From Denitrobaculum tricleocarpae (GTDB lineage: Bacteria > Pseudomonadota > Alphaproteobacteria > Kiloniellales > Kiloniellaceae), in assembly GCF_007004665.1 (NCBI RefSeq), contig NZ_ML660053.1, forward strand, positions 372,001 through 436,000: a DNA stretch of 64,000 bases. The letters run 5' to 3'. Of this stretch, positions 1 to 64,000 are shown one piece after another (positions within the stretch are counted from its first letter, which is position 1; the number at the start of each line of letters is the position of its first letter). The notes below the pieces were generated by a model that did no database searches, was not told the origin of the DNA, and saw only the letters and a program-made list of their open reading frames with translations. The position numbers and the translations under genes were made by a program.

Positions 1-1378
1 GCTTGACCCGCTTCTCGGCCGGCTCCTCTCCGTCCTCGAAGTTGATCGAATTGAGGATGCCCTTGCCGCCGTAGAGTTTGAGAGCCTGCTCCAGAACCGA
101 CAGTTCTGTGGAGTCCAGCACCAGCGGGGCCGTCACCGATCCGCGCATGCGGGTCACGACCTCTTCCATCTCGGCCGACTCGTCCCGGCCGACAAAAGCG
201 GTGCAGACATCGAGCGCGTGTGAACCTTCCTTGACCTGTTCGACCCCCATGGCGACACAGCCTTCCCAGTCGCCTTCTTCCTGCAACTGGCGGAACTTGC
301 GGCTTCCGTTGGCGTTGCAGCGCTCGCCGATCGAGAGGTAGGCATTCTCCTGCCGCAAGGAAACCGGGCTGTAGAGGGAGGCGATGGAGGGGACCCAAAA
401 GGGCTTGCGTTCAATAGGTTTCGGACGCGCACCTAAGACGTCACTCGAGCCGGAGAGATTACGCAGCATGGCGTCTACGGCAGTAATGTGTTCGGGCGTG
501 GAACCGCAACAGCCGCCGACCATGTTCAGGCCGTCTTCGGTGATGAAGCGCTCCAGCCATTTCGCCAACTCGTCCGGTGTCAGCGGATAATGAGTATGGC
601 CGTCGACCAGTTCCGGCAGGCCGGCATTCGGCTGCAGGGACAGCAGGCCCTTCCAGTTCTCGGACAGCCAGCGCACATGGGCCGCCATCTCTTGCGGTCC
701 GGTCGCGCAGTTCAGGCCCAGGATCGGGATGTCCAGGGAATCGATGATCGTTGCCGCCGCCGCGATGTCGGTTCCGACAAGCAGGGTGCCGGTGGTCTCG
801 ACCGTAACCTGCACCATGATCGGCAGGTCGAACCGGCCCGCTTTTTCACGCGCAAACTTCGCCGCATTCACCGCGGCTTTGATCTGCAGGGGGTCCTGAC
901 AGGTCTCGATGAGGATGCCGTCGACGTTGCCGTCGATCAGTCCGGCGCACTGAATCTGCAGTGCGGTTTCCAGTTCGTCGTAGCCGACGTGACCGAGGGA
1001 GGGCAGGCGGGTTCCAGGACCGACTGAGCCCAGCACAAAACGCTCACGGCCGTCAGGACCGAAGGTCTCGGCGGCTTCGCGTGCGAGCTCACCTGCCCGG
1101 CGATTGATTTCAAAGGCGCGGTCCTGCAAATCGAATTCACCGAGGGTAAGCGGCGATCCGCCAAAGCTGTTGGTCTGCACGATATCCGAACCGGCGGCGT
1201 AGTAGCCTTTGTGGATCTCGATCACCACATCCGGGCGGGAGAGGTTGAGAACTTCGGTACAGTTCTCCTTGTCCCAGTAATCCCGTTCGATGTGCAGGTC
1301 CATGGCCTGCACGCGGCTCCCCATGGCGCCGTCGCACAGCAAAACGCGGTCTTGAAGAGCTTCAATAAAAGTACTCAT
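1..1378 (-). CDS. metH: Methionine synthase MetH, N-terminal part (runs off window)
   Basis: Cobalamin-dependent methionine synthase, which moves the methyl group of 5-methyltetrahydrofolate to homocysteine. The frame is open from an ATG at 1378 to the window edge, giving 459 residues of an enzyme that is normally about 1,150-1,250 long. The homocysteine S-methyltransferase domain fills residues 1-320: GAMGS near residue 17-21, the zinc cysteine in LNCATGP (C224) and the cysteine pair in GGCCGSTPEH (C290, C291). The pterin-binding domain begins near residue 345 with YLSIGERCNANGSR. The cobalamin and reactivation domains lie outside the window. It starts 4 bp after metF ends on the same strand, so the two are surely cotranscribed and probably share the promoter upstream of the ArsR-methyltransferase gene. 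Confidence 0.95.
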   Translation of the reverse strand, partial: MSTFIEALQDRVLLCDGAMGSRVQAMDLHIERDYWDKENCTEVLNLSRPDVVIEIHKGYYAAGSDIVQTNSFGGSPLTLGEFDLQDRAFEINRRAGELAREAAETFGPDGRERFVLGSVGPGTRLPSLGHVGYDELETALQIQCAGLIDGNVDGILIETCQDPLQIKAAVNAAKFAREKAGRFDLPIMVQVTVETTGTLLVGTDIAAAATIIDSLDIPILGLNCATGPQEMAAHVRWLSENWKGLLSLQPNAGLPELVDGHTHYPLTPDELAKWLERFITEDGLNMVGGCCGSTPEHITAVDAMLRNLSGSSDVLGARPKPIERKPFWVPSIASLYSPVSLRQENAYLSIGERCNANGSRKFRQLQEEGDWEGCVAMGVEQVKEGSHALDVCTAFVGRDESAEMEEVVTRMRGSVTAPLVLDSTELSVLEQALKLYGGKGILNSINFEDGEEPAEKRVK

Positions 1379-1382
1379 AGGA

Positions 1383-2348
1383 TTACAGTCGTGCCTCGTC
1401 TTGGGTGTTCTTTTTCGCTTCCGTGACCCGATCAAGCCCGGGCGTGCGCAGCATCCGGCAAATGGCCGCCGTCAGTTCGTAGCGGTTCAGAGTATAGAAA
1501 TGGAACTCCTCGACGCCCCGGGTCTGCAGGTAACGGCACTGCTCCACAGCCGTCGCGGCGGCGACAAAACCGCGCGCGACCGGTTCGTCGTTCAGATCAT
1601 TGAAGAGCGCAGCGAGCCAGTCCGGGACCTTGGCGCCGCACATCTTCGCGAATTCAACAGTCCGCTCGAAGTTCGTTATCGGCAGAATACCCGGAATGAT
1701 CGGCTGTGAGATGCCTGCGGCCCGCGCGCGGTCCAGAAACCGCAGATAGTCATCGGGATTGAAAAAGAACTGCGTAATGGCCTGATGAGCGCCTGCGTCC
1801 AGTTTGCGCTTCAGATTGTCCAGATCCGCGGCGGCTGAATCTGCTTGAGGATGGACTTCCGGATAGGCTGCGACAGAGACTTTGAAGTTCGCGACACGTT
1901 TCAATCCGGCAACAAGGTCCGATGCATAGGCATAGCCGTCCGGATGAGGATGATAGCGGCCGTCTGTCTTGGGCGGGTCACCACGAAGGGCCACGATATG
2001 CCGGATTCCAGCGTCCCAATAGGCGCGCGCAACATCATCGATTTCGCCGCGGCTTGCGCCAACGCAGGTCAGATGCGCCGCGGGTTCCAGGTCGGTTTTG
2101 TTACGGATACGCTTCACGGTTTCCAGCGTCTGCGCCTGCGTACCGCCGCCCGCGCCATAGGTCACCGAAACGAAGCAGGGTGCCAATGGGCGCAGGTGCT
2201 CAATCGTGCTCCAGAGCTTTTGCTCCATCGCCGGCGTTTTGGGCGGGAAGAATTCGAAGGAGACTTTGGCGATCTTATCGGCAGGCGCAAAGATGATGCG
2301 CTCATTGTCGCTCGTTGCTGAATTCTGCGGCTGGGTCGAGGCGCTCAT
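1383..2348 (-). CDS. metF: Methylenetetrahydrofolate reductase MetF
   Basis: FAD-dependent 5,10-methylenetetrahydrofolate reductase, making the 5-methyl-THF used by MetH. At 321 residues it is a little longer than E. coli MetF because of about 28 extra N-terminal residues. The family signature FEFFPPKT is at residues 31-38, with E32 at the place of the catalytic glutamate (Glu28 in E. coli). Other family segments are VTYGAGGG, HLTCVGASR and ITQFFFNPDDYLRF. The gene lies between the ArsR-methyltransferase gene and metH on the minus strand, with an 87-bp gap upstream and a 4-bp gap downstream. This order is common in alphaproteobacteria and indicates one methionine-cycle operon. Confidence 0.96.
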   Translation of the reverse strand: MSASTQPQNSATSDNERIIFAPADKIAKVSFEFFPPKTPAMEQKLWSTIEHLRPLAPCFVSVTYGAGGGTQAQTLETVKRIRNKTDLEPAAHLTCVGASRGEIDDVARAYWDAGIRHIVALRGDPPKTDGRYHPHPDGYAYASDLVAGLKRVANFKVSVAAYPEVHPQADSAAADLDNLKRKLDAGAHQAITQFFFNPDDYLRFLDRARAAGISQPIIPGILPITNFERTVEFAKMCGAKVPDWLAALFNDLNDEPVARGFVAAATAVEQCRYLQTRGVEEFHFYTLNRYELTAAICRMLRTPGLDRVTEAKKNTQDEARL

Positions 2349-2435
2349 GGATCCAGGGTCCTTGTGTATAACGGTACGGGTTGTCGTGCGTCTTTCGGAC
2401 AGCGGGCCTGCCGCCGTCCGGTTAGTGGAGTCCGG

Positions 2436-3380
2436 TTAGTGGAGTTGGTCTTCCGCGGGGCGTTCTGCCGTCCAGATCCCCACAGTCAGGGGATCCCCCG
2501 GAAGTTCGACGTGCTGGCTGGAGATCAATCCGGCGTCTGCGCACCATGTTTTGATGTCTTCATCTTTGAAACCAAGCCAGCGGTGGGAGTGTTGCTCCCG
2601 CAGGTAGTCCAGGTCATGGGCCTGGAAATCCACGAGGATAAGCTTGCCGCCAGGACGCAGCGCGCGGGCGGCTTCGGCCAGAACCTCGGTCGGCGTTTCC
2701 GCGAAATGCAGAACCTGATGCAGGGTCACGGCGTCGAAGCTGCCGCCCTGAACCGGCAACTGGTACATATCGCCTTGCTTGACGGTGCAGTTGCGCAGGG
2801 CGGCCTGCTCGATATTGGCGCGTGCTACCATCAGCATTTCGCGCGAGAGATCGACGCCGACCGCTTTGGTGGCCCGGGGCGCGAGCAGTTCCATCACGCG
2901 GCCTGTACCGGTCCCCACGTCGAGCAGGTCGCCGATCTGATCGCCCGGCAGCATTTCCAGAAGCTTTTGCTCGACCTCCTGCTCGTCGACATAGAGAGAG
3001 CGGATCCGGTCCCATTGCTCGGCATTACGGCGAAAGTAGTCGGATGCGCGCTCGCTGCGTGCCCGGCGGATGCGTTCCAGGCGCTCGAGATCGCGGGTGA
3101 GGGTGGGGTCGTTCGATGGAATGGCGTCTACCAGCGTCCGGGCGAGCTCCGCCCCGGTGCCGTGGGTGGTGAGCCTGAAATAGACCCAACTTCCCTCGCG
3201 CGAGCGGTCCATGAGACCGCCGTCGCACAGAAGCTTGAGATGGCGTGAGACCCGGGGCTGACTTTGCCCGAGAATCGACGTCAGGTCCGAAACAGTCAGA
3301 TCGCTGTGCGCGCAAAGAGCGAGCAGGCGCAATCTGGTTGCTTCGCCAGCGGCTTTGAGAGCGGAGAGAAGCGTATCCAT
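2436..3380 (-). CDS. ArsR-family regulator fused to a SAM-dependent methyltransferase
   Basis: A two-domain protein of 314 residues. Residues 1-90 form an ArsR winged helix (recognition helix around QSQPRVSRHLKLL, residues 39-51). Residues 120-300 form a class I SAM methyltransferase with motif I LLDVGTGTGR (residues 152-161). No metal-binding cysteine pair typical of arsenic or zinc sensing is visible. Proteins of this build commonly precede metF and metH in alphaproteobacteria. Inference: it represses its own operon in response to SAM or S-adenosylhomocysteine bound by the methyltransferase fold, like the SahR-type ArsR regulators of the methionine cycle. A perfect palindrome sits in its promoter 47 bp upstream. 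Whether it also methylates a substrate is unknown. ATG start at 3380. Confidence 0.88.
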   Translation of the reverse strand: MDTLLSALKAAGEATRLRLLALCAHSDLTVSDLTSILGQSQPRVSRHLKLLCDGGLMDRSREGSWVYFRLTTHGTGAELARTLVDAIPSNDPTLTRDLERLERIRRARSERASDYFRRNAEQWDRIRSLYVDEQEVEQKLLEMLPGDQIGDLLDVGTGTGRVMELLAPRATKAVGVDLSREMLMVARANIEQAALRNCTVKQGDMYQLPVQGGSFDAVTLHQVLHFAETPTEVLAEAARALRPGGKLILVDFQAHDLDYLREQHSHRWLGFKDEDIKTWCADAGLISSQHVELPGDPLTVGIWTAERPAEDQLH

Positions 3381-3417
3381 ATCGGCGATCTTCGCTGCTA
3401 GGGGTTAATATTGTGAT

Positions 3418-3447
3418 AATGTAGATATAAAGATATCTTTATGTCAA
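3418..3447 (-). promoter_or_regulatory. Promoter with a perfect 16-bp operator palindrome for the arsR-metF-metH operon
   Basis: Read leftward there is a consensus -35 TTGACA (3447-3442), an 18-nt spacer and a -10-like TACATT (3423-3418), 38 bp before the ATG at 3380. The spacer holds the perfect palindrome ATAAAGATATCTTTAT (3427-3442), which extends to 22 bp with one mismatched pair. A repressor bound here would block RNA polymerase directly. Inference: this is the operator of the ArsR-methyltransferase regulator encoded just downstream. Confidence 0.75.
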
Positions 3448-3852
3448 TAATCAAAATATGAAGGTTTTGGGGCAGGGCTGAAGATCAGGAGGCAAAAAGT
3501 ATAAGCTTTCTCAGCCGGGTAACGGACGAGAGCGCTTACTGGTGGTGATGCCTGACGCAGGGGCCGCTTGAGCCAGTGGGTGTAACAGAGGCACTGATCG
3601 CGACGCCAATCGTCGCAGAGGCGTTGGTTGGCGGGCGCGCGCTCATTTGGCCAGGGAGCAGGTGGCCAGGGAGCAGGTGGCCAGGGAGCAGCTGGATAGG
3701 AAGCAGGCCGGATGAAGGGTGCCAGGGATGTCGTTGGCCTGGCGGGTAAAAGCGTCAGGTCACCGTGGTTCGGTCGTTCGTGACGTATTAAACCTAAACC
3801 GCGTCGTGAATATGACGGCTTAACTTTAAGGCTTTACTGGATTTTCGACATA
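3448..3852. other. Non-coding stretch between the met promoter and the integrated element
   Basis: No convincing gene on either strand. It contains a 15-bp tandem repeat (listed separately). Its right end is the chromosomal flank of the element's left attachment site, and would have followed the tRNA-Pro gene before the insertion. Confidence 0.6.
3646..3705. repeat. 15-bp tandem repeat, about four copies
   Basis: Copies start at 3646, 3661, 3676 and 3691. Copies two and three are identical (GGTGGCCAGGGAGCA). The first differs at its first two bases (TT for GG), and the fourth is degenerate (GCTGGATAGGAAGCA). No ORF uses it. Confidence 0.85.
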
Positions 3853-3898
3853 TTGGTCGGGGAGAGAGGATTCGAACCTCCGGCCCCTACGTCCCGAA
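3853..3898. repeat. Left attachment site (attL), duplicate of the tRNA-Pro 3' end
   Basis: 46 bp identical to 9284-9329. It holds the 3' CCA, acceptor strand, T arm and part of the anticodon arm of tRNA-Pro, but not the 5' half, so it is a truncated copy left by integration. Identity stops at A3852 on the left and T3899 on the right. Confidence 0.95.
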
Positions 3899-4032
3899 TG
3901 ACAGGGAAGTCGCGCAAAACAGGCAAATAGCAGCCAATCTTGCCAATCGCTATGTTCAATCCTTTCAAAACCTTACCATTCTTGTCCTAAGAGTTCCGCA
4001 AACAGGTTTGCGCTTCGGCGAGGGCCGTTGTC

Positions 4033-4569
4033 ATGACTGACAGCGAGCGTCGCGACATTTTAACGCGTGTGAACGTGAAGCGTCTCAGGACGGGGAAAAT
4101 CAGTCTCGTTCTTGAGTTTGAAGCTGAGGATCTTGCTTCCCTTCTTGGGGACCTCGGTCTTCTTACCGACACTAGCCAGTCACGTAAGGCGTATAACCAG
4201 GCCAGGACTGAAGCTGATCGCCGCGAACGATTGCGAGCCGCTCGTGAACTCGGCCCTAAGCTCGAAGAGCAGGCACAGGAACTACAGCGCTGCGGTATGC
4301 TGCGCACTTTCGCTCTCGCTCAGGTTGCTGATACGCATGGCCTTTCAGTTGATGATGTGCGGACCTATCTCCGCCTGCACCGTATTCAGAGCAGGAAAAA
4401 CAGAGAACAAGCCGTTGTTGATGCTGTCGAAAGAGGCCTGAGTTACCGTCAGATATCCGACGAAATGTGTGTTTCTCGAAGCACAGTCGGAAATATCGCG
4501 AGAAGGGCTGGAATCAAACCAAAGGCCCCAATCAACAAGAAGCGCAAGCTGGGAGGGAGGGGTCGATGA
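4033..4569 (+). CDS. HTH protein encoded just upstream of rep
   Basis: 178 residues, no named family recognised. Residues 50-90 are rich in charged residues and probably helical or coiled-coil. The C-terminal third has a resolvase/Hin-like helix-turn-helix: GLSYRQISDEMCVSRSTV followed by GNIARRAGI, about residues 137-163, ending in a basic tail (KKRKLGGRGR). It is the first gene of the element. Its stop overlaps the proposed rep start as ATGA (4566-4569), which suggests translational coupling. Inference: a DNA-binding partner or regulator of the Rep protein, such as a copy control or origin-binding factor. No enzymatic motif is visible. The ATG at 4033 follows the open stretch after attL. Confidence 0.7.
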   Translation: MTDSERRDILTRVNVKRLRTGKISLVLEFEAEDLASLLGDLGLLTDTSQSRKAYNQARTEADRRERLRAARELGPKLEEQAQELQRCGMLRTFALAQVADTHGLSVDDVRTYLRLHRIQSRKNREQAVVDAVERGLSYRQISDEMCVSRSTVGNIARRAGIKPKAPINKKRKLGGRGR

Positions 4570-6173
4570 CCCAGGTTCCGTCTGGCTCGCTGCATTGCAA
4601 GAGTTTCGCCCGTGGGGAGGTAGTAGCCCCTGCGGGACTTTGGGAGCGCGGTGCTGAGGCTTCGGGGTCTATCCCGCCCTCGGCCCGTCTCTTCCGCCCT
4701 GGTGGTTCATCGAACGATCCCGGTGTTAGCTCGCCAGGCACCGTTGTTCACGAAACTGCCTGCGCTTCCAAAGCGCTTGCTACTTCGCCTTCAGGTGAAA
4801 TCGGTCTTTCCGCGTGCTCTGATGTCGGCCGTCCTAGCTTCAGGACCGCCCCAGCCCTTGATAGACACGCAAGTAGTGTTTCCTCCCTGGCCGATGAAAC
4901 ACAGGCGGTTGTTGCCAGTCAAACCGGCCTCAGTGCTCGCGATGCGGTTGCCTGGGCCGAAGCGCAACAGCGCCGCGCCAAGATCGATTCGGATACTCGG
5001 CTCGTTGCCGACACGCTCCGGCGCTACGGCATGGACATGCGCCGCAAGGATCAAACCCTGATCCAGGTCGGTCTCGTGACTGGTGCGGTGTCATCGGCTG
5101 TTGAGGGCTATCAGCGCAGCGTGTTCCTGCCGTCTGTCGCGGCTTCGATCCGGCGCGAGATGGTGGATGAGCTCGAACACTTCCTGAAGCGCGATCCCAA
5201 GGGCAGGTACGCGCGCTATGTCGTCATCACATCCGGGCAGCGATGTATCGCGCCTGATCTGCGTTGGAGGATCCAGAGTTTTAACCGGAAAATCTCGAAA
5301 TGGCGCGCGACAGTCTGTAAGGCCTTCGGCATCGACGTTCTGTTGCGGGCCTTAGAGTTTCCTTGGGAAAAGGGGAAGGGGTTCCACGTTCATTCAAATG
5401 TCATCCTCGTACCGCGTTCTAGGCTTTCCAAGGGCGATTGGGCCGATTTCTTCGAGCGAACGCGGCACTACTTCGGTTCCTGGTGGCGGGACAACGGCCG
5501 CTTAAGCGACGTCCGGGAGGCAGTCAAATACTGCATTAAGGGCGACGATCTCATGAAGATGTGCCGGGAGGATCCGAACGCCTTGGCGAACGCTTACGTG
5601 TACACGCGCGGCTTGCACCTGGTGCAGCCCATGGGCGCGTTCCGCGAATGGCGCAGCGAGCTTAAGGCCGACCGCAAAAAGGTGGTCGCGATCCATGACC
5701 GGGAAGGCAACCGGCGGCTCGTCGTGATTGACCGCAAGCGCAAGGACGATGAAAGCTGCAGGTCGATGGAAGGCGGCGAGAACCAGGTAATTTCCATCAG
5801 CCTGCCGAGCGCCCGATTTAGCCGCTTCAAGGAGCCGGTGGCGCTGATCGCGAACCCGAATCTCGACCGGCTCTGGGGCGAAGGCTCCGGAGAGCTTTTC
5901 AAGCACCACCTCGAGGCTCTCGAACACTGGCGCGCCAATGGTGCGCCGGATCCCCGCGTCGCGCTCCAGGAGGCCTCTGAGGCGCTGGCAAACTCGTTTC
6001 ATCAAGCGAGGTTCGGCGACAGTACGGACCTTTATAGTTCACACGAGCACAGTAACTGTCCAGAGACCGGGGCCATCCCGGCATCAGAAAGGATCGAAAA
6101 TGGCACTCACGGACCGCCAATCATTGGCGCGGAGCGCACTCGATGCGCTTCAGACCGGCAATTCACAGCTTGA
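4566..6173 (+). CDS. Putative HUH-type rolling-circle replication initiator
   Basis: 535 residues from the ATG at 4566, which overlaps the previous stop as ATGA; the frame is open further upstream to 4467. The central part carries the three motifs of HUH endonucleases in order: motif I-like RYVVITSGQR (about 217-226), the metal-binding HVH in FHVHSNVILVP (H274, H276), and a YxxK tyrosine motif in VKYCIKGDDL (Y322, K325). Such enzymes nick one strand at a double-strand origin and stay linked through the tyrosine. Residues 1-130 are low-complexity and Ser/Pro-rich; the C-terminal 150 residues match nothing I recognise. No helicase or primase motif is present. The family call rests on motif spacing only, so a relaxase-like role is possible, though the single tyrosine and neighbours favour replication. 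Confidence 0.68.
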   Translation: MTQVPSGSLHCKSFARGEVVAPAGLWERGAEASGSIPPSARLFRPGGSSNDPGVSSPGTVVHETACASKALATSPSGEIGLSACSDVGRPSFRTAPALDRHASSVSSLADETQAVVASQTGLSARDAVAWAEAQQRRAKIDSDTRLVADTLRRYGMDMRRKDQTLIQVGLVTGAVSSAVEGYQRSVFLPSVAASIRREMVDELEHFLKRDPKGRYARYVVITSGQRCIAPDLRWRIQSFNRKISKWRATVCKAFGIDVLLRALEFPWEKGKGFHVHSNVILVPRSRLSKGDWADFFERTRHYFGSWWRDNGRLSDVREAVKYCIKGDDLMKMCREDPNALANAYVYTRGLHLVQPMGAFREWRSELKADRKKVVAIHDREGNRRLVVIDRKRKDDESCRSMEGGENQVISISLPSARFSRFKEPVALIANPNLDRLWGEGSGELFKHHLEALEHWRANGAPDPRVALQEASEALANSFHQARFGDSTDLYSSHEHSNCPETGAIPASERIENGTHGPPIIGAERTRCASDRQFTA

Positions 6174-6366
6174 AGCGGCCACGATGATCACAAAAACGAC
6201 CATCGGGCTCGCCCTGTTCCCGGTGACTCTGGGGCTCCTGGTGTTTTCACTCTTTTGGCCACTCTGGGCGTTCGATGCAAGGCCTCCCCGGGGCCATCTC
6301 CGGAGCCTGAACGCTGGGTTCCCTTCATTTCCCGGGAACCGCCCGGGGAGTGTCCCCGCCCTTTGA
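6100..6366 (+). CDS. Small single-span membrane protein of the element
   Basis: 88 residues starting at an ATG with a good Shine-Dalgarno (GAAAGGA, about 7 nt upstream). It overlaps the end of rep by 74 bp in another frame. Residues 1-28 are polar and helical, residues about 31-57 are a strongly hydrophobic segment (TKTTIGLALFPVTLGLLVFS and onward), and the tail is Gly/Pro/Arg-rich. No signal peptide cleavage site is seen. The function is unknown. Small one-span proteins at this place in small replicons can be virion coat, holin-like or entry-exclusion proteins, but nothing here decides. The in-frame ORF reaches back to 5938, but the ribosome-binding site supports 6100. Confidence 0.55.
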   Translation: MALTDRQSLARSALDALQTGNSQLEAATMITKTTIGLALFPVTLGLLVFSLFWPLWAFDARPPRGHLRSLNAGFPSFPGNRPGSVPAL

Positions 6367-6376
6367 AATCAAAGGG
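6359..6376 (+). terminator. Hairpin with T-rich tail after the small membrane protein gene
   Basis: Inverted repeat CCCTTTGA / TCAAAGGG with two bases between, followed by TTTTCTTCC. It overlaps the stop codon of the gene ending at 6366 and would end the HTH-rep transcript. Confidence 0.5.
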
Positions 6377-6415
6377 TTTTCTTCCTCAACTGTGTTTAAA
6401 CCGAAGGACAACACG

Positions 6416-7312
6416 ATGAATACCTTAAATAGCGATGTAGTCATTGATCCAAAAGAGTTTGGCGTGCACCTCAGAAAAGCGCGTGAAGCTGCGAAACTCT
6501 CGCGAGCAGATATCCACAAAAAGACGAATATTCCAGTCAAAGCAATTGAGAAATTCGAACGCGGAGAACAGGAAGTGTCTGTGTTCAGGGCTATCTCGAT
6601 TTGCAAGTGTCTTGGAATTTCGTTCGATCATTTAATGGCTGATCTCGAAACAGGTTCGCTCGCCTCGCCTGGGCAGGATGGAAACGAATCTTATCCGGTT
6701 CTAGTATCCAGTAACCCGGACCCTGAAAACTCGGATGAGCATGCGATGCTCGAAGAGGCGGGCGCTATCATTGATAGATTGGACCGCTTTCGAGCCGAGG
6801 GGTTTGAAGGCTTGATCTGTCGAGCTTTGGTGTCAATGGATCACGCTTTCAACATGCTTGAGATGTTGGAACCACCTGGACTGTTGAGCATTGCACACGA
6901 CGCACAGCTGTCCAGGAAGAGTCTTCCAACTCCGATTGAGCTAGAAGATGCGTTTGAAGAAGACTTTGATACAGCGATCGCACAGCGTGATGAGTTGATT
7001 AATCGAATCATCGATACGGCGGTTTTCGGGTACGACCTTTATCAGGTTGACATTGACCTCATCAAAGATCTTGCCGACCACTTCGAGCGCGAAGATCACA
7101 TTGAAAATGCTTCCGGGCTGACAAGTCACCAGGACGGCCACGCGGTTTTTGTTCCTCTTGTTCGAAAGAGGCTTCGTCAGTTGGCGTTGACCGGTCGCGC
7201 TCCCATGCTTGCTAATATTGCTTCGGACACTGAGTTTCGCGCTGAATCGAAAGTAGAGATCGCATCCGAGAAAAACCCGTTCGCTTTTTGGGAGTTTGGC
7301 CAGTCTGAGTAG
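6416..7312 (+). CDS. XRE-family regulator with a long C-terminal domain
   Basis: 298 residues from the ATG at 6416 (AAGGA about 9 nt upstream); the open frame to 6350 is not needed. Residues 14-75 form a Cro/C1-type helix-turn-helix (FGVHLRKAREAAKLSRADI, then KAIEKFERGEQE). The remaining 220 residues are acidic and helical, without a peptidase triad, so they are more likely a multimerisation or sensor domain of unknown type. The gene is AT-richer than the chromosome around it. It stands between two hairpins (6359-6376 and 7330-7369), so it is probably its own transcription unit. Inference: control of the integration/excision or replication functions of the element. Confidence 0.72.
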   Translation: MNTLNSDVVIDPKEFGVHLRKAREAAKLSRADIHKKTNIPVKAIEKFERGEQEVSVFRAISICKCLGISFDHLMADLETGSLASPGQDGNESYPVLVSSNPDPENSDEHAMLEEAGAIIDRLDRFRAEGFEGLICRALVSMDHAFNMLEMLEPPGLLSIAHDAQLSRKSLPTPIELEDAFEEDFDTAIAQRDELINRIIDTAVFGYDLYQVDIDLIKDLADHFEREDHIENASGLTSHQDGHAVFVPLVRKRLRQLALTGRAPMLANIASDTEFRAESKVEIASEKNPFAFWEFGQSE

Positions 7313-7329
7313 TCCATTGGTGTTGCAGT

Positions 7330-7369
7330 ATAAAGCACGTTAGGCAGCGCGCGACCTAACGTGCTTTAT
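7330..7369. repeat. Perfect 15-bp inverted repeat with a 10-nt loop
   Basis: Arms ATAAAGCACGTTAGG (7330-7344) and CCTAACGTGCTTTAT (7355-7369) around the loop CAGCGCGCGA. There is no T-run on the plus strand, so it is a weak intrinsic terminator at best. In an element with an HUH Rep, a long perfect hairpin is also a candidate replication origin or regulator site. Confidence 0.8.
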
Positions 7370-7427
7370 CGATATCATGCCGATTGAAGGTTGCAAGAGT
7401 AAGTCATATAGGCTACGAATGCCTTAT

Positions 7428-7449
7428 TGGGTACGGTTTATCGTACCCA
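7428..7449. promoter_or_regulatory. Operator-like dyad before the XRE-xis-int operon
   Basis: Perfect arms TGGGTACG and CGTACCCA separated by GTTTAT, ending 18 bp before the ATG at 7468. Position and size fit a repressor site for one of the two XRE proteins. The assignment is an inference. Confidence 0.55.
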
Positions 7450-7467
7450 TTTTTGAATTGAGAAGCG

Positions 7468-8004
7468 ATGACTGATCCAGATAAGACTGCGACTCCTGAG
7501 CCAACATTGGGCCAAGTTTTGCGACGAGCCCGTGAGCAGAAAGGTATGCAACGGACCCGGCTTTCTGAGTTTTCAGGAATTAATGTGAACTCAATTGCTA
7601 GATACGAGCTGGCGGGTCAGGATGGTGGGAAGTATCCGCCCATGCAAAATGCAATAAAGCTCTGTTATCTACTCGACTTAGACCCCAGAACAATCTTTGA
7701 TAGTATGCTTTTTCATAGTGATTTTGAAGCAGATACTGGGTTTACGTTTCGTAATTATTTTTGGCAACAAGACTTCGCTTGCTTCCAAGTCGGTGAGGTG
7801 CCGGATGGTGTTGTCACCTCGGCCGTCGAACGTCGAATCACCGATGGGCTTTCTCAAATTGCAGATCGTCTGGAAAGGCTCGAAGCGAAAATGGAAAGCG
7901 GCCCGGATCAAAAAGACCCGAGCCGCCCATCTCAAGCCACCCGTAAAGCTGTTGGCGCAGCTTCGAAGACAACCCCTCTAAAGGAACGAAAGGAATCTTC
8001 ATGA
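7468..8004 (+). CDS. XRE-family regulator, first gene of the xis-int operon
   Basis: 178 residues. Residues 14-80 form a Cro/C1-type HTH (LGQVLRRAREQKGMQRTRLS, then NVNSIARYELAGQD). A middle segment with aromatic residues (FRNYFWQQDFACF) and a short coiled coil (about 128-145) precede a polar tail. The stop codon overlaps the start of the excisionase-like gene as ATGA at 8001-8004, so the two are coupled. An operator-like dyad lies just upstream. Inference: an autoregulated repressor or activator of the excision/integration genes. No peptidase domain of the LexA type is present. Confidence 0.75.
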   Translation: MTDPDKTATPEPTLGQVLRRAREQKGMQRTRLSEFSGINVNSIARYELAGQDGGKYPPMQNAIKLCYLLDLDPRTIFDSMLFHSDFEADTGFTFRNYFWQQDFACFQVGEVPDGVVTSAVERRITDGLSQIADRLERLEAKMESGPDQKDPSRPSQATRKAVGAASKTTPLKERKESS

Positions 8005-8342
8005 GTGATCTTAGCAGTCAAGAAAATAGCGTTGAAGATGCGAATGCGCAAGCTGCCGATCCGTTACTGACGCTCCAACAAGTCGCGGAGCGCCTTAGCG
8101 TTTGCTATGAGACAGCGCGTCTGATGGTCAAGCGTGGCGAGATAGCAAGCATCCGCCGGTCAGGTTGGGTTCGGGTCCCATTGACTGCCATTAACGATTT
8201 TCTGGAACATAACGCATGCCCCGCCCAAAACAGCCTCCACGTCTCGTCGAAATCAAAGGTCGGGAAAACTGGTACATCCGAGACGGTCGCGAAGTCGTTT
8301 CGACTGGCGCGACGGATCGGACGGAGGCCGAGCAATGCTTGA
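8001..8342 (+). CDS. Excisionase-like HTH protein
   Basis: 113 residues. Residues 22-70 carry a MerR/excisionase-type winged helix: LLTLQQVAERLSVCYETARL, then KRGEIASIRRSGWVRVPLTAINDFLEH. This build is usual for the recombination directionality factors and HTH_17 proteins placed directly before tyrosine integrases. The last 40 residues overlap the start of int by 127 bp in another frame and look like read-through rather than conserved domain. Inference: it bends attachment-site DNA and pushes the integrase toward excision. It could instead be a transcription factor of the operon. Confidence 0.75.
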   Translation: MSDLSSQENSVEDANAQAADPLLTLQQVAERLSVCYETARLMVKRGEIASIRRSGWVRVPLTAINDFLEHNACPAQNSLHVSSKSKVGKTGTSETVAKSFRLARRIGRRPSNA

Positions 8343-9334
8343 TCGACTACAACAACCACAAGGCTGCACCGGCCAGAACTGCGTCGATTTGGGAGCTCCT
8401 AGACAAGCGAATGGAGGATATGCGAGGCCGGGAAGTCGCTCGCGCCGACAACACCAGATCCTATCACAAGCATTTGTGTGGGCACTTTGGAAAGCTGAGA
8501 CCCGATCAGATCACCAGTGTCCACGTACATGCTTATTGGAAACTACGCGAAAAGCGGCCGGCCGCGTTGCGAGACGAATTGATCGAATTGCGGACGACTT
8601 TAAAATTCGCATTGGACAGTGGTTGGATCAACAGGGTGCCTCGGATCGATATCCCTGCGAAGAGACCACCTCGCTACCGCTTTATCACGAGAGAAGAAGC
8701 CGCTTCGCTTCTGTATGCGGCAGACCTGCCTCATCTCCGGGCCTTTATACTGATCGCCATGACTACCGGTGCCCGCAAGGGCGCTATCTTGGGGCTGACA
8801 TGGGACCGCGTGGATTTGGAGAATTGCCGAATCGACTTTCACGATCCGGAACGCCGGATGACCAAGAAAAGGCGTACCGTGGTTCCGATAGCAACAACCA
8901 CAGCAGAGGCCTTGGAATACCTCAGGCGGTGTGCTCAAACGCCTTTCGTAATCGAGTTTTTGGGCAAGCCCGTAAAGGATGTGAAGAAATCTTTCCAAAG
9001 GGCTTGCGAGAGCGCAAAGCTGAAGAACGTAACTCCGCACACGCTGAAGCACTCGGTAATTTCCTGGCTCGCGATGGATGGGTTCACGGTGGACGAGATT
9101 TCGGATATGACGGCGACCACGCGCGAGACCATCATAACTGTTTATCGAAAGTTCGACCCTGGATACCTTGCGCCAGTGGCAAAAAGCTTGGCTCCACCCG
9201 AAGGTATCGCAAACCAGTTTGCGAAACTGTCCCAGGAGCCAGAAAGCCAGAAACGGCAAAACTCGCAGGGTTCTCACGCTTTTTTGGTCGGGGAGAGAGG
9301 ATTCGAACCTCCGGCCCCTACGTCCCGAACGTAG
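8216..9334 (+). CDS. Tyrosine recombinase (integrase)
   Basis: 372 residues. The N-terminus ([17 protein letters not shown]) is that of phage-type integrases, followed by a SAM-like core-binding domain and a catalytic domain. Visible catalytic positions are R187 ([13 protein letters not shown]), H275 and K278 (HTLKHS, where most relatives have HxxR) and the nucleophile Y310 ([11 protein letters not shown]). The gene reads into the attachment site: the last residues ([15 protein letters not shown]) are translated from the antisense of tRNA-Pro and the stop is at 9332-9334. In the circular form the frame would instead continue beyond attP for ten residues (MTGKSRKTGK) before a stop. The start overlaps xis by 127 bp, and the N-terminal homology supports the ATG at 8216. 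Confidence 0.93.
9284..9329. repeat. Right attachment site (attR) inside tRNA-Pro
   Basis: 46 bp identical to 3853-3898. Here the sequence is part of an intact tRNA gene, so integration rebuilt the tRNA 3' end. It also encodes the last residues of the integrase on the opposite strand. Confidence 0.95.
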
Positions 9335-9361
9335 TGCTCTACCAGGCTGAGCTACTCCCCG
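9285..9361 (-). tRNA. tRNA-Pro (anticodon CGG)
   Basis: 77 nt with encoded CCA (complement of 9285-9287). The acceptor stem CGGGGAG pairs with CTCCCCG, followed by discriminator A. The anticodon stem CTACG/CGTAG encloses the loop TTCGGGA, so the anticodon is CGG, reading CCG. The T arm GGAGGTTCGAATCCTC is canonical. It is the integration target of the adjacent element. Confidence 0.96.
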
Positions 9362-9744
9362 GAGCCGCGGCGGTTATAGCTTGCCGCATTTCATTTGGCA
9401 ACGCCGCAATTCAGAGTTTTCAGCAGGATTCGAGCCTCCGATCGCAAAGACTTCGAGCCTGTGGCGCCACGAGCCGCGCAGATTCGGATGCGTGTGGTTC
9501 CAAAAAGGAACGTCGCCGAAATTAGGACGGGATTTCAATTGTTAACAGGCGTCGCTTTACCGCTCGCATGAAGCAGTGAGCCGTTTTGGGCTTGTGCTGC
9601 GCCATCGCAGTAAGATAGCGTTTGCGCCAAGGAAAAAAGTATCAATCAAATGATACAGCCGACTGGTGATGACGGACCACATAAAAGTCCGCACACCATT
9701 GTATTGGGGGCGGCCAAAAAAATGAAAATAGGGAGTGAATAATC
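9362..9744. promoter_or_regulatory. Upstream region of tRNA-Pro and of the DctPQM operon, with a GTATCA dyad
   Basis: No gene is seen. It must hold the tRNA-Pro promoter (leftward) and the TRAP operon promoter (rightward). A dyad GTATCA-N6-TGATAC at 9639-9656, about 90 bp before the dctP start, is a candidate site for a GntR-type or similar regulator. No regulator gene is adjacent. Confidence 0.45.
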
Positions 9745-10809
9745 ATGCATGTTCGAAGTCTACTTACCACCACTGCGTCCGTTTTAGCGCTTGGGGGATT
9801 TCTTGTTGCCGCGTCGGTGAACTCTGCGGCAGCTGCCGACAAACGGGTCAATTGGAAAATGGGCAGTGCATTCGGGAGTAAGCTGACCCAGCTCGGCACT
9901 CTGGGTGTCAGCCTTTCGGAAAAGGTCCAAAGAATCTCGGGTGGCAATATCCGTCTGAAATTCTTTGAGCCAAATGCGCTGGTCCCGCCACTTGAAATGT
10001 TCGACGCCATCTCCGCCGGTTCTTTGGATGCCGCCTGGTCGACATCGGGCTATTGGGTGGGCAAGAACGAAGCCTTTGCGATGTTCTCCGCCGTGCCCTT
10101 CGGGCCGAGTGCGGGTGAATACGGTGCCTGGATCTATTACGGCGGCGGCAAGGAGCTGATGGACGAACTCTATGCGCCGCACGGGATCAAATCGATCACC
10201 TGTGGCGTGATCGCCCCTGAAGCCTCCGGCTGGTTCCGCAAGGAGATCACGAGCACGGAAGATCTCAAGGGTCTGAAGATGCGGTTCTTTGGTCTTGGTG
10301 CCAAAGTAATGGAGAAAATGGGGGTCTCCACCCAGCTTCTCGCCGGCGGCGATATCTTCCCGGCACTGGAGCGCGGTTCGATCGACGCGACCGAATTCTC
10401 CATGCCGGCAATCGATCTGAACCTCGGCTTCTATCAGGTTGCCAAGCACTACTATTTCCCGGGTTGGCATCAGCAGTCCACGCTGTTCGAGCTGATGATG
10501 AACCGCGAAAAGTGGGATGCCCTGTCGGATCTGCAAAAAGCGCAGATCGAGACGGCCTGCGGCGACAACTTCCGCGAAGGTATGCTCGAAGGTGAAGCGA
10601 TCCAATTTAAAGCGCTTCAGGAACTGCAGAGCAAAGGCGTGACCATCCATCGTTGGGACCCCGCCGTTCTGGACGAACTTCGCGCGGCCTGGAACGAGGT
10701 GGCGAACGATCTCTCGGCCAGCAATCCCGATTTCAAGAAAGTCTGGGCCTCTCTGTCGGAGTTCCGTGAGAACTACAAGATCTGGAAAGACCTCGGTTAT
10801 TTGAACTAG
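9745..10809 (+). CDS. TRAP transporter substrate-binding protein (DctP family, TakP-like)
   Basis: 354 residues, exported to the periplasm. A signal peptide (MHVRSLLTTTASVLALGG and onward) is cleaved after about residue 31 (SAAAA/DK). The rest is a DctP-type receptor. The block DATEFSMPAIDLNLGFYQVA with YYFPGWHQQ is typical of the 2-oxo-acid/monocarboxylate branch that includes Rhodobacter TakP, so an organic acid ligand is likely; the exact ligand cannot be read. R171 and R173-like arginines in EDLKGLKMRFFG belong to the family's carboxylate-binding site. A GGGAG ribosome-binding site precedes the ATG. The small and large permease genes follow in order, with a 217-bp gap that may allow receptor overproduction. 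Confidence 0.9.
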   Translation: MHVRSLLTTTASVLALGGFLVAASVNSAAAADKRVNWKMGSAFGSKLTQLGTLGVSLSEKVQRISGGNIRLKFFEPNALVPPLEMFDAISAGSLDAAWSTSGYWVGKNEAFAMFSAVPFGPSAGEYGAWIYYGGGKELMDELYAPHGIKSITCGVIAPEASGWFRKEITSTEDLKGLKMRFFGLGAKVMEKMGVSTQLLAGGDIFPALERGSIDATEFSMPAIDLNLGFYQVAKHYYFPGWHQQSTLFELMMNREKWDALSDLQKAQIETACGDNFREGMLEGEAIQFKALQELQSKGVTIHRWDPAVLDELRAAWNEVANDLSASNPDFKKVWASLSEFRENYKIWKDLGYLN

Positions 10810-11026
10810 AACCGAGCCGCTTTTCTGAAGAGTGAAATGCCGGAGATGCAGACCCGCGTCTCCGGCGTGCTCTTCCAGCCGGGAAAGACAGGACGCTCTG
10901 AAAGAGCGGATCTGATTAGGGGCAGGTTTTGGTAATGCGGCAGATTACGTGCCGTGAGACCGGCACGCGTATTTCAACTGATGCATGAAGTGCGTGAAGC
11001 CGTTTCCGAGGGGAGCGTTACGCGGA

Positions 11027-11647
11027 ATGGAACAGCTGGTTAAAATCAGCGATTTTCTCGACAAAGTCATTACGAAGATAGCGAAGGTCGCGGCCTGGGC
11101 GGGCGTCGCCTTGATCCTTGTCACTATTTTTGACGTCGTGACACGCCGGTTCTTTGTCTTGGGATCGACCAAGCTGCAGGAGCTTGAGTGGCACTTCCAC
11201 ACCATTCTCTTCGCCTTTTGCCTTGGTTTTGCCTACCTCAAGGACTCGCACGTCCGCATCGACATCGTGCGGGAACGCTTAAGCGAGCGGACCCAATGGT
11301 GGATTGAGCTCTCTGGGTGTCTCTTCTTCCTGCTGCCCTACTGTGCGCTGGTGACTTACTTCGCGTACGACTTTACGGTGCGCTCGTTCCAGATCGGCGA
11401 GATCTCCGCCTCTGCGACCGGGTTGAGCCACCGCTGGATCATCAAGAGCGCCATTCCCATCGGCTTCGCGCTGCTGGGGCTCAGCGGCATCGTGATTACC
11501 CTCAGAAAAATCGTTGAACTCTTCGGGCCGCCTGACTTGCGGAAGAAGGTGCACGACACCGAAGAGCAAGAGGTCGAACACTTGGACGACATGACTGACA
11601 TTCCACGGCCGGCCGGGCCGGCGGGCACAGCCGGATCGGGCGGATAA
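11027..11647 (+). CDS. TRAP transporter small permease (DctQ)
   Basis: 206 residues. The frame is open to 10985, but ATG 11027 gives the usual N-terminus (MEQLVKISDFLDKV) with a GGGGAG site about 12 nt upstream. Four membrane helices are visible: about 20-42 (AAWAGVALILVTIFDVVTRR), 55-75, 93-115 and 140-160. The conserved DctQ motif with acidic and Trp/His residues (ELEWHFHTILFAF) lies in the second. The C-terminal 45 residues are polar and Pro/Gly-rich. It works with the DctM subunit that begins 6 bp after its stop and with the receptor encoded upstream, using a sodium or proton gradient for organic-acid uptake. Confidence 0.88.
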   Translation: MEQLVKISDFLDKVITKIAKVAAWAGVALILVTIFDVVTRRFFVLGSTKLQELEWHFHTILFAFCLGFAYLKDSHVRIDIVRERLSERTQWWIELSGCLFFLLPYCALVTYFAYDFTVRSFQIGEISASATGLSHRWIIKSAIPIGFALLGLSGIVITLRKIVELFGPPDLRKKVHDTEEQEVEHLDDMTDIPRPAGPAGTAGSGG

Positions 11648-11653
11648 GCGGCC

Positions 11654-13027
11654 ATGGAATACTTTTATTTTGAAGACTATCTGCCCCTGTTCATGTTCGT
11701 GGCTTTGGCTTGTCTGCTGTTCCTTGGTTATCCGGTGGCCTTCACCTTGGGCGGGATCGGGCTGGCGTTCGGTCTGATCGGGATGTACTGGGAAGTTTTC
11801 GAGTTCATCAACTACTTCAATATCGTACCGCGAATCTGGGGCGGGATTGCCGAAAATCTCATCCTGACAGCTGTGCCCATGTTCATCTTCATGGGCACCA
11901 TGTTGGAGCGCAGTGGCGTTGCCGCCGATCTCTTGCATTGTCTCCAGGTCTTGCTACGCCGGGTCCCGGGCGGCCTTGCTCTTTCGGTGACGTTGATGGG
12001 CACGATTATGGCGGCGACGACCGGCATCATCGGCGCGTCTGTGGTGATGATGACCCTGCTCGCGCTCGGGGTCATGTTGGATCAGAAATACGACAAGGCC
12101 CTGGCGACAGGAACGATTGCGGCATCCGGCACGCTGGGAATTCTAATTCCACCCTCGATCATGCTGGTCATTATGGCAGACCTTCTCGCGAGGTCCGTTG
12201 GCAATCTTTTTGTGGCCGCGATCGTGCCCGGTTTCATGTTGGCCGGGATGTACGTGCTTTACATCCTCGTGCGTTGCGGCCTGAAACCCTCCCTGGCGCC
12301 GCCTCTGTCCCATGATCAGGGACCGGAATCGGCCAGCGGTCTCGCCTTTATGGTCGCGCGCTCCTTTATTCCGCCGCTGTTCCTGGTGTTTCTGGTTCTG
12401 GGATCCATCGTTTTCGGCTGGGCCACGCCGACGGAGGCGGCTGGTGTAGGGGCAGGCGGCGCCGTCTTCCTCGCCTTGCTGAACCGAAAGTTGAGTTTCG
12501 GCGTCCTTAAAGACGTCGTCGAACGTTCGGCGCTGACTGGAGGAATGATCTTCGGGATTTTCCTGGGCGCGACCTGTTTTTCCTACGTCTTCCGGCAGCT
12601 TGGTGGAGACCACCTGGTTGTCTCGCTGGTTGATAGCCTGGGTCTGGGGTCCTGGGGGCTCCTGCTGCTTTTGATGGCGCTCACCTTCTTCCTGGGGTTC
12701 TTCTTCGACTGGATCGAAATCACCCTGATCGTATTACCGGTTTTCTCCCCCATCATCGCGGCGCTCGAATTCGGCGATCATGTCGACAAGTTCGAGGTGG
12801 TTTACTGGTTCGCCATCTTACTGGCGGTCAATTTGCAAACCTCGTTCCTGACCCCACCCTTCGGTTTTGCGCTGTTCTACATGAAAGGGGTCGCGCCTCC
12901 GAGCATCAAAATTCAGAATATCTACCGCGGCATTATCCCCTTCGTGATGATTCAATTGGTAGGTCTGGGGCTGGTGATGGCCTTTCCGGACCTGGCGCTC
13001 TGGCTGCCGAGGGTCATGTTGAATTGA
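11654..13027 (+). CDS. TRAP transporter large permease (DctM)
   Basis: 457 residues with about 12 membrane segments, the ion-coupled transport subunit. Family marks include FTLGGIGLAFGLIG near residue 30, the internal repeat with AVPMFIFMGTMLERSG, the discontinuous-helix segment ASGTLGILIPPSIMLVIMAD, and LQTSFLTPPFGFALFYMKGV near the end. The length is normal for DctM. It is the last gene of the operon; a strong bidirectional terminator lies about 90 bp downstream. Substrate range is set by the receptor gene upstream, probably a monocarboxylate or 2-oxo acid. Confidence 0.92.
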   Translation: MEYFYFEDYLPLFMFVALACLLFLGYPVAFTLGGIGLAFGLIGMYWEVFEFINYFNIVPRIWGGIAENLILTAVPMFIFMGTMLERSGVAADLLHCLQVLLRRVPGGLALSVTLMGTIMAATTGIIGASVVMMTLLALGVMLDQKYDKALATGTIAASGTLGILIPPSIMLVIMADLLARSVGNLFVAAIVPGFMLAGMYVLYILVRCGLKPSLAPPLSHDQGPESASGLAFMVARSFIPPLFLVFLVLGSIVFGWATPTEAAGVGAGGAVFLALLNRKLSFGVLKDVVERSALTGGMIFGIFLGATCFSYVFRQLGGDHLVVSLVDSLGLGSWGLLLLLMALTFFLGFFFDWIEITLIVLPVFSPIIAALEFGDHVDKFEVVYWFAILLAVNLQTSFLTPPFGFALFYMKGVAPPSIKIQNIYRGIIPFVMIQLVGLGLVMAFPDLALWLPRVMLN

Positions 13028-13113
13028 ACGATCGGGAAGGTGTCACGGACCTCCGTCATAGCGGCATCACGTGAGCGCGCCTGTCGACGACAGGCTCATC
13101 TAACGACAAAAGA

Positions 13114-13145
13114 AAACGGCGCAACCTATTTGGGTTGCGCCGTTT
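13114..13145. terminator. Bidirectional intrinsic terminator
   Basis: 13-bp perfect arms AAACGGCGCAACC and GGTTGCGCCGTTT with a 6-nt loop. A T-rich tail exists on the plus strand, and the A-rich left flank gives one on the minus strand. It separates the DctM gene from the convergent DUF2336 gene. Confidence 0.85.
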
Positions 13146-13178
13146 CCGTTTCGCCAGGTTTTACCGAGAGGAGGGATG

Positions 13179-14294
13179 TTACGCCGCGAATTGGTCCAGT
13201 TTGGACATGAGATACTCGAGATCGTCTTCGGTCATCTGGCTCGAGGGATCTTCAAACTGTGTGAGGACCCGCTCGAGGATCTTGTTGGTAAAGCGGAACC
13301 TGTCGTTGCTGAGGCCATCATAATCGGTCTCATTTACGAGTTCGACGCAGGCCCGAACGGCAGGCAGAAGAACGATGGGAAGTTGGGCCTTCTTATGGAT
13401 CGATTCCAGCCCCAGTTTGCCGCCGTCGTGAATAAGCTGACGGGCATTCTGGATCGGTATGTTGGCCAGCTCAGCCATGGCATACTCGAAGAATTTGATG
13501 TCACCCGTGCAGAGGGCTCGGAGTACGAGCGAGGAGGACAGGCGCTGGCTCCGGTGGAGCTGTCGAACCAGTTGGATCAGTTCGGCGTCGCTGGAGCCTT
13601 CCTTCAGAAGTGTGACGGTAGCGCGCTCGCGGGCCTGCAGAATGAGATTGTGAGCTTTATCCGACGGCAGGTCGTGGTTCTTGACCATGTAGTCCTGAAG
13701 CTGCTCGGTCAGTGCCGAGACGAGCTGTTCCGCGATTGCGGCGGGCAGGGTCGGGCGGCGTGCCATGGAGTCCGAAACAGCGTCGCTGTTCTTGTAATTG
13801 TCCATGACACGGGTAAGCGCTTTTTCGTTGAGATCGGCGCCCTCGTTCGAAACCAGACGTGCCACAGCCTTTTCGTTGCCCGTATCGATCAGGGCATCTG
13901 CGACCTTGGAAGACACTGTCGGACGCTGGGCGACCGCCATCTGTTTGGAAGAGTCGTCGCTGGCAACGATTTCAACCAGGTCTTCATCCGTCAGCACGTC
14001 CGAGAACTTCAGCACCGGCAGGGCCACCGAGTCGACATCGTTGGCCATGGCCAGGGCGACATCGTGAGGCAGATCGCGGCTCGTTTTCAGGTGATTCGCC
14101 AAGGTCTCACGGACCGAGAGTTCGACGTCTTTTACGAGCGAGCGGAAAATCTCTTCCGCGATCTCACGTTCCGCGTCGCCAAGTTCCTGGCTTGCGAACT
14201 GGCTGGCGATTTTTTCAGTCGTCTCGGCACGGACCTTCGGAGAAGGATCCGCCATCAACTTGGCGACGTCTGCTTGCGATAAGCTATTTGTCAT
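13179..14294 (-). CDS. DUF2336 family helical-repeat protein
   Basis: 371 residues from the ATG at 14294; upstream in-frame starts (ATG 14315, GTG 14318) would add 7-8 residues and cannot be excluded. The protein is built of helical HEAT-like repeats: PSPKVRAETTEKIA at the N-terminus, then repeated units such as KDVELSVRETLANHLKTSRD and AVAQRPTVSSKVADALIDTG. There is no signal peptide, membrane segment or catalytic motif. DUF2336 proteins are common in alphaproteobacteria, often near regulatory or cell-cycle genes, with no firm biochemical role. Likely a protein-interaction scaffold. It is a single gene ended by the shared terminator at 13114-13145. Confidence 0.85.
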   Translation of the reverse strand: MTNSLSQADVAKLMADPSPKVRAETTEKIASQFASQELGDAEREIAEEIFRSLVKDVELSVRETLANHLKTSRDLPHDVALAMANDVDSVALPVLKFSDVLTDEDLVEIVASDDSSKQMAVAQRPTVSSKVADALIDTGNEKAVARLVSNEGADLNEKALTRVMDNYKNSDAVSDSMARRPTLPAAIAEQLVSALTEQLQDYMVKNHDLPSDKAHNLILQARERATVTLLKEGSSDAELIQLVRQLHRSQRLSSSLVLRALCTGDIKFFEYAMAELANIPIQNARQLIHDGGKLGLESIHKKAQLPIVLLPAVRACVELVNETDYDGLSNDRFRFTNKILERVLTQFEDPSSQMTEDDLEYLMSKLDQFAA

Positions 14295-14606
14295 AGGCCC
14301 GATACCTGTAATCATCACTTCGCTTGTGAGTGGAAGCGGTCGCTCGACCGGTTCTGTACCTCGGTGCGAAAATCCAGTTTGACTATAGCGATGGGTCAGT
14401 TAAGGCATGTTTAACACCAGAGGAGGATTGCGCCTCGAGCCGGTGGTCGGGCGTGTGATTCACCCTCTAAACCTATGATCTGTGACCACATTCAGGTTTT
14501 CCGGCGAATCGACGAAAATCTGACAAACGCCACGGCACAGTTGATTTTTAACAACTATGCATTTGTTTTTATTAAAATTTTTCCAATGTGGTCTGAGCCG
14601 GTGCCC

Positions 14607-15038
14607 TTATTCGCCGCGTACCACCATCACCGACATTTTTGCGTGGCGGACAACCCGGGCCGCATTCGGTCCGAGCAGGTAGTCCTTGAGCTCAGGACGG
14701 TGCGACGACATCACGATCAGATCGGCTTTGCATTCGCCCGCAATCCGAAGAATTTCCTCGTAGATTGTCCCATGGCCGACAATGTGCTGGACCGTGAGGT
14801 CTTTCGGCACCTTTTCCGAGACATAGGCGTGGAGCTTTTCAGTGATGGTCTCTCGGGCCTTGGCCTCGTAGTCTTTAGGGAAGAACGAGCCGACCATGCT
14901 CATGCCGAAGTCCGGAATCACAGTCATGACATGGAGCGTACCGCCCGATGACTCTGCCTGCTGTACAGCGGCTTTCAGGGCTTTTTCCTGGCTCTCGACA
15001 TTATTCAGGTCGACAGCCAACAGGATGTCTTTAAACAT
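14607..15038 (-). CDS. Universal stress protein linked to a TRAP transporter
   Basis: 143 residues, one UspA domain. It begins MFKDILLAVDLNN and carries the nucleotide-binding region SSHRPELKDYLLGPNAARVV with GHGTIYEEIL before it. The G2xG9xG(S/T) signature is incomplete (LGPNAARVVRHA, lacking the later Gly-Ser), so ATP binding is uncertain. It lies 15 bp after the fused TRAP permease gene on the same strand. Universal stress proteins in this position, such as TeaD of Halomonas, bind nucleotide and tune the activity of the TRAP transporter. The same role is inferred here. Confidence 0.88.
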   Translation of the reverse strand: MFKDILLAVDLNNVESQEKALKAAVQQAESSGGTLHVMTVIPDFGMSMVGSFFPKDYEAKARETITEKLHAYVSEKVPKDLTVQHIVGHGTIYEEILRIAGECKADLIVMSSHRPELKDYLLGPNAARVVRHAKMSVMVVRGE

Positions 15039-15053
15039 AGCTAACTACTCCAG

Positions 15054-17645
15054 TTACGCCGCGGCCAGCGAAGGTTCTTTCTTCCGGCGGCCGCGCTGCA
15101 TCATGATGATCAGGCCCAGCACGATCAATGCCGGGATATACATCAGTTGCTTGGCGGGCTGCTCGACCGGGGCGAAAACAATGACGATCTTCTGGCCGAA
15201 ATCAAGGCCAGCAGCCTGGGCCGGGCTGTCGAAACCAGCGTTATCGACCTCGACGTCTTCGCCGTCGATCAGGAGTTCAAGACCGGCATTAAAGAGGCGG
15301 TCTTCGCCCGTTTCACCTTCACCCAGTTCGAGCAGTGCTACGAAACTGCGGGGTTCTCCGACCGCGTCCTCACCGTCAATCCGCAGGCGCAGCTGCTGTC
15401 CCGGTTCCATGGCATCGGCAACTTGAACGATCTGATTCGGCGCCGTTTCGATGCTCGGGGGTGAAATCATGTCCATCCAGAAACCGGGGCGGAACAGAGT
15501 AAAGGCGATCAGCAGCAGCAACACCGTTTCATAGGACCGGTTCCGCGCAAGGAAGTAGCCCTGTGTTGCGGCTGCAAAAATCAGCATCGCCGCTGTTGCG
15601 ACAATGAAGACGATAATACCCTCCACCAGACTCACATCGATCAGAAGGAGATCTGTGTTGAAAATGAAGAGGAACGGCAGGGCTGCCGTCCGGAGGCTGT
15701 AGAAGAAAGCCACGAAGCCGGTTTTGATGGGATCTCCACCCGAGACGGCCGCGGCCGCGAAGGAAGCAAGACCGACCGGTGGGGTTACGTCCGCCATGAT
15801 GCCGAAATAGAAGACGAAAAGGTGCACGGCAATAAGCGGGACAATCAGACCCGAATCCTGACCGAGCTGGACGATAACCGGCGCCAGAAGGGAAGAGACC
15901 ACGATGTAGTTGGCCGTGGTCGGAAGTCCCATACCGAGAATCAGGCTGAGAATGGCGGTCAACAGCAGCATCAGCATGATGTTGCCGAGTGATAGGATCT
16001 CCACCAGTTCCGCCAGCACCAGACCGACGCCGGTCTGCGAGACGGCACCGACGATAATGCCAGCTGTTGCGGTGGCGATACCGATACCGATCATATTGCG
16101 CGCACCGGCAATCAGGCCGTCAATCAGCTCATCCCAGCCCTGCTTGAGATACACGCCCGCATTACCCAAGCTCCGGAACATGGCGAACAGAGGGCGCTGG
16201 GTGATCATGATGAAGATCATGAAGGCCGTCGCCCAGAAGGCCGAGAGGCCCGGCGAGAGCCGTTCGACCATAAGGCACCAGATCAAAACGATCACCGGCA
16301 GGATGTAGTGCAGTCCCGACTTTACGGTGGGACCGACTTCAGGAAGCTCCACGACTGGTGAATTGGGATCGTCCAGTTCCAGTTCCGGATAGCGCGCGCA
16401 AAAGCGGATCAGGCCGAGATAAACGACGGCCAGAAGGGCCGCAATCACGAAACCGGCCGCATCCCCTGCGGCGGGTTTGATCCAGCCAAGCCCATAGTAA
16501 ACCGCAAAGGACAGGCCGCAGACCAGGGCGATACCGAACGCCGTCATGGTTAGGAACTTCAGTAGAGGTGTGGGTTCGCCGCGGCGGGGCAGGCCCTGCA
16601 TGTCAGCCTTCATGGCTTCGAGGTGCACGATGTAAACCAGCGCGATGTAGGAGATCAGCGCCGGGATAAAGGCGTGTTTTACGACCTCGAAGTAGGAGAT
16701 GCCGACGTATTCGACCATCAGAAAGGCTGCCGCGCCCATAACCGGTGGCATGATCTGGCCGTTGACCGATGAGGCGACTTCGACCGCGCCGGCCTTTTCC
16801 GGTGAGAACCCGACACGTTTCATCATGGGGATCGTAAAGGTGCCGGTCGTCACCACGTTGGCGATCGAGGAACCGGAAATCAAACCGGTCATCGCGGATG
16901 CAACGACAGCGGCCTTCGCCGGGCCGCCGCGATAGTGACCAAGCAGAGAGAAAGCGACCTTGATGAAGTAATTGCCTGCGCCGGCCTTATCCAGCAGCGC
17001 ACCGAAGAGGACGAAGAGGAATACGAAGCTGGTCGAGACGCCCAGCGCGATGCCGAAGACACCTTCAGAAGAGAGCCACTGATGGTAGGCGACGGCGCCG
17101 AAGCTCGCGCCTTTCCACGCCAGGATCCCGGGCATGTTCGGGCCGCCAAAAGTGTAGATCAGGAATACGATTGCGACGATCATCAGGGGTGGTCCGAGCG
17201 CGCGCCGTGTTGCTTCCAGCAGCGTCACGATGCCGATGCAGGCAATGATGATGTCCATCGTGTTCGGATTGTTGGGACGACTGGAGATCTCTGTGTAGAA
17301 CAGGAAGTTGTAGGCCGCCGCGAAAGCCGCGACGATGGCGAGAATCCAGTCCTGGATCGGAATGTGGTCGCGCGGCGAGCGCTTGAGGGCCGGATAGGCC
17401 AGGAAGGCCAGAAAGACCGAGAGGGCCAGGTGGATCGCTCTGGATTCCGTGGTGTTGAATACGCCGCCGAAAATGAAAGGCAGCGGAGATGCGATCCAGA
17501 GTTGGAACAGGGACCAGACCAGGGCCGCGCCGAGAATAGTTCTGGCTGCGTAGCCTGACGGGTTTCGGGCGCCGGTATCCGCCGCAGCCACCATATCCTG
17601 GAGCTCAGCCTCGGAAGCCGGTTTTCCCGTGTTTTGATCGCTCAT
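15054..17645 (-). CDS. TRAP transporter fused permease (DctQ-DctM, 4TM/12TM)
   Basis: 863 residues combining small and large TRAP subunits in one chain, as in TAXI-type systems. The N-terminal third has four DctQ-like helices. The central part is the DctM core: KAGAGNYFIKVAFSLLGHYR, SGSSIANVVTTGTFTIPMM and GMGLPTTANYIVVSSLLAPV. Near the C-terminus there are extra membrane helices around a soluble loop (about residues 730-840) with acidic residues, then a last helix and a basic tail (QRGRRKKE). That soluble loop is unusual for the family. The gene follows the TAXI receptor gene, separated by 164 bp that include a terminator, and precedes the UspA gene by 15 bp. It imports an organic acid or similar solute; the substrate is unknown. 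Confidence 0.92.
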   Translation of the reverse strand: MSDQNTGKPASEAELQDMVAAADTGARNPSGYAARTILGAALVWSLFQLWIASPLPFIFGGVFNTTESRAIHLALSVFLAFLAYPALKRSPRDHIPIQDWILAIVAAFAAAYNFLFYTEISSRPNNPNTMDIIIACIGIVTLLEATRRALGPPLMIVAIVFLIYTFGGPNMPGILAWKGASFGAVAYHQWLSSEGVFGIALGVSTSFVFLFVLFGALLDKAGAGNYFIKVAFSLLGHYRGGPAKAAVVASAMTGLISGSSIANVVTTGTFTIPMMKRVGFSPEKAGAVEVASSVNGQIMPPVMGAAAFLMVEYVGISYFEVVKHAFIPALISYIALVYIVHLEAMKADMQGLPRRGEPTPLLKFLTMTAFGIALVCGLSFAVYYGLGWIKPAAGDAAGFVIAALLAVVYLGLIRFCARYPELELDDPNSPVVELPEVGPTVKSGLHYILPVIVLIWCLMVERLSPGLSAFWATAFMIFIMITQRPLFAMFRSLGNAGVYLKQGWDELIDGLIAGARNMIGIGIATATAGIIVGAVSQTGVGLVLAELVEILSLGNIMLMLLLTAILSLILGMGLPTTANYIVVSSLLAPVIVQLGQDSGLIVPLIAVHLFVFYFGIMADVTPPVGLASFAAAAVSGGDPIKTGFVAFFYSLRTAALPFLFIFNTDLLLIDVSLVEGIIVFIVATAAMLIFAAATQGYFLARNRSYETVLLLLIAFTLFRPGFWMDMISPPSIETAPNQIVQVADAMEPGQQLRLRIDGEDAVGEPRSFVALLELGEGETGEDRLFNAGLELLIDGEDVEVDNAGFDSPAQAAGLDFGQKIVIVFAPVEQPAKQLMYIPALIVLGLIIMMQRGRRKKEPSLAAA

Positions 17646-17772
17646 ATCGTCCCCCGGTATTCTTTATCGTATTTCGACGAGCTGTTTTTGTTTGCCTGAG
17701 AATGAGGCTTATAGCTCTGTCGTTTACAGTGTAATGGCTTGAAAAAGCGCCAAATTATTATGATAGAGAAAA

Positions 17773-17800
17773 AACGGGCGGAGCCAAAGCTCCGCCCGTT
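17773..17800 (-). terminator. Intrinsic terminator between TAXI receptor and fused permease genes
   Basis: 12-bp perfect GC-rich arms AACGGGCGGAGC / GCTCCGCCCGTT with a 4-nt loop, followed in the minus-strand direction by six T residues. It lies 9 bp after the receptor stop. Partial read-through would give more receptor than permease. Confidence 0.88.
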
Positions 17801-17809
17801 CGGGTTGGA

Positions 17810-18796
17810 CTACATCCAGCCCTTTTCCTTGTAGTACCGGACCGCGCCATCATGAAGCGGTGCGGAGAGGTTGTTCTTGATCATCTTTTCCTGCTCCAGG
17901 TTTGCGAAAGCCGGATGCAGTTTCTTGAAACGATCGAAGTTGTCGAACACAGCCTTGACCATCTGATAAACGGTCTCTTCGTCGGTTGCCGTGGAGGCAA
18001 CGAAGGTCGCGCCGACGCCGAAGGTCTGCGTTTCACTGTCGGTACCCGTATACATGCCGCCGGGAATCGTTGCCGTGGCGTAGTAAGCGTTATCGTTGAC
18101 CAGCGAATCGATGGCTGTTCCGGTCACGGGCACGATGACGGACTCGCAAGATGTCGTCGCTTCCTTGATCGAACCGCTCGGGTGGCCGACCGTGAAGACC
18201 ATCGCATCGATCTTGTTGTCGCAGAGGGCCTGAGACTGCTCGGCGGACTTCAACTCGGAGGCAAGCTTAAAGTCGTCCATCGTCCATCCCATTTTCTCCA
18301 TGACGACTTCCATGGTGCCGCGCTGCCCGGAGCCGGGGTTGCCGACATTGACACGTTTGCCTTTGAGATCCTCAAAGGTCTTGATGCCGGAGTCGGCCCT
18401 GGCAACGACGGTGAAGGGCTCCGGATGAACCGAGAAGACGGCCCGGAGTTCTTTAAAGGCACCGTCGGGGAACTTGTCCGGAGCGGTTCCGTTGTAGGCG
18501 TGGTACTGCCAGTCGGACTGTGCAACGCCCATGTTCAAATCGCCGGCACGCACGCCGTTGATGTTGGCCACGGACCCGCCCGTTGTGTGGGTGCACTTGA
18601 TGTTGTGGTTCTTGGTACCGCGATTGACCAGACGGCAAATCGAACCGCCGACCACGTAATATACGCCGGTCTGTCCGCCGGTACCGATAGTGACGAATTT
18701 GTCTTCCGCGGATGCCGTCGATGCGCCCATGCCAAGACTGAGCAGCGCGCCCATAGCAACGCCGGTGACGGCTGTCCTTAACGCAAACTTCTTCAT
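17810..18796 (-). CDS. TAXI-family TRAP solute receptor
   Basis: 328 residues from the ATG at 18796, chosen for the GGGAGAAAG ribosome-binding site and a proper signal peptide (MKKFALRTAVTGVAMGALLS and onward, cut after about residue 31 at ASAED). The longer frame to 18952 has no such signals. The mature protein matches the TAXI receptors: TIGTGGQTGVYYVVGGSICR, then the TTGGSVANI segment, and DLKGKRVNVGNPGSGQRGTME in the middle. It delivers a periplasmic ligand (glutamate-like or other carboxylate in known relatives) to the fused permease encoded downstream. A strong terminator separates the two. Two cysteines in the N-terminal region could form a disulphide. Confidence 0.92.
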   Translation of the reverse strand: MKKFALRTAVTGVAMGALLSLGMGASTASAEDKFVTIGTGGQTGVYYVVGGSICRLVNRGTKNHNIKCTHTTGGSVANINGVRAGDLNMGVAQSDWQYHAYNGTAPDKFPDGAFKELRAVFSVHPEPFTVVARADSGIKTFEDLKGKRVNVGNPGSGQRGTMEVVMEKMGWTMDDFKLASELKSAEQSQALCDNKIDAMVFTVGHPSGSIKEATTSCESVIVPVTGTAIDSLVNDNAYYATATIPGGMYTGTDSETQTFGVGATFVASTATDEETVYQMVKAVFDNFDRFKKLHPAFANLEQEKMIKNNLSAPLHDGAVRYYKEKGWM

Positions 18797-19317
18797 GGAG
18801 TCTTTCTCCCGTTTATGACCTTGTAGTTTGATTGTGCCTGCCCAGACCTGCAGAATCGCCATGCTGAATCGCGTCACCACTGGACGGATTTCGAGCCTGG
18901 GCAAGTTCTTGATTTTTCTGCATTCCCTGAACCGTTTTGGTTTGTAGCGCATCTTGTTTCGGTGCGCTTAGCCGCCGATTTGAACATACTTACCCGTCGG
19001 GACGCTAGCCTTAAGTATGCTGCGGTGCATTCGGCCTACCTGGGATCGTTGTGCTACCTGAATGATTTTCCGTAGCGATTTTTTCGCCTCATGCGAAAGC
19101 GCATCCTTTCCGGGCATTTTTGCGCCAGGGGTAACGTCGCCATTGCCAGTCAAGAGGCTCCTCTGTAGGTATGGCGAGCGGCGTCTTGCGGAGGCTGCCG
19201 GAGGTATTTGCAATTGGCATGATCGTCGGCGGGGGGCGACAGCGATATGGTCATTCACTGTGCAACACAGGTTACACCGCGGTTTTCGATAAGGGGTACA
19301 GGGGGCTAACTCATACT
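18797..19317. other. Divergent intergenic region between TAXI receptor and apt
   Basis: No supported gene. It must contain the receptor promoter (leftward) and the apt promoter (rightward). A short hairpin ATGCG-AAAG-CGCAT sits at 19091-19104. The apt frame stays open upstream to 19171, but this extension does not resemble the family. Confidence 0.5.
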
Positions 19318-19833
19318 ATGGATCTTAAACAACACATCCGCTCTATCCCGGATTTTCCGAAACCCGGCATTCTGTTCTACGACATTTCTACCTTGCTCGC
19401 CCATCCCCAGGCCTGGCAGGCGACGGTCGATCGCCTCGCGGAGGCTGTCATGGAACACAAGCCGGATATTCTCGCCGGGATCGAGTCCCGGGGGTTCCTG
19501 GTTGCCGCGCCGCTTGCGCTGAAACTTGGTCTGGGCTTCGCAATGGTTCGCAAAAAGGGCAAGCTGCCCGGCAAGACCATTCCCTACACTTACGACCTCG
19601 AATACGGTTCGGACACCATTGAAGTTCAGGCGGATGCTTTTCACGAGGGGCAGCGGGTGGTTTTGCTCGACGACCTCCTGGCAACAGGTGGCACCATGAA
19701 GGCGGCGGCTGAGCTGTTGCGCCAGAGCGGTGCCGACGTGCGGGCCGCCGCCTGCATCATTGAACTGACCTTCCTGAAGGGGAGGGAAGGCCTGGACATT
19801 CCCGTTACGACACTGATTCAGTACGACGACTGA
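19318..19833 (+). CDS. apt: Adenine phosphoribosyltransferase
   Basis: Purine salvage enzyme converting adenine and PRPP to AMP and pyrophosphate in the cytosol. 171 residues from the ATG at 19318, the normal Apt length, starting [20 protein letters not shown] as in the family. The segment FYDISTLL stands where most have FxDITPLL. The PRPP-binding loop [13 protein letters not shown] is at about residues 116-128, and the adenine-binding region [13 protein letters not shown] is at about 58-70. No strong Shine-Dalgarno precedes the ATG. It stands alone and converges on the amidase gene, 24 bp away. Confidence 0.95.
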
Positions 19834-19857
19834 TCAGCAACGTCGCAGGCACCAAAG

Positions 19858-21075
19858 TTAGATCCCGAACTGCGACTCGAAAGCGCCATCCGCTGCCTCG
19901 CGGGTGAAGCTCTCCGCAAAAGCGAGCAGTGCCATATCCGCGTTGCGCCCGGCGATCAACGAAAGGCCGACCGGGCAACCCGAGACCGTTGCCAGAGGCA
20001 TGGTGATCTGCGGCAGCCCGCTCAGACCCGCGATGGAGTTCAGGCTGAGGACACTTCCGCGGTGCTCCAACAGGGACTCGGCGCTTGCAGAAACCAGAGG
20101 CGCGATCCCAGGGGTGCTGGGCAAACAGAGCAGCGTACCCTCAGGTACCAATGCTTCGAGGCGCCTGGTGTAGTCGATCCGGGCCGCGCTGGCTTCCTCG
20201 ACTTCGCCGGGGTCAACGTCTTTCGCCCAGGCGAAGCGTTCAGCGACTTCCGCGCCGAAGGCCGGGCTCTGTGCCTCGATCCACGCGCCATGCACCTTCC
20301 AGATTTCGCTCGCCTGAATCTTGCGAAAGCGCCACATCCATTCGCTCAAGCCTCCGCCGGGCTCGCCGGCCAGAACAGGATCTCCAGCTGTCAGGCGGGC
20401 CTCAAGCCTTGTGACAAAGGGTGCCAGTGCGGACCGAACCGCATCTTCAGCAAGCTCGAAGGCATCCTCCACAATGACGAGTTTTGTCGGCGGCGGGCTG
20501 TGGGCGGCGGATTCCTGGAACAGCACCTCGCCAACTCTGCGCAGTAACTCGGCGTCGCGGGCGAACCAGCCGACCGTGTCGAAACTCGGTGCCAAGGGCA
20601 TCACGTTCTCAAGGCTGATCCGGCCGTGCGTTGGACGAAGTCCGAAGAGCCCGCAGTAGCTGGCGGGGGTTCGGATCGATCCGCCCGTATCGCTTCCCAG
20701 AGCCGTATCGACCAATCCGCCGGCAACGGCAGAAGCGGACCCACTTGAGGACCCCCCTGGGATCCGGCCGGGCGCGTTAATGTTCGAGGGGGTGCCATAG
20801 TGATGGTTCTGGCCGTTCAGACTATAAGCCAGCTCGTCGGTGATCGTCTTCCCGACCAGATAGGCGCCTGCATCCAGAAGGCGTTGCACGGTCGGTGCAG
20901 TTGCAGTCGCCGCCTCATGACTGCGTGCCCAGTCGGGGTTGCCGCAGCCCGTAACATGGCCGGCGATGTCGTAAATGTCCTTTGCCGCGAAGGTGACACC
21001 GCGCAGCGGACCGTCCGCCGCGCCAGCGATGTTGACGTCGCTCTCAGGAATAAAAGCGCCCAGACTATCGATCAT
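19858..21075 (-). CDS. Amidase-signature hydrolase
   Basis: 405 residues, shorter than GatA (about 480-490), fitting the compact amidases of the AMI1 / indole-acetamide hydrolase type. The Ser-cisSer-Lys triad is visible: K32 in AAKDIYDIAG, the Ser run GGSSSGSA (107-114) and nucleophile S133 in GSDTGGSIRTPASYCG. It hydrolyses an amide to acid and ammonia; the substrate cannot be read. No gatB or gatC is nearby, so a tRNA-amidation role is unlikely. It is convergent with apt and shows no operon partner. Confidence 0.9.
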   Translation of the reverse strand: MIDSLGAFIPESDVNIAGAADGPLRGVTFAAKDIYDIAGHVTGCGNPDWARSHEAATATAPTVQRLLDAGAYLVGKTITDELAYSLNGQNHHYGTPSNINAPGRIPGGSSSGSASAVAGGLVDTALGSDTGGSIRTPASYCGLFGLRPTHGRISLENVMPLAPSFDTVGWFARDAELLRRVGEVLFQESAAHSPPPTKLVIVEDAFELAEDAVRSALAPFVTRLEARLTAGDPVLAGEPGGGLSEWMWRFRKIQASEIWKVHGAWIEAQSPAFGAEVAERFAWAKDVDPGEVEEASAARIDYTRRLEALVPEGTLLCLPSTPGIAPLVSASAESLLEHRGSVLSLNSIAGLSGLPQITMPLATVSGCPVGLSLIAGRNADMALLAFAESFTREAADGAFESQFGI

Positions 21076-21248
21076 ATCCCGCTCTTTTTTGAGGTGTAAG
21101 AGGGTCTTGCCGTGTGCAAGGGCGACAGCTTGGGACTTTCGCGATCACTGTCAAGGCCTGACGTATGCCGGCCCAAGCCGCTGATCGACGTGCCGAATTG
21201 ACGGCGGAAATCCGTATTTCAAGATGACCGACGCACCGTCAGCTCGCT

Positions 21249-21536
21249 TTAAGTGCGCGTTTTTTCAAGTTCGGTGTCGGGTTTTTCTTCGGGCTCGTCC
21301 TCCGGCTCAACGGTATTGCGTTTGCGACGGATGATGATGTCCCCGTCTTCGTTGATTTCCGGAAGTTCATACTGCGGAATGCTGTCCATCAGCAGGTTCA
21401 GCGAGCGCATCATCAATTCAATGCTCTCGCGCGCGAGTTCGCCCGGATCGCCGTTTTCTTCTTCCGCCTTTAGCGACGGTGTTGCGGTCAGGAGCATGCA
21501 AGCCGTCAAACCGAGTACAAAAAGTCCGCGACGCAT
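21249..21536 (-). CDS. Small exported conserved protein, acidic tail
   Basis: 95 residues with a clear signal peptide (MRRGLFVLGLTACMLLTATP, cut near SLKA/EE at residue 24). The mature part has a helix (GELARESIELMMRSLNLLMD), then the segment IPQYELPEINEDGDIIIRRK and a highly acidic C-terminus. Similar short exported proteins with this segment occur in alphaproteobacteria, with no assigned role. The cysteine at residue 13 lies inside the hydrophobic stretch and does not make a lipobox. Monocistronic, 173 bp upstream of the amidase gene on the same strand. Confidence 0.75.
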   Translation of the reverse strand: MRRGLFVLGLTACMLLTATPSLKAEEENGDPGELARESIELMMRSLNLLMDSIPQYELPEINEDGDIIIRRKRNTVEPEDEPEEKPDTELEKTRT

Positions 21537-21787
21537 GGCGAAGACACCCTTTCCTGAATGAGAGCCGATTGCGGTTCAGCTTTTACGCCAGACTGAACCG
21601 TGAACTACAGATAGCTATCAAACATGGCAGTATTGGGGCGTCAAGGTCAGTAGTTTCCCCTATCTGCCCCGGTTACGGACGATGGAAAGAGGCGCCGAAG
21701 GCTCGACATCCACAGTCGGACATGCCAGAAAACCGCCCACCTCAGGCCGGGTGTAGAGCCTGAGTGATCGGGAAACAGGGTTGAAGT

Positions 21788-23341
21788 ATGAAGAATCACG
21801 GTGCCGTCGCCTGCGGACATCCAGCCACGGCTGCCGCGGTCGAGGAAATTCTGCGTGACGGCGGCAATGCATTTGACGCAGTTCTCGCAGGTCTCTGCGC
21901 GTCCTGTGTCGCCGAACCCATCCTGTCATCTCTCGGTGGCGGCGGGTTTCTCTTGGCGAGAGACGCTGACGGCGATGCAACGGTGTACGACTTCTTTGTC
22001 GATACACCGAAACGGCGGCGCCCGGTCGATGAGACCTCCTTCTATCCCATCCATGCGGACTTCGGGACAGCGACGCAGGAATTCCATATCGGGCTCGGCG
22101 CTTCGGCGGTGCCAGGGCAAATCAAGGGTTTGTTCCGAATCCACAAGGATCTCTGCAGCTTGCCGCTCGAGCGCATTATGGCCCCGGCCATCCGGCTCGC
22201 CCGTGATGGCGTCGTCTTACGCCCGGTTGACGCCTATCTGATCGAGGTCGTGTCACCGATCCTGACGGCCGGCCCGGAAGCGAAGGCGGTTTACAGCCGG
22301 TCCGACGGAACGCTCCTTGGTGCCGGAGACCGTCTGCACCAACCACACCTGGCCAACAGTTTCGAAGCTTTGCAGAGGGAGGGCGAGCGCCTGCTTTACG
22401 GAGGCGGTGCATTGGGCGAACTCTTGCTGTCGGCTTGCCGGGACCGGGGCGGGCATCTGACCCGAGAGGATCTGCAGAGTTACGAAGTTAGAAAGCGCAA
22501 GCCGATATTGCGGCGTTACCGCGACACCGAGATCTTCACGAACCCGCCGCCCTCTGCCGGTGGAATCCTGATCGGCTTTGCGCTCGAACTCATGGCATCT
22601 ATTGACGCAGACAACAGAGATGACAGCTCCAGGCTCACCGCCTTGGGGCGGGTGATGGCTCTCACCAATCGCGCCAGAGTCGAAGTGGCACTCGATCAAA
22701 GTCTGGATAAAGACGATGAAGCGGCGGCGCGGCTTTACGCGCCGGAGTTGCTTGCGCGCTATCGCGATGAAGTCGCGCATGCGCCACGCGCCGACCGGGG
22801 CACCACGCATATCAGCGTGGTGGATGCACAGGGCAATGTCGCCGCCATGTCGCTCTCGAACGGGGAGGGCTGTGGCCATGTCCTTCCGGGGACGGGGGTG
22901 ATGCCTAACAATATGTTGGGGGAAGAGGATCTTAACCCCGGTGGCATGACCGGGTGGCGCGAAGGTGTGAGAATGTCATCCATGATGGCCCCTACCGTGG
23001 CCTGCCGGATAGACGGCAGCCTGATCGGGCTTGGCTCAGGAGGGTCCAACCGTATCCGCACGGCGATCCTGCAGGTTCTATTGAACCTGATCGATCGTAG
23101 TCTGGATTTGAGAGAAGCGGTCGAAGCCGCGCGCATTCATGTCGAGGGTGGCGTGCTCAACATCGAAGGCGGTTCCGCAGTTCCCGACGCGTCCGCGATC
23201 GGAGAGGCGGCTGGAGAGATGCTGAACTGGCCGGCGCACAACCTCTTTTTTGGCGGCGTTCATTCGGTTTCCCTTGCGGCCAATGGGGTTCTGTCCGCGG
23301 CTGGCGACCCCCGCCGCGGCGGGGCGGCGGTGGTTCTTTAA
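21788..23341 (+). CDS. Gamma-glutamyltransferase-family protein without signal peptide
   Basis: 517 residues, Ntn-hydrolase of the GGT family. It begins MKNHGAVACGHPATAAAVEE and has no export signal, so it is probably cytosolic. The autoprocessing/catalytic threonine is T339 in RGTTHISVVDAQGNVAAMS; LGGGGFLLA and SSMMAPTV correspond to substrate-binding segments. Expected activity is hydrolysis or transfer of gamma-glutamyl or related amide bonds. Cytosolic members include cephalosporin acylase-like enzymes and others, so glutathione is not certain. A second GGT with a signal peptide follows 114 bp downstream, and the two share little beyond family motifs. Confidence 0.88.
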   Translation: MKNHGAVACGHPATAAAVEEILRDGGNAFDAVLAGLCASCVAEPILSSLGGGGFLLARDADGDATVYDFFVDTPKRRRPVDETSFYPIHADFGTATQEFHIGLGASAVPGQIKGLFRIHKDLCSLPLERIMAPAIRLARDGVVLRPVDAYLIEVVSPILTAGPEAKAVYSRSDGTLLGAGDRLHQPHLANSFEALQREGERLLYGGGALGELLLSACRDRGGHLTREDLQSYEVRKRKPILRRYRDTEIFTNPPPSAGGILIGFALELMASIDADNRDDSSRLTALGRVMALTNRARVEVALDQSLDKDDEAAARLYAPELLARYRDEVAHAPRADRGTTHISVVDAQGNVAAMSLSNGEGCGHVLPGTGVMPNNMLGEEDLNPGGMTGWREGVRMSSMMAPTVACRIDGSLIGLGSGGSNRIRTAILQVLLNLIDRSLDLREAVEAARIHVEGGVLNIEGGSAVPDASAIGEAAGEMLNWPAHNLFFGGVHSVSLAANGVLSAAGDPRRGGAAVVL

Positions 23342-23400
23342 GTTGCTGCACGCGCCGGGCGAAACCTTAAACTGACAAGTTCGCTCAACTATGAAAAACT

Positions 23401-23434
23401 GACGCTTCGGCGTCAAAAGGCCGCAAAAAGCGGC
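23401..23434 (+). terminator. Two small hairpins between the GGT genes
   Basis: GACGC-TTCG-GCGTC (23401-23414) with a stable UUCG-type loop, then GCCGC-AAAAA-GCGGC (23420-23434), followed by TGTTCT. The T-tract is weak, so it may only attenuate or protect the transcript. The Shine-Dalgarno of the next gene follows at 23443. Confidence 0.4.
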
Positions 23435-23455
23435 TGTTCTCTGGAGGTGATGACT

Positions 23456-25237
23456 ATGACGGAACACCACTTCACGATCTCTGCGCGCTGGTCGTCTGGT
23501 TGCCGGGCCATCGTCGCGCTTGGCCTTGTTGCCTCTCTGGGTTTTGGGAACGCTCTTGCTCAGGATCCACAGCCCGAGAGCGGCACGGGACGCCTCTCCA
23601 AAGAGTCGGTGAGTTCCGAGACTTTCATGGTCTCCGCTGCCAATCCGCTCGCGGCTCAGGCCGGTTACGATGTGCTCAAGGCCGGCGGTACAGCGATCGA
23701 CGCAGCGGTTGCCGTGCAGATGTTGCTCAATCTGGTCGAACCCCAGTCCTCGGGAATCGGCGGCGGCGCTTTCCTGCTGTACTGGGATGCTGACTCGAAG
23801 ATACTGGAAACCTACGACGGTCGTGAGACCGCGCCGGCTGCTGCGACGCCCGGGTATTTTCTGAAGGAAGACGGCACGCCGAAGGGTTTCTGGGAAGCTG
23901 TGGTCGGCGGCCGGTCTGTCGGCGTTCCGGGGACCCTGCGCCTGTTAGAAGTCGCGCACGGCAAGCACGGGACGTCCAACTGGAGCGATCTCTTCCAACC
24001 GGCGATCAGCCTGGCAGATGCCGGTTTCGAGATTTCGCCGCGCATGGCCAAATCGATTGCGGGAGCCCAGGAACGGGGACTGGATAAATTCCCGGCAGCT
24101 AGGGCCTACTTCTTCAATGCGGACGGCACGCCAAAAGCGGCAGGCACGGTTCTGAAGAACCCCGAATTTGCAGCCACGCTGCGTGCGATTGCTGAGGGCG
24201 GCGCCGACGTCTTCTACAAAGGCGATGTTGCAAAGAACATCGTCGAGGCGGTTCGTGCCACGACCGAAAACCCTGGGATTCTGACGCTCGAGGACTTCGC
24301 GAACTACGAGGTTAAAGAGCGTGAACCGGTTTGCATGAACTATCGGTCGCACAGGGTCTGCGGCATGGGGCCACCGACCTCTGGCGGTCTCACTGTGGGG
24401 CAGATCCTCAGTGTGCTCAGCCATTTCGACCTGCCGGCCATGGGGCCGGGGCCGGAGGCCGCGCATCTTTTCGCCGAGGCCGCTAAGCTCGCCTATGCCG
24501 ACCGTGGGCTATACATGGCCGATAGCGATTTCGTGCGCATGCCGACCAAAGGTTTGCTGGACGGGGATTACCTCTCCGAACGCGCAAGTCTGATCAAGCG
24601 CGATGGTGCGATGGGCAAAGCCGAGCCAGGAACGCCACCCTGGAAAGACGCCGCGCTGCGCTCGCCGGACGAGGATCTGGAGCGGCCGGGGACCAGTCAC
24701 TTCGTGATCCGCGACAGCTATGGAAACGCGGTCTCCATGACCACGACCATCGAGACCGGGTTCGGCAGCCGCGTCATGGTCAACGGCTTTTTGCTCAACA
24801 ACGAGCTGACCGATTTTTCCCGTGTGCCCGAGAAGGACGGCAAGCCCATTGCGAACCGTGTGGAAGGCGGTAAACGTCCGCGCAGCTCCATGGCGCCGAC
24901 GATTGTTTTCGATGGTCAGGGTGAACCGGTTCTGCTGATCGGATCACCCGGCGGCAGCCGGATCATCAACTACGTCGCCAAGACCTTGGTCGCGGTGCTG
25001 GATTGGGAGATGGATATCCAAAAAGCCATTGATCTCGGCCACTTCGTCAACCGGAACGGCGCGACGGATCTGGAACAAGGCACTGAGGCTGCTGGCTATC
25101 AAGCGGCACTCGAGGCGCTTGGTCACGAAGTCGCGGTTCGGGATCTGAACAGCGGTCTGCATGGTATTGTCATCGCAAAGGACAAATTGACCGGCGGCGC
25201 GGACCCCAGACGTGAGGGGCTTGTGCTTGGCGATTGA
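23456..25237 (+). CDS. ggt: Exported gamma-glutamyltransferase
   Basis: 593 residues from the ATG at 23456, set by GGAGG 8 nt upstream; the GTG and ATG at 23447 and 23450 are too close to it. A signal peptide ends at about residue 36 (GNALA/QDP). The processing threonine T413 lies in RPGTSHFVIRD, giving large and small subunits after self-cleavage. The motif SSMAPTIVF and GSPGGSRIINYV match the GGT active site. It acts in the periplasm on glutathione and other gamma-glutamyl compounds, releasing glutamate and Cys-Gly. It follows the cytosolic paralogue on the same strand. Confidence 0.93.
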   Translation: MTEHHFTISARWSSGCRAIVALGLVASLGFGNALAQDPQPESGTGRLSKESVSSETFMVSAANPLAAQAGYDVLKAGGTAIDAAVAVQMLLNLVEPQSSGIGGGAFLLYWDADSKILETYDGRETAPAAATPGYFLKEDGTPKGFWEAVVGGRSVGVPGTLRLLEVAHGKHGTSNWSDLFQPAISLADAGFEISPRMAKSIAGAQERGLDKFPAARAYFFNADGTPKAAGTVLKNPEFAATLRAIAEGGADVFYKGDVAKNIVEAVRATTENPGILTLEDFANYEVKEREPVCMNYRSHRVCGMGPPTSGGLTVGQILSVLSHFDLPAMGPGPEAAHLFAEAAKLAYADRGLYMADSDFVRMPTKGLLDGDYLSERASLIKRDGAMGKAEPGTPPWKDAALRSPDEDLERPGTSHFVIRDSYGNAVSMTTTIETGFGSRVMVNGFLLNNELTDFSRVPEKDGKPIANRVEGGKRPRSSMAPTIVFDGQGEPVLLIGSPGGSRIINYVAKTLVAVLDWEMDIQKAIDLGHFVNRNGATDLEQGTEAAGYQAALEALGHEVAVRDLNSGLHGIVIAKDKLTGGADPRREGLVLGD

Positions 25238-25312
25238 AACCGCGCATCTTCCGGTGCTGAATGAAGACCTGATTCGCCGTTGTCTTTGGTTTTCGAAAAA
25301 CGATCAGGCCCT

Positions 25313-26251
25313 ATGAATTCAAGTGCTGGAACCTTGTCTCTACGAGAGGTCGCGTCGGGCGGGAAGGCTGCCCTGGCCCGCGCCCTGTCGCAGCTTGAGC
25401 GGCGACCCGACGCACCTGAAACGCTGGCTCTCTTGAGTGATGCCTATCGGGCGCCCCGGGCCCATGTTATTGGTTTGACGGGACCGCCGGGTGTTGGAAA
25501 GTCAACCCTCATGGGGGCTCTCATCGACGCCCTGCGCGCGGAGGGGAGAACGCTGGGCGTCATCGCTGTCGATCCTTCCTCGGCGCGCTCAGGCGGGGCG
25601 CTGCTGGGCGACCGGGTCCGGCTGTCGCGTGAAACCGTCGATGACGGTGTCTTCGTGCGTTCCATGGCCGCCCGTGACCGTCTTGGCGGACTAGCCGATC
25701 TGACCATTGCAGCCATGGTTCTGATGCGCGCGGTGTTCGACGTGGTTCTGATCGAAACGGTAGGCGTGGGGCAATCGGAAACCGACGTGGCCAGTGTGGC
25801 CGATACGGTGGTTTTCTGTGTCCAGCCAGGCTCCGGCGACTCTCTGCAATTCATGAAGGCCGGGATCGTCGAGATTCCGCATATTGCCCTCGTGACCAAG
25901 GCCGATATGGGCAAAGCGGCACAGCGTGCCCTCGCAGACTTGAAGGGCGCTTTGTCGCTTACGGAACAGGCGAAGGAGCACTGGCCGGTGGCGGTCATGT
26001 CGGTCGCCGCGACGGAACGCGAGGGTATCACCAGCTTTATCGAGACCCTGGATCGGCACATGGCCTGGCTGGAGGAGACGGGGCGGTTGAAAGCGGCGCG
26101 TCACGCGCAGGCCGAACTCTGGCTGCGGGCTGCGGTCCGTGAACGCTTCGGACGTGACGGCTTGCGGCGTGCAGGGGATCTGAAGCTTGCAGGGGACACA
26201 TCGCCCTTCGCACGTATGGGGCAGGTGATGCCGGATCTGGCGCAGCGCTAG
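25313..26251 (+). CDS. meaB: MeaB/ArgK-type metallochaperone GTPase
   Basis: 312 residues from the ATG at 25313, with AGG 5 nt upstream; a TTG at 25280 would add 11 residues. It is a G3E P-loop GTPase: Walker A GPPGVGKST (57-65), the switch region AVDPSSARSGGALLGDRVRL, DVVLIETVGVGQSE as Walker B and base motif TKAD. MeaB guards and reloads adenosylcobalamin in methylmalonyl-CoA mutase. No mutase gene is within the window, so the partner must be elsewhere. MetH at the left edge is another B12 enzyme but uses methylcobalamin and is not a known MeaB client. Confidence 0.9.
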   Translation: MNSSAGTLSLREVASGGKAALARALSQLERRPDAPETLALLSDAYRAPRAHVIGLTGPPGVGKSTLMGALIDALRAEGRTLGVIAVDPSSARSGGALLGDRVRLSRETVDDGVFVRSMAARDRLGGLADLTIAAMVLMRAVFDVVLIETVGVGQSETDVASVADTVVFCVQPGSGDSLQFMKAGIVEIPHIALVTKADMGKAAQRALADLKGALSLTEQAKEHWPVAVMSVAATEREGITSFIETLDRHMAWLEETGRLKAARHAQAELWLRAAVRERFGRDGLRRAGDLKLAGDTSPFARMGQVMPDLAQR

Positions 26252-26371
26252 CGCTCGAAATTACGCTCCTCCGTCACGCGTAACACGAAGATTGCTGCGG
26301 GTTTTGCCGGGATAGTCTAGTCTTTGTACCGTCGAGAGGTCTTGTCAGTCTCTTTCATCGGGGGGCGAAGA

Positions 26372-27883
26372 GTGGCCGAACAACTTCATCGACCGGGTGA
26401 AGCCGCAGCAGATCAATCTCCTGCCGCCGCGCGGCAAGGGGATCAGGAGATCCAGTTTTCCGCCGAAGAACTGGGTCAAATCCTTGCGTCTCACAAGCGC
26501 TGGCTCGAAACCGATGGCCGTGAAGGAGAGCGGGCGAAGCTCAGCAATGCGTGGCTGCCCGAGGTCAGCCTTGTCGGGGCTGATCTGCGGCGCGCGCTGT
26601 TAAGCGACGCCAACCTCCTTAATGCGGATCTCACGGGGGCTGATCTCCGTGGTGCCGACCTGCGCGGCGCGACCCTCGCCCCGGTCAAGGGCCTTCAGGT
26701 GCAACAGCTCGCGGGCGCGGATCTGACCGATGCGTCACTCGAACCACAGGTCGCGAAGTTCGAGGGGCTCGCGCATGTTGCGGAAATCTCCAAGCATGCC
26801 CGCGGCGTTTTTCTGGGTGTGGTAGGTGGCTGCGTTTATGCATGGCTGGCGCTCGCGACGACCTCCGATCTGGCGTTAGTGGTGAACGCCGTTTCGACGC
26901 CTCTGCCGATCATTCAGACAGAGGTTCCGATCGCCGGGTTCTTTTTGGCCGCGCCTGTCTTGCTCCTGGGCCTCTATGTATATCTGCATATGTATCTGCA
27001 GCGTCTCTGGCGTGGCCTGGCCAAGCTGCCCGCCATCTTTCCCGACGCCTTCTCACTGGATGAAAAGGCCTATCCCTGGCTTTTGAACAGCCTGGTGCGT
27101 CTCTATGTGTTCCGCCTCACTGAAAATCGCCCGCCCCTCTGGTGGCTCCAGGTGGGGATCTCGATCGTGTTCGCCTGGGTGCTGGTGCCGCTCACGGTCT
27201 TTCTCTTTTGGCTTCGGTATCTGCCGAAGCACGATTGGCTTGGCAATGTCGGGCTCTCTCTTCTGGTTATTCTCGCCTTTTGGACCGGCTGCTCGATGTA
27301 CCGGATCACCAAAACGACACTTCTGGGCGATCAGGTTCAGGCGCGGCCCCTCACTCGCTTGCCCGAATTTGCCGTTGCGGCCGTCGTCGTAGTCATGACC
27401 TTCGCTGCCTCCTCGCTTGCCATCACCGCGCAACGCCCGATCGAGGCCTTTGGTTTCCGGCTCTATGCAGACCTTCAGGGTGTGGACCTGAAGGAGACCG
27501 TCTTGTCCGGAATCAGTCTCACCGCGGCAAATCTGCGCGGTGCGAAGCTCGAGCGTGCCGATCTGAGCGCGACGTCTTTTCACGGTGCGGATCTGCGCAA
27601 CACGGATTTGCGGGCCGCCAATCTCTCGTCCGCCGGTATCGAAGGCGCTGATTTTCGCCGGGCGGACCTCTGGTCGGCTGATCTCCGGGGAAGCGATCTG
27701 CGCGGATCTGACTTCCGAGGTGCCAACCTTCAATTTACAAGGTTCAATGGCGCTGATCTCAGCGGAAGTGACCTCACCGGCACGAAGCGCCTCCTCCAGC
27801 GTCAGCTTGAGGAAGCTTGCGGCGACTCAGCGACACGGCTTCCGGACGGGCTTACGATCAAACCCTGCGAGCAAGCTCAATAG
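26372..27883 (+). CDS. Membrane protein with two blocks of pentapeptide repeats
   Basis: 503 residues from GTG 26372 (GGGGGCGAAG upstream); the frame opens at TTG 26324. The first pentapeptide block (about residues 58-98: VGADLRRALLSDANLLNADL and so on) and the second (about residues 365-480: LKETVLSGISLTAANLRGAK and onward) would each form a right-handed beta-helix. Between them are about five hydrophobic segments (about 130-155, 175-200, 260-285, 295-312, 340-362). So the helices are carried on a membrane anchor, probably both on the same side if the count is even. No enzymatic motif. The function is unknown; pentapeptide proteins elsewhere act as scaffolds or DNA mimics. It ends 5 bp from the convergent radical SAM gene. 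Confidence 0.8.
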   Translation: MAEQLHRPGEAAADQSPAAARQGDQEIQFSAEELGQILASHKRWLETDGREGERAKLSNAWLPEVSLVGADLRRALLSDANLLNADLTGADLRGADLRGATLAPVKGLQVQQLAGADLTDASLEPQVAKFEGLAHVAEISKHARGVFLGVVGGCVYAWLALATTSDLALVVNAVSTPLPIIQTEVPIAGFFLAAPVLLLGLYVYLHMYLQRLWRGLAKLPAIFPDAFSLDEKAYPWLLNSLVRLYVFRLTENRPPLWWLQVGISIVFAWVLVPLTVFLFWLRYLPKHDWLGNVGLSLLVILAFWTGCSMYRITKTTLLGDQVQARPLTRLPEFAVAAVVVVMTFAASSLAITAQRPIEAFGFRLYADLQGVDLKETVLSGISLTAANLRGAKLERADLSATSFHGADLRNTDLRAANLSSAGIEGADFRRADLWSADLRGSDLRGSDFRGANLQFTRFNGADLSGSDLTGTKRLLQRQLEEACGDSATRLPDGLTIKPCEQAQ

Positions 27884-27888
27884 TCTCG

Positions 27889-28971
27889 TCAGAAGAGGTT
27901 GAATTGCCGCGGATCTTTGGCGGGTGGCTGGAACTTTGAGCAGTCGACCTTGGGTTCTTCCCGATTGAGTCCCAGACGCGTTGTCGCCCGCTCAAAACGG
28001 CGTGCCAGCAGATCCGCGAACACACCTTTCCCCGTCATGCGCTGACCCCACTGGCTGTCGTAGAGCTTGCCGCCACGGGCTTCCCGCAGAATGTTCAGGA
28101 TCCGTTTCTTTCGGTCCGGGGCATGGACATCGAGCCAGTCATTGAAGAGCTCCTTAATCTCGAGGGGCAGGCGCAAAAGGATGTAACTGGCCCAGCGGGC
28201 GCCGTGCGATGCCGCTTCTTCCAGGATGGCTTCCAGCTCGTGATCGTTCAGGCTGGGGATCATGGGCGACGCCATGACGCCACAGGGAATACCGGCATCC
28301 TGAAGTTCCCGAACCGCCTCCATGCGCCGGGCCGGGGTGCTGGCGCGCGGTTCCATGCGCCGGGCGAGATCCTTGTCCAGGGTCGTGACGGAGAGAAAGA
28401 CGCGCACCAGGCCCTCGCGCGCCATGGGGGCAAGGATGTCGATATCGCGGGTGACCAGATGGGACTTGGTGACGATGCCTAGCGGATGATGGGTTTCCGC
28501 CAGGACCTGAAGGACCTGTCGGGTAATCCCGAGGCGCTTTTCGATCGGCTGGTAAGGATCGGTATTCGTGCCCAGAGCCATGGCCGCCGGGCGGTAAGAC
28601 GGCCGCGCGAGTTCGACGCGCAGAAGCTCCGCCGCGTTGTGCTTTGCGACCAGCTTGGTTTCAAAATCCAGCCCAGGGGACATGCCGAGATAGGCGTGGG
28701 TCGGGCGGGCGAAGCAGTAGACGCAGCCGTGTTCGCAGCCCCGGTAAGGGTTTATCGAACGATCGAAAGGAATGTCCGGGGACTCGTTGCGGGCAATGAC
28801 TTTGCGGCTGCTATCCGGCGAAACGGTCGTCCTGAGTGGCGGGAGTTCGTCTGGGTCCGCGCTGCCCCAGCCGTCATCCACTGCCAGGCGTTCCTCGGCA
28901 TCGAAACGCGGTTTGGGATTGCCGACGGCACCACGCCCCTTTTTCGGCTTTGCTGTGATCGCTTCATCCAT
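27889..28971 (-). CDS. PA0069-family radical SAM protein
   Basis: 360 residues. The radical SAM cluster motif CxxxCxxC is C79, C83, C86 in RGCEHGCVYCFARP. The rest matches the PA0069 (Rv2578c-like) family: GLDFETKLVAKHNAAELLR, ALGTNTDPYQPIEK and MASPMIPSLNDHELE. It should bind a [4Fe-4S] cluster and SAM and form a 5'-deoxyadenosyl radical. The substrate is not known; distant relatives are spore photoproduct lyase-like enzymes. The N-terminal 50 residues are polar and basic. A single gene, convergent with the pentapeptide gene and divergent in spacing from the RND operon (79 bp). Confidence 0.88.
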   Translation of the reverse strand: MDEAITAKPKKGRGAVGNPKPRFDAEERLAVDDGWGSADPDELPPLRTTVSPDSSRKVIARNESPDIPFDRSINPYRGCEHGCVYCFARPTHAYLGMSPGLDFETKLVAKHNAAELLRVELARPSYRPAAMALGTNTDPYQPIEKRLGITRQVLQVLAETHHPLGIVTKSHLVTRDIDILAPMAREGLVRVFLSVTTLDKDLARRMEPRASTPARRMEAVRELQDAGIPCGVMASPMIPSLNDHELEAILEEAASHGARWASYILLRLPLEIKELFNDWLDVHAPDRKKRILNILREARGGKLYDSQWGQRMTGKGVFADLLARRFERATTRLGLNREEPKVDCSKFQPPAKDPRQFNLF

Positions 28972-29050
28972 GGTTCCAGATTATTGGAAGTGCAAGAACA
29001 AAACAAGAACATTATCTTTGAATTGACGCTCAAAGATATCTCATCGGCGG

Positions 29051-32000
29051 TTACTCGGCGGGTTGCGGCGACTCCGGTGTCTGACCGCTGGTCTTGCTTT
29101 TTCGCAAGGTTCCAAGCCAGCGGCAGGCGACGTAAAATGCCGGTGTGAAGATCAAGCCGAAGAGGGTGACGCCGATCATGCCGGAGAAGACGGCGGTTCC
29201 CAGGGACTGACGCATTTCTGCGCCGGCACCGCTGGCGATCACCAGGGGAACCACGCCAAGGATAAAGGCGAACGACGTCATGAGGATCGGGCGTAACCGG
29301 GTCTTGGCAGCCTGAACCGCCGCTTCGAAACGTGAGCAGCCCTCATTCTCGGCCTGCCGGGCGAACTCTACGATCAGGATCGCGTTCTTGGCCGAGAGAC
29401 CAATCAGCACCACGAAGCCGATCTGAACCAGGATATTGTTATCCAGGCCGCGCAGGTTTACGCCTATGACCGCCGCGAGCAGACACATGGGGACGATCAG
29501 GACCACCGCGAGCGGAAGCAGCCAGCTCTCGTACAACCCCGAAAGCAAGAGGAAGACGAAAACCACGGCGAGCGCGAAAACCAGCATGGCGGTATCGCCC
29601 GCAAGTTTTTCCTGCAGAGCCAGTTCGGTCCATTCGAAAGCGAAGCCGTCCGGGAGGACTTCATCCGCCACGGCCTCGAGCTTTTCGATGGCTTCGCCGG
29701 TTGAGACTCCGGGCAGGGCCGCGCCCTGAACTTCAGCCGCGGGGTAGAGGTTGTAGCGGGGCACCCGGTGGGGACCCGTGATGTAGCTGAAGGTCGCGAG
29801 AGACCCGATCGGTACCATTTCCCCGCTCTCCGAGCGGGCGCGGAGCGCGGCAATATCACGCTGTTCATCACGGTAAATGCCGTCCGCTTGCGCGGTCACC
29901 CGGAAGGTGCGGCCGAGGAAGTTGAAGTCGTTGATGTAAGCCGACCCCAAATAGATCTCGAGGGCGCTCAGGACCCGGTCGGTCGGAACCCCCAGCATCT
30001 CGGCTTTCACGCGGTCGATGTCCGCGAAGATCTTCGGCGTGCCGGTGTTGAACAGCGTGAAAACCTGTGTCAGTTCCTCGGTCTGGTTCGCGGCGGAGAT
30101 CAGACCCTGGGTCGCCTCTTCCAGAGCTCCAATCCCTCTGTTGCGGCGATCCTGAACATAGAGCTTCCAGCCTCCGGAATTACCGATGCCGCGCACGGGC
30201 GGCGGCGCGACGACGAAGGCGAAGGCCTCCTGGATGCCGCCGAGTGCGGCCTGGGCTTCACCCAGGATTTTTCCGACCGATGCATCGGTTCCTTTGCGCT
30301 CGGCGAAAGGTCTCATCGTGAAGAAGATGGCTCCCGCATTTGGCGCGTTGGTAAAGGTCGCGCCGTCGAAGCCGGCAAAGGAGACCGTGTGCGAGACTTC
30401 ATCCAGATTCAGAAGACGCTCGGAGGCGTCTTGAACCACCCTGTTGGTGCGGTCCAGTGAAGATCCCGGCGGCAGCTGGATCACCGCGATCAGATAACCC
30501 TGATCCTGTTCTGGTATGAAGCCGGTGGGCGTGCTTTGGAACTGCTGTGCGGTGAAGCCGACGAGACCCGCGTAGACCACCAGCACCACCACCGTCATGC
30601 GAACGAGGCGTTTTGTCATGGCCGCATACCCGCCCGCAAGCCGGTCGAAAACCCAGTTGAAGCCAGCGGCGAACTTACGAAATGGCCAGGACAGAATAGC
30701 CCAGATGCCTGTCGGTTCCTGTTCCTCGTCGTGCGATTTGAGCAGCAGTGCGGAAAGCGAAGGCGAGAGAGTCAACGAGACGATCATCGAGATGACCGTT
30801 GCGGTGGCGATCGTCAATGCGAACTGGCGATAGAACTGGCCTGAGATTCCCTCGATAAAGGCTGTCGGGACGAAGACGGCGACGAGGACCAATGAGATGG
30901 CGACAAGGGCGCCGCCCACCTCATCCATGGTCTTATGGGCGGCTTCGCGTGGCGACATCCCCTCGCTCAGGTAACGCTCGACGTTCTCCACCACGACGAT
31001 GGCGTCGTCGACGACGATACCGATCGCCAGAACCAGTCCGAAGAGCGAGAGATTGTTAAGCGAGAAGCCAAAAGCGCTCATGACCACAAAGGTCCCGATC
31101 AGGGACACCGGAATCGCGACAATGGGAATGAGTGAAGCTCTGAAGTTCTGCAGAAAGACAACGACCACCAGGACGACCAGTGCGACAGCCTCAATGATCG
31201 TCATGTAGACGGCATCGACGGACTCTTCGATGAATTCGGTTGGGTTATAGACAATTTCGTGGGTCAGGCCCGAGGGGAAGTCTGCCGACATATCCTCCAT
31301 TTCGGAGATCAGGCTTGCCGCCGTCTCCAAGGCGTTCGATCCGGGGCGTTGAAAAATGACAATCGGCAGGGCAGGGGTTCCGTCCAGATAGCCGAAGGTC
31401 GTGTAATCCTGCGCTCCCAGCTCGACGCGCGCGATGTCTCGGATCCGGACGGTCTGACCTCCATTGACGCGTTTGACGACAATGTTTTCGAACTCCTCGG
31501 GCGCCAGCAAGCGGCCCTGGGTTTCGACGCTGACCTCGAAGGCGCCAGGTTCCGGCACCGGAAGCTGATTGAGTGTGCCCGATGCGACCTGAACGTTGTT
31601 CTGGCGCAGGGCCGTGACCACTTCCTCCGCCGTAAGATCGAGTGCCGCTGCCCGCTCCGGATCGAGCCAGACGCGCATGGAGTAGGCGCGTTCCGCAAAG
31701 AGACGCGCTTCGCCCACACCGCCAATTCGAGCCAGCCGGTCAACGATCTGTGTGCGCGCGTAGTTGGAAAGGTAGAGCTGATCCCGAGATCCGTCCGGCG
31801 AGAGGATATGGATCACCATCATCAGATCGGGTGAGTTTTTCCGGACGTTGACACCGAGGCGGCGCACATCTTCCGGCAGACGCGGTTCGGCGATCGCGAC
31901 CCGGTTTTGCACCAGCACCTGCGCCGTATCCAAATCGGTGCCCAGTTTGAAGGTGACGGTGATCACCAGTGCGCCGTCGCCCGTGGATTCGGACTGCATA

Positions 32001-32236
32001 TAAAGCATGTTCTCGATGCCGTTGATCTCTTGCTCCAACGGCGTCGCGACCGTATCCGCGACCACCTCGGCCGAGGCGCCGGGGTAGCTGGCGGTCACCT
32101 GAATGGTTGGTGGAGCGATCTCGGGATACTGCGCCACCGGCAGGCCAAAATAGGCAATAGCACCCACAAGAGTAATCAGGATCGAGAGGACCGACGCGAG
32201 AATAGGCCGGTCGATGAAGAGGTGAACCAGGCGCAT
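29051..32236 (-). CDS. RND multidrug efflux transporter (AcrB/MexB type)
   Basis: 1,061 residues, the normal length of hydrophobe/amphiphile RND pumps. It starts MRLVHLFIDRPILASVLSIL and has the twelve-helix plan with two large periplasmic loops. The proton-relay aspartate pair is in GIVVDDAIVVVENVERYL, and the matching lysine region (GLSAKNAILIVEFA) is in the second half. It exports drugs or other hydrophobic compounds from the periplasm or inner membrane, driven by protons. The adaptor gene lies 10 bp upstream on the same strand. No outer membrane channel gene and no TetR-type repressor are adjacent, so a shared TolC-like channel must be encoded elsewhere. Confidence 0.95.
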   Translation of the reverse strand: MRLVHLFIDRPILASVLSILITLVGAIAYFGLPVAQYPEIAPPTIQVTASYPGASAEVVADTVATPLEQEINGIENMLYMQSESTGDGALVITVTFKLGTDLDTAQVLVQNRVAIAEPRLPEDVRRLGVNVRKNSPDLMMVIHILSPDGSRDQLYLSNYARTQIVDRLARIGGVGEARLFAERAYSMRVWLDPERAAALDLTAEEVVTALRQNNVQVASGTLNQLPVPEPGAFEVSVETQGRLLAPEEFENIVVKRVNGGQTVRIRDIARVELGAQDYTTFGYLDGTPALPIVIFQRPGSNALETAASLISEMEDMSADFPSGLTHEIVYNPTEFIEESVDAVYMTIIEAVALVVLVVVVFLQNFRASLIPIVAIPVSLIGTFVVMSAFGFSLNNLSLFGLVLAIGIVVDDAIVVVENVERYLSEGMSPREAAHKTMDEVGGALVAISLVLVAVFVPTAFIEGISGQFYRQFALTIATATVISMIVSLTLSPSLSALLLKSHDEEQEPTGIWAILSWPFRKFAAGFNWVFDRLAGGYAAMTKRLVRMTVVVLVVYAGLVGFTAQQFQSTPTGFIPEQDQGYLIAVIQLPPGSSLDRTNRVVQDASERLLNLDEVSHTVSFAGFDGATFTNAPNAGAIFFTMRPFAERKGTDASVGKILGEAQAALGGIQEAFAFVVAPPPVRGIGNSGGWKLYVQDRRNRGIGALEEATQGLISAANQTEELTQVFTLFNTGTPKIFADIDRVKAEMLGVPTDRVLSALEIYLGSAYINDFNFLGRTFRVTAQADGIYRDEQRDIAALRARSESGEMVPIGSLATFSYITGPHRVPRYNLYPAAEVQGAALPGVSTGEAIEKLEAVADEVLPDGFAFEWTELALQEKLAGDTAMLVFALAVVFVFLLLSGLYESWLLPLAVVLIVPMCLLAAVIGVNLRGLDNNILVQIGFVVLIGLSAKNAILIVEFARQAENEGCSRFEAAVQAAKTRLRPILMTSFAFILGVVPLVIASGAGAEMRQSLGTAVFSGMIGVTLFGLIFTPAFYVACRWLGTLRKSKTSGQTPESPQPAE

Positions 32237-32246
32237 GTCGGCTTCC

Positions 32247-33497
32247 TTACTGGGGCGCTGTCATAGAGTCCGCGGCCGCCGTGTCTTGTTCCGGCATGGG
32301 TTTGAGTTCAGGCGTTACCTTGCCGCCGGGCCGGGCGCGCTGGATGCCGTTGACGATGACCCGGTCCTCACCTGTCAGACCGTTTCTGACCACCCGAAGC
32401 CCATCAATGATTGGGCCCAGGGTGACGAACTTGGGCACGACGGTTCCCTCATCGTCGACGGTCATGACGATCTTGCGGGACTGATCCGAGAGGATCACTT
32501 CGTCCGGGATCAGGGTGGCTGTATATTCTCCCGATCCAAGCAAACGCATACGCCCGAAGAGGCCGGGCGTAATGATGCCCGAAGGGTTGTCAAACACGGC
32601 CCTGCCGCGGATCGTGCCCGAACCTGCCCCGAGTTCGTTATCAACGAAATTCATCGCACCCCTGCGGGTCCACTCAGTCTCGTCCATGAGCCTTACGTAG
32701 GCAGGGTTGTTGGCGTCGCGGGAGGAGGCTCTGCTGCCCGCCTGATTGAGACGTGCATACTTGAGAAAATCGGCTTCCGAGGCGTCGAACACGAAGTAAA
32801 TGGGATCCAGCGAAACGACAGTGGTCAAGAGAGTCGACTGCGTGGTCCCTCCGGAGACGAGATTGCCGACGTCAACCCGTGTGCTGGAGACGCGGCCCGT
32901 GATGGGTGCCTTGATCTGAGTAAATTCCAGTTCGAGCTGGGCGAGCTGCATGGCACCGCGCGCGGCCTTGAGTTCCGCAGCGGCGACATTACGCGCCGAT
33001 CGCCGGGTGTCGACCTGGGCACGGCTGATCGTCCGGTTCCCTAACAGCTGCTCACCGCGTTCGAGTTCTTTGGCGGCAAATTGCAGTTCCGCGTTTGCTC
33101 GCTCAATTTCAGCCTCCGCCTGAACCACGGCGGCTTCGAAAGGGCGGGGGTCGATGACGTAAAGCAGGGCGCCTTTTTCGACGACTTCGCCATCTCTGAA
33201 GTGGACCGAGTCGAGATAACCGGAGACTCGGGCGCGGATTTCAACACGCTCGACAGCCTCGAACCTGCCGGTATACTCGTCCCATTCGACGACCTCTTTT
33301 ACCACCGGTTTGGCAACGGTGACGGGTGGAGCGCTCGTGCCCTGCTGTGCCTGTGCGTTCGTTGTAAGTGTCGCAGCGAACGCACAGGCTACTGTAATCA
33401 GCGCAGCGCGAGCAGAAAGACGGAAGGAAAATTTTTTCTTGGTGTTTTGACCCGTGCGACCTGTGGAACGAGAAGAGGTCCAGCCGTCATCCAACAT
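32247..33497 (-). CDS. RND efflux periplasmic adaptor (membrane fusion protein)
   Basis: 416 residues from the ATG at 33497; starts at 33518 (ATG) and 33542 (GTG) are also open and the choice is uncertain. The N-terminal signal segment (LSARAALITVACAFAATLTT, cut near NAQA/QQ) has no lipobox cysteine. The adaptor domains follow: lipoyl/barrel segment EYTGRFEAVERVEIRARVSG, a helical hairpin (about 110-170) and a beta-barrel ending in GERTATL-like and DRVIVNGIQRARPG segments. It bridges the pump encoded 10 bp downstream to an outer-membrane channel. A helical hairpin of usual length suggests a TolC-type partner. Confidence 0.92.
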   Translation of the reverse strand: MLDDGWTSSRSTGRTGQNTKKKFSFRLSARAALITVACAFAATLTTNAQAQQGTSAPPVTVAKPVVKEVVEWDEYTGRFEAVERVEIRARVSGYLDSVHFRDGEVVEKGALLYVIDPRPFEAAVVQAEAEIERANAELQFAAKELERGEQLLGNRTISRAQVDTRRSARNVAAAELKAARGAMQLAQLELEFTQIKAPITGRVSSTRVDVGNLVSGGTTQSTLLTTVVSLDPIYFVFDASEADFLKYARLNQAGSRASSRDANNPAYVRLMDETEWTRRGAMNFVDNELGAGSGTIRGRAVFDNPSGIITPGLFGRMRLLGSGEYTATLIPDEVILSDQSRKIVMTVDDEGTVVPKFVTLGPIIDGLRVVRNGLTGEDRVIVNGIQRARPGGKVTPELKPMPEQDTAAADSMTAPQ

Positions 33498-33806
33498 CTT
33501 TTCGATTTCCCCCTGCATTGACACGCGAGAAAGCCTGTGCACACTTTGTGCGATGCGATAGGGTGGTATGTGCCGGCGGGGTTGTCTAGCGTAAGTTGGA
33601 TATATTTTTTAAGGACTTAGCGCTATTCCGGCGTTCATCGAAGTCTCGGATTGTTTGCCGGGTTTTATTGGGTTTTAGGTCTGTTTTCGAACAACTGGTG
33701 CGGTATTTTCGCGCTTTGTGCAGGCTCGACCCGGCGTCTCGTTGTGCTGTGCGCAACACAAGCGCTTGCATGCGGTGACCCGCATCGGCAACGACGCGTT
33801 TTCATC
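33498..33806. promoter_or_regulatory. Upstream region of the RND operon
   Basis: Contains the RND promoter (leftward) and the 3' flank of the creatinase gene, which reads in the same direction. No clear operator or terminator is visible. Confidence 0.4.
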
Positions 33807-35009
33807 TCATGCAGGAACGATGTTGTGTTCCGGGCCGAAGGGAAACTCGGTGATGTTCTCAGCACCGGTCTCGTGGATCACCAGGATGTCGTGCTCGCGG
33901 TATCCACCGGCGCCTGCCATGCCTTCGGGCAACATAATCATCGGTTCCATGGATACCACCATATTGGGTTCCAGAACTGTCTCGATGTCTTCGCGGAGTT
34001 CAAGCCCTGCTTCTCTGCCGTAGTAATGGCTGAGGGTGCCGAAGGAGTGGCCATAGCCGAACGTCCTGCGATCCAGGAGATCGTGTTCCTTGTAAATTTC
34101 GTTCAGTTCCAGGGCGATGTCGCAGCAACGGGCGCCCGGCCGGATCAGTTCCAGGCCGCGCCGGTGAACCTTGCAGTTAACCTCCCAGAGTTCCAGGTGC
34201 CGGTCGCTGGCATGATCGAGAAAGAGCGTGCGCTCAAGCGCTGTGTAATAGCCCGCGATCATCGGGAAACAGTTTAGGCTGAGAATATCGCCTTTCTGAA
34301 TGTGGCGGGAGGTGACCGGGTTGTGGGCTCCGTCGGTATTCAGACCCGATTGGAACCAAGTCCAGCTGTCCATCAATTCGCCATGGGGAAATCGCTTTGC
34401 GATTTCGCGGACCATGGCCCGGGTCGCATGGAGCGCCACCTCGTACTCCGGAACATTCTCGCCAATGGCTTCGACGCAGTGGGCGCCGCCGATGTCGCCG
34501 ATCTGGGCGCCATGACGGATCAAGTCGATTTCCTCGTCGGATTTGATCATGCGCATCCGCATGGTAGACGCGCCGATGTCGGAGAATTCGGCTTCAGGCA
34601 GGGCATCGATGAGCTTTTGATGATTCTGCAGTGTCAGGTGATCGAACTCGACGCCGATACGCTTGCGATTTGCTATTTCACTTCTAACGGCTCTGAAGAA
34701 ATTGTCTTTTTGCCAATCCGTGTAGACAAGGTTTTCCCCATTGCTGCGCCGATACGGCTGTCCGCCATCGATGTTCGCTGAAATCGTGACAGCTTTTTCC
34801 TGTGTCACAACGAGGCCGTAGTTCCGACCAAACGCGCAATAGAGGAAATCGCTGAAATAGTTGATGTTGTGGATCGATGAAAAAAGAACAGCTTCCAGGT
34901 TTTCGCTCGCCATGTGATCGCGCAGCAGTTTTAACCGCCGGGCCGCCTCGCTTGAGGTGAAGGTCGGAGTTACCTTTTTGCCGTTTGGTATCGTGAGAAA
35001 CTGTTCCAT
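33807..35009 (-). CDS. Creatinase (creatine amidinohydrolase)
   Basis: Hydrolyses creatine to sarcosine and urea. 400 residues from the ATG at 35009 (AGAGG 6 nt upstream), against 403 in Pseudomonas putida creatinase, which it matches over its whole length: FSSIHNINYFSDFLYCAFGR, TDGAHNPVTSRHIQKGDILS, LNCFPMIAGYYTALERTLF and GYGHSFGTLSHYYGREAGLE. The catalytic histidine (His232 in P. putida) is H229 and the guanidinium-binding glutamates are E259 and the Glu in VSMEPMI. The pita-bread fold is shared with M24 peptidases, but the metal ligands of those are replaced, as in true creatinases. No sarcosine oxidase or urease gene is nearby. It is divergent from the LysR gene. Confidence 0.93.
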   Translation of the reverse strand: MEQFLTIPNGKKVTPTFTSSEAARRLKLLRDHMASENLEAVLFSSIHNINYFSDFLYCAFGRNYGLVVTQEKAVTISANIDGGQPYRRSNGENLVYTDWQKDNFFRAVRSEIANRKRIGVEFDHLTLQNHQKLIDALPEAEFSDIGASTMRMRMIKSDEEIDLIRHGAQIGDIGGAHCVEAIGENVPEYEVALHATRAMVREIAKRFPHGELMDSWTWFQSGLNTDGAHNPVTSRHIQKGDILSLNCFPMIAGYYTALERTLFLDHASDRHLELWEVNCKVHRRGLELIRPGARCCDIALELNEIYKEHDLLDRRTFGYGHSFGTLSHYYGREAGLELREDIETVLEPNMVVSMEPMIMLPEGMAGAGGYREHDILVIHETGAENITEFPFGPEHNIVPA

Positions 35010-35327
35010 TCCTGCCTCTTGCATGACGGAGCTTTGGTCAACCAGTAATAGATGACTGCTCGCCGCGGCTTTTAGGGGTCCACATCTGCCGGTCTATTCG
35101 CTATAATTCACAGTCTCTTAGTGGTATTCGAGCCTGGAACGCGCTGTAGCGCTGGCGTTGAGGGCTTTTGACCAGCTCTGAATTCCCGGATGTCACGGTT
35201 ACATCAGGTCGATATCATGACGGCTTTGATTTGAAAAATTAATGTTTTTTATTATTGGATTTATGAACGCAATCATATAAATCTACTATTAGATAAGATT
35301 AGTTCTAACGTAAGTGGTTGGAGCGTT
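35010..35327. promoter_or_regulatory. Creatinase-LysR divergent promoter region
   Basis: AT-rich region with no gene. A LysR-box-like dyad TTAGA-N10-TCTAA lies at 35289-35308, 19 bp before the LysR start. By position it could serve autoregulation; its link to creatinase control is inferred. Confidence 0.5.
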
Positions 35328-36230
35328 TTGCGTAAACATCTGCCCATCGAAAGTCTGCGAACCTTTGTGTCGGTCATTGAAACCGGCAGTTTTACACGCG
35401 CGGGCAGGGTCGTTGGGCGGTCGCAGTCGGCTGTGTCTCTTCAAATTCAACGTTTGGAATCCCTTTGCGGCGCATCGCTCTTGATGCGGGACAGCCGGGC
35501 GCCTGTGCTCACGCGCCAGGGTGAAATCCTGCTCGAAACGGCCCGCGAAATTCTTGCACTTAACGACACTTGTTTTGAGGTTATCCGCGACCCCTTTCTC
35601 AGCGGATCCGTTCGCGTGGGGATACCCAACGACTTTGCCACCTCAATTCTGCCGCAGGTCCTGGGCAGGTTTGCGCAGGCCCACCCAAAGGTGACGCTCG
35701 AAGTCACTTGTGATCTCAGCGCGACGCTCGGCAATCACTTCGAATCCTCAGACCTCGATGTCATGATCGGTATCCGGACCGAACGCACGACGGCGCAACC
35801 GGTCAAAACCTGGTCGGAGCCGGTGGTCTGGGTTGCCGGCATGAATCAGAACAGCGAAAACCGCTCACCCCTGCCGCTTGTGGTCTATCCGGAGGGGTGC
35901 CGCTATCGGGCCGCGATGTTGCGCGCGCTGGACGCGGCGCAGATCTCCTCGCGCATCGCTTTTTCCAGCTCCAGCCTCTCGGGCTTGCAGATGGCGGTCA
36001 AAAGCGGTCTGGGTGTTATGGCGCTGTCGCGCAGTACAGTGCCTGAGGGATTGCATCCGCTGCCGCAGAATACCCAGCTGCCGGATCTGGGCGTGGTCAA
36101 TGTCGACCTCTTTGCGCGCATCGATCCACCAAATGCGCCGGCCGAGCAGTTGGCGCGTTTCATTAAGCAGGCACTTGATGAACTCGCTGCTGATAGCGGT
36201 GGTCAACAGCCAGGAAAAATGACCGCGTAG
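35328..36230 (+). CDS. LysR-family regulator, divergent from creatinase
   Basis: 300 residues from a TTG start with GGAG 4 nt upstream. The N-terminal winged helix (PIESLRTFVSVIETGSFTRA, then GRSQSAVSLQIQRLESLCG, about residues 5-50) is typical, followed by a two-lobed ligand-binding domain (SVRVGIPNDFATSILPQVLG). Divergent pairing with creatinase suggests that it senses creatine, sarcosine or a related guanidino compound and controls that gene. No other target is obvious in the window. The 14 C-terminal residues (DSGGQQPGKMTA) are polar and variable in the family. Confidence 0.88.
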   Translation: MRKHLPIESLRTFVSVIETGSFTRAGRVVGRSQSAVSLQIQRLESLCGASLLMRDSRAPVLTRQGEILLETAREILALNDTCFEVIRDPFLSGSVRVGIPNDFATSILPQVLGRFAQAHPKVTLEVTCDLSATLGNHFESSDLDVMIGIRTERTTAQPVKTWSEPVVWVAGMNQNSENRSPLPLVVYPEGCRYRAAMLRALDAAQISSRIAFSSSSLSGLQMAVKSGLGVMALSRSTVPEGLHPLPQNTQLPDLGVVNVDLFARIDPPNAPAEQLARFIKQALDELAADSGGQQPGKMTA

Positions 36231-36256
36231 GTCCGATTCCTGTTCCGAAACGCGGT

Positions 36257-37195
36257 TCAGTTATGCATCCAAACCGGTTTGCGCACAGTGATCTGTGCCT
36301 CGCCGGCCCGTAACTCGGCAAAGCCGGAGTCCTGCAGCGCGTCCAGGCGCACCGTCGCGAGTCCTTTCTGCGCGACCGCGGATCTCATGATCCCGACTTC
36401 CTTGTTTCCCGAAAGTAAGGGTGTTCCCGGTTCAGGTGTGGGGCCGGAAATCTCTGCGGGCAGGAGCCGTTTTTTGACCAAGCCACGGTATTTGGTCCGT
36501 GCTGTAAGCTCCTGGCCCATGTAGCAGCCCTTGTCCCAATCAACGCCGTGCAGCTCGTCAAACCCGTTTTCAAGGAGAGTCGACTTCTCGACCTCCAGAT
36601 CCCGGCTGCCGTCCGGCACGCCAAGTTCGCTGCGCAGGCAGTCGTATTCGTCACGTGAAGCGGTCTCGAATCCGGCATCCCTCAGAATCGCCTCGGCGTT
36701 CCCGGATGGCAGAATGGCCCGGGCACCCAGTTCCGTCATGCGCGGATCGACAAAGACCCGGCCCGCGCCAAGATTTGCACTGCTGCCGGGTGTCGGCTCG
36801 AGATCCAGGCTGGACAAGGCTTCCTCGCCGAAGAGAGCCGCAATGCAGTAGTCACTCTGCGCATCCTCGACCTGGACCTGAGACCGCAGCTTATAGAGCT
36901 TCAGCCGGCGTTGAAGATCCGCTCGGCGACCGGCCTCGCAATCGATCAGCAGCGCACGTTCACCGCCCGCCTCGGCGCCTTCGCTATTGCCGGGGTGTTC
37001 TTCGGTTACGAAAAACTCATGCAGAAATTTTCCCTGCGGCGTCAGGAAGGCTGCCCAGACGGACCGGCTCGACGAGACAGCTTCGACATCGTTCGAGACG
37101 AGACCCTGCAAAAAGGCGACCCGATCGGGGCCGGAAACCCGCAGGACTCCGCGGTGGGACAGAATGACACCTCTCGGTTTGGTTTGATCTGGCAT
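36257..37195 (-). CDS. ygfZ: YgfZ/GcvT-like folate-binding protein
   Basis: 312 residues of the YgfZ (COG0354, CAF17-like) family. The signature K-G-C-[FY]-x-G-Q-E is present as KGCYMGQELTARTKYRG; its cysteine is needed for function in E. coli YgfZ. The N-terminal domain (HRGVLRVSGPDRVAFLQGLV) resembles the folate domain of the glycine-cleavage T protein. It helps the assembly or repair of certain Fe-S proteins, using tetrahydrofolate. The convergent LysR gene ends 26 bp away. It reads outward from a region of 217 bp shared with the divergent glycosyltransferase gene. Confidence 0.92.
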   Translation of the reverse strand: MPDQTKPRGVILSHRGVLRVSGPDRVAFLQGLVSNDVEAVSSSRSVWAAFLTPQGKFLHEFFVTEEHPGNSEGAEAGGERALLIDCEAGRRADLQRRLKLYKLRSQVQVEDAQSDYCIAALFGEEALSSLDLEPTPGSSANLGAGRVFVDPRMTELGARAILPSGNAEAILRDAGFETASRDEYDCLRSELGVPDGSRDLEVEKSTLLENGFDELHGVDWDKGCYMGQELTARTKYRGLVKKRLLPAEISGPTPEPGTPLLSGNKEVGIMRSAVAQKGLATVRLDALQDSGFAELRAGEAQITVRKPVWMHN

Positions 37196-37412
37196 TTTTG
37201 TCTCTCATTTCGCCCGCGTTAGAGGACTCTCGTTCCTGTATCAGTCTCCAGATTTGGCATTGCGGCAAGATTTGCGCAAGGTCTGCTTGGCAAGAGGCTG
37301 GCTCGCTCGTATAACCGCCCCGGAGGCTGATCAAGGCTATGTGCTTTCTTTCTGTTTCACCACAGGGTTGCATTGAAAGCATTGTGCCTGCCGAGGGAGG
37401 CAATGGGCTCTG

Positions 37413-38465
37413 ATGCGCATTTTAAATATCATGTCCGGTGGTAAGGCCGGCGGTGCGGAGACCTTCTTTGTGTCGCTGGTCCTGGCGTTGAAAAGCGCCG
37501 GGCACGAGAGCCGTGCCGTGATTCGCAGTCACCCGGAGCGTGCGGCGCTGATCAGAGCCGGTGGGGTCGAACCGCTTGAGCTGCCCTTCAGGAAGTGGCT
37601 TGATTTCACAACCAAGGCCGCTTTGGAGCGGGAGATTGCCGCGTTCAAGCCGGATGTGGTCATGACCTGGATGAGCCGCGCCAGTGCGATCTGTCCGACG
37701 GGCGACTTTCTTCGTTTGGCCCGTCTGGGCGGCTACTATCCGATCAAAAACTTTCAAAACTGCGAGCACTTGATCTGCAACACCACGGAGTTGGTCGATC
37801 ACGTAGTGAAAAGCGGATGGCCTCGCGCCAGGGCTTCTTATCTGCCCAACTTCGCCCGGATTGAGACTGCACCCACGATGGCCCGCGCAACTTTCGATAC
37901 CCCCGACGACGCACCGCTTTTACTTGCGCTCGGGCGATTGCATCCCGCGAAGGCTCTGGATGTTCTGATCCGTGCTCTAGCAATCGAAACGCGTCCTTAT
38001 CTCTGGATCGGCGGCGAGGGGGTCCTGAAGACCGAACTGGAAGGTCTCGCCCGCGAGCTGGGTGTTGCTGACCGGGTTCGCTTCCTGGGCTGGCGCAATG
38101 ACAAGGCCGCGTTGTTTGGTGCCGCGGATATCTGCGCCTTTCCCTCGCGCGTCGAGCCTTTCGGCAACGTCGTTCTCGATGCCTGGGGCTATGGGAAGCC
38201 TCTGGTCGCCGCGGCATCGACGGGGCCGGCAGACCTGGTCCGGGACAATGAAGACGGATTGCTGGTGCCGATCGACGACGCGCCGGCTCTGGCCGCAGGA
38301 ATTGGGCGGGTGATCGACGAGGAGGGGCTGGCTGATCGGCTGGTTGCGGCGGGCCGAAAACGATTCGACGCGGACTTTACCGAGCAAGCCTGCGTCCAGC
38401 GCTACGTCGCATTGTTCGAGGAATTGCTTAGGGAAAGGCAGGCCGGGCACCGGCGTGCAGGATGA
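37413..38465 (+). CDS. Family 4 glycosyltransferase
   Basis: 350 residues, GT-B fold. The N-terminal domain begins MRILNIMSGGKAGGAETFF, with the glycine-rich sequence typical of WaaG/PimA-like enzymes. The C-terminal domain carries the nucleotide-sugar EX7E-type motif, visible as FPSRVEPFGNVVLDAWGYGK. Such enzymes add a hexose to lipid A core, capsule or another surface glycan. No other polysaccharide genes surround it, so acceptor and donor remain open. It lies 46 bp upstream of the dihydroorotase gene, perhaps in one transcript. Confidence 0.88.
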   Translation: MRILNIMSGGKAGGAETFFVSLVLALKSAGHESRAVIRSHPERAALIRAGGVEPLELPFRKWLDFTTKAALEREIAAFKPDVVMTWMSRASAICPTGDFLRLARLGGYYPIKNFQNCEHLICNTTELVDHVVKSGWPRARASYLPNFARIETAPTMARATFDTPDDAPLLLALGRLHPAKALDVLIRALAIETRPYLWIGGEGVLKTELEGLARELGVADRVRFLGWRNDKAALFGAADICAFPSRVEPFGNVVLDAWGYGKPLVAAASTGPADLVRDNEDGLLVPIDDAPALAAGIGRVIDEEGLADRLVAAGRKRFDADFTEQACVQRYVALFEELLRERQAGHRRAG

Positions 38466-38511
38466 AGCGCCGGCGAACCGGCAAAAGAGTAAACAAGAAG
38501 ATCAGTAGACC

Positions 38512-39858
38512 ATGACTGAACTCTATGACCTGGTCATCAAGGGCGGCTGTGTCGCGACACCATCCGGTCTTGTTGAAACCGACGTCGCCGTTTCGAATGG
38601 GCGGATCGCCGCGTTGGGTGATCTGGATGCCGCTGCCGGAAAGGAGGGCTTCGATGCCACTGGTCTTCATGTCCTGCCGGGCGTGATTGACAGTCAGGTT
38701 CACTTCCGTGAGCCCGGCCTGGAGCACAAGGAGGACCTGGCCTGTGGGACGGCGGCGGCCGCGCTTGGTGGCGTTGTTGCGATCTTCGAGATGCCCAACA
38801 CCATGCCCTTGACCCTGACCGCATCCGATCTCGACGACAAGTTCGCCCGGGCCGAGGGGCGGACCTGGACCGATCACGCTTTCTTCATTGGTGCGGCGGA
38901 AGAAAACGCGGACCGGCTTGAAGAATTGGAGCGTCATCCGGGTTGCAGTGGTGTGAAGATCTTCATGGGGTCTTCGACCGGCAGCCTGCTGGTCGAAGAC
39001 GATGAGACGCTCCTGCGGGTGCTCAAGCAGGGTACCCGCAGGGTCGCGATCCATGCCGAGGACGAGCCGCGTTTGCGCGAGCGTTTGTCGCTGGTCCGTG
39101 GCGGCGCGCCGGTCTCGGATCACCCGGTCTGGCGGGATGAGGAAGTCGCGATCAAGGCCACGACCCGCATCATGCGCCTTGCCCGGCAAGCTGGCCGGCG
39201 TATTCATGTTCTGCATATCACCACTGCTGACGAGATGCCGCTGCTTGCCGCCAACAAGGATCTCGTGACCGTCGAAGTGACGCCCCAGCATCTCACGCTC
39301 GCCGCGCCCGATTGCTACGATCGCCTCGGGTCTTATGCCCAGATGAACCCGCCGATCCGTGACGAGCGGCACCGCGAAGGGCTCTGGGAGGGTATCCGTC
39401 AAGGTATCGTGGATGTCATCGGTTCCGACCATGCGCCGCATACCAAGCAAGAAAAGGCACGAGACTATCCGCAGTCACCTTCGGGCATGCCGGGCGTTCA
39501 GACCTTGTTGCCGCTGATGCTCGATCATGTGAATGCAGGCCGCCTGTCGCTCGAACGGCTGGTTGATCTGACCTCCGCCGGACCTGCGCGGATCTACAAC
39601 ATCGCCGGAAAGGGCCGCATTGCGGTCGGATACGATGCGGACTTCTCGATCGTCGATCTGAAGGCGCGGACCGAAATTACATCTGACTGGCTGGCATACA
39701 AGTGCGGTTGGTCGCCGTTCGAAGGCATGACCGTCACCGGCTGGCCCATCGCCACCGTGATCCGTGGCCGGACCGTGATGCGGGACGGCGAATTGATTGG
39801 CGATCCTCTCGGGCGGCCGGTCCGGTTTCAGGATACCCTGCCGCCGGTCAGTGGATGA
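38512..39858 (+). CDS. pyrC: Dihydroorotase-family amidohydrolase
   Basis: 448 residues, class I dihydroorotase type, which closes carbamoyl-aspartate to dihydroorotate in pyrimidine synthesis. Seen: the first metal motif as VIDSQVHFREPG (D60, Q62, H64) where most have DxHxH, the substrate segment PNTMPL, the probable carboxylated lysine in GVKIFMGSSTG (about residue 149), histidines in AIHAEDE and VLHITTADE, and the catalytic aspartate in IGSDHAPH. The Gln in place of the first histidine occurs, as far as I recall, in many alphaproteobacterial members. It could instead be a dihydropyrimidinase- or allantoinase-like enzyme. No other pyr genes are in the window. Confidence 0.82.
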   Translation: MTELYDLVIKGGCVATPSGLVETDVAVSNGRIAALGDLDAAAGKEGFDATGLHVLPGVIDSQVHFREPGLEHKEDLACGTAAAALGGVVAIFEMPNTMPLTLTASDLDDKFARAEGRTWTDHAFFIGAAEENADRLEELERHPGCSGVKIFMGSSTGSLLVEDDETLLRVLKQGTRRVAIHAEDEPRLRERLSLVRGGAPVSDHPVWRDEEVAIKATTRIMRLARQAGRRIHVLHITTADEMPLLAANKDLVTVEVTPQHLTLAAPDCYDRLGSYAQMNPPIRDERHREGLWEGIRQGIVDVIGSDHAPHTKQEKARDYPQSPSGMPGVQTLLPLMLDHVNAGRLSLERLVDLTSAGPARIYNIAGKGRIAVGYDADFSIVDLKARTEITSDWLAYKCGWSPFEGMTVTGWPIATVIRGRTVMRDGELIGDPLGRPVRFQDTLPPVSG

Positions 39859-39890
39859 GAGCACTTGCATTTTTTGCCCGTTTCTCTTGA

Positions 39891-40037
39891 TGGCGCTGCC
39901 TTCCGCGGCGGGACTTCTGGCTGCTGACACACAGCGATTTGCGCTACAGCGCGCGGATACGCGCTTTTCTGGATCATTTGGTAGAAGAGTTCCGGCCTTT
40001 CCGGGATCTTATCGAGGGCCGGCTAGAAAAGAAATGA
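39891..40037 (+). pseudogene. Remnant of a LysR-type regulator (C-terminal end only)
   Basis: A frame without a start codon, open between the stop codons at 39888-39890 and 40035-40037. It reads PRRDFWLLTHSDLRYSAR followed by IRAFLDHLVEEFRPFRDLIE and a short basic end. This is the usual C-terminus of LysR regulators of the type WLLTHPDLRRTARVRAF. The 5' four-fifths of the gene is missing, and it abuts the dihydroorotase gene's end, so it is a decayed fragment. No Shine-Dalgarno or start is present. Confidence 0.7.
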
Positions 40038-40238
40038 ATCGGCCAGGCCACTGGCGGCCCCGCCATCTTTGTTGTGGCGAGATGCCCGGGCATTGCAGTT
40101 TGTGTCGTTGGAACCCACTCTCTAATGACGCCTTTTGCAGAAAGTCACTGCGGTCTCTGGTCAGGGAACCTAACGTCTGTTAGGTTTTGGCCAAATTGAA
40201 CTCAGCGCAAGTCTTGCCGCTTGGAGATGGAGGAAAGT

Positions 40239-41405
40239 ATGACAGCCTGTATCGTCGGTTGGAGCCACACCGCCTTTGGAAAACACGAGGAGGACGATGT
40301 CGAATCCCTGATCGCGCAGGTGGCGGTTCAGGCGCTTGAGGACGCCGGGCTTGGTCCCGATGACGTCGACGAGATCCTGGTTGGTCATTTCAACGAAGGC
40401 TTTTCGCAGCAGGCGTTCCCATCGTCGCTCGTTTTGCAGACTGACGAGCGTTTCCGCTTCAAGCCGGCCACCCGGATCGAGAATGCCTGCGCGACCGGCT
40501 CGGCAGCGATCCATCAGGGCATTAAATCGATCGATGCGAAACATGCCCGGGTCGTCCTGGTTGTGGGCGTTGAGAAGATGACTGCGCTTGCCGGGCGTGA
40601 AATCGGCAACACGCTGCTGAAGGCTTCCTATCTGAAGGAAGACGGCGAGATCGAAGGGGGCTTTGCAGGCGTCTTCGGCTTGATTGCCCAGAAGTATTTT
40701 CAAAAGTATGGCGACCAGTCCGATGCGCTGGCGGGCATTGCCGCAAAGAATCACAAGAATGGCGCCGTGAATCCCTGGGCGCAGATGCGCAAGGATCTCG
40801 GATACGATTTCTGCCGCAACGTCTCGGAGAAAAATCCGATCGTTGCAGGGCCTCTCAAGCGCACCGACTGTTCGCTGGTCTCCGATGGCGCGGCGGCGTT
40901 GGTTCTGACCGACGTCGAGACGGCACTCACGATGAAAAAGGCAGTGGTGTTCCGGTCTGCGGTGCAGGTCAACGACTTTCTGCCGTTGAGCAAGCGTGAC
41001 ATTACCCTGTTCGAGGGCTGTAAGACCGCCTGGCAGAAATCCTTCGACAAGGCCAAGGTCTCTCTGGACGATCTCTCACTGGTCGAGACCCACGACTGTT
41101 TCACCATCGCCGAGTTGATCGAATATGAGGCCATGGGCCTGACAACTGAAGGGCAGGGTGCCAGGGCGATTGCCGAGGGCTGGGTGCACAAGGACGGCAA
41201 GCTGCCGGTCAATGCGTCGGGCGGTCTGAAGAGCAAGGGCCATCCCATCGGTGCCACCGGTGTTTCGATGCATGTGCTCTCGGCCATGCAACTGACCAAC
41301 AGCGCTGGCGATATCCAGGTCAAGGATGCTCAGATGGCCGGAATTTTCAACATGGGTGGCGCAGCGGTTGCCAACTACGTCTCGATCCTAGAACCTCTCC
41401 GTTAA
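40239..41405 (+). CDS. SCP-x type thiolase / acetyl-CoA acetyltransferase
   Basis: 388 residues from the ATG at 40239 with GGAGG 5 nt upstream. It is a thiolase-fold enzyme of the SCP-x/acetyl-CoA acetyltransferase group. The nucleophile is C84 in RIENACATGSAAI, the second site is VETHDCFTIAELIEYEAMG, and the C-terminal histidine is in SGGLKSKGHPIGATG. It should cleave or condense a beta-ketoacyl-CoA; substrate not known. The usual DUF35/OB-fold partner protein of many SCP-x thiolases is absent. It heads a four-gene run with an acyl-CoA synthetase and two PPC proteins. Confidence 0.88.
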   Translation: MTACIVGWSHTAFGKHEEDDVESLIAQVAVQALEDAGLGPDDVDEILVGHFNEGFSQQAFPSSLVLQTDERFRFKPATRIENACATGSAAIHQGIKSIDAKHARVVLVVGVEKMTALAGREIGNTLLKASYLKEDGEIEGGFAGVFGLIAQKYFQKYGDQSDALAGIAAKNHKNGAVNPWAQMRKDLGYDFCRNVSEKNPIVAGPLKRTDCSLVSDGAAALVLTDVETALTMKKAVVFRSAVQVNDFLPLSKRDITLFEGCKTAWQKSFDKAKVSLDDLSLVETHDCFTIAELIEYEAMGLTTEGQGARAIAEGWVHKDGKLPVNASGGLKSKGHPIGATGVSMHVLSAMQLTNSAGDIQVKDAQMAGIFNMGGAAVANYVSILEPLR

Positions 41406-41450
41406 CAGAAGCGCCGCAAGAAGCGGCGCAGCGGTGATGCAGGGGGAGAC

Positions 41451-43058
41451 GTGAGGCAGAGCAATTCGGTCATGAACCTGGGGCACCTTATGACCCAGGC
41501 GGCACAGCGTTATGGCGAGCGAACGGCACTGGTTTGGGGCCCGAATTCCTGGACGTGGAGTGAGCTGAATAGCCGGGTTGATGCCCTTGCGGCGGGTCTA
41601 AGTGCGCGCGGGGTCGGCAAGGGCGACGCGATCCTGGTGCTCTCCCGCAATTCGAACCAGATGTTCGAATCCATGTGGGCGACCTTCAAGCTGGGCGCGG
41701 TCTGGGTGCCTTGCAACTTCAGGCTAACACCGCCGGAGGTCGCCTATCTCGCTGTGGCCAGCGGTGCCAAAGCCATGCTCTATGAGGACATCTTTGCCGC
41801 GCACGTGGATGCCGTGCGCGCCGGGGCGTCCAATCTCGAACAGGTGATCTGTGTCGGTTCCGCAGGTGATGGCGAGACCGGATATGAGGACATTGTTTCG
41901 GAGCACGACGGCGCGTGCTTTTCTGAAGCTCTCGTCGAGCACGACGATCCCTGCTGGTACTTCTTCACATCCGGTACGACGGGGCGGTCCAAGGCGGCGG
42001 TTTTGACCCACGGCCAGATGTGTTTTGTGGTCAATAACTACCTGGCCGATCAAATGCCGGGATTGGGGCCCGACGATGCGTCGCTGATTGTCGCGCCGCT
42101 CTCGCACGGGGCGGGAGTCCATGCGATGCCACAGGTCGTCCGTGGGGCAAAATCGGTCATGCTGCCGGGCAGCAGTTTTGACGAAGAGGCCGTCTGGCGT
42201 CTGATCGAGGAGCATTCCGTTGCGAACATGTTTACGGTGCCAACGATCCTGACACGCATGGTGCGCCATCCATCCGTTGACCGCTATGACCACTCCTCCT
42301 TGCGGCACGTTATCTATGCCGGCGCGCCGATGTACCGGGAAGACCAGGTCGCGGCGCTCAAAAAAATCGGCAAGGTCATCGTTCAGTACTACGGCCTGGG
42401 CGAAGTGACGGGCAGCATCACTTATCTGCCTGCCGAAGCGCATTCCATCGTCGATGAAGAGATGCCGGTCGGCAGTTGCGGTTTCGCCCGCAGCGGCATG
42501 GAGATTGCGATCCGGGATCCTGAGGGCGCAATTCTGCCGGCTGACAGGCGCGGCGAGATCTGCGTCCGTGGTCCCGCGGTGTTCGCGGGTTACCTCAACA
42601 ACCCGGAAGCCAATGCCAAGGTCTTCAAGGACGGCTGGTTCCACACCGGCGATCTGGGATATCTCGATGACCGCGGTTTTCTCTATCTGACGGGCCGGGC
42701 GTCGGACATGTATATTTCCGGCGGTTCGAATGTCTATCCGCGCGAGGCTGAAGAAGTTCTTCTGACCCATCCGGGCGTGGAAGAGGTTGCGGTTCTGGGA
42801 GTTCCCGATCCCAAGTGGGGCGAAGCCGGAGTGGCCGTGATCGTCAGGTCTTCCAGCGAAGAGGCGAGGGCTCTCTCGAAAGAAGAGTTGCTCGGTCACC
42901 TTGAAGGGAAGCTTTCTCGCTATAAGTTCCCTCAGGTGTTTGTGTTCTGGGACGAACTCCCCAAGTCGGGGTATGGCAAGGTTCCAAAGCACCTGATACG
43001 CGACGAACTCTATGCGCGCGGCGATCTGGTGAAGGACGGCGGTGGTGCGCGAAAATGA
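41451..43058 (+). CDS. AMP-forming acyl-CoA synthetase
   Basis: 535 residues from a GTG start (GGGGGAG upstream); ATG 41472 is an alternative. ANL-superfamily marks are present: the P-loop YFFTSGTTGRSKAAVLTHGQ (about residues 168-187), YYGLGEVTGSI, the hinge aspartate in TGDLGYLDDRGFLYLTGRAS and the C-terminal lysine in LPKSGYGKVPK. It activates a carboxylic acid to acyl-AMP and then acyl-CoA; chain length and ring type cannot be predicted. The stop overlaps the next start as ATGA (43055-43058), so it is coupled to the first PPC gene. Together with the thiolase upstream it suggests the breakdown of an organic acid. Confidence 0.92.
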   Translation: MRQSNSVMNLGHLMTQAAQRYGERTALVWGPNSWTWSELNSRVDALAAGLSARGVGKGDAILVLSRNSNQMFESMWATFKLGAVWVPCNFRLTPPEVAYLAVASGAKAMLYEDIFAAHVDAVRAGASNLEQVICVGSAGDGETGYEDIVSEHDGACFSEALVEHDDPCWYFFTSGTTGRSKAAVLTHGQMCFVVNNYLADQMPGLGPDDASLIVAPLSHGAGVHAMPQVVRGAKSVMLPGSSFDEEAVWRLIEEHSVANMFTVPTILTRMVRHPSVDRYDHSSLRHVIYAGAPMYREDQVAALKKIGKVIVQYYGLGEVTGSITYLPAEAHSIVDEEMPVGSCGFARSGMEIAIRDPEGAILPADRRGEICVRGPAVFAGYLNNPEANAKVFKDGWFHTGDLGYLDDRGFLYLTGRASDMYISGGSNVYPREAEEVLLTHPGVEEVAVLGVPDPKWGEAGVAVIVRSSSEEARALSKEELLGHLEGKLSRYKFPQVFVFWDELPKSGYGKVPKHLIRDELYARGDLVKDGGGARK

Positions 43059-43612
43059 CCAGGTTTGCAACAGAGGGTGGGGGCCAAAACGGACGCCGCC
43101 GGATTGAACAACCAGGAGCGCCGCTCTCGCCGCGGCGCATTTGTGTCCGGACCGAGACCGGTCCGGAATTGCGTTTGGAGCTTGATGCAGGCATGGATCT
43201 GCTTCCTGAGCTGGCGACTGTGCTCTCGACGCAAGGTGTCAGGAGCGCGGCCCTCCAGGCGCTTTCAGGTCATTTCGATAAAGTAAGCTACTTTACCGGC
43301 ATGGCCGACGAGACCGGCGCGCGCGTCGCGACCTATGGCGCCGCGCGGGTTTTGCAGGGGCCTGTCCTTCTGCTCGGCGCCAACGCGATTTTCGGGATCG
43401 GCGAAGAGGGTGTGCCATTGGTTCATTGCCACGCCGTCCTGGCAGATGCCCAGGGCCGGGTTCACGGCGGACATTTGCCGCTGGAGGGCTGCATTCTGGG
43501 CTCTCAGGGCGCGGTGATCATGGCGACGCCGTTGGAAGATGCCGGCTTCGAAGTCGCCTTTGACAGCGAGACCAATTACAGCCTGTTTCATCCAACCGTT
43601 ATGCCGGTTTGA
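43055..43612 (+). CDS. PPC/DUF296 domain protein with His motif
   Basis: 185 residues. After a polar N-terminal 30 residues comes a PPC (DUF296) domain of the kind seen in plant AT-hook proteins and in stand-alone bacterial proteins. LPLVHCHAVL-like residues (VPLVHCHAVLADAQGRVHGG) hold the His cluster that binds metal in bacterial structures, and HGGHLPLEGCILGSQGAVIM follows. There is no AT hook. The role of bacterial PPC proteins is not established. The start overlaps the stop of the acyl-CoA synthetase as ATGA, and a second PPC gene follows 17 bp later, so it belongs to that operon. Confidence 0.82.
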   Translation: MTRFATEGGGQNGRRRIEQPGAPLSPRRICVRTETGPELRLELDAGMDLLPELATVLSTQGVRSAALQALSGHFDKVSYFTGMADETGARVATYGAARVLQGPVLLLGANAIFGIGEEGVPLVHCHAVLADAQGRVHGGHLPLEGCILGSQGAVIMATPLEDAGFEVAFDSETNYSLFHPTVMPV

Positions 43613-43628
43613 GGGCAAGGAGAGGACG

Positions 43629-44057
43629 TTGAGCACAACCAGGATCGAACGTGGGAGCTTTGGCCGATCCGCAGTTATTCGTCTGCGGCCCAATGAAGAT
43701 CTGATCGAAGGCGTCGAACAGGCCTGCCTGGAGAGTGGGATCAGCCATGCCGTCGTGCGCTCAGCCGTTGGAAGTCTGGTGGACGCGGTCCTTGCGTATG
43801 GCGTGGGGCCGAAGGCTTCGCAGGGCGACGAAAACACCATTGTCGAGAAGGGGCCGGGTGTCGAAATTCTGACCCTGACCGGTGAGTTGGCACCGGGCGA
43901 GGACGGACGCCCGAAAGCGGACCTCAGGGGTACGATCTCGACACCGGATGCGCGTGTATTGGGCGGCAGGTTCCTGCCTGGCCGGAATTCGATTTGCATC
44001 ACTCTGGAACTGGTTATTCAAGAGTGGCTGCCGGAAACGGCTACCTTGCAACCGTAA
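43629..44057 (+). CDS. Second PPC/DUF296 domain protein, His motif lost
   Basis: 142 residues from a TTG start with GGAGAGG about 5 nt upstream; the frame is open to 43539 but the start codon there has no ribosome-binding site. It is another PPC domain: LIEGVEQACLESGISHAVVR, then VEILTLTGELA and DARVLGGRFLPGRNSICITL. Where the first paralogue has the His cluster this one has KADLRGTIS, so the metal site is gone. This suggests a catalytic/non-catalytic pair or a heterotrimer, since PPC domains are trimeric. A hairpin overlaps its stop codon. Confidence 0.78.
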   Translation: MSTTRIERGSFGRSAVIRLRPNEDLIEGVEQACLESGISHAVVRSAVGSLVDAVLAYGVGPKASQGDENTIVEKGPGVEILTLTGELAPGEDGRPKADLRGTISTPDARVLGGRFLPGRNSICITLELVIQEWLPETATLQP

Positions 44058-44076
44058 GAAATATGTATACTTACGG
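44052..44076 (+). terminator. Hairpin at the end of the thiolase-PPC operon
   Basis: Perfect arms CCGTAAG and CTTACGG around an 11-nt AT-rich loop. It overlaps the stop codon of the second PPC gene. The following T-run is short, so termination is probable but not certain. Confidence 0.5.
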
Positions 44077-44357
44077 ATCAATTTGCGCCAAAACCAACCG
44101 TCAGGTGAAAAGCTAATCAAAAATTAACCATCGATGTTGTTGATTTGTTGGGTTATTAATTCGTCTGTCTGTGGTTATCACAGGTAGAGCAGCCGTATAT
44201 TTATGGTAGAAATCCGTTTTGTATGGTTCGAGTGAGATCAGTAGAGCTTTAACAATACCTTTAGGCTGTTTCGTGTACGTTTCTCGAATGCTTTCGGGTC
44301 CTCATCGTCGGGGCATCCAGTGGAGGCGGGGGTGTATCTGATGCGGGTGACTGCTTG
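44077..44357. promoter_or_regulatory. AT-rich region upstream of the sensor kinase operon
   Basis: No gene. It should contain the promoter of the two kinase genes. A small hairpin CTGTG-N5-CACAG is centred near 44177. No clear operator is seen. Confidence 0.4.
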
Positions 44358-45956
44358 ATGTCGATTATCGTCGTCATAGATGACCGAGTGACCAACCGCC
44401 GGGTTCTGGAGAAACTGGCGACCTCGATTGGTGACAACGTCACGGTGAAGGCGTTTGCCGAGCCGCAGGTCGCGCTTGAGTGGTCCAAAAGCAATGTCCC
44501 GGATCTGGTGGTGACCGACTTCAAGATGCCGAAGATGGACGGTGCCGAATTTATCCGCCGGTTCCGTGAACTGCCGCCCTGCATCGACGTGCCGGTTATG
44601 GTCGTGACGGCCTACGAAGATCAGGCATTTCGCTACGCGGCTCTGGAATCAGGGGCCACCGATTTTCTGCTCAGCCCCGTCGATCATCACGAGTTCCGCG
44701 CCCGATCGCGAAATCTGTTGAGTCTGCGTGAACATCAGAAACTCCTGAACGAGCGCGCGGTGAGCCTGGAACACCGCTACGAAACCGACAAGAGCCAGCT
44801 GGAACGGGCCCTGACCGAAAGTCACGAACGTCTTCTGCTGGTGATTGACGCGGTGCCGGCTATGATCTCGGCCACCACCGCCGGCGCGCGCTACGCTTTT
44901 ATGAACAATTATCAGGCGCAACTGTTCGGTGTGATTCCCGACGAAGCCGTTGGCCGGACAGCGGTGGAGCTTCTGAACAACGATTACGCGCAGAATTCAC
45001 TCACTCTGGATGAGCGCGCTTTCGCAACCGGTGAAGCGCCGCCTTTGTTTGAAGAAGAATTCGTCACCGTCAACAACGTCAAACGCATCTTCCTGACTTC
45101 CAAGTCGCTGGTCCGGGATTCGAGCGGGCAGGTCACCAACATCGTGACGGTTTCGTTTGATATCACGGAACGGAAAGCCGCGGAGCAGCAGCTTATTCAG
45201 GCCAAGGAACTGGCCGAGGTCGCGAACCGGAGCAAGACAGAATTCCTCGCGAATATGAGCCACGAGCTACGCACGCCATTGAACGCCATTATCGGCTATG
45301 CGCAGGTGATCGGGACAGAGCTGCTTGGGCCGATCGGCAATGAAAAGTACGGTGACTATGCCCGCAACATTGAAGAGAGCGGCAGCCTGCTGCTGCATAT
45401 CATCAAGGACATCCTCGATGTTTCGATGATTGAGGCAGGAACGATCGAGCTTCATGAAGAGGCCGTCGACCTGGCGGTTCTGGTGGATGACGTTCTGCGT
45501 CTTGCCGAAGAACGCGCCGCTGCCGCACAGATCGTTGTGCGAACCAACATCGAGTCGGGCGTTCCGCTTCTGATGGTTGACCCGGTAAAGGTAAAGCAGA
45601 TCCTGCTTAATCTCTTGGTGAATGCGCTCAAGTTCACGCTTAAAGCAGGCGAAGTTTCCGTTTCTGTCAGCAGAAGCAATGACGGTGTCGAGATCGCTGT
45701 TACCGACAACGGAGTCGGTATGACTGAAGAGGAAATAAAGATTGCGGTCACGCGGTTTGGGCGTTTGAGAAATTCCGAGACCCAGGCTGTTCCGGGGACG
45801 GGTCTTGGGCTTCCGCTCTCGATCGATCTGACCGAACTGCATGGTGGGAAGTTGCAGATCAAGAGTGACAAGGGTGTCGGTACCACCATCGTCGTCCTGT
45901 TTCCACATGACAGAATCCTGCAGGAGCCGCCCGACGAGCTGAGCGTTGGCGGCTGA
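44358..45956 (+). CDS. REC-PAS histidine kinase
   Basis: 532 residues from ATG 44358 (TTG 44355 is one codon upstream). Domain order: response-regulator receiver (residues 3-120, phospho-acceptor D54 in LVVTDFKMPKMDG), coiled coil (about 125-155), PAS (about 160-275), HisKA with H302 in ANMSHELRTPLNAIIGY, and HATPase with the N box NLLVNALKF and G boxes DNGVGM and GTGLGL. There is no membrane segment, so it is a cytosolic kinase that can itself be phosphorylated through the receiver. It is 14 bp from the RpfC-like hybrid kinase gene, which ends in an Hpt domain. Inference: that Hpt phosphorylates this receiver, or the two act in one relay. Confidence 0.9.
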   Translation: MSIIVVIDDRVTNRRVLEKLATSIGDNVTVKAFAEPQVALEWSKSNVPDLVVTDFKMPKMDGAEFIRRFRELPPCIDVPVMVVTAYEDQAFRYAALESGATDFLLSPVDHHEFRARSRNLLSLREHQKLLNERAVSLEHRYETDKSQLERALTESHERLLLVIDAVPAMISATTAGARYAFMNNYQAQLFGVIPDEAVGRTAVELLNNDYAQNSLTLDERAFATGEAPPLFEEEFVTVNNVKRIFLTSKSLVRDSSGQVTNIVTVSFDITERKAAEQQLIQAKELAEVANRSKTEFLANMSHELRTPLNAIIGYAQVIGTELLGPIGNEKYGDYARNIEESGSLLLHIIKDILDVSMIEAGTIELHEEAVDLAVLVDDVLRLAEERAAAAQIVVRTNIESGVPLLMVDPVKVKQILLNLLVNALKFTLKAGEVSVSVSRSNDGVEIAVTDNGVGMTEEEIKIAVTRFGRLRNSETQAVPGTGLGLPLSIDLTELHGGKLQIKSDKGVGTTIVVLFPHDRILQEPPDELSVGG

Positions 45957-45970
45957 AAAAAGTCCACTCG

Positions 45971-48877
45971 ATGGAGAATGGCAACAACATAACCAACGAT
46001 CAACCGGTCAAGCAGACCCCTGAGGGGACTGCGACCCAAGCGCTTGTTGCATCAGGACCAAAGGCCTTGCACAAACGAACGCGTATCGCGGTCTGCGCGC
46101 TAATCGTTTCGGCCTTTGCAAGTATTGCCGTTGTCGCGGCGCAGTTTCTGGTGACAGGCTTGCCGCTACGGGCGTGGCCTGTCGACTCCCTCATTCTCAT
46201 TGCATCTCTTGTCGCGACACCTGTGGCTCTGGCCGTTGTCTGGTGGCCCCGCCGCTATGCCGTGGATCAGGCGCTCGCAAAACGGCCCGACAGCGAGCAT
46301 GAGCAGGCGACGATCCGTATGGCGCTTGGCGGCGTCGCTATGCTCTATCTGTCTCTTGCAAGCCTCTACATCGAGTCACACCAGGGTCTGGAGCTGGCCG
46401 CGACAGCCATGGCGTGGGGACTGTGCGTGGGCTGGCTGGCGCTTCTTCATATTGTGCTCTCGCCGGCACAGTCGACGCCGCGGCGCGGTGCAATGGCCAT
46501 GGTCGATCTGCTCACGCTCAGCTACATGCTGGCCGTCGGCGGCGGACCGGCATCTGTGTTGTTCCCGATCTATCTCTGGGTGACCTTCGGCAACGGTTTC
46601 AGGTACGGCGTCAGTTTCCTGGTCTTCTCCGCTATGATCAGCACTTTGGGCTTTGGCGGTGCGGTTTTGACCAGCAGCTATTGGTCCAGCAACAACTTCG
46701 TGGCATCCGGTTTGCTCATTTCGCTGATTGTGTTGCCGGCATATGTTTCGACGCTCATCAAAAAGCTCAACCGGGCACGGGCGCAGGCAGAAGAAGCCAG
46801 TCAGGCAAAAAGCAGGTTCCTGGCCACCATGAGCCATGAACTGCGTACACCGCTCACCGCGGTGATATCGACGGGCGACCTGCTTGAGACAACGTCTCTG
46901 GATGCCGACCAGAGGTCCATGATCGGCACGGTTCAGACTTCTGCCAAAACTCTCTTGTCACTGATCAATGAGATTCTGGACCTCTCGCGGATTGAGGCCG
47001 GGAAGCAAAATCTCGACTTGGGCGACATCGACGTGTGCGAGGTCGTGGCATCGGTTTGGCGCATGCTGCATACCCAGGCCGAGCAGAAAGGCCTGCAGCT
47101 TCGGGTTTCGCTGGATGCGCGCCTGCAGGTCCGGCTTGTTGGCGACAGCAAGCGGCTGACGCAGATCCTGGTCAATCTGGTTGGTAATGCGATCAAGTTC
47201 ACAACGGAGGGAGAGGTCGAGATTTCCGCCCGCCTGACCGAGCACAAGGGACGGCAGGATATCGTCCTGCTCTCCGTGCGCGACACAGGCATCGGCGTGG
47301 CGCCGGAAAAACTTGGATCGATCTTTGACGGCTTCACCCAGGCTGACGATGCGATTAACCGGCGTTATGGCGGAACGGGCCTCGGACTGACCATCACAAA
47401 ACAGCTGGTCGAGATGATGGGCGGTGAAATCGAGGTTCTCAGTCAGGAAGGTCAGGGCAGTCAGTTCAACCTCTCCATCCCCTTCGATCTCGGGGAGCCG
47501 GCGGAGATCGCTGCAGCAAAGGTTGATGCGACGGAGAACGCCGCGGCAGATGCGACATCCGGGGTGACAGCTGAATCACAGACGTCCGGCATCCTGCCTG
47601 TTATCGTTTGTATCGCCGAACCGCACAGAGGCCGGATCGCCGCGGTGCTTCAGGGGCCGGAGGTCAAAACCGTCGATCGAATCGACGAAGCAATACCCGC
47701 GATCGAGGGCTATCGCGGCATGGGGCATCTTTTGATCGTGGTCGGGTCCGACGAGCACGACGAGCTCTCCGGGCCGCTCATGGGATATCTCGCGGACCGT
47801 GGCGCCAACGATGGCATCGCCATTGTCGAAGTCTCTGCAGAGGGTGGGGCCGTCTCGTCTGAACGGAGGTGGCCGGTCGATGTGGTCATCTCGGCGCCTG
47901 CCGAGACCGGGGCTTTTTCGACCGCGCTGCATCAGGCCGGTCTCTTTTGCATGTCGGGTGTCTCCAGAGGCGCAGCGGATGAGGCTGAGACCGGAGACGC
48001 TGCGGTGCCCGACGCCGCACGCCGCAAAATCCTGTTGGTTGACGACAACCGCACAAATCGCAGCGTGATTTCACGAGTGCTGGAGAATGCCGGGCATGTC
48101 GTAGAGACCGCCGAAGACGGAGACGACGCTCTGGATCGCCTGGATGCGGAGGCTTTCGATATCGTCCTGACCGACATCAATATGCCGGGCACCAGCGGTC
48201 TCGACCTCACCAAGATGTACCGTGTTCTCAATACCGGTGAGCCACACATGCCCATCGTCGCCCTGACCGCAGATGCCACAGAGCAGGCGAAGCAGGATTG
48301 CCGCGAGGCCGGCATGGACGGTTATCTGACAAAGCCTGTGGAGGCTCAGCAGCTCCTGGCCCTCGTGCGGGAACTGACGCTTGATGTTGCGGCTGCGGGC
48401 GGTGACAGGTTCGATGCGGGAGCCGCCCCGGCGCATGACCCGCTTCCGGAACGGCCCGCTCAGCTCATCACGCCGATTTCCGCGCATCCGAAATATGGCG
48501 GCGCATCAAACGAAACAGTTCTTGATCCGGATGCGCTGGATGCGCTTCGCGCCCTTGATACCGATGAAGCCTTCGTCGCCGAGATCTTTGATGGTTTCCT
48601 GGTCGACGCGGCGGCGACAATGGTCAACCTGAACCAGGCTTTCGACAATGGAGACCTGGCAGCCTTCCACGATGAGGCTCATGCTCTGCGCAGCAGCGCG
48701 GGTTATGTCGGTGCCAAGCGCATGGTCAGGCTGCTGCTGGACATGCGTGAGTGCGGACCTGACCGGGATAACGACCGCACCCGTGCACTCCTGGCGGAAC
48801 TGAACAGTGAATTCGACATGGTTCGAGCCGCAGTTGGACGCGAGCTCGCCCAGGACCGCCGCGCGACACCCAACTAG
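45971..48877 (+). CDS. RpfC-like hybrid histidine kinase (DSF sensor candidate)
   Basis: 968 residues: a membrane input domain with about 6-8 hydrophobic segments (residues 39-262), HisKA with H289 (ATMSHELRTPLTAV), HATPase, a receiver with D735 (LTDINMPG) and an Hpt domain with H904 (EAHALRSSAGYVGA). This order and the membrane segment PIYLWVTFGNGFRYGVSFL are those of RpfC, the receptor for the diffusible signal factor in Xanthomonas. A loop of about 180 residues with low similarity lies between the kinase and the receiver. The rpfF homologue is convergent 100 bp downstream. No RpfG-type HD-GYP protein is present, so the output is unclear. It is probably cotranscribed with the REC-PAS kinase. 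Confidence 0.87.
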   Translation: MENGNNITNDQPVKQTPEGTATQALVASGPKALHKRTRIAVCALIVSAFASIAVVAAQFLVTGLPLRAWPVDSLILIASLVATPVALAVVWWPRRYAVDQALAKRPDSEHEQATIRMALGGVAMLYLSLASLYIESHQGLELAATAMAWGLCVGWLALLHIVLSPAQSTPRRGAMAMVDLLTLSYMLAVGGGPASVLFPIYLWVTFGNGFRYGVSFLVFSAMISTLGFGGAVLTSSYWSSNNFVASGLLISLIVLPAYVSTLIKKLNRARAQAEEASQAKSRFLATMSHELRTPLTAVISTGDLLETTSLDADQRSMIGTVQTSAKTLLSLINEILDLSRIEAGKQNLDLGDIDVCEVVASVWRMLHTQAEQKGLQLRVSLDARLQVRLVGDSKRLTQILVNLVGNAIKFTTEGEVEISARLTEHKGRQDIVLLSVRDTGIGVAPEKLGSIFDGFTQADDAINRRYGGTGLGLTITKQLVEMMGGEIEVLSQEGQGSQFNLSIPFDLGEPAEIAAAKVDATENAAADATSGVTAESQTSGILPVIVCIAEPHRGRIAAVLQGPEVKTVDRIDEAIPAIEGYRGMGHLLIVVGSDEHDELSGPLMGYLADRGANDGIAIVEVSAEGGAVSSERRWPVDVVISAPAETGAFSTALHQAGLFCMSGVSRGAADEAETGDAAVPDAARRKILLVDDNRTNRSVISRVLENAGHVVETAEDGDDALDRLDAEAFDIVLTDINMPGTSGLDLTKMYRVLNTGEPHMPIVALTADATEQAKQDCREAGMDGYLTKPVEAQQLLALVRELTLDVAAAGGDRFDAGAAPAHDPLPERPAQLITPISAHPKYGGASNETVLDPDALDALRALDTDEAFVAEIFDGFLVDAAATMVNLNQAFDNGDLAAFHDEAHALRSSAGYVGAKRMVRLLLDMRECGPDRDNDRTRALLAELNSEFDMVRAAVGRELAQDRRATPN

Positions 48878-48913
48878 CAAAGATCTGGCGGGTAAGAATG
48901 ACAGGCAAAGAAA

Positions 48914-48954
48914 CGGCTCTGAACCCCCTGCTTTCACGAGGCGCTTCAGAGCCG
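48914..48954. terminator. Terminator shared by the rpfC-like and rpfF genes
   Basis: 10-bp perfect arms CGGCTCTGAA and TTCAGAGCCG with a 21-nt loop. On the minus strand the arm is followed by TTTCTTT, fitting the end of rpfF; on the plus strand it lies 37 bp after the kinase stop. Confidence 0.7.
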
Positions 48955-48977
48955 CTCTGTTCTGTCGAGCTGTTGGG

Positions 48978-49991
48978 TCAGGCTGACTTCAAGACCCTCT
49001 CGCGACGCCGGTCCTGAGCCGAGACCAGGCGTCCCATCTTCTTCAGGTCGGTTTCTTCGAGCGTCATAGCGGTGTCGACCCACATGTCTGTGATGTCCAT
49101 CATCTCTTTCAGAGTCACCGGATTGATGCGCTGGCGAGCCTGAAAGATCGCTCTGTGGGCTGCATGCCGCCGGTCATTCTTGGCAATGTACTGGTGCAAG
49201 GCTTCTTCACCGCGACCATCGTCCGCCAGAACGTCGACAACACCCAGCTCATAAAGCTCTTCAGCACTATAGAGACGTCCGCTCATGATCATGCGTTCGG
49301 CGCGGCCGGGCGCTATCCGGCGCGACAAAAAGCTGTAGGCGCCCATGCCCGGGAAGAGGCTGAAAAGAATCTCCGGCAAGCCGAACTTCGCACTTCGCTC
49401 CGCAACGATAAGGTTACTCGAGAGTGCCGCCTCAAAGCCGCCGCCGAGCGCATCACCCTGGATCAGGGCCACGGTAATGATGGGGAGGTTGAGGTTTGTC
49501 CAGTTGGCGTAGCCTTCCCGCACGACCCGATAGGCATATTCGCGCAGTTTATCGCGGTTCTGAGTCCTGATCAGATCGGCGAAAAGACTCAGATCCCCAC
49601 CCAGATTCCATACGCCGGGCATCCGGGAGGCCCAGACGAGGTACTTCAGCTTGTTCGCACGCGGATCAGACTTTTCGTAGGTTGTCCGGAGCGTCTGCTG
49701 AACCTTGCTGATGTCATTCAGCAGGGCAGGGGTGAAGCTGGGGCGGTCTTCAAAGTCGAACCAGCAAGTGCATATTTCATCCCGCCCGGAAAAAACCAGT
49801 TCCATCTCCTCAAGATCGAGGCGCGTGAGCTCGTCCTTAATATCCAGACTGCGGTCTGCCATTGCCCGTTTGACGGCGGTCCGGGCTTTTTCCGCTGTGG
49901 ACGACGGCACCTGTGAGCTGCGATCGAAGAGCGGGTTCGGTGAGACGGGTTTCTCAACATTTTCAGCTCTGTTGCCAAGCTGCTCGAGCAT
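48978..49991 (-). CDS. rpfF: RpfF homologue, DSF synthase candidate (crotonase fold)
   Basis: RpfF makes cis-2-unsaturated fatty acid signals from 3-hydroxyacyl-ACP by dehydration and thioester cleavage. 337 residues against 289 in Xanthomonas RpfF; the extra part is a polar N-terminal extension of about 50 residues. The two catalytic glutamates that mark RpfF among crotonases are both present: E187 in GGGFEAALSS and E207 in GLPEILFSLFPGMGAYSFL, 20 residues apart as E141 and E161 are in Xanthomonas. Further matches are GVWNLGGDLSLFADLIR and TDMWVDTAMTLEETDLKKM. It lies tail-to-tail with the RpfC-like kinase. An ordinary enoyl-CoA hydratase is unlikely given both glutamates and the C-terminal match. 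Confidence 0.9.
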   Translation of the reverse strand: MLEQLGNRAENVEKPVSPNPLFDRSSQVPSSTAEKARTAVKRAMADRSLDIKDELTRLDLEEMELVFSGRDEICTCWFDFEDRPSFTPALLNDISKVQQTLRTTYEKSDPRANKLKYLVWASRMPGVWNLGGDLSLFADLIRTQNRDKLREYAYRVVREGYANWTNLNLPIITVALIQGDALGGGFEAALSSNLIVAERSAKFGLPEILFSLFPGMGAYSFLSRRIAPGRAERMIMSGRLYSAEELYELGVVDVLADDGRGEEALHQYIAKNDRRHAAHRAIFQARQRINPVTLKEMMDITDMWVDTAMTLEETDLKKMGRLVSAQDRRRERVLKSA

Positions 49992-50975
49992 TCTTGTTCT
50001 CCATACTAAAAATCAAGCGGTCCCCCGGGTCTCGCCAACCGGTATACTCGCAACGGGTTCATTTCCCACCCGGCCAGCATACATCTCTCCATATGCTGCC
50101 CTTTTTTTAACGGGAAGGGAAAAACTAGATTCAAATTTTAGCAAATTACGATGCTTAAATTTGGGCTTATATTCCTCCAAATGTTGATGCCGCCTTGCTG
50201 GTTGATCTTATCGTGTTAGGCTTAACCATATAGGATAACGATGTTTTTTCTTCCTGTAACCACTTGGAAATACGTCGAATCCTGTTAACCATTCACTCAA
50301 TCCACAGAAATATATCTACAATCCAGATTTCACTATGCAAGCTAAGAGCGTGAAAGCGAAGCCGTAGACTCAGGTAAATGGGATAAGATTCATTCTTAAG
50401 CCAATCTTCCGACTCTCATTTGCATGCAATAAGATAAAGTTCCTGTGTTTGAGGCTGTAGTTTGCCCTTATTTCATCTGAGTACAAACAAGTATGTAAAG
50501 AGAGTCTTAATTTTTAGTAAATATTCCGTTAATTATTTCGGTTAAGACACACCGAAGTTCAAACGGGCCCGGGCAGGTTGGGCGCCGGGTAAATCGATTT
50601 ATGCCGCACGACCTGCCGGATGCTGTTTTTACGCGTAATAATTGTAGTTCGACGCTATATCCCATCGTACAGTTTTTTTTGAAACGGATTTCACTGAGCT
50701 AATTCGCGGCAAAGGTCTCTACGCGTCACTCAAATTCAATTAAACACAAAAAATTTGTATTGAATAAATTTACTACATGATCAAATGTAGAATATGAAAT
50801 TTTCACATATATTTGTGTTAAATAGAGCTTTCACAGCTGTCATGCGTCCCGGAAGTGTTCCGCGCGGGGCAGGATGGAGAGTTCAGACTCAAAGCCGCAC
50901 GACACCCAACTTCAACGGCACCGCGCCTGACGGATGCAAGCCAGAGTACAAAACGATGACCCGGATTGAGCTGCG
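49992..50975. promoter_or_regulatory. Long AT-rich region between rpfF and cysG
   Basis: Nearly 1 kb without a convincing gene and far richer in A and T than its surroundings. It must hold the divergent rpfF and cysG promoters. Seen: a perfect dyad CTACAT-GATCAA-ATGTAG at 50773-50790, nested inside a wider inverted pair ACACAAA/TTTGTGT (near 50745 and 50813). No riboswitch class was recognised. It could hide a small RNA or several operators. Confidence 0.5.
50773..50790. promoter_or_regulatory. CTACAT dyad in the rpfF-cysG region
   Basis: Perfect 6-bp arms with a 6-bp spacer, 186 bp before the cysG start, in very AT-rich DNA. Candidate operator for the sulfur genes or for rpfF; no regulator gene is adjacent. 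Confidence 0.4.
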
Positions 50976-52430
50976 ATGAGATACTTTCCTACTTTTTTCC
51001 AGCTTTCGGAAAAAGCCTGCCTGGTGGTCGGGGCGGGTGAAACCGCCCTGCGAAAAGTTCGTCTTCTCCGTAAAGCAGGCGCGGAGATCACGGTCGTAAC
51101 GGACGCTTTGGATCCGCGGGAGATTGCTTCAGAGTTGCTAACGCTGGAGCGTGATACGGGACTCCGCATTGAGAGGCGCAAGTTCCGTACCGAAGATGTC
51201 GAGCACCGGGCTTTGGTGGTCTCCGCAACGGAAATTCCCGAACGGGACGCTCTTGTTGCTGACACAGCCCGTGAGGCCGGCAGGCCGGTCAATGTCGTTG
51301 ACCGCCCCGATCTATCCGATTTCATTACACCGGCGATTGTTGACCGGGATCCGATCACCATTGCGATCTCCAGCGCCGGAACCGCACCTGTCCTGGCGCG
51401 TCGCCTGCGGTCGCAGATCGAGGCAATGCTGCCGGCCCGGCTTGGCGCGTTGGCGGAGTTTGCGGATAGCTTCCGCGCGGCTGTAAAGGCGAACATCCAG
51501 GATGGCCGGGGCCGCTTGCGCTTCTGGGAGAGGTTCTTTGACGGGCCTGAGGCTGCCTCGGTTCTCTCAGGCGATGAGACGGCGGCCCGGGAGCAGATGC
51601 TCACCCTGGTGAATGCCGCGTCTGCACGGCAGACTCCCAAAGGCCGGGTCGCTATCGTCGGTGCAGGTCCCGGGGATCCTGATCTCCTGACCTTTAAAGC
51701 CATGCGTGCTTTGCAGCATGCCGACGTGGTGGTCTACGACAAGCTGGTCGGACCGGAAATCCTGGACTACGCGCGGCGGGATGCCGAGCGGATCTATGTG
51801 GGCAAGACGCGTGGCCATCACACCCGCAGCCAGGATGAAATCAATGCGATCCTGGTTCGTGAAGCCCGTCTTGGGAAACATGTCGTGCGGCTCAAGGGCG
51901 GCGATCCCTTCATTTTCGGACGAGGCGGTGAAGAGCAGGACATGCTCGCGCAGCACGGCATTGATGTTGAAGTGGTGCCCGGCATTACCGCTGCTGCCGG
52001 CTGTGCTGCGGCCAGCGGAATTCCCCTGACCCACCGTGAACATGCGCAGGCCGTCACTTTCGTAACCGGGCATGCGAAAGACGGAGAGCCCGATCTCGAT
52101 TGGGCGGCCCTTGCGGGACTCAAGCAGACCCTGGTGATCTACATGGGTGTTTCGACTATCGGCCGGACCTGCGAACGCCTGATCGAGCAAGGCCTGAACC
52201 CGCAAACACCGGCGGCGGTCATCGAAAACGGCACCCTTCCCGAACAGCGGACCGTGACCGGCTCATTGGCCGACCTGGCCGCACTGGTTGCTGCGAACGG
52301 AATTAAGGGACCCGGATTATTCATTGTCGGCGATGTCGTCTCGGCAGCGGGCGGTGCGGCTACCGTCGCAAGCCAGGCGGTCGCGGGCATCTCCACAAAG
52401 ACCGAACCTCTGCGCCGCGTCGCGGTTTAA
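50976..52430 (+). CDS. cysG: Siroheme synthase CysG
   Basis: 484 residues joining two enzymes. The N-terminal half is the precorrin-2 dehydrogenase/ferrochelatase (FFQLSEKACLVVGAGETALR, NAD-binding GAGETA; NVVDRPDLSDFITPAIVDRD). The C-terminal half is the uroporphyrinogen-III methyltransferase (RVAIVGAGPGDPDLLTFKAM, then VVRLKGGDPFIFGRGGEE and VPGITAAAGCAAASGIPLTH). It makes siroheme, the cofactor of the sulfite reductase encoded two genes downstream. Length is normal. No strong ribosome-binding site precedes the ATG. It heads an operon of six genes to the ferredoxin. Confidence 0.96.
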   Translation: MRYFPTFFQLSEKACLVVGAGETALRKVRLLRKAGAEITVVTDALDPREIASELLTLERDTGLRIERRKFRTEDVEHRALVVSATEIPERDALVADTAREAGRPVNVVDRPDLSDFITPAIVDRDPITIAISSAGTAPVLARRLRSQIEAMLPARLGALAEFADSFRAAVKANIQDGRGRLRFWERFFDGPEAASVLSGDETAAREQMLTLVNAASARQTPKGRVAIVGAGPGDPDLLTFKAMRALQHADVVVYDKLVGPEILDYARRDAERIYVGKTRGHHTRSQDEINAILVREARLGKHVVRLKGGDPFIFGRGGEEQDMLAQHGIDVEVVPGITAAAGCAAASGIPLTHREHAQAVTFVTGHAKDGEPDLDWAALAGLKQTLVIYMGVSTIGRTCERLIEQGLNPQTPAAVIENGTLPEQRTVTGSLADLAALVAANGIKGPGLFIVGDVVSAAGGAATVASQAVAGISTKTEPLRRVAV

Positions 52431-52438
52431 GGAAAGAG

Positions 52439-52762
52439 ATGAAGATGAGCGTACAAATTCTCACAGCAAACCGCCTGGGCGATGGTGCCGTTGTCTACCG
52501 GGCGAAAGCGGGCGGCTGGACCGAGCGGCTGAGCGAAAGTCTCCTGCTCGCGACGCCAGAGAACGCCGCACCGGTCCTGGCGGCGGCTGAAACACCGCAA
52601 GCCTCACTGGAGATCGTCGGTCCCTATCTCATGCCGGTCGATACCAGGGGCGGCCAAATCCGTCCTGTCGAAACACGGGAATTCATCCGTGCCCAAGGGC
52701 CCTCTGTCCAGTTTGGGAACGGACATGACGTCGAAAACACTCCACTCTCGTTAGCGGGATAA
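52439..52762 (+). CDS. DUF2849 family protein of the sulfite reduction operon
   Basis: 107 residues (ATG 52439 with GGAAAG just upstream; ATG 52445 also possible). Short protein of the DUF2849 family, found almost only between cysG and the sulfite reductase gene in alphaproteobacteria. Residues 1-50 carry the conserved part (ILTANRLGDGAVVYRAKAGG, W at 28). No cofactor motif or membrane segment. Its fixed place suggests a helper of sulfite reductase, for example in siroheme loading or electron delivery; this is inference. It starts 8 bp after cysG and ends 7 bp before cysI. Confidence 0.88.
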   Translation: MKMSVQILTANRLGDGAVVYRAKAGGWTERLSESLLLATPENAAPVLAAAETPQASLEIVGPYLMPVDTRGGQIRPVETREFIRAQGPSVQFGNGHDVENTPLSLAG

Positions 52763-52769
52763 GCAAATC

Positions 52770-54425
52770 ATGTACAGGTACGACGAGTTCGACCACACGC
52801 TGGTCACAGAACGTGTTCATCAGTTCCGGGATCAGGTAGAGCGCCGTCTCAGCGGCGAATTGACCGAAGACCAGTTCAAGCCCCTGCGCTTGATGAACGG
52901 TCTTTATCTGCAGCTTCACGCTTACATGCTGCGCGTTGCGGTGCCTTACGGCACCCTCTCGTCAACGCAGATGCGCAAACTTGCATACATCGCGCGCCGT
53001 TACGACAAAGGCTATGGCCACTTCACTACGCGCCAGAACATTCAGTTCAACTGGCCGAAGCTGGAAGAAACGCCTGATATTCTGGCCGAACTGGCAGAGG
53101 TCGAGATGCATGCGATCCAGACCAGTGGCAACTGCATCCGCAACACCACGTCGGATCAGTTCGCAGGCGCCGCCGCGGACGAGATCGAAGATCCGCGCGT
53201 CTATTGCGAGATCATTCGGCAATGGTCGACCCTGCATCCGGAATTCACCTTCCTGCCGCGAAAATTCAAGATTGCGGTGACCGGCGCCGATCATGACCGC
53301 GCCGCCGTGCGCGTGCATGACATCGGCCTGCAGATGCGCCGGAACGAAGCAGGCGAGGTCGGCTTCGAGGTGATCGTCGGCGGCGGCCTCGGCCGCACGC
53401 CGGTAATTGGGCAAACTATCCGCGAGTTCCTGCCCAAGCAGCACTTGTTGTCGTATCTCGAGGCGATCCTGCGGGTCTACAATCAGCTGGGCCGCCGGGA
53501 CAATCTCTATAAGGCGCGGATCAAGATCCTGGTGCGCAGTGAAGGAATCGAGAACTTCGCGCGTCTGGTCGAGGAAGAATGGTCGCACATCAAGGATTCG
53601 GCGCTGCAGCTTCCCGAGGATGAGATTACTCGGATCGAAACCTATTTCGCGCCGCCGCGCTACGAACGTCTTGAAGACACCGTGCGCGAATTCGAGGTTA
53701 AGCGCTTCGAAGACCGGGACTTCGCCAGTTGGGTGCGCACCAATGTCACTGCGCATAAAGAGCCCGGCTATGCGGTCGCGACCATTTCGCTGAAACCGAC
53801 CGGCAAGCCACCGGGCGATGCCAGCGCCTGGCAGATGGATGCGGTTGCTGATCTCGCCGAGAGCTACTCCTTTAGCGAGATCCGGGTCACCCATGAACAG
53901 AATCTGGTTCTGCCGAACGTCAGGAAAGCCGACCTCTATGCGCTCTGGCAGTCTTTGCGCGATGTCGAGCTGGCGACCCCGAACGCAGGCTTGCTGTCTG
54001 ACATGATCGCCTGCCCGGGGCTGGATTACTGCAACCTGGCCAACGCTCGGTCGATCCCCGTCGCGCAGCGCATCTCAGAACGCTTCAGCGACCTGGAACG
54101 GCAGCACGATATCGGCAGTCTGAAGATCAAGATCTCCGGCTGCATCAATGCTTGCGGACACCATCATGTCGGCCACATTGGCCTGCTCGGTGTCGACAAG
54201 AAGGGTGAGGAATTCTATCAGATCACGCTGGGCGGCAGCGCAGACGAGAATACCGCGATCGGCAAGATTGTCGGACCGGCTTTCTCCTATGACGATGTGG
54301 TCGATGCGGTCGAAAAAATCGTCGACACCTATCTCAACATCCGCTCGGAGGATGAAGAGTTCAGCGATACCTTCCGCCGGGTCGGCCTGACCCCATTCAA
54401 GGAGACGCTCTATGCCGCTCATTAA
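52770..54425 (+). CDS. cysI: Siroheme [4Fe-4S] sulfite reductase (nitrite/sulfite reductase family)
   Basis: 551 residues. Reduces sulfite to sulfide with six electrons. The coupled siroheme/[4Fe-4S] site is bound by C415 and C421 (ACPGLDYCNLA) and C458 and C462 (SGCINACGHHHVGH). Two ferredoxin-like half-domains (RLMNGLYLQLHAYMLRVAVP and VTHEQNLVLPNVRK) precede them. Arginines in GHFTTRQNIQFNW lie at the substrate pocket. The short form without a flavoprotein partner is ferredoxin-dependent, fitting the ferredoxin gene at the operon end. Nitrite reduction is an alternative for the family, but cysG and cysH in the same operon decide for sulfite. Its end overlaps the DUF934 gene by 14 bp. Confidence 0.94.
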   Translation: MYRYDEFDHTLVTERVHQFRDQVERRLSGELTEDQFKPLRLMNGLYLQLHAYMLRVAVPYGTLSSTQMRKLAYIARRYDKGYGHFTTRQNIQFNWPKLEETPDILAELAEVEMHAIQTSGNCIRNTTSDQFAGAAADEIEDPRVYCEIIRQWSTLHPEFTFLPRKFKIAVTGADHDRAAVRVHDIGLQMRRNEAGEVGFEVIVGGGLGRTPVIGQTIREFLPKQHLLSYLEAILRVYNQLGRRDNLYKARIKILVRSEGIENFARLVEEEWSHIKDSALQLPEDEITRIETYFAPPRYERLEDTVREFEVKRFEDRDFASWVRTNVTAHKEPGYAVATISLKPTGKPPGDASAWQMDAVADLAESYSFSEIRVTHEQNLVLPNVRKADLYALWQSLRDVELATPNAGLLSDMIACPGLDYCNLANARSIPVAQRISERFSDLERQHDIGSLKIKISGCINACGHHHVGHIGLLGVDKKGEEFYQITLGGSADENTAIGKIVGPAFSYDDVVDAVEKIVDTYLNIRSEDEEFSDTFRRVGLTPFKETLYAAH

Positions 54426-54909
54426 AGAAGGCGTGCTGGCCGAAGACAGTTGGCAGTCGCTGGCCGATGAGGATGAACTGCGCGAGGGGCCGATCGTCGT
54501 GACCCTGGAGCGATGGCAGAGCGAACGGGATAGCCTGCTGGCGCGCAATACCCCATTGGGCGTGCGCTTGCGCAGCGACCAGTCACCGGCTTTGGTCGCC
54601 GAGGATCTCGAGCGTTTTGGCCTGGTTGCTCTTGAGTTTCCAAAATTCAATGATGGCCGGGCCTATTCTTACGCCCGTCTCCTGCGGGACCGCTACGGTT
54701 TCAAAGGCGAGGTGCGCGCGGTCGGCGGCGTGTTCCGCGATCAGTTCCTGCTGATGCAGCGCTGCGGTTTCGATGCTTTCGAGGTCGCCGACAAGGCAGC
54801 CGTTGAAGCCTGGGAAAAGGCCATCTCGGAAATCTCCGTGACCTACCAGCCGGGTGCGGACGCCCGGCGTCCGGCACTCGCCCTTCGGCGTAACCGCCCG
54901 GCGGCCTGA
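54412..54909 (+). CDS. DUF934 family protein of the sulfite reduction operon
   Basis: 165 residues, DUF934. This family almost always lies between sulfite reductase and cysH in alpha- and betaproteobacteria, sometimes labelled an oxidoreductase. Conserved parts are ALEFPKFNDGRAYSYARLLR and VGGVFRDQFLLMQRCGFDAF. No cofactor site is evident. A structural or assembly role for the reductase is likely but not shown. It begins 14 bp before the cysI stop, so translation is coupled, and ends 9 bp before cysH. Confidence 0.9.
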   Translation: MPLIKEGVLAEDSWQSLADEDELREGPIVVTLERWQSERDSLLARNTPLGVRLRSDQSPALVAEDLERFGLVALEFPKFNDGRAYSYARLLRDRYGFKGEVRAVGGVFRDQFLLMQRCGFDAFEVADKAAVEAWEKAISEISVTYQPGADARRPALALRRNRPAA

Positions 54910-54918
54910 GCAAAGCAC

Positions 54919-55668
54919 ATGGCGCAACCCTCTGATGTTGCACCGGAGATCCTGCTGAAGCGTTACCAGGACCTGCCGGACAGGAAGCTGCTGCGCGCGG
55001 TTATCAAGGAAGCTTTCCCCGGACGAATTGCCGTGGTGTCGTCTTTCGGCGCTGAATCGGCTGTCGTTCTGGGTCTGGTGGCGCAGATCGATCCCTCGGT
55101 TCCGGTGATCTTCCTGGACACGGGAAAACACTTTCCGGAGACCCTGGACTACCGGGATCAGTTGATCGAGCGTTTTGGCCTGAGCGATGTACGTTCGGTC
55201 AAACCGGCGCTGATGGATCTGGCGCGGGAAGATCCGGATGGCACACTTTGGGAGCGCAATACGGTACGCTGTTGCGAACTGCGCAAGGTGGCGCCTTTGA
55301 GCCGGGCGTTGAAGGGGGTCGATGCTTGGGTCACGGGCCGCAAGCGCTTCCATGGTGCGCTCAGGTCCTATCTGCCCCGGATCGAACACGACGGCACGCA
55401 CTTCAAGATCAATCCGATCGTAGATTGGTCGGCGGAACAGATCGATCGGACTTTTGACGATCTGAACCTGCCGCGGCACCCCTTGACCGAGGATGGCTTC
55501 CTCTCGATCGGCTGCGCGCCCTGCACGCAGGCGCCTCTAGACGGCGACGCCGTCCGATCGGGCCGCTGGGCGGGGTCCGTGAAGACGGAGTGCGGTATTC
55601 ATGACCGTCCTGTGACAACCGCTGCGTCAGGCCCGAGACGGCCCGGTGCGCCTCTACCCGGCTGCTGA
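54919..55668 (+). CDS. cysH: Adenylyl-sulfate (APS) reductase CysH
   Basis: 249 residues. Reduces APS to sulfite and AMP with thioredoxin. The iron-sulfur cysteines CC-x79-CxxC, which mark the APS-using assimilatory enzymes, are C118/C119 in VRCCELRK and C199/C202 in GCAPCT, so PAPS is not the preferred substrate. The nucleotide segment VVSSFGAESAVVLGL and the KRFHGALRS motif are present. The usual C-terminal ECG(I/L)H is present as ECGIH. It is the fifth gene of the operon, 9 bp after the DUF934 gene. Confidence 0.94.
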   Translation: MAQPSDVAPEILLKRYQDLPDRKLLRAVIKEAFPGRIAVVSSFGAESAVVLGLVAQIDPSVPVIFLDTGKHFPETLDYRDQLIERFGLSDVRSVKPALMDLAREDPDGTLWERNTVRCCELRKVAPLSRALKGVDAWVTGRKRFHGALRSYLPRIEHDGTHFKINPIVDWSAEQIDRTFDDLNLPRHPLTEDGFLSIGCAPCTQAPLDGDAVRSGRWAGSVKTECGIHDRPVTTAASGPRRPGAPLPGC

Positions 55669-55718
55669 TCCGGCCGGACATCTTTCCAACAGAGTTGAAG
55701 AAGAGACCGGGAGTTCCG

Positions 55719-56030
55719 ATGAGCTATATTGTTGTGACCGACCGCGAAGGAACCGACCACCGCCTGGATGCGGTTGAAGGATGGCGTGTGATGGAAATCA
55801 TTCGTGATCATGGCCTGCCAATCAAGGCCGAATGCGGTGGCGCCTGCAGCTGCGCAACCTGCCACGTTTACGTTGCGCCGGAATGGCAGGAGAGGCTCTA
55901 TGAGGCGACCGATGAAGAAGTCGATATGCTTGACGAAGCCTTCGAGGTTGAGGAGGAGTCCCGATTGAGCTGTCAGATTCTCTTTTCGCCGGAACTGGCC
56001 GGTCTTAAGCTGCAGCTGGCACCGCAATAA
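55719..56030 (+). CDS. [2Fe-2S] ferredoxin (adrenodoxin type)
   Basis: 103 residues from the ATG at 55719 (GGGAG 7 nt upstream); the frame opens at 55695. The cluster cysteines are C39, C45, C48 and C85 in AECGGACSCATCHVY and RLSCQIL, the C-x5-C-x2-C arrangement of adrenodoxin/putidaredoxin-type ferredoxins. The middle is acidic (EATDEEVDMLDEAFEVEEE), as for docking to a reductase. Placed 50 bp after cysH at the operon end, it is the likely electron donor for the sulfite reductase. Other clients such as a P450 are possible but none is nearby. Confidence 0.93.
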   Translation: MSYIVVTDREGTDHRLDAVEGWRVMEIIRDHGLPIKAECGGACSCATCHVYVAPEWQERLYEATDEEVDMLDEAFEVEEESRLSCQILFSPELAGLKLQLAPQ

Positions 56031-56164
56031 CGGAAATCGGAACCTTCGTGTAAGCAGGGTGCATGAGCCCGGCGGCGCAATATTCCTGTTGCCGAGCCGG
56101 GGGGAATTTCTATGCTGACCGGCTTAACGAATTCTCCCGCGGATCTGTTCTGAACGCTTCAGTG

Positions 56165-57322
56165 ATGGATCTGCCCCTTCCGGTTTTGCGAGGTTCCGTG
56201 CAGATCAACAGCAGTTTCGACGGCGGTAACATTGAGGTTGTCGACCTCTCCGATGCCAGAAATCCCAAGGTCCGGATCCGTAAGGACAACGAATCCGATT
56301 TTCTGCAGTGGTTTTACTTCCGCCTGACGGACCGGCGCGGTGCGCAGGTCGCCGTCGACATCGTCAACGCCGGCGAAGTCACCTATGCCGGTGGATTTGA
56401 GGGTTACCGGGCGGTTGCTTCCTATGATCGCGAGACGTGGTTCCGGGTCGATACCAGCTTTGACGGCAAGGTCATGACCCTCTCGCATACCTTAGAGCAG
56501 GATTCGATCTACTTCGCCTATTTCGCGCCCTTTTCCATGGAGCGCCACGCGGATCTCATTGCCTCCGTGGCAGAGGCCCCGAACATCCGGCTTGAAGTCC
56601 TTGGCGAGACCCTGGACGGGCAGACAATGGACCTTCTGACCATCGGCACGCCCGGAGAAGACCGCAAGCCCTGCTGGGTGATCGGGCGCCAGCATCCCGG
56701 CGAAACCATGGCCGAGTGGTGGATGGAGGGTTTTCTTGCGCGTATGACGGACCCGCATGATCCTGTCGTTCGTGCCCTCCTGGAAAAGACCGTCTTTTAC
56801 GTCGTTCCCAACATGAACCCCGATGGCAGCCGGCGCGGTCACCTCAGAACCAATGCCAAGGGTGCGAATCTGAACCGGGAGTGGGAAACGCCCTCCATGG
56901 AGCGCAGCCCGGAGGTCTTTCTGGTCCGCCGCCGCATGCACGAAACCGGCCTGAAATTCTGCCTGGATGTGCATGGAGACGAGGCGCTGCCATACAACTT
57001 CATCGCCGGTTTCAACGGTATTCCCTCCATGACCGAGGCCCAAATCTCGCTCTATCGGGACTTCCGCGAGAAGCTGGCCGAGATATCGCCTGATTTCCAG
57101 ACCAAGTTCGGTTACCCCGAGACCCCGCCGGGTAAGGCGAGTCTCGCCATGTGCACCAATTACACCGCGGAAACCTTCGGGTCTCTCTCCATGACACTGG
57201 AGCAACCCTTCAAGGATACGATCGACACGCCGGACGAGCTCTACGGGTGGTCGCCGGAGCGTTGCGGGCGCCTGGCCTGGTCCTGCATCGACACGATCTA
57301 CGCAGTCGTCGACCGTCTGTAG
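56165..57322 (+). CDS. M14-family carboxypeptidase (cytosolic carboxypeptidase-like)
   Basis: 385 residues from the ATG at 56165; the frame opens at 56063, but the extra 34 residues are not family-like. An N-terminal beta domain (about 1-125) comes before the M14 catalytic domain, as in eukaryotic CCP enzymes and their bacterial relatives. Zinc ligands are H177 and E180 in RQHPGETMAEWW and H270 in LDVHGDE; the catalytic glutamate is E346 in SMTLEQPFK; NMNPDGSRRGHLRTNAKGAN gives the substrate arginine-type motif. It removes C-terminal residues from a peptide or protein, natural substrate unknown. No signal peptide, so cytosolic. The next gene starts 4 bp after it. Confidence 0.87.
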   Translation: MDLPLPVLRGSVQINSSFDGGNIEVVDLSDARNPKVRIRKDNESDFLQWFYFRLTDRRGAQVAVDIVNAGEVTYAGGFEGYRAVASYDRETWFRVDTSFDGKVMTLSHTLEQDSIYFAYFAPFSMERHADLIASVAEAPNIRLEVLGETLDGQTMDLLTIGTPGEDRKPCWVIGRQHPGETMAEWWMEGFLARMTDPHDPVVRALLEKTVFYVVPNMNPDGSRRGHLRTNAKGANLNREWETPSMERSPEVFLVRRRMHETGLKFCLDVHGDEALPYNFIAGFNGIPSMTEAQISLYRDFREKLAEISPDFQTKFGYPETPPGKASLAMCTNYTAETFGSLSMTLEQPFKDTIDTPDELYGWSPERCGRLAWSCIDTIYAVVDRL

Positions 57323-57326
57323 TCCG

Positions 57327-58262
57327 ATGACAGAGCGATCTTCGGACTCGCTTTCCGCGCTGCCCGTGGGCTGGCGCGACCATGGACGTATGCTGGTTGC
57401 CACGCTTCTGATTGCGACCTCCTTTCCTGTGGTGGCCGCAATTGCCGACGGACTCGATTCCCTGGTTCTGACCTTTCTGAGGTTCCTGGTTGCATCGCTC
57501 CTGTTCCTGCCCATCGCCGTTTTTAGGTACGGTCTTTCCATGCCGAGATTCTCTGACCTCGGCCGTTATGCGGCGATCAGCGCCTGCATGGTCGGATTTT
57601 TCTGGTGCATGTTCGAAGCGCTGGTCACCACGACCGCACTCAATACCGGCGCGCTTTTTGCCTTTATTCCCGGGATCGCTGCGATTGTTGCAGCCGTCCT
57701 TCTGAAAGACCGTCTGGGGCGCAAAAAGCTGATTGCCCTGATCCTCGGGGCCGTCGGTGCTCTTTGGGTCGTGTTTCGTGGGGACCCTGAGCGTCTCCTC
57801 GGACTCGAGCTCAATCGCGGCGATCTGATTTTCTTCGCAGGCTGTATCTGTTTCGGCTTCTACACGCCGCTGGTGAAGTTCTTTCACAGGGGTGAAGCCA
57901 TGCCGGTCATGACCTTCTGGACCCTGGCAACGGGCGCCCTTTGGCTCTCCTTGCTCTCGCTTCCGACACTGATTGCGATGGATTGGTCCGCGATTGAGCT
58001 GCGCGTCTATCTCGGCACGCTTTATCTGGCGGTTTTCACGACGCTGATCACCTTTTTTCTGACCCAGTTTTCAACGATGCGGCTTGGGCCGACCCGGGTC
58101 ATGGCCTACAGCTATATGAACCCGGCCCTGGTTCTTGCGCTCACCTGGATTCTTGGTCAGCCGCCGCCGGGCCTGATGGTTCTTCCGGGTGTGTTCATCG
58201 TGCTTGCCGCGACCTTCGTGCTTCAGGGGTGGCTCAATCTGCCGGTCCGCAAGGCCGGTTGA
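57327..58262 (+). CDS. DMT-superfamily (EamA) transporter
   Basis: 311 residues with ten hydrophobic helices in two EamA repeats (about 25-145 and 165-300). Visible helices include LVATLLIATSFPVVAAI, VLTFLRFLVASLLFLPIAVF, GALFAFIPGIAAIVAAVLL and ALIVLALTW-like NPALVLALTWILGQPPPGL. It probably exports an amino acid or another metabolite; direction and substrate cannot be told. It starts 4 bp after the M14 peptidase gene, so they may share a transcript, perhaps removing amino acids released from peptides. The peptide-type ABC importer follows 147 bp downstream. Confidence 0.88.
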   Translation: MTERSSDSLSALPVGWRDHGRMLVATLLIATSFPVVAAIADGLDSLVLTFLRFLVASLLFLPIAVFRYGLSMPRFSDLGRYAAISACMVGFFWCMFEALVTTTALNTGALFAFIPGIAAIVAAVLLKDRLGRKKLIALILGAVGALWVVFRGDPERLLGLELNRGDLIFFAGCICFGFYTPLVKFFHRGEAMPVMTFWTLATGALWLSLLSLPTLIAMDWSAIELRVYLGTLYLAVFTTLITFFLTQFSTMRLGPTRVMAYSYMNPALVLALTWILGQPPPGLMVLPGVFIVLAATFVLQGWLNLPVRKAG

Positions 58263-58408
58263 CGGCAACGCGAAGCCATGGACAGGCTTGGTCCGATCAG
58301 GCATGCTCGCCCAAATAACCGCGCATTCGTGTGGAATATCATTCTCGAATGAACGGCTTAGATCTCAATAAGCCGGGAGAAGATTCAGAACAACAGGAGG
58401 TCAGAAAT

Positions 58409-59989
58409 ATGCGACGACTGATGGGAGCGGCGTTGATCGCCGCACTGGCGTGCACGACTCCAGCCATGGCCGAAACGCCGAGAGATACACTCGTGATGGC
58501 CCATACCATCGACGATATCATCACGCTCGACCCCGCCGAGATTTTCGAGTTTTCCGGAGCCGAATATGCCGGCAATACCTACGACCGTCTGATTGGGTAC
58601 GAGGTTGAAGATGTCTCCAAGATCTTCGGCGTTGTGGCCGAAAGCTGGGAGATTTCCGAGGACGGCAAGACCTACACCTTCAAGATCCGCGACGGCATCA
58701 CGTTTGTTTCCGGCAATCCGCTGACCGCGGAGGACGCGGCGTTCTCTCTCCAGCGTGCGATCATTTTGGATAAGTCGCCGGCCTTCATTCTGACCCAGTT
58801 CGGGTTTACGCCGGAGAACGTGAAAGACAAGATCCGCGCGGACGGCAACACCCTGACCATCGAAACCGATCAGGCCTACGCGCCGACGTTCTTGCTCTAT
58901 TGCCTGACCGCGACGATCAGCTCGGTGGTCGACAAAAAAGAGGTCATGGCGAACGAGCAGGACGGCGATATGGGCCACAAGTGGCTGCGCACCAATTACG
59001 CCGGCTCCAGCGCCTTTAAACTGCGGCAGTGGAAGGCCAACGAGGTTTTGGTGCTCGATCGCAACGATGACTATTGGGGCGAGAAACCCGCCATGAAGCG
59101 GGTTGTGATCCGTCATATTTCAGAGCCGGCCACTCAGCGCCTGCTGCTGGAAAAAGGCGACATCGACATTGCACGCAAACTGGGTGCGGATCAGTTGGCA
59201 GGCCTTGAGGGCAACGATGACGTTCGTATCCGCCAGGGCGAGAAGGGTGCCGTTTACTATCTCGGCCTGAGTCAGAAAAACAAACATCTGCAGAAGCCCG
59301 AGGTTCGTCAGGCGTTGAAGTATCTGGTTGACTACAAAGGCATCGAGCAGACGATCATGAAGGGCAAGGCAACGGTCCACCAGGCCTTCCTGCCGAAGGG
59401 TTTCCTCGGGGCACTGACCGAAACGCCTTTCAGCCTGGACGTTGAAAAGGCGAAGAGCCTTTTGGCGGAGGCCGGTCTTGCGGACGGCTTCACGGTGACC
59501 ATGGATACGCGCAACACGGCGGAAATCACTGAAATGGCGCAGTCCATTCAGTCGACCTTTGCTCAGGCCGGGATCACACTGGAAATCATTCCCGGCGACG
59601 GCAAACAGACGCTGACCAAGTACCGTGCCCGCAATCACGATATCTACATTGGCCGGTGGGGACCGGATTATCAGGACCCTCACACCAATGCGGATACCTT
59701 TGCGCGGAACCCTGACAATGGCGACGATGCCAAGTCCAAGCCGCTTGCATGGCGGAATGCATGGGACATTCCCGAGATGACCAAACAGGCCGACGCTGCG
59801 GTTCTGGAAGGGGATGCCGCGAAGCGTGCCGAGATGTATCTGGCCCTGCAGCGTGAGCATCAGCAAACGTCGCCCTTCGTGATCATGATGCAGGAAATCG
59901 AGGTCGCGGCGGAGCGTGCCGACACCAAGGGCTTCATCATCGGTCCGGCGTTTGACGACAACCGTTACTACAAGGTGACCAAGGACTGA
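58409..59989 (+). CDS. Peptide/nickel-type ABC transporter substrate-binding protein
   Basis: 526 residues from the ATG at 58409, with AGGAGG 9 nt upstream; the frame opens at 58331. A signal peptide (MRRLMGAALIAALACTTPAM, cut at AMA/ETP) is followed by a family-5 extracellular binding domain: WEISEDGKTYTFKIRDGITF, then VRQALKYLVDYKGIEQTI and IGRWGPDYQDPHTNADTF. It captures a di- or oligopeptide or related solute in the periplasm for the permeases encoded next. The ligand cannot be read from sequence. First gene of a five-gene importer operon. Confidence 0.93.
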   Translation: MRRLMGAALIAALACTTPAMAETPRDTLVMAHTIDDIITLDPAEIFEFSGAEYAGNTYDRLIGYEVEDVSKIFGVVAESWEISEDGKTYTFKIRDGITFVSGNPLTAEDAAFSLQRAIILDKSPAFILTQFGFTPENVKDKIRADGNTLTIETDQAYAPTFLLYCLTATISSVVDKKEVMANEQDGDMGHKWLRTNYAGSSAFKLRQWKANEVLVLDRNDDYWGEKPAMKRVVIRHISEPATQRLLLEKGDIDIARKLGADQLAGLEGNDDVRIRQGEKGAVYYLGLSQKNKHLQKPEVRQALKYLVDYKGIEQTIMKGKATVHQAFLPKGFLGALTETPFSLDVEKAKSLLAEAGLADGFTVTMDTRNTAEITEMAQSIQSTFAQAGITLEIIPGDGKQTLTKYRARNHDIYIGRWGPDYQDPHTNADTFARNPDNGDDAKSKPLAWRNAWDIPEMTKQADAAVLEGDAAKRAEMYLALQREHQQTSPFVIMMQEIEVAAERADTKGFIIGPAFDDNRYYKVTKD

Positions 59990-60005
59990 TCAGCCTGGAA
60001 GTCAC

Positions 60006-61076
60006 GTGACTAGTCGTTCCGATAATGCGGCGGGCGGAGAAGCGCTCCTTGCGCGCCTTCGCCTGCCGCGTCCGGTCAAGGTGGTCCTGGGAGTGGTGAC
60101 AACGCTCGCGATCACCTTTCTGGGCCTTCTCGTCGTCACCTTCTTCATTGGCCGGGTCGTTCCAATCGATCCGGTGCTGGCCGCGGTCGGCGACCATGCG
60201 TCGGCGAGTGCCTATGAAAAGGCCAAGATCGAGCTTGGGCTTCATTTGCCGCTCTGGCAGCAGTTTCTGCTTTATGTGAAAAACGTCGCCGTCGGTGACT
60301 TTGGCGAGTCGGTCCTGACCGCGAATCCCGTGATCGAGGATATCAAGCGCGTCTTCCCGGCAACCCTCGAACTGGCGACCATGGGGACGATCTTCGGCGT
60401 GGTCCTGGGCGTGCCGATGGGCGTTGTGGCGGCGGTGAATAAAGGGCGCTGGCAGGATCAGCTGGTGCGCGTGCTTGGGTTGCTGGGCTACTCCGTGCCG
60501 GTTTTCTGGCTGGGGCTGGTCGGTTTACTTTTGTTTTATGCAAAGCTCGACTGGGTCGCGGGCCCGGGCCGCCTCGACATCGCCTACGAATATCTGGTCG
60601 ATCCGGTGACCGGTATGCTGTTGGTCGACAGTCTGATCGCCGGCGAGATCGACGTTTTCTACAATGCTCTCAGCCACATCGCCTTGCCTGCCATCATCCT
60701 GGGCTATTTCAGCCTCGCTTACATCAGCCGCATGACCCGTTCCTTCATGCTGGAACAGCTCGGCCAGGAATACATCATCACGGCCCGGGTCAAGGGCCTC
60801 AGCGAAAGCCGTATCATCTGGCGGCATGCGCTCGGTAACGTGATGGTGCCTCTGGTGACGGTGATCGCGCTTTCCTATGCCAGCCTGCTCGAAGGATCGG
60901 TTCTGACCGAAATCGTTTTCGCCTGGCCGGGCCTGGGGCAGTACATCACCAATTCTCTTCTGCAGGCCGACATGAACGCGGTTCTGGGCGGCACGGTCGT
61001 CGTGGGCACCGTCTTTATCAGTCTTAACCTCCTGTCCGATATTCTCTACCGGCTGCTGGACCCGCGCGCCAAATGA
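60006..61076 (+). CDS. ABC importer permease (DppB type)
   Basis: 356 residues from a GTG start. A long N-terminal helix (VKVVLGVVTTLAITFLGLLV) is followed by a periplasmic loop and five core helices. The coupling motif EAA-type is visible as YIITARVKGLSESRIIWRHA with GNVMVPLV after it, then ALSYASLLEGSVLTEIVFAWPGLGQY. It forms one half of the membrane channel. Its stop overlaps the start of the second permease as ATGA (61073-61076). The N-terminus has about 30 polar residues more than most DppB proteins. Confidence 0.92.
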   Translation: MTSRSDNAAGGEALLARLRLPRPVKVVLGVVTTLAITFLGLLVVTFFIGRVVPIDPVLAAVGDHASASAYEKAKIELGLHLPLWQQFLLYVKNVAVGDFGESVLTANPVIEDIKRVFPATLELATMGTIFGVVLGVPMGVVAAVNKGRWQDQLVRVLGLLGYSVPVFWLGLVGLLLFYAKLDWVAGPGRLDIAYEYLVDPVTGMLLVDSLIAGEIDVFYNALSHIALPAIILGYFSLAYISRMTRSFMLEQLGQEYIITARVKGLSESRIIWRHALGNVMVPLVTVIALSYASLLEGSVLTEIVFAWPGLGQYITNSLLQADMNAVLGGTVVVGTVFISLNLLSDILYRLLDPRAK

Positions 61077-61996
61077 GTGATCTTGCTTCCTCCTCCGGCT
61101 CCGGCCTCAAGGCCTGGCTGACCAGCGAAAATCCCGGATCCCACCTGCAGGCAAGTTGCAGCCGCGCCTACTACGCCTGGCTTGATTTCGCGGCAAACCG
61201 CCTGGCGCTGTTGGGCCTGATCATTGTCGGCCTGCTGGTTGCCGTGGCGGCCTTTGCGCCGTTCCTGGCGACGGCCTCGCCCATTGCACCGGACCTGACC
61301 CAGCGCCTCCTGCCGCCCAGCGCGGAATACTGGTTCGGGACCGACGAGCTAGGCCGGGATATCTACAGCCGCATCGTCTACGGCACACGGCTCACGCTTT
61401 ATGTCGTTGTGCTGGTTGCGGTGATTGCGGCGCCGGTCGGGCTGCTGGTCGGGACCTCGGCCGGGTATTTCGGCGGCTGGGTCGACAAAATTCTCATGCG
61501 GATTACCGATATCTTTCTGGCCTTTCCGCGCCTGATCCTGGCCCTGGCCTTCGTGGCGGCCCTCGGGCCGGGGATTGAGAATGCGATCTTCGCCATCGCC
61601 ATCACCTCCTGGCCGCCCTATGCGCGTATCGCGCGGGCCGAGACACTCACCATTCGGCGTGCTGACTATATCGCCGCGATCCGTTTGCAGGGGGCTTCCT
61701 CCTGGCGGGTGATCTGGGGGCATGTTGTGCCTCTCTGCACCTCATCCATTATCGTGCGGGTCACGTTGGATATGGCGGGAATCATTCTGACCGCGGCGGG
61801 TCTGGGTTTCCTTGGTCTCGGGGCACAGCCACCGCTGCCGGAATGGGGCGCGATGATTTCCTCTGGCCGGAAGTTCCTGCTGGACCAGTGGTGGCTGGCC
61901 TCGATCCCCGGGATCGCGATTTTTATCGTCAGTCTCGGCTTCAATCTGCTGGGCGACGGTCTGCGCGATGTCCTCGACCCAAAGAGCGGAGACTGA
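61073..61996 (+). CDS. ABC importer permease (DppC type)
   Basis: 307 residues, the second channel half. After a polar N-terminus and helix (LALLGLIIVGLLVAVAAFAP) comes the DppC segment PSAEYWFGTDELGRDIYSR, then the coupling loop YIAAIRLQGASSWRVIWGHV and the helix ILTAAGLGFLGLGAQPPLPE. It ends FLLDQWWLASIPGIAIFIVS and GDGLRDVLDPK, as is usual for the family. The gene overlaps its upstream neighbour by 4 bp, and the ATPase gene starts 2 bp after its stop. Confidence 0.93.
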   Translation: MSDLASSSGSGLKAWLTSENPGSHLQASCSRAYYAWLDFAANRLALLGLIIVGLLVAVAAFAPFLATASPIAPDLTQRLLPPSAEYWFGTDELGRDIYSRIVYGTRLTLYVVVLVAVIAAPVGLLVGTSAGYFGGWVDKILMRITDIFLAFPRLILALAFVAALGPGIENAIFAIAITSWPPYARIARAETLTIRRADYIAAIRLQGASSWRVIWGHVVPLCTSSIIVRVTLDMAGIILTAAGLGFLGLGAQPPLPEWGAMISSGRKFLLDQWWLASIPGIAIFIVSLGFNLLGDGLRDVLDPKSGD

Positions 61997-61997
61997 G

Positions 61998-62834
61998 ATG
62001 AGCGAGCCGCTGCTTTCGGTCCGGGACCTCAGTGTTTCCTTCGACACCCGCAAGGGTGTGGTCGAGGCCGTGCGTGGGGTCAGTTTCGACCTGGGCCGGG
62101 AAAAGCTCGGGATCGTCGGGGAGTCCGGATCCGGGAAGTCCCAGACCGGCCGCGCTTTGCTTCGCCTGACGCCGCCGCCCGGACGGGTCACGGCCAAGGC
62201 CATGAGCTTTGACGGCACTGACCTGTTGAACGCGCCCGACCGGCAGCTGCGCGAGCTGCGGGGCGGACGGATCTCCATGGTCATGCAGGATCCGAAGTAC
62301 TCCCTCAATCCGGTCATGACCGTCGGGCGGCAGATCCGCGAGGCGTATCGCGCACATGCCAGGGTCTCCAAATCTCTCGCCAAGACCAAGTCGCTGGAGA
62401 TGCTGGAGGCGGTCCGGATCCGCGACCCGGAGCGCGTATACCGGGCCTATCCCCATGAGGTCTCGGGTGGAATGGGGCAGCGGATCATGATCGCCATGAT
62501 GTTGATCACCGATCCCGATCTGCTGATCGCGGACGAGCCGACTTCGGCGCTCGATGTCACGGTGCAGCTTCAGGTGTTGGCGATCCTGGACGATCTGGTC
62601 AGCCAGCGCGGCATGGGGTTGATCTTCATCAGTCATGACCTGAACCTGGTCGCTTCCTTCTGTGATCGTATTCTGGTGATGTACGGTGGACAGGTGATGG
62701 AGGAGCTTGCGGCATCGGAGCTTCACAACGCACAGCATCCCTACACACGCGGCCTCTTGAATTGTCTGCCGCAGATCGACTCCCGTCATGAAGACCTGCC
62801 GGTGCTCACCCGTGATCCGGACTGGCTCTTGTGA
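61998..62834 (+). CDS. ABC importer ATPase (DppD/NikD type)
   Basis: 278 residues from the ATG at 61998. Walker A GESGSGKSQTGRALL (about 40-54), Q loop VMQDPKYSLNPVMTVG, signature VSGGMGQRIMIAM and Walker B LLIADEPTSALDV. It lacks the zinc-binding oligopeptide C-terminal extension of DppD/OppD (about 320 residues), so it is of the compact NikD length. It energises uptake together with the second ATPase. The stop overlaps the next start by one base. Substrate type (peptide, nickel complex, opine) stays open because of this compact build. Confidence 0.92.
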   Translation: MSEPLLSVRDLSVSFDTRKGVVEAVRGVSFDLGREKLGIVGESGSGKSQTGRALLRLTPPPGRVTAKAMSFDGTDLLNAPDRQLRELRGGRISMVMQDPKYSLNPVMTVGRQIREAYRAHARVSKSLAKTKSLEMLEAVRIRDPERVYRAYPHEVSGGMGQRIMIAMMLITDPDLLIADEPTSALDVTVQLQVLAILDDLVSQRGMGLIFISHDLNLVASFCDRILVMYGGQVMEELAASELHNAQHPYTRGLLNCLPQIDSRHEDLPVLTRDPDWLL

Positions 62835-63619
62835 TGATGATCGATATTCAGGATCTCAGTGTTGTCTTCGGCAGTAGCGCGGATCGTGTCCATGCGGTGA
62901 AAAACGTCAGCTGCCAAATTGCGGTGGGTGAATCCTTCGGCCTTGTGGGGGAGTCCGGATCGGGGAAGTCCACGGTGCTGCGCGCTCTTTGCGGTCTGGC
63001 CACCGGATGGGAGGGCGGAATAACGATCGATGGCGAGGCCTTGGAGCCCAGCGCGCGGCGTTCGAACGCCTTTTACAAAACCGTGCAGATGGTTTTCCAG
63101 GACCCCTATGGTTCGTTGCATCCGCGCCACACGGTCAATCGTATCTTGTCGGAACCGATTGCGATCCAGGGCCTCGACAAGCCCGGCTCCAGGGTCGATG
63201 AAGCCTTGGAGCAGGTCGGTCTGGGCCAGGGCTTTCGCTTCCGCTTTCCCCATCAGCTCTCCGGCGGACAGCGTCAGCGCGTCGCGATTGCCCGCGCGCT
63301 GATCCTGAAGCCGAAAATTTTGTTGCTGGACGAGCCGACCTCGGCGCTCGATGTATCGGTGCAGGCGGAGGTGCTGAACCTGCTGATGCGATTGCGCGAA
63401 GAGCTCTCGCTGACCTTTGTGCTGGTCAGTCATGACCTTGCCGTGGTTTCGCACATCTGTGACCGTATTGCGGTGATGCGCAACGGCGAGGTGGTCGAGG
63501 AGATTACGGCTGACGATCTTGCGCGGGGTCAACCCGCCGAGCGATATACCCGCCAGCTTCTCGTCGCGAGCAAGGGCTACGATAGAGCGGCCATCGATCA
63601 GTTTGAAGACTTCGGCTGA
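62834..63619 (+). CDS. ABC importer ATPase (DppF/NikE type)
   Basis: 261 residues from ATG 62834; GTG 62831 and ATG 62837 are close alternatives. Walker A GESGSGKSTVLRALCGLA, Q loop MVFQDPYGSLHPRHTVNRIL, signature LSGGQRQRVAIARAL and Walker B ILLLDEPTSALDVS, with the switch histidine in VSHDLAVVSHICD. Like its partner it lacks the long C-terminal peptide-family extension. It is the last gene of the importer operon; the next gene on this strand is the glutathione S-transferase 270 bp away. Confidence 0.93.
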   Translation: MMIDIQDLSVVFGSSADRVHAVKNVSCQIAVGESFGLVGESGSGKSTVLRALCGLATGWEGGITIDGEALEPSARRSNAFYKTVQMVFQDPYGSLHPRHTVNRILSEPIAIQGLDKPGSRVDEALEQVGLGQGFRFRFPHQLSGGQRQRVAIARALILKPKILLLDEPTSALDVSVQAEVLNLLMRLREELSLTFVLVSHDLAVVSHICDRIAVMRNGEVVEEITADDLARGQPAERYTRQLLVASKGYDRAAIDQFEDFG

Positions 63620-63664
63620 ACCGCGAAACCCTCCCTCGCTGACTTGATCGCATCCTTAGATCGG

Positions 63665-63709
63665 ATCAGGTTTAGATGGAACCGCATTGTGGTTCCATCA
63701 AAACATGAG
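63665..63709. repeat. 45-bp imperfect palindrome between the ABC operon and the GST gene
   Basis: Perfect core arms GATGGAACC (63675-63683) and GGTTCCATC (63691-63699), extended on both sides so that 16 of 19 outer positions pair. Inside the 7-nt centre CA/TG also pair, making a dyad around T63687. There is no T-run on either side, so it is an operator or a repeated palindrome rather than a classic terminator, although it could act as a bidirectional hairpin after the ABC operon. Confidence 0.6.
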
Positions 63710-63891
63710 CCGGTCGAGGAGAGGGGCGCCGAATTGCGCTGCCTCTTCAATCCCTGTACTTCGGTATATGTGGTCCGGCCAAAACCGGTGTAACGCTTGG
63801 GCTGCTACAGAATACTGGCGTGGGCGCGCTGGCCGGGTTGCATCCCCACTCACATTGACAGAGAGTCATGTGCTGAAACGAGGTTCGCATT

Positions 63892-64000
63892 ATGACACGC
63901 ATCCGGCTCCACGGGGCATCCTACAGCGTCTACACACGTATCGCCCGTCTGATTCTGGCAGAGTGTGCGCTTTCCTATGATTTCATCGAACTGGATATTT
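63892..64000 (+). CDS. Glutathione S-transferase, N-terminal fragment (runs off window)
   Basis: The 36 residues present begin MTRIRLHGASYSVYTRIARL and continue as a thioredoxin-like beta-alpha-beta unit typical of glutathione S-transferase N-terminal domains, in which the SVYTRIARL segment carries the catalytic Ser/Tyr region. GAGG lies about 9 nt upstream of the ATG. The rest of the gene is outside the window, so subclass and activity cannot be judged. Confidence 0.7.
   Translation, partial: MTRIRLHGASYSVYTRIARLILAECALSYDFIELDI

Follow-up and report, generated by a model that had tools for sequence, protein, structure and literature searches.

A DSF-type synthase and RpfC-type receptor adjoining a receiver-PAS-histidine kinase in Denitrobaculum tricleocarpae

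The two core routes of DSF signalling, through RpfG and through RpfR, both end in cyclic di-GMP (c-di-GMP) turnover according to the available portions of the reviews, PA1396/PA1397 and RpfS forming side branches. The 64,000-nucleotide stretch of Denitrobaculum tricleocarpae DNA analysed here (the window) carries rpfF and rpfC homologues together with a histidine kinase gene in the position of rpfG. The three genes lie where a preliminary description had placed them, with rpfF convergent with the hybrid kinase gene, and all residues named there (E187, E207, H289, D735, H904 and D54) were correct. The locus is a variant of the RpfF/RpfC system for which a literature search found no earlier description. 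It is likely a DSF-type cell-density system in which RpfF and RpfC are kept and the output is a two-kinase cascade. Because the part that lowers c-di-GMP is replaced by a second kinase, density is probably read through a phosphorylation chain in this organism.

The RpfF-family synthase homologue

The rpfF gene (48978–49991, minus strand) encodes a 337-residue homologue of DSF-family synthases with the catalytic pair E187/E207, assigned by NCBIfam, PDB and fold searches. It matched PRK08788 at 358 bits, against a cut-off of 177. With the NCBIfam equivalog SgnlFctrSynRpfF it scored 248.7 bits, below the curated cut-off of 550, which was also missed by five of seven REC-HD-GYP loci (226–370 bits) and therefore looks narrow; the protein counts as an RpfF-family member but falls outside that equivalog. 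The best four distinct sequences in the PDB search were RpfF proteins. The first 12 Foldseek rows were all solved DSF synthases (chains of 3m6m, 3m6n, 5fus, 7zq7 and 6dgn; E 7e-25 to 2e-22), with the next row at only 2e-14.

The available text of PMC9040811 names E141 and E161 as catalytic, together with G86 and G138, in Xanthomonas RpfF. When aligned with 3m6m, these glutamates and glycines are present in the window protein as E187, E207, G132 and G184. Both glutamates were found in all 102 aligned RpfF rows, in which glycines 131, 132 and 184 and W304 were also invariant. Production of a cis-2-enoic acid is thus predicted from family, fold and catalytic residues. A grouping with housekeeping enoyl-CoA hydratases had been set beforehand as the refutation of this identity. 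In the tree, the RpfF rows split from the host's own hydratases at 99% support, a comparison covering the three of eight hydratases that could be aligned to the RpfF core (47–61 bits), the other five having failed to align. This and the receiver tree described below are quick trees built with no bootstrap. A housekeeping hydratase identity for the 48978–49991 protein was rejected on the tree together with the fold search.

The receptor kinase and the protein in the RpfG position

The rpfC gene (45971–48877, plus strand) encodes a membrane hybrid kinase of 968 residues, assigned by Pfam, input homology and PDB matches, in which the input is followed by HisKA (H289), HATPase, REC (D735) and Hpt (H904). 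Pfam placed these domains in the RpfC order. The preliminary description had this order right but understated the likeness, since homology extends over the input and five DSF-sensing residues. When compared with the RpfC inputs of five loci that carry a REC-HD-GYP gene, the input showed 33–36% identity to those of L130–L133 (88–109 bits) and 32% to that of L134 (64 bits). A Foldseek search with the input model returned no matches at E ≤ 0.001. The best PDB match of the REC domain was the RpfC REC 3m6m_D (88.5 bits, the next at 77.3). Residues R15, D17, S18, E19 and Q22 of Xanthomonas RpfC are given as essential for DSF sensing in the available text of PMC5391125, and sequence comparison places all five in the window kinase as R105, D107, S108, E109 and Q112, within an RPDSEHEQ motif (46283–46306, plus strand). 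As far as homology goes, the hybrid kinase is an RpfC homologue, including its membrane input and DSF-sensing residues.

The adjoining gene (44358–45956, plus strand) encodes a 532-residue protein placed in the RpfG position by its REC grouping, for which Pfam gave the architecture REC-PAS_4-HisKA-HATPase, with PAS_4-HisKA-HATPase in place of HD-GYP. The gene starts at the ATG at 44358; the listed open reading frame begins at the neighbouring TTG at 44355. From the Pfam results, RpfG was dropped as an identity given the lack of an HD-GYP output, as was RpfR given the lack of GGDEF and EAL; the PAS_4 and kinase domains are features of the RpfS type. The expectation that no HD-GYP gene lies nearby held, the genome search having found HD-GYP in two places, both away from the locus, accompanied by REC in one case and by PAS_4 in the other.

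The window receiver showed 39–48% identity to seven RpfG-type receivers (97–125 bits), whereas 18 distinct receivers from other places in the genome scored 37–76 bits. Since a REC-GGDEF paralogue encoded at another site comes about equally near (109–117 bits), this kinship is not exclusive to RpfG. On the receiver tree the window REC grouped with the cassette and RpfG receivers, the joining branch being at 90%, below the starred level. The 28 loci given as background to this tree, from a genome with 54 receiver matches in all, produced 21 rows, which with three identical rows and one paralogue duplicate came to 18 distinct receivers. The sequences point to kinship of the receiver with RpfG receivers and show the exchange of HD-GYP for a PAS_4-histidine kinase. 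The GGDEF-EAL locus L061 was placed within the kinase clade of the same tree.

The phospho-acceptor D54 (44517–44519, plus strand) is conserved in 76/76 receivers of the cassette clade, as are both acidic residues, and position 84 is T or S in all 76. Where receivers usually have lysine, the alignment places S106 (44673–44675, plus strand). This position, unexpectedly, is Ser, Thr or Ala in all 76 clade receivers, against Lys in 7/7 RpfG-type receivers and in all 18 distinct receivers taken from the host genome as background. Normal phospho-switching is doubtful in a receiver without the usual lysine, and transfer from the Hpt domain to D54 is for this reason less certain than first stated.

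Conservation of the cassette and exchange of its output

Homologues of both partner genes were present at 69 of 80 related rpfF loci sampled, and 61 of these 69 three-gene loci have the convergent order of the window, which argues that the set is not a chance association. The remaining 11 loci lack both partners together, four of them with at least 20 kb in view, and of 23 further loci with an RpfC-type input, seven have no receiver gene of the RpfG-position kind. The sample spans Sphingomonadales, Hyphomicrobiales, Acetobacterales, Rhodospirillales and Geminicoccales. Alphaproteobacteria carry the cassette widely, usually with PAS-GGDEF-EAL as its output, and the window is not an isolated case. 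Within the host family Kiloniellaceae (23 genomes sampled), rpfF was found in 4/4 genomes of the genus and 0/19 of other genera.

The receiver output is PAS-GGDEF-EAL in 51 of the 69 three-gene loci, HD-GYP in the seven RpfG-type loci, and the clade that includes the window has a PAS-histidine kinase there. Mapped on the RpfF tree, the four states (HisKA, HisKA_2, GGDEF-EAL and HD-GYP) need three changes, the minimum for four states, and a single change to HisKA is enough. This count omits 15 RpfF rows lacking a typed receiver, three with neither output, four 'RpfR-like' rows and three hydratases. Output types were assigned by motif. Two pairs of loci were set by hand, L037 and L079 as GGDEF-EAL, L021 and L022 as HisKA_2; one of each pair (L037 and L022) was run through Pfam. 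The kinase type of L020, one of 109 candidates, was taken from the remaining protein as its contig has no receiver. One count over the three-gene loci used 67 of 69 rows, omitting L064 and L092, and a 10-row count used nine, omitting L131, in which no H box was found.

No conserved fourth gene was found in 20 loci and the window, nor a family widely common to the kinase-type loci; outside the genus, other shared families (kinases aside) connect no more than three loci, most of them closely related. A 10-bp inverted repeat read from the sequence (48914–48954), in the gap where rpfC and rpfF converge, is a possible terminator. It was missed by a terminator scan with a loop limit of 8, and promoter and terminator scans of the locus performed no better than chance.

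Reading of the signal and competing explanations

The sequence evidence supports the earlier proposal of a DSF synthase paired with its receptor, the place of RpfG being taken by a REC-PAS kinase. From its family, fold and catalytic residues, RpfF would make a cis-2-unsaturated fatty acid from acyl-ACP. Given the five conserved residues, the acid may bind the RpfC-type kinase at its RPDSEHEQ motif next to the membrane, and the kinase would autophosphorylate at H289 and, as its architecture suggests, pass phosphate to D735 and then H904. The putative acceptor is the RpfG-related receiver of the adjoining REC-PAS-kinase, which would then drive a putative response regulator. Such a two-kinase cascade, and not c-di-GMP hydrolysis, would form the direct output. 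Weighing against this reading are the absent lysine, the low equivalog score, the similarly close REC-GGDEF paralogue, the loci that lack partner or receiver genes, and the restriction of rpfF to a single genus among the family genomes sampled. A search for a connection between the second kinase and DivK yielded none: the 14 nearest genome paralogues of this kinase were all at 40–49% identity, and the PdhS and DivJ models matched it far under their cut-offs.

That the protein is an ordinary enoyl-CoA hydratase next to an unrelated two-component system is highly improbable: the crotonase fold and the upstream fatty-acid metabolism genes (acyl-CoA synthetase, thiolase-like) would fit, but the tree, the fold search, the cassette conservation and the poor match of the host's hydratases to RpfF contradict it. 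An RpfF-family synthase whose signal is not a cis-2-enoic acid, or which acts mainly as an acyl-ACP thioesterase, with RpfC sensing the product, is quite unlikely. Identity to the solved Xanthomonas RpfF (3m6m, 3m6n) is 41–42% over the aligned fold, and the N-terminus is longer (337 residues for the whole protein, against 289 for the RpfF reading frame of L131), its first 30 residues having low model confidence. Against this stand the invariant catalytic pair, glycines and tryptophan, and a receptor with all five DSF-sensing residues.

Somewhat unlikely, too, is a true DSF synthase/RpfC pair whose lysine-less receiver serves as a docking site for RpfF or RpfC or as a pseudo-receiver, with PAS_4 possibly binding the signal. 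The clade-wide loss of lysine favours it, and docking has precedents in RpfF bound to the RpfC REC (entry title of 3m6m) and in Xylella RpfF, proposed in the available text of PMC4504480 to interact with several REC proteins. The same text describes DSF binding by RpfS through PAS_4. Retention of the acidic residues, D54 and T/S84 suggests instead that phosphorylation is still selected, and the PDB sequence matches of the window PAS did not include the RpfR PAS, the best being BvgS at 1.4e-5; the idea of a DSF-binding PAS recognisable from sequence was dropped on this result. Bolder, and rather doubtful, is an alphaproteobacterial DSF branch that combines a non-standard, lysine-less RpfG-like receiver, a PAS_4 that possibly reads the acid and interchangeable outputs, the kinase output feeding a kinase network. 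If true, population density in the window's clade would be fed into a kinase network of Alphaproteobacteria, perhaps to a regulator of the DivK type, and not into c-di-GMP.

The favoured two-kinase system shares with Xanthomonas RpfF/RpfC/RpfG the RpfF fold and catalytic residues, the RpfC-type input with its five DSF-sensing residues, the HisKA-REC-Hpt order, and the convergent arrangement, in which rpfC is preceded by the receiver gene. It differs from RpfG in the PAS_4-histidine kinase and the lost receiver lysine, from Xanthomonas RpfC in two additional N-terminal helices ahead of the sensor motif, and from Xanthomonas RpfF in a longer N-terminus. As far as the available texts describe them, Burkholderia and Cronobacter also have an RpfF-family synthase convergent with a receptor gene (PMC4504480, PMC6361424), whereas their receptor is FI-PAS-GGDEF-EAL and not a membrane RpfC-type kinase. 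Xanthomonas RpfS likewise is a histidine kinase that contains PAS_4 and belongs to a DSF circuit, but the available text of PMC4504480 mentions no N-terminal receiver, which the window kinase has. Pseudomonas PA1396/PA1397 similarly couples an RpfC-like input to a non-RpfG output, but is described in the available texts with a kinase lacking Hpt, a DNA-binding output and signals from foreign species (PMC4504480, PMC6536496).

With synthase, receptor and receiver kept and the output exchanged by clade, these loci are natural constructs for signal rewiring. The cassette predicts DSF-type communication in many Alphaproteobacteria, and its clade-wide lysine-less receiver offers a test case for how receivers switch. 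The position of the RPDSEHEQ motif that corresponds to residue 22 of Xanthomonas RpfC is Q or M, in step with the output type of the locus, and this difference may correspond to different signals.

Gene content of the locus and its synthase

All three genes, together with the residues picked out in the preliminary description, were located as claimed, by sequence, Pfam and receiver alignment, in a genome of 6.4 Mb (window G000:C2:372001-436000). The REC-PAS-kinase gene (44358-45956, forward strand) is followed head to tail, after a 14-base spacer, by the rpfC-type hybrid kinase gene (45971-48877, forward strand), and rpfF (48978-49991, reverse strand) is convergent with both, 100 bases separating the gene ends. 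A 10-bp inverted repeat (48914-48923 / 48945-48954) was read off the sequence in the rpfC-rpfF gap. Two overlapping PCC-domain genes lie at 43055-44057, 3' of an acyl-CoA synthetase gene and a thiolase-like gene. The reading of the locus as a DSF signalling system proved sound and its extent somewhat larger than first stated: the cassette varies a known system across a whole clade, its output being exchanged and its receiver unusual, and we infer its function throughout.

RpfF of the window matched NCBIfam PRK08788 with 358 bits (cut-off 177) and scored 248.7 bits for SgnlFctrSynRpfF, under that model's cut-off of 550. Its four top distinct PDB sequences were all of the RpfF family (7zq7, 3m6m, 6dgn and 5fus; E 7.5e-57 to 6e-48), with the next crotonase at E 3e-16. 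An AlphaFold2 model built from 27 sequences (mean pLDDT 85.9) returned RpfF, DfsA and Rpf-1 structures in rows 1-12 of a fold search (TM-score by target 0.90-0.94); row 12 had E 2e-22 and row 13 E 2e-14. Glycines 131, 132 and 184, both catalytic glutamates and W304 are invariant in 102/102 RpfF rows. The own-genome hydratases (3 aligned of 8 given) do not keep W304 and differ in part at the other invariant positions, and the phylogeny proposed as a check split the RpfF rows from these three with 99% support. At one locus, in a single MAG (L080:9932-11821), RpfF and a Haem_oxygenas_2 (iron-containing redox) domain form one protein, perhaps a signal-modifying fusion.

The receptor and its sensor motif

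Homology of the hybrid kinase to RpfC goes past domain order, on which its assignment had been based, and takes in the membrane input. Compared with inputs at rpfF loci that carry a REC-HD-GYP gene, the window input showed 32-36% identity (L130 34%, 88 bits; L131 35%, 89; L132 33%, 95; L133 36%, 109; L134 32%, 64); the genomes of L130 and L131 (G394 and G304) pass the strict RpfF cut-off. The best PDB match of the hybrid-kinase receiver was the RpfC receiver crystallised with RpfF (3m6m_D, 88.5 bits; next 77.3). Between HATPase and REC, about 180 residues (507-686; window 47489-48028) had no Pfam match. The RpfC at L130:4600-7329 has a tandem pair of input domains with a sensor motif in each, and reads like an RpfH-RpfC fusion, with RpfH as described in an excerpt of PMC4504480.

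In Xanthomonas, R15, D17, S18, E19 and Q22 of the sensor are required for DSF sensing (PMC5391125), and the window RpfC has R105, D107, S108, E109 and Q112 with identical spacing. The strict pattern R.DSE..Q was present in 12/69 RpfC-like proteins at loci among the best 80 rpfF relatives, distributed as 11 of the 15 with kinase output (13 HisKA, 2 HisKA_2) versus 1 of 54 others. In the 67 of 69 RpfC-like rows that were scored (L020-L099), residue 22 almost exactly tracked output type: Q in all 15 kinase-output rows, M 39, I 6, L 3 and Q 1 in the 49 GGDEF-EAL rows, and M in 3/3 rows with neither output. E19 was retained in 66/67. The exchange of Q for M, I or L may mark a different signal or a different binding mode.

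A structure model of the input (window 45971-46849; 40 sequences, mean pLDDT 84.9) places two membrane-length helices ahead of the sensor motif and six past it. Mean K+R per loop alternates over the 40 rows (3.52, 0.30, 2.98, 0.05, 1.32, 0.40, 4.78), as it does in 9 rows from other loci (3.33, 0.67, 3.11, 0.11, 1.67, 0.33, 4.78), and because of this alternation the motif would sit in the cytoplasm. Model and loop charges thus suggest six helices past a cytoplasmic motif. This prediction conflicts with the published model of five helices and a periplasmic N-terminus, which an excerpt of PMC5391125 terms putative and which reporter fusions back for PA1396 (excerpt of PMC6536496).

Exchanged outputs on a receiver without the usual lysine

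The cassette was sampled by contig scan over the best 80 of at least 487 rpfF relatives, a sample possibly leaving out the window's own genus. RpfC-like and REC-PAS homologues occurred together at 69/80 of these loci, in the order rpfF> <rpfC <receiver at 61/69. Of the 11 loci without both partners, seven span 4-18 kb and four show more than 20 kb (L032, L035, L056 and L085); therefore some rpfF genes are solitary. Outputs were typed by motif, with Pfam run on nine receiver proteins: at the 69 loci these were GGDEF-EAL (51), HisKA (13), HisKA_2 (2, both Skermanella) and neither (3), while the HD-GYP motif occurred in the receiver protein at seven further loci (L130-L134, L137 and L139; Pfam agrees for L130).

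Scores of the window receiver were 97-125 bits with the seven RpfG-type receivers and 109-117 bits with a REC-GGDEF paralogue found in the genus, and 18 further distinct receivers from its own genome gave 37-76 bits. In the receiver tree, GGDEF-EAL, kinase and 'neither' receivers formed a single 76-row group (97%), comprising 75 receivers adjoining rpfC and one orphan (G044); RpfG-type and paralogue receivers fell outside it, within an 88-row group whose 90% support is below the starred level. The RpfF tree united all 18 HisKA and 2 HisKA_2 rows with 4 rows lacking a receiver (24 rows, 99%) and needed three changes for four outputs, the minimum, so a single switch to HisKA output is enough on that tree. 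The exception is L061, a GGDEF-EAL receiver placed in the receiver tree within a 21-row group (99%) otherwise holding all 17 HisKA, 2 HisKA_2 and the G044 orphan. That orphan is a REC-kinase protein (L245:8419-10173) with a receiver of the cassette clade; in G044 (91% complete), RpfF was not found, nor any RpfC input past the H-box stretch, so that the protein is perhaps an orphan or the assembly has a gap. The window's genome also encodes a second REC- and Hpt-containing hybrid kinase (L226:3685-7200). The REC-GGDEF protein beside it has the receiver that, within this genome, is most closely related to the cassette receiver.

Both acidic residues and D54 are retained in 76/76 clade receivers, and residue 84 is T or S in all of them. 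Where receivers normally have a lysine ahead of proline, these have S in 70 (48 GGDEF-EAL, 17 HisKA, 2 HisKA_2, 3 neither), T in 5 (4 GGDEF-EAL and G044) and A in 1 (GGDEF-EAL). Lysine was present in 7/7 RpfG-type receivers, 4/4 REC-GGDEF paralogues and 18/18 distinct background receivers sampled from the own genome (54 receiver matches in all). In CheY-type receivers this lysine is required for phosphorylation to lead to conformational change. The cassette receiver either signals in an alternative mode or else serves as a docking module.

The genes present, their order and homology, the catalytic and sensor residues, the swapped output and the lost lysine are established. The RpfF product would be a fatty acid that binds the RpfC sensor motif, and phosphate would pass from H289 through D735 and H904 to D54, placing the REC-PAS-kinase under control of the relay. 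H302, the N box and two G boxes of this second kinase appear intact by eye. A feedback hold of RpfF by the RpfC receiver at low density, as described for Xanthomonas (PMC4504480), is plausible by analogy.

Relation to known systems and distribution

An excerpt of PMC4504480 gives two core DSF perception routes, RpfC/RpfG and RpfR, with side branches RpfS and PA1396/PA1397; it describes rpfGHC as convergent with rpfF, and rpfF-rpfG-rpfC clusters in Methylophaga, Leptospirillum, Thiobacillus and Methylobacillus. RpfC/RpfG homologues are not new to the class per se, since a KEGG-based survey, as excerpted, gives the pair for alphaproteobacteria (PMC8895600). Both core routes end in c-di-GMP (PMC13220807), and DSF output without it has a claimed precedent in Lysobacter, in the title of PMC8463545. 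Among the matches listed from published literature, with preprints and most subscription journals outside scope, none deals with an rpfF-rpfC cassette of Alphaproteobacteria whose output is PAS-GGDEF-EAL or a PAS-kinase.

Around the window and 20 loci of the kinase type or related to it, no further gene family recurred widely as a fourth conserved gene. An RpfC-type input was present at 23/34 further loci, 16 of which carry a cassette-kind receiver gene (7 HD-GYP, 4 GGDEF-EAL, 5 kinase); this receiver gene was absent at the other seven (L136, L153, L156 and L160-L163). Three of the 80 records are titled outside Alphaproteobacteria (L032 Terriglobia, L036 Mycobacterium, L043 Burkholderiales), and the L036 receiver is near-identical to those of Inquilinus loci in the receiver tree. 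RpfF (E <= 1e-30) is patchily distributed over 58 close genomes, being found in 4/4 of the genus, 0/19 from elsewhere in the family and 7/35 from elsewhere in the order. At E <= 1e-45, it was matched in 50 of 397 genomes spread over the phylum.
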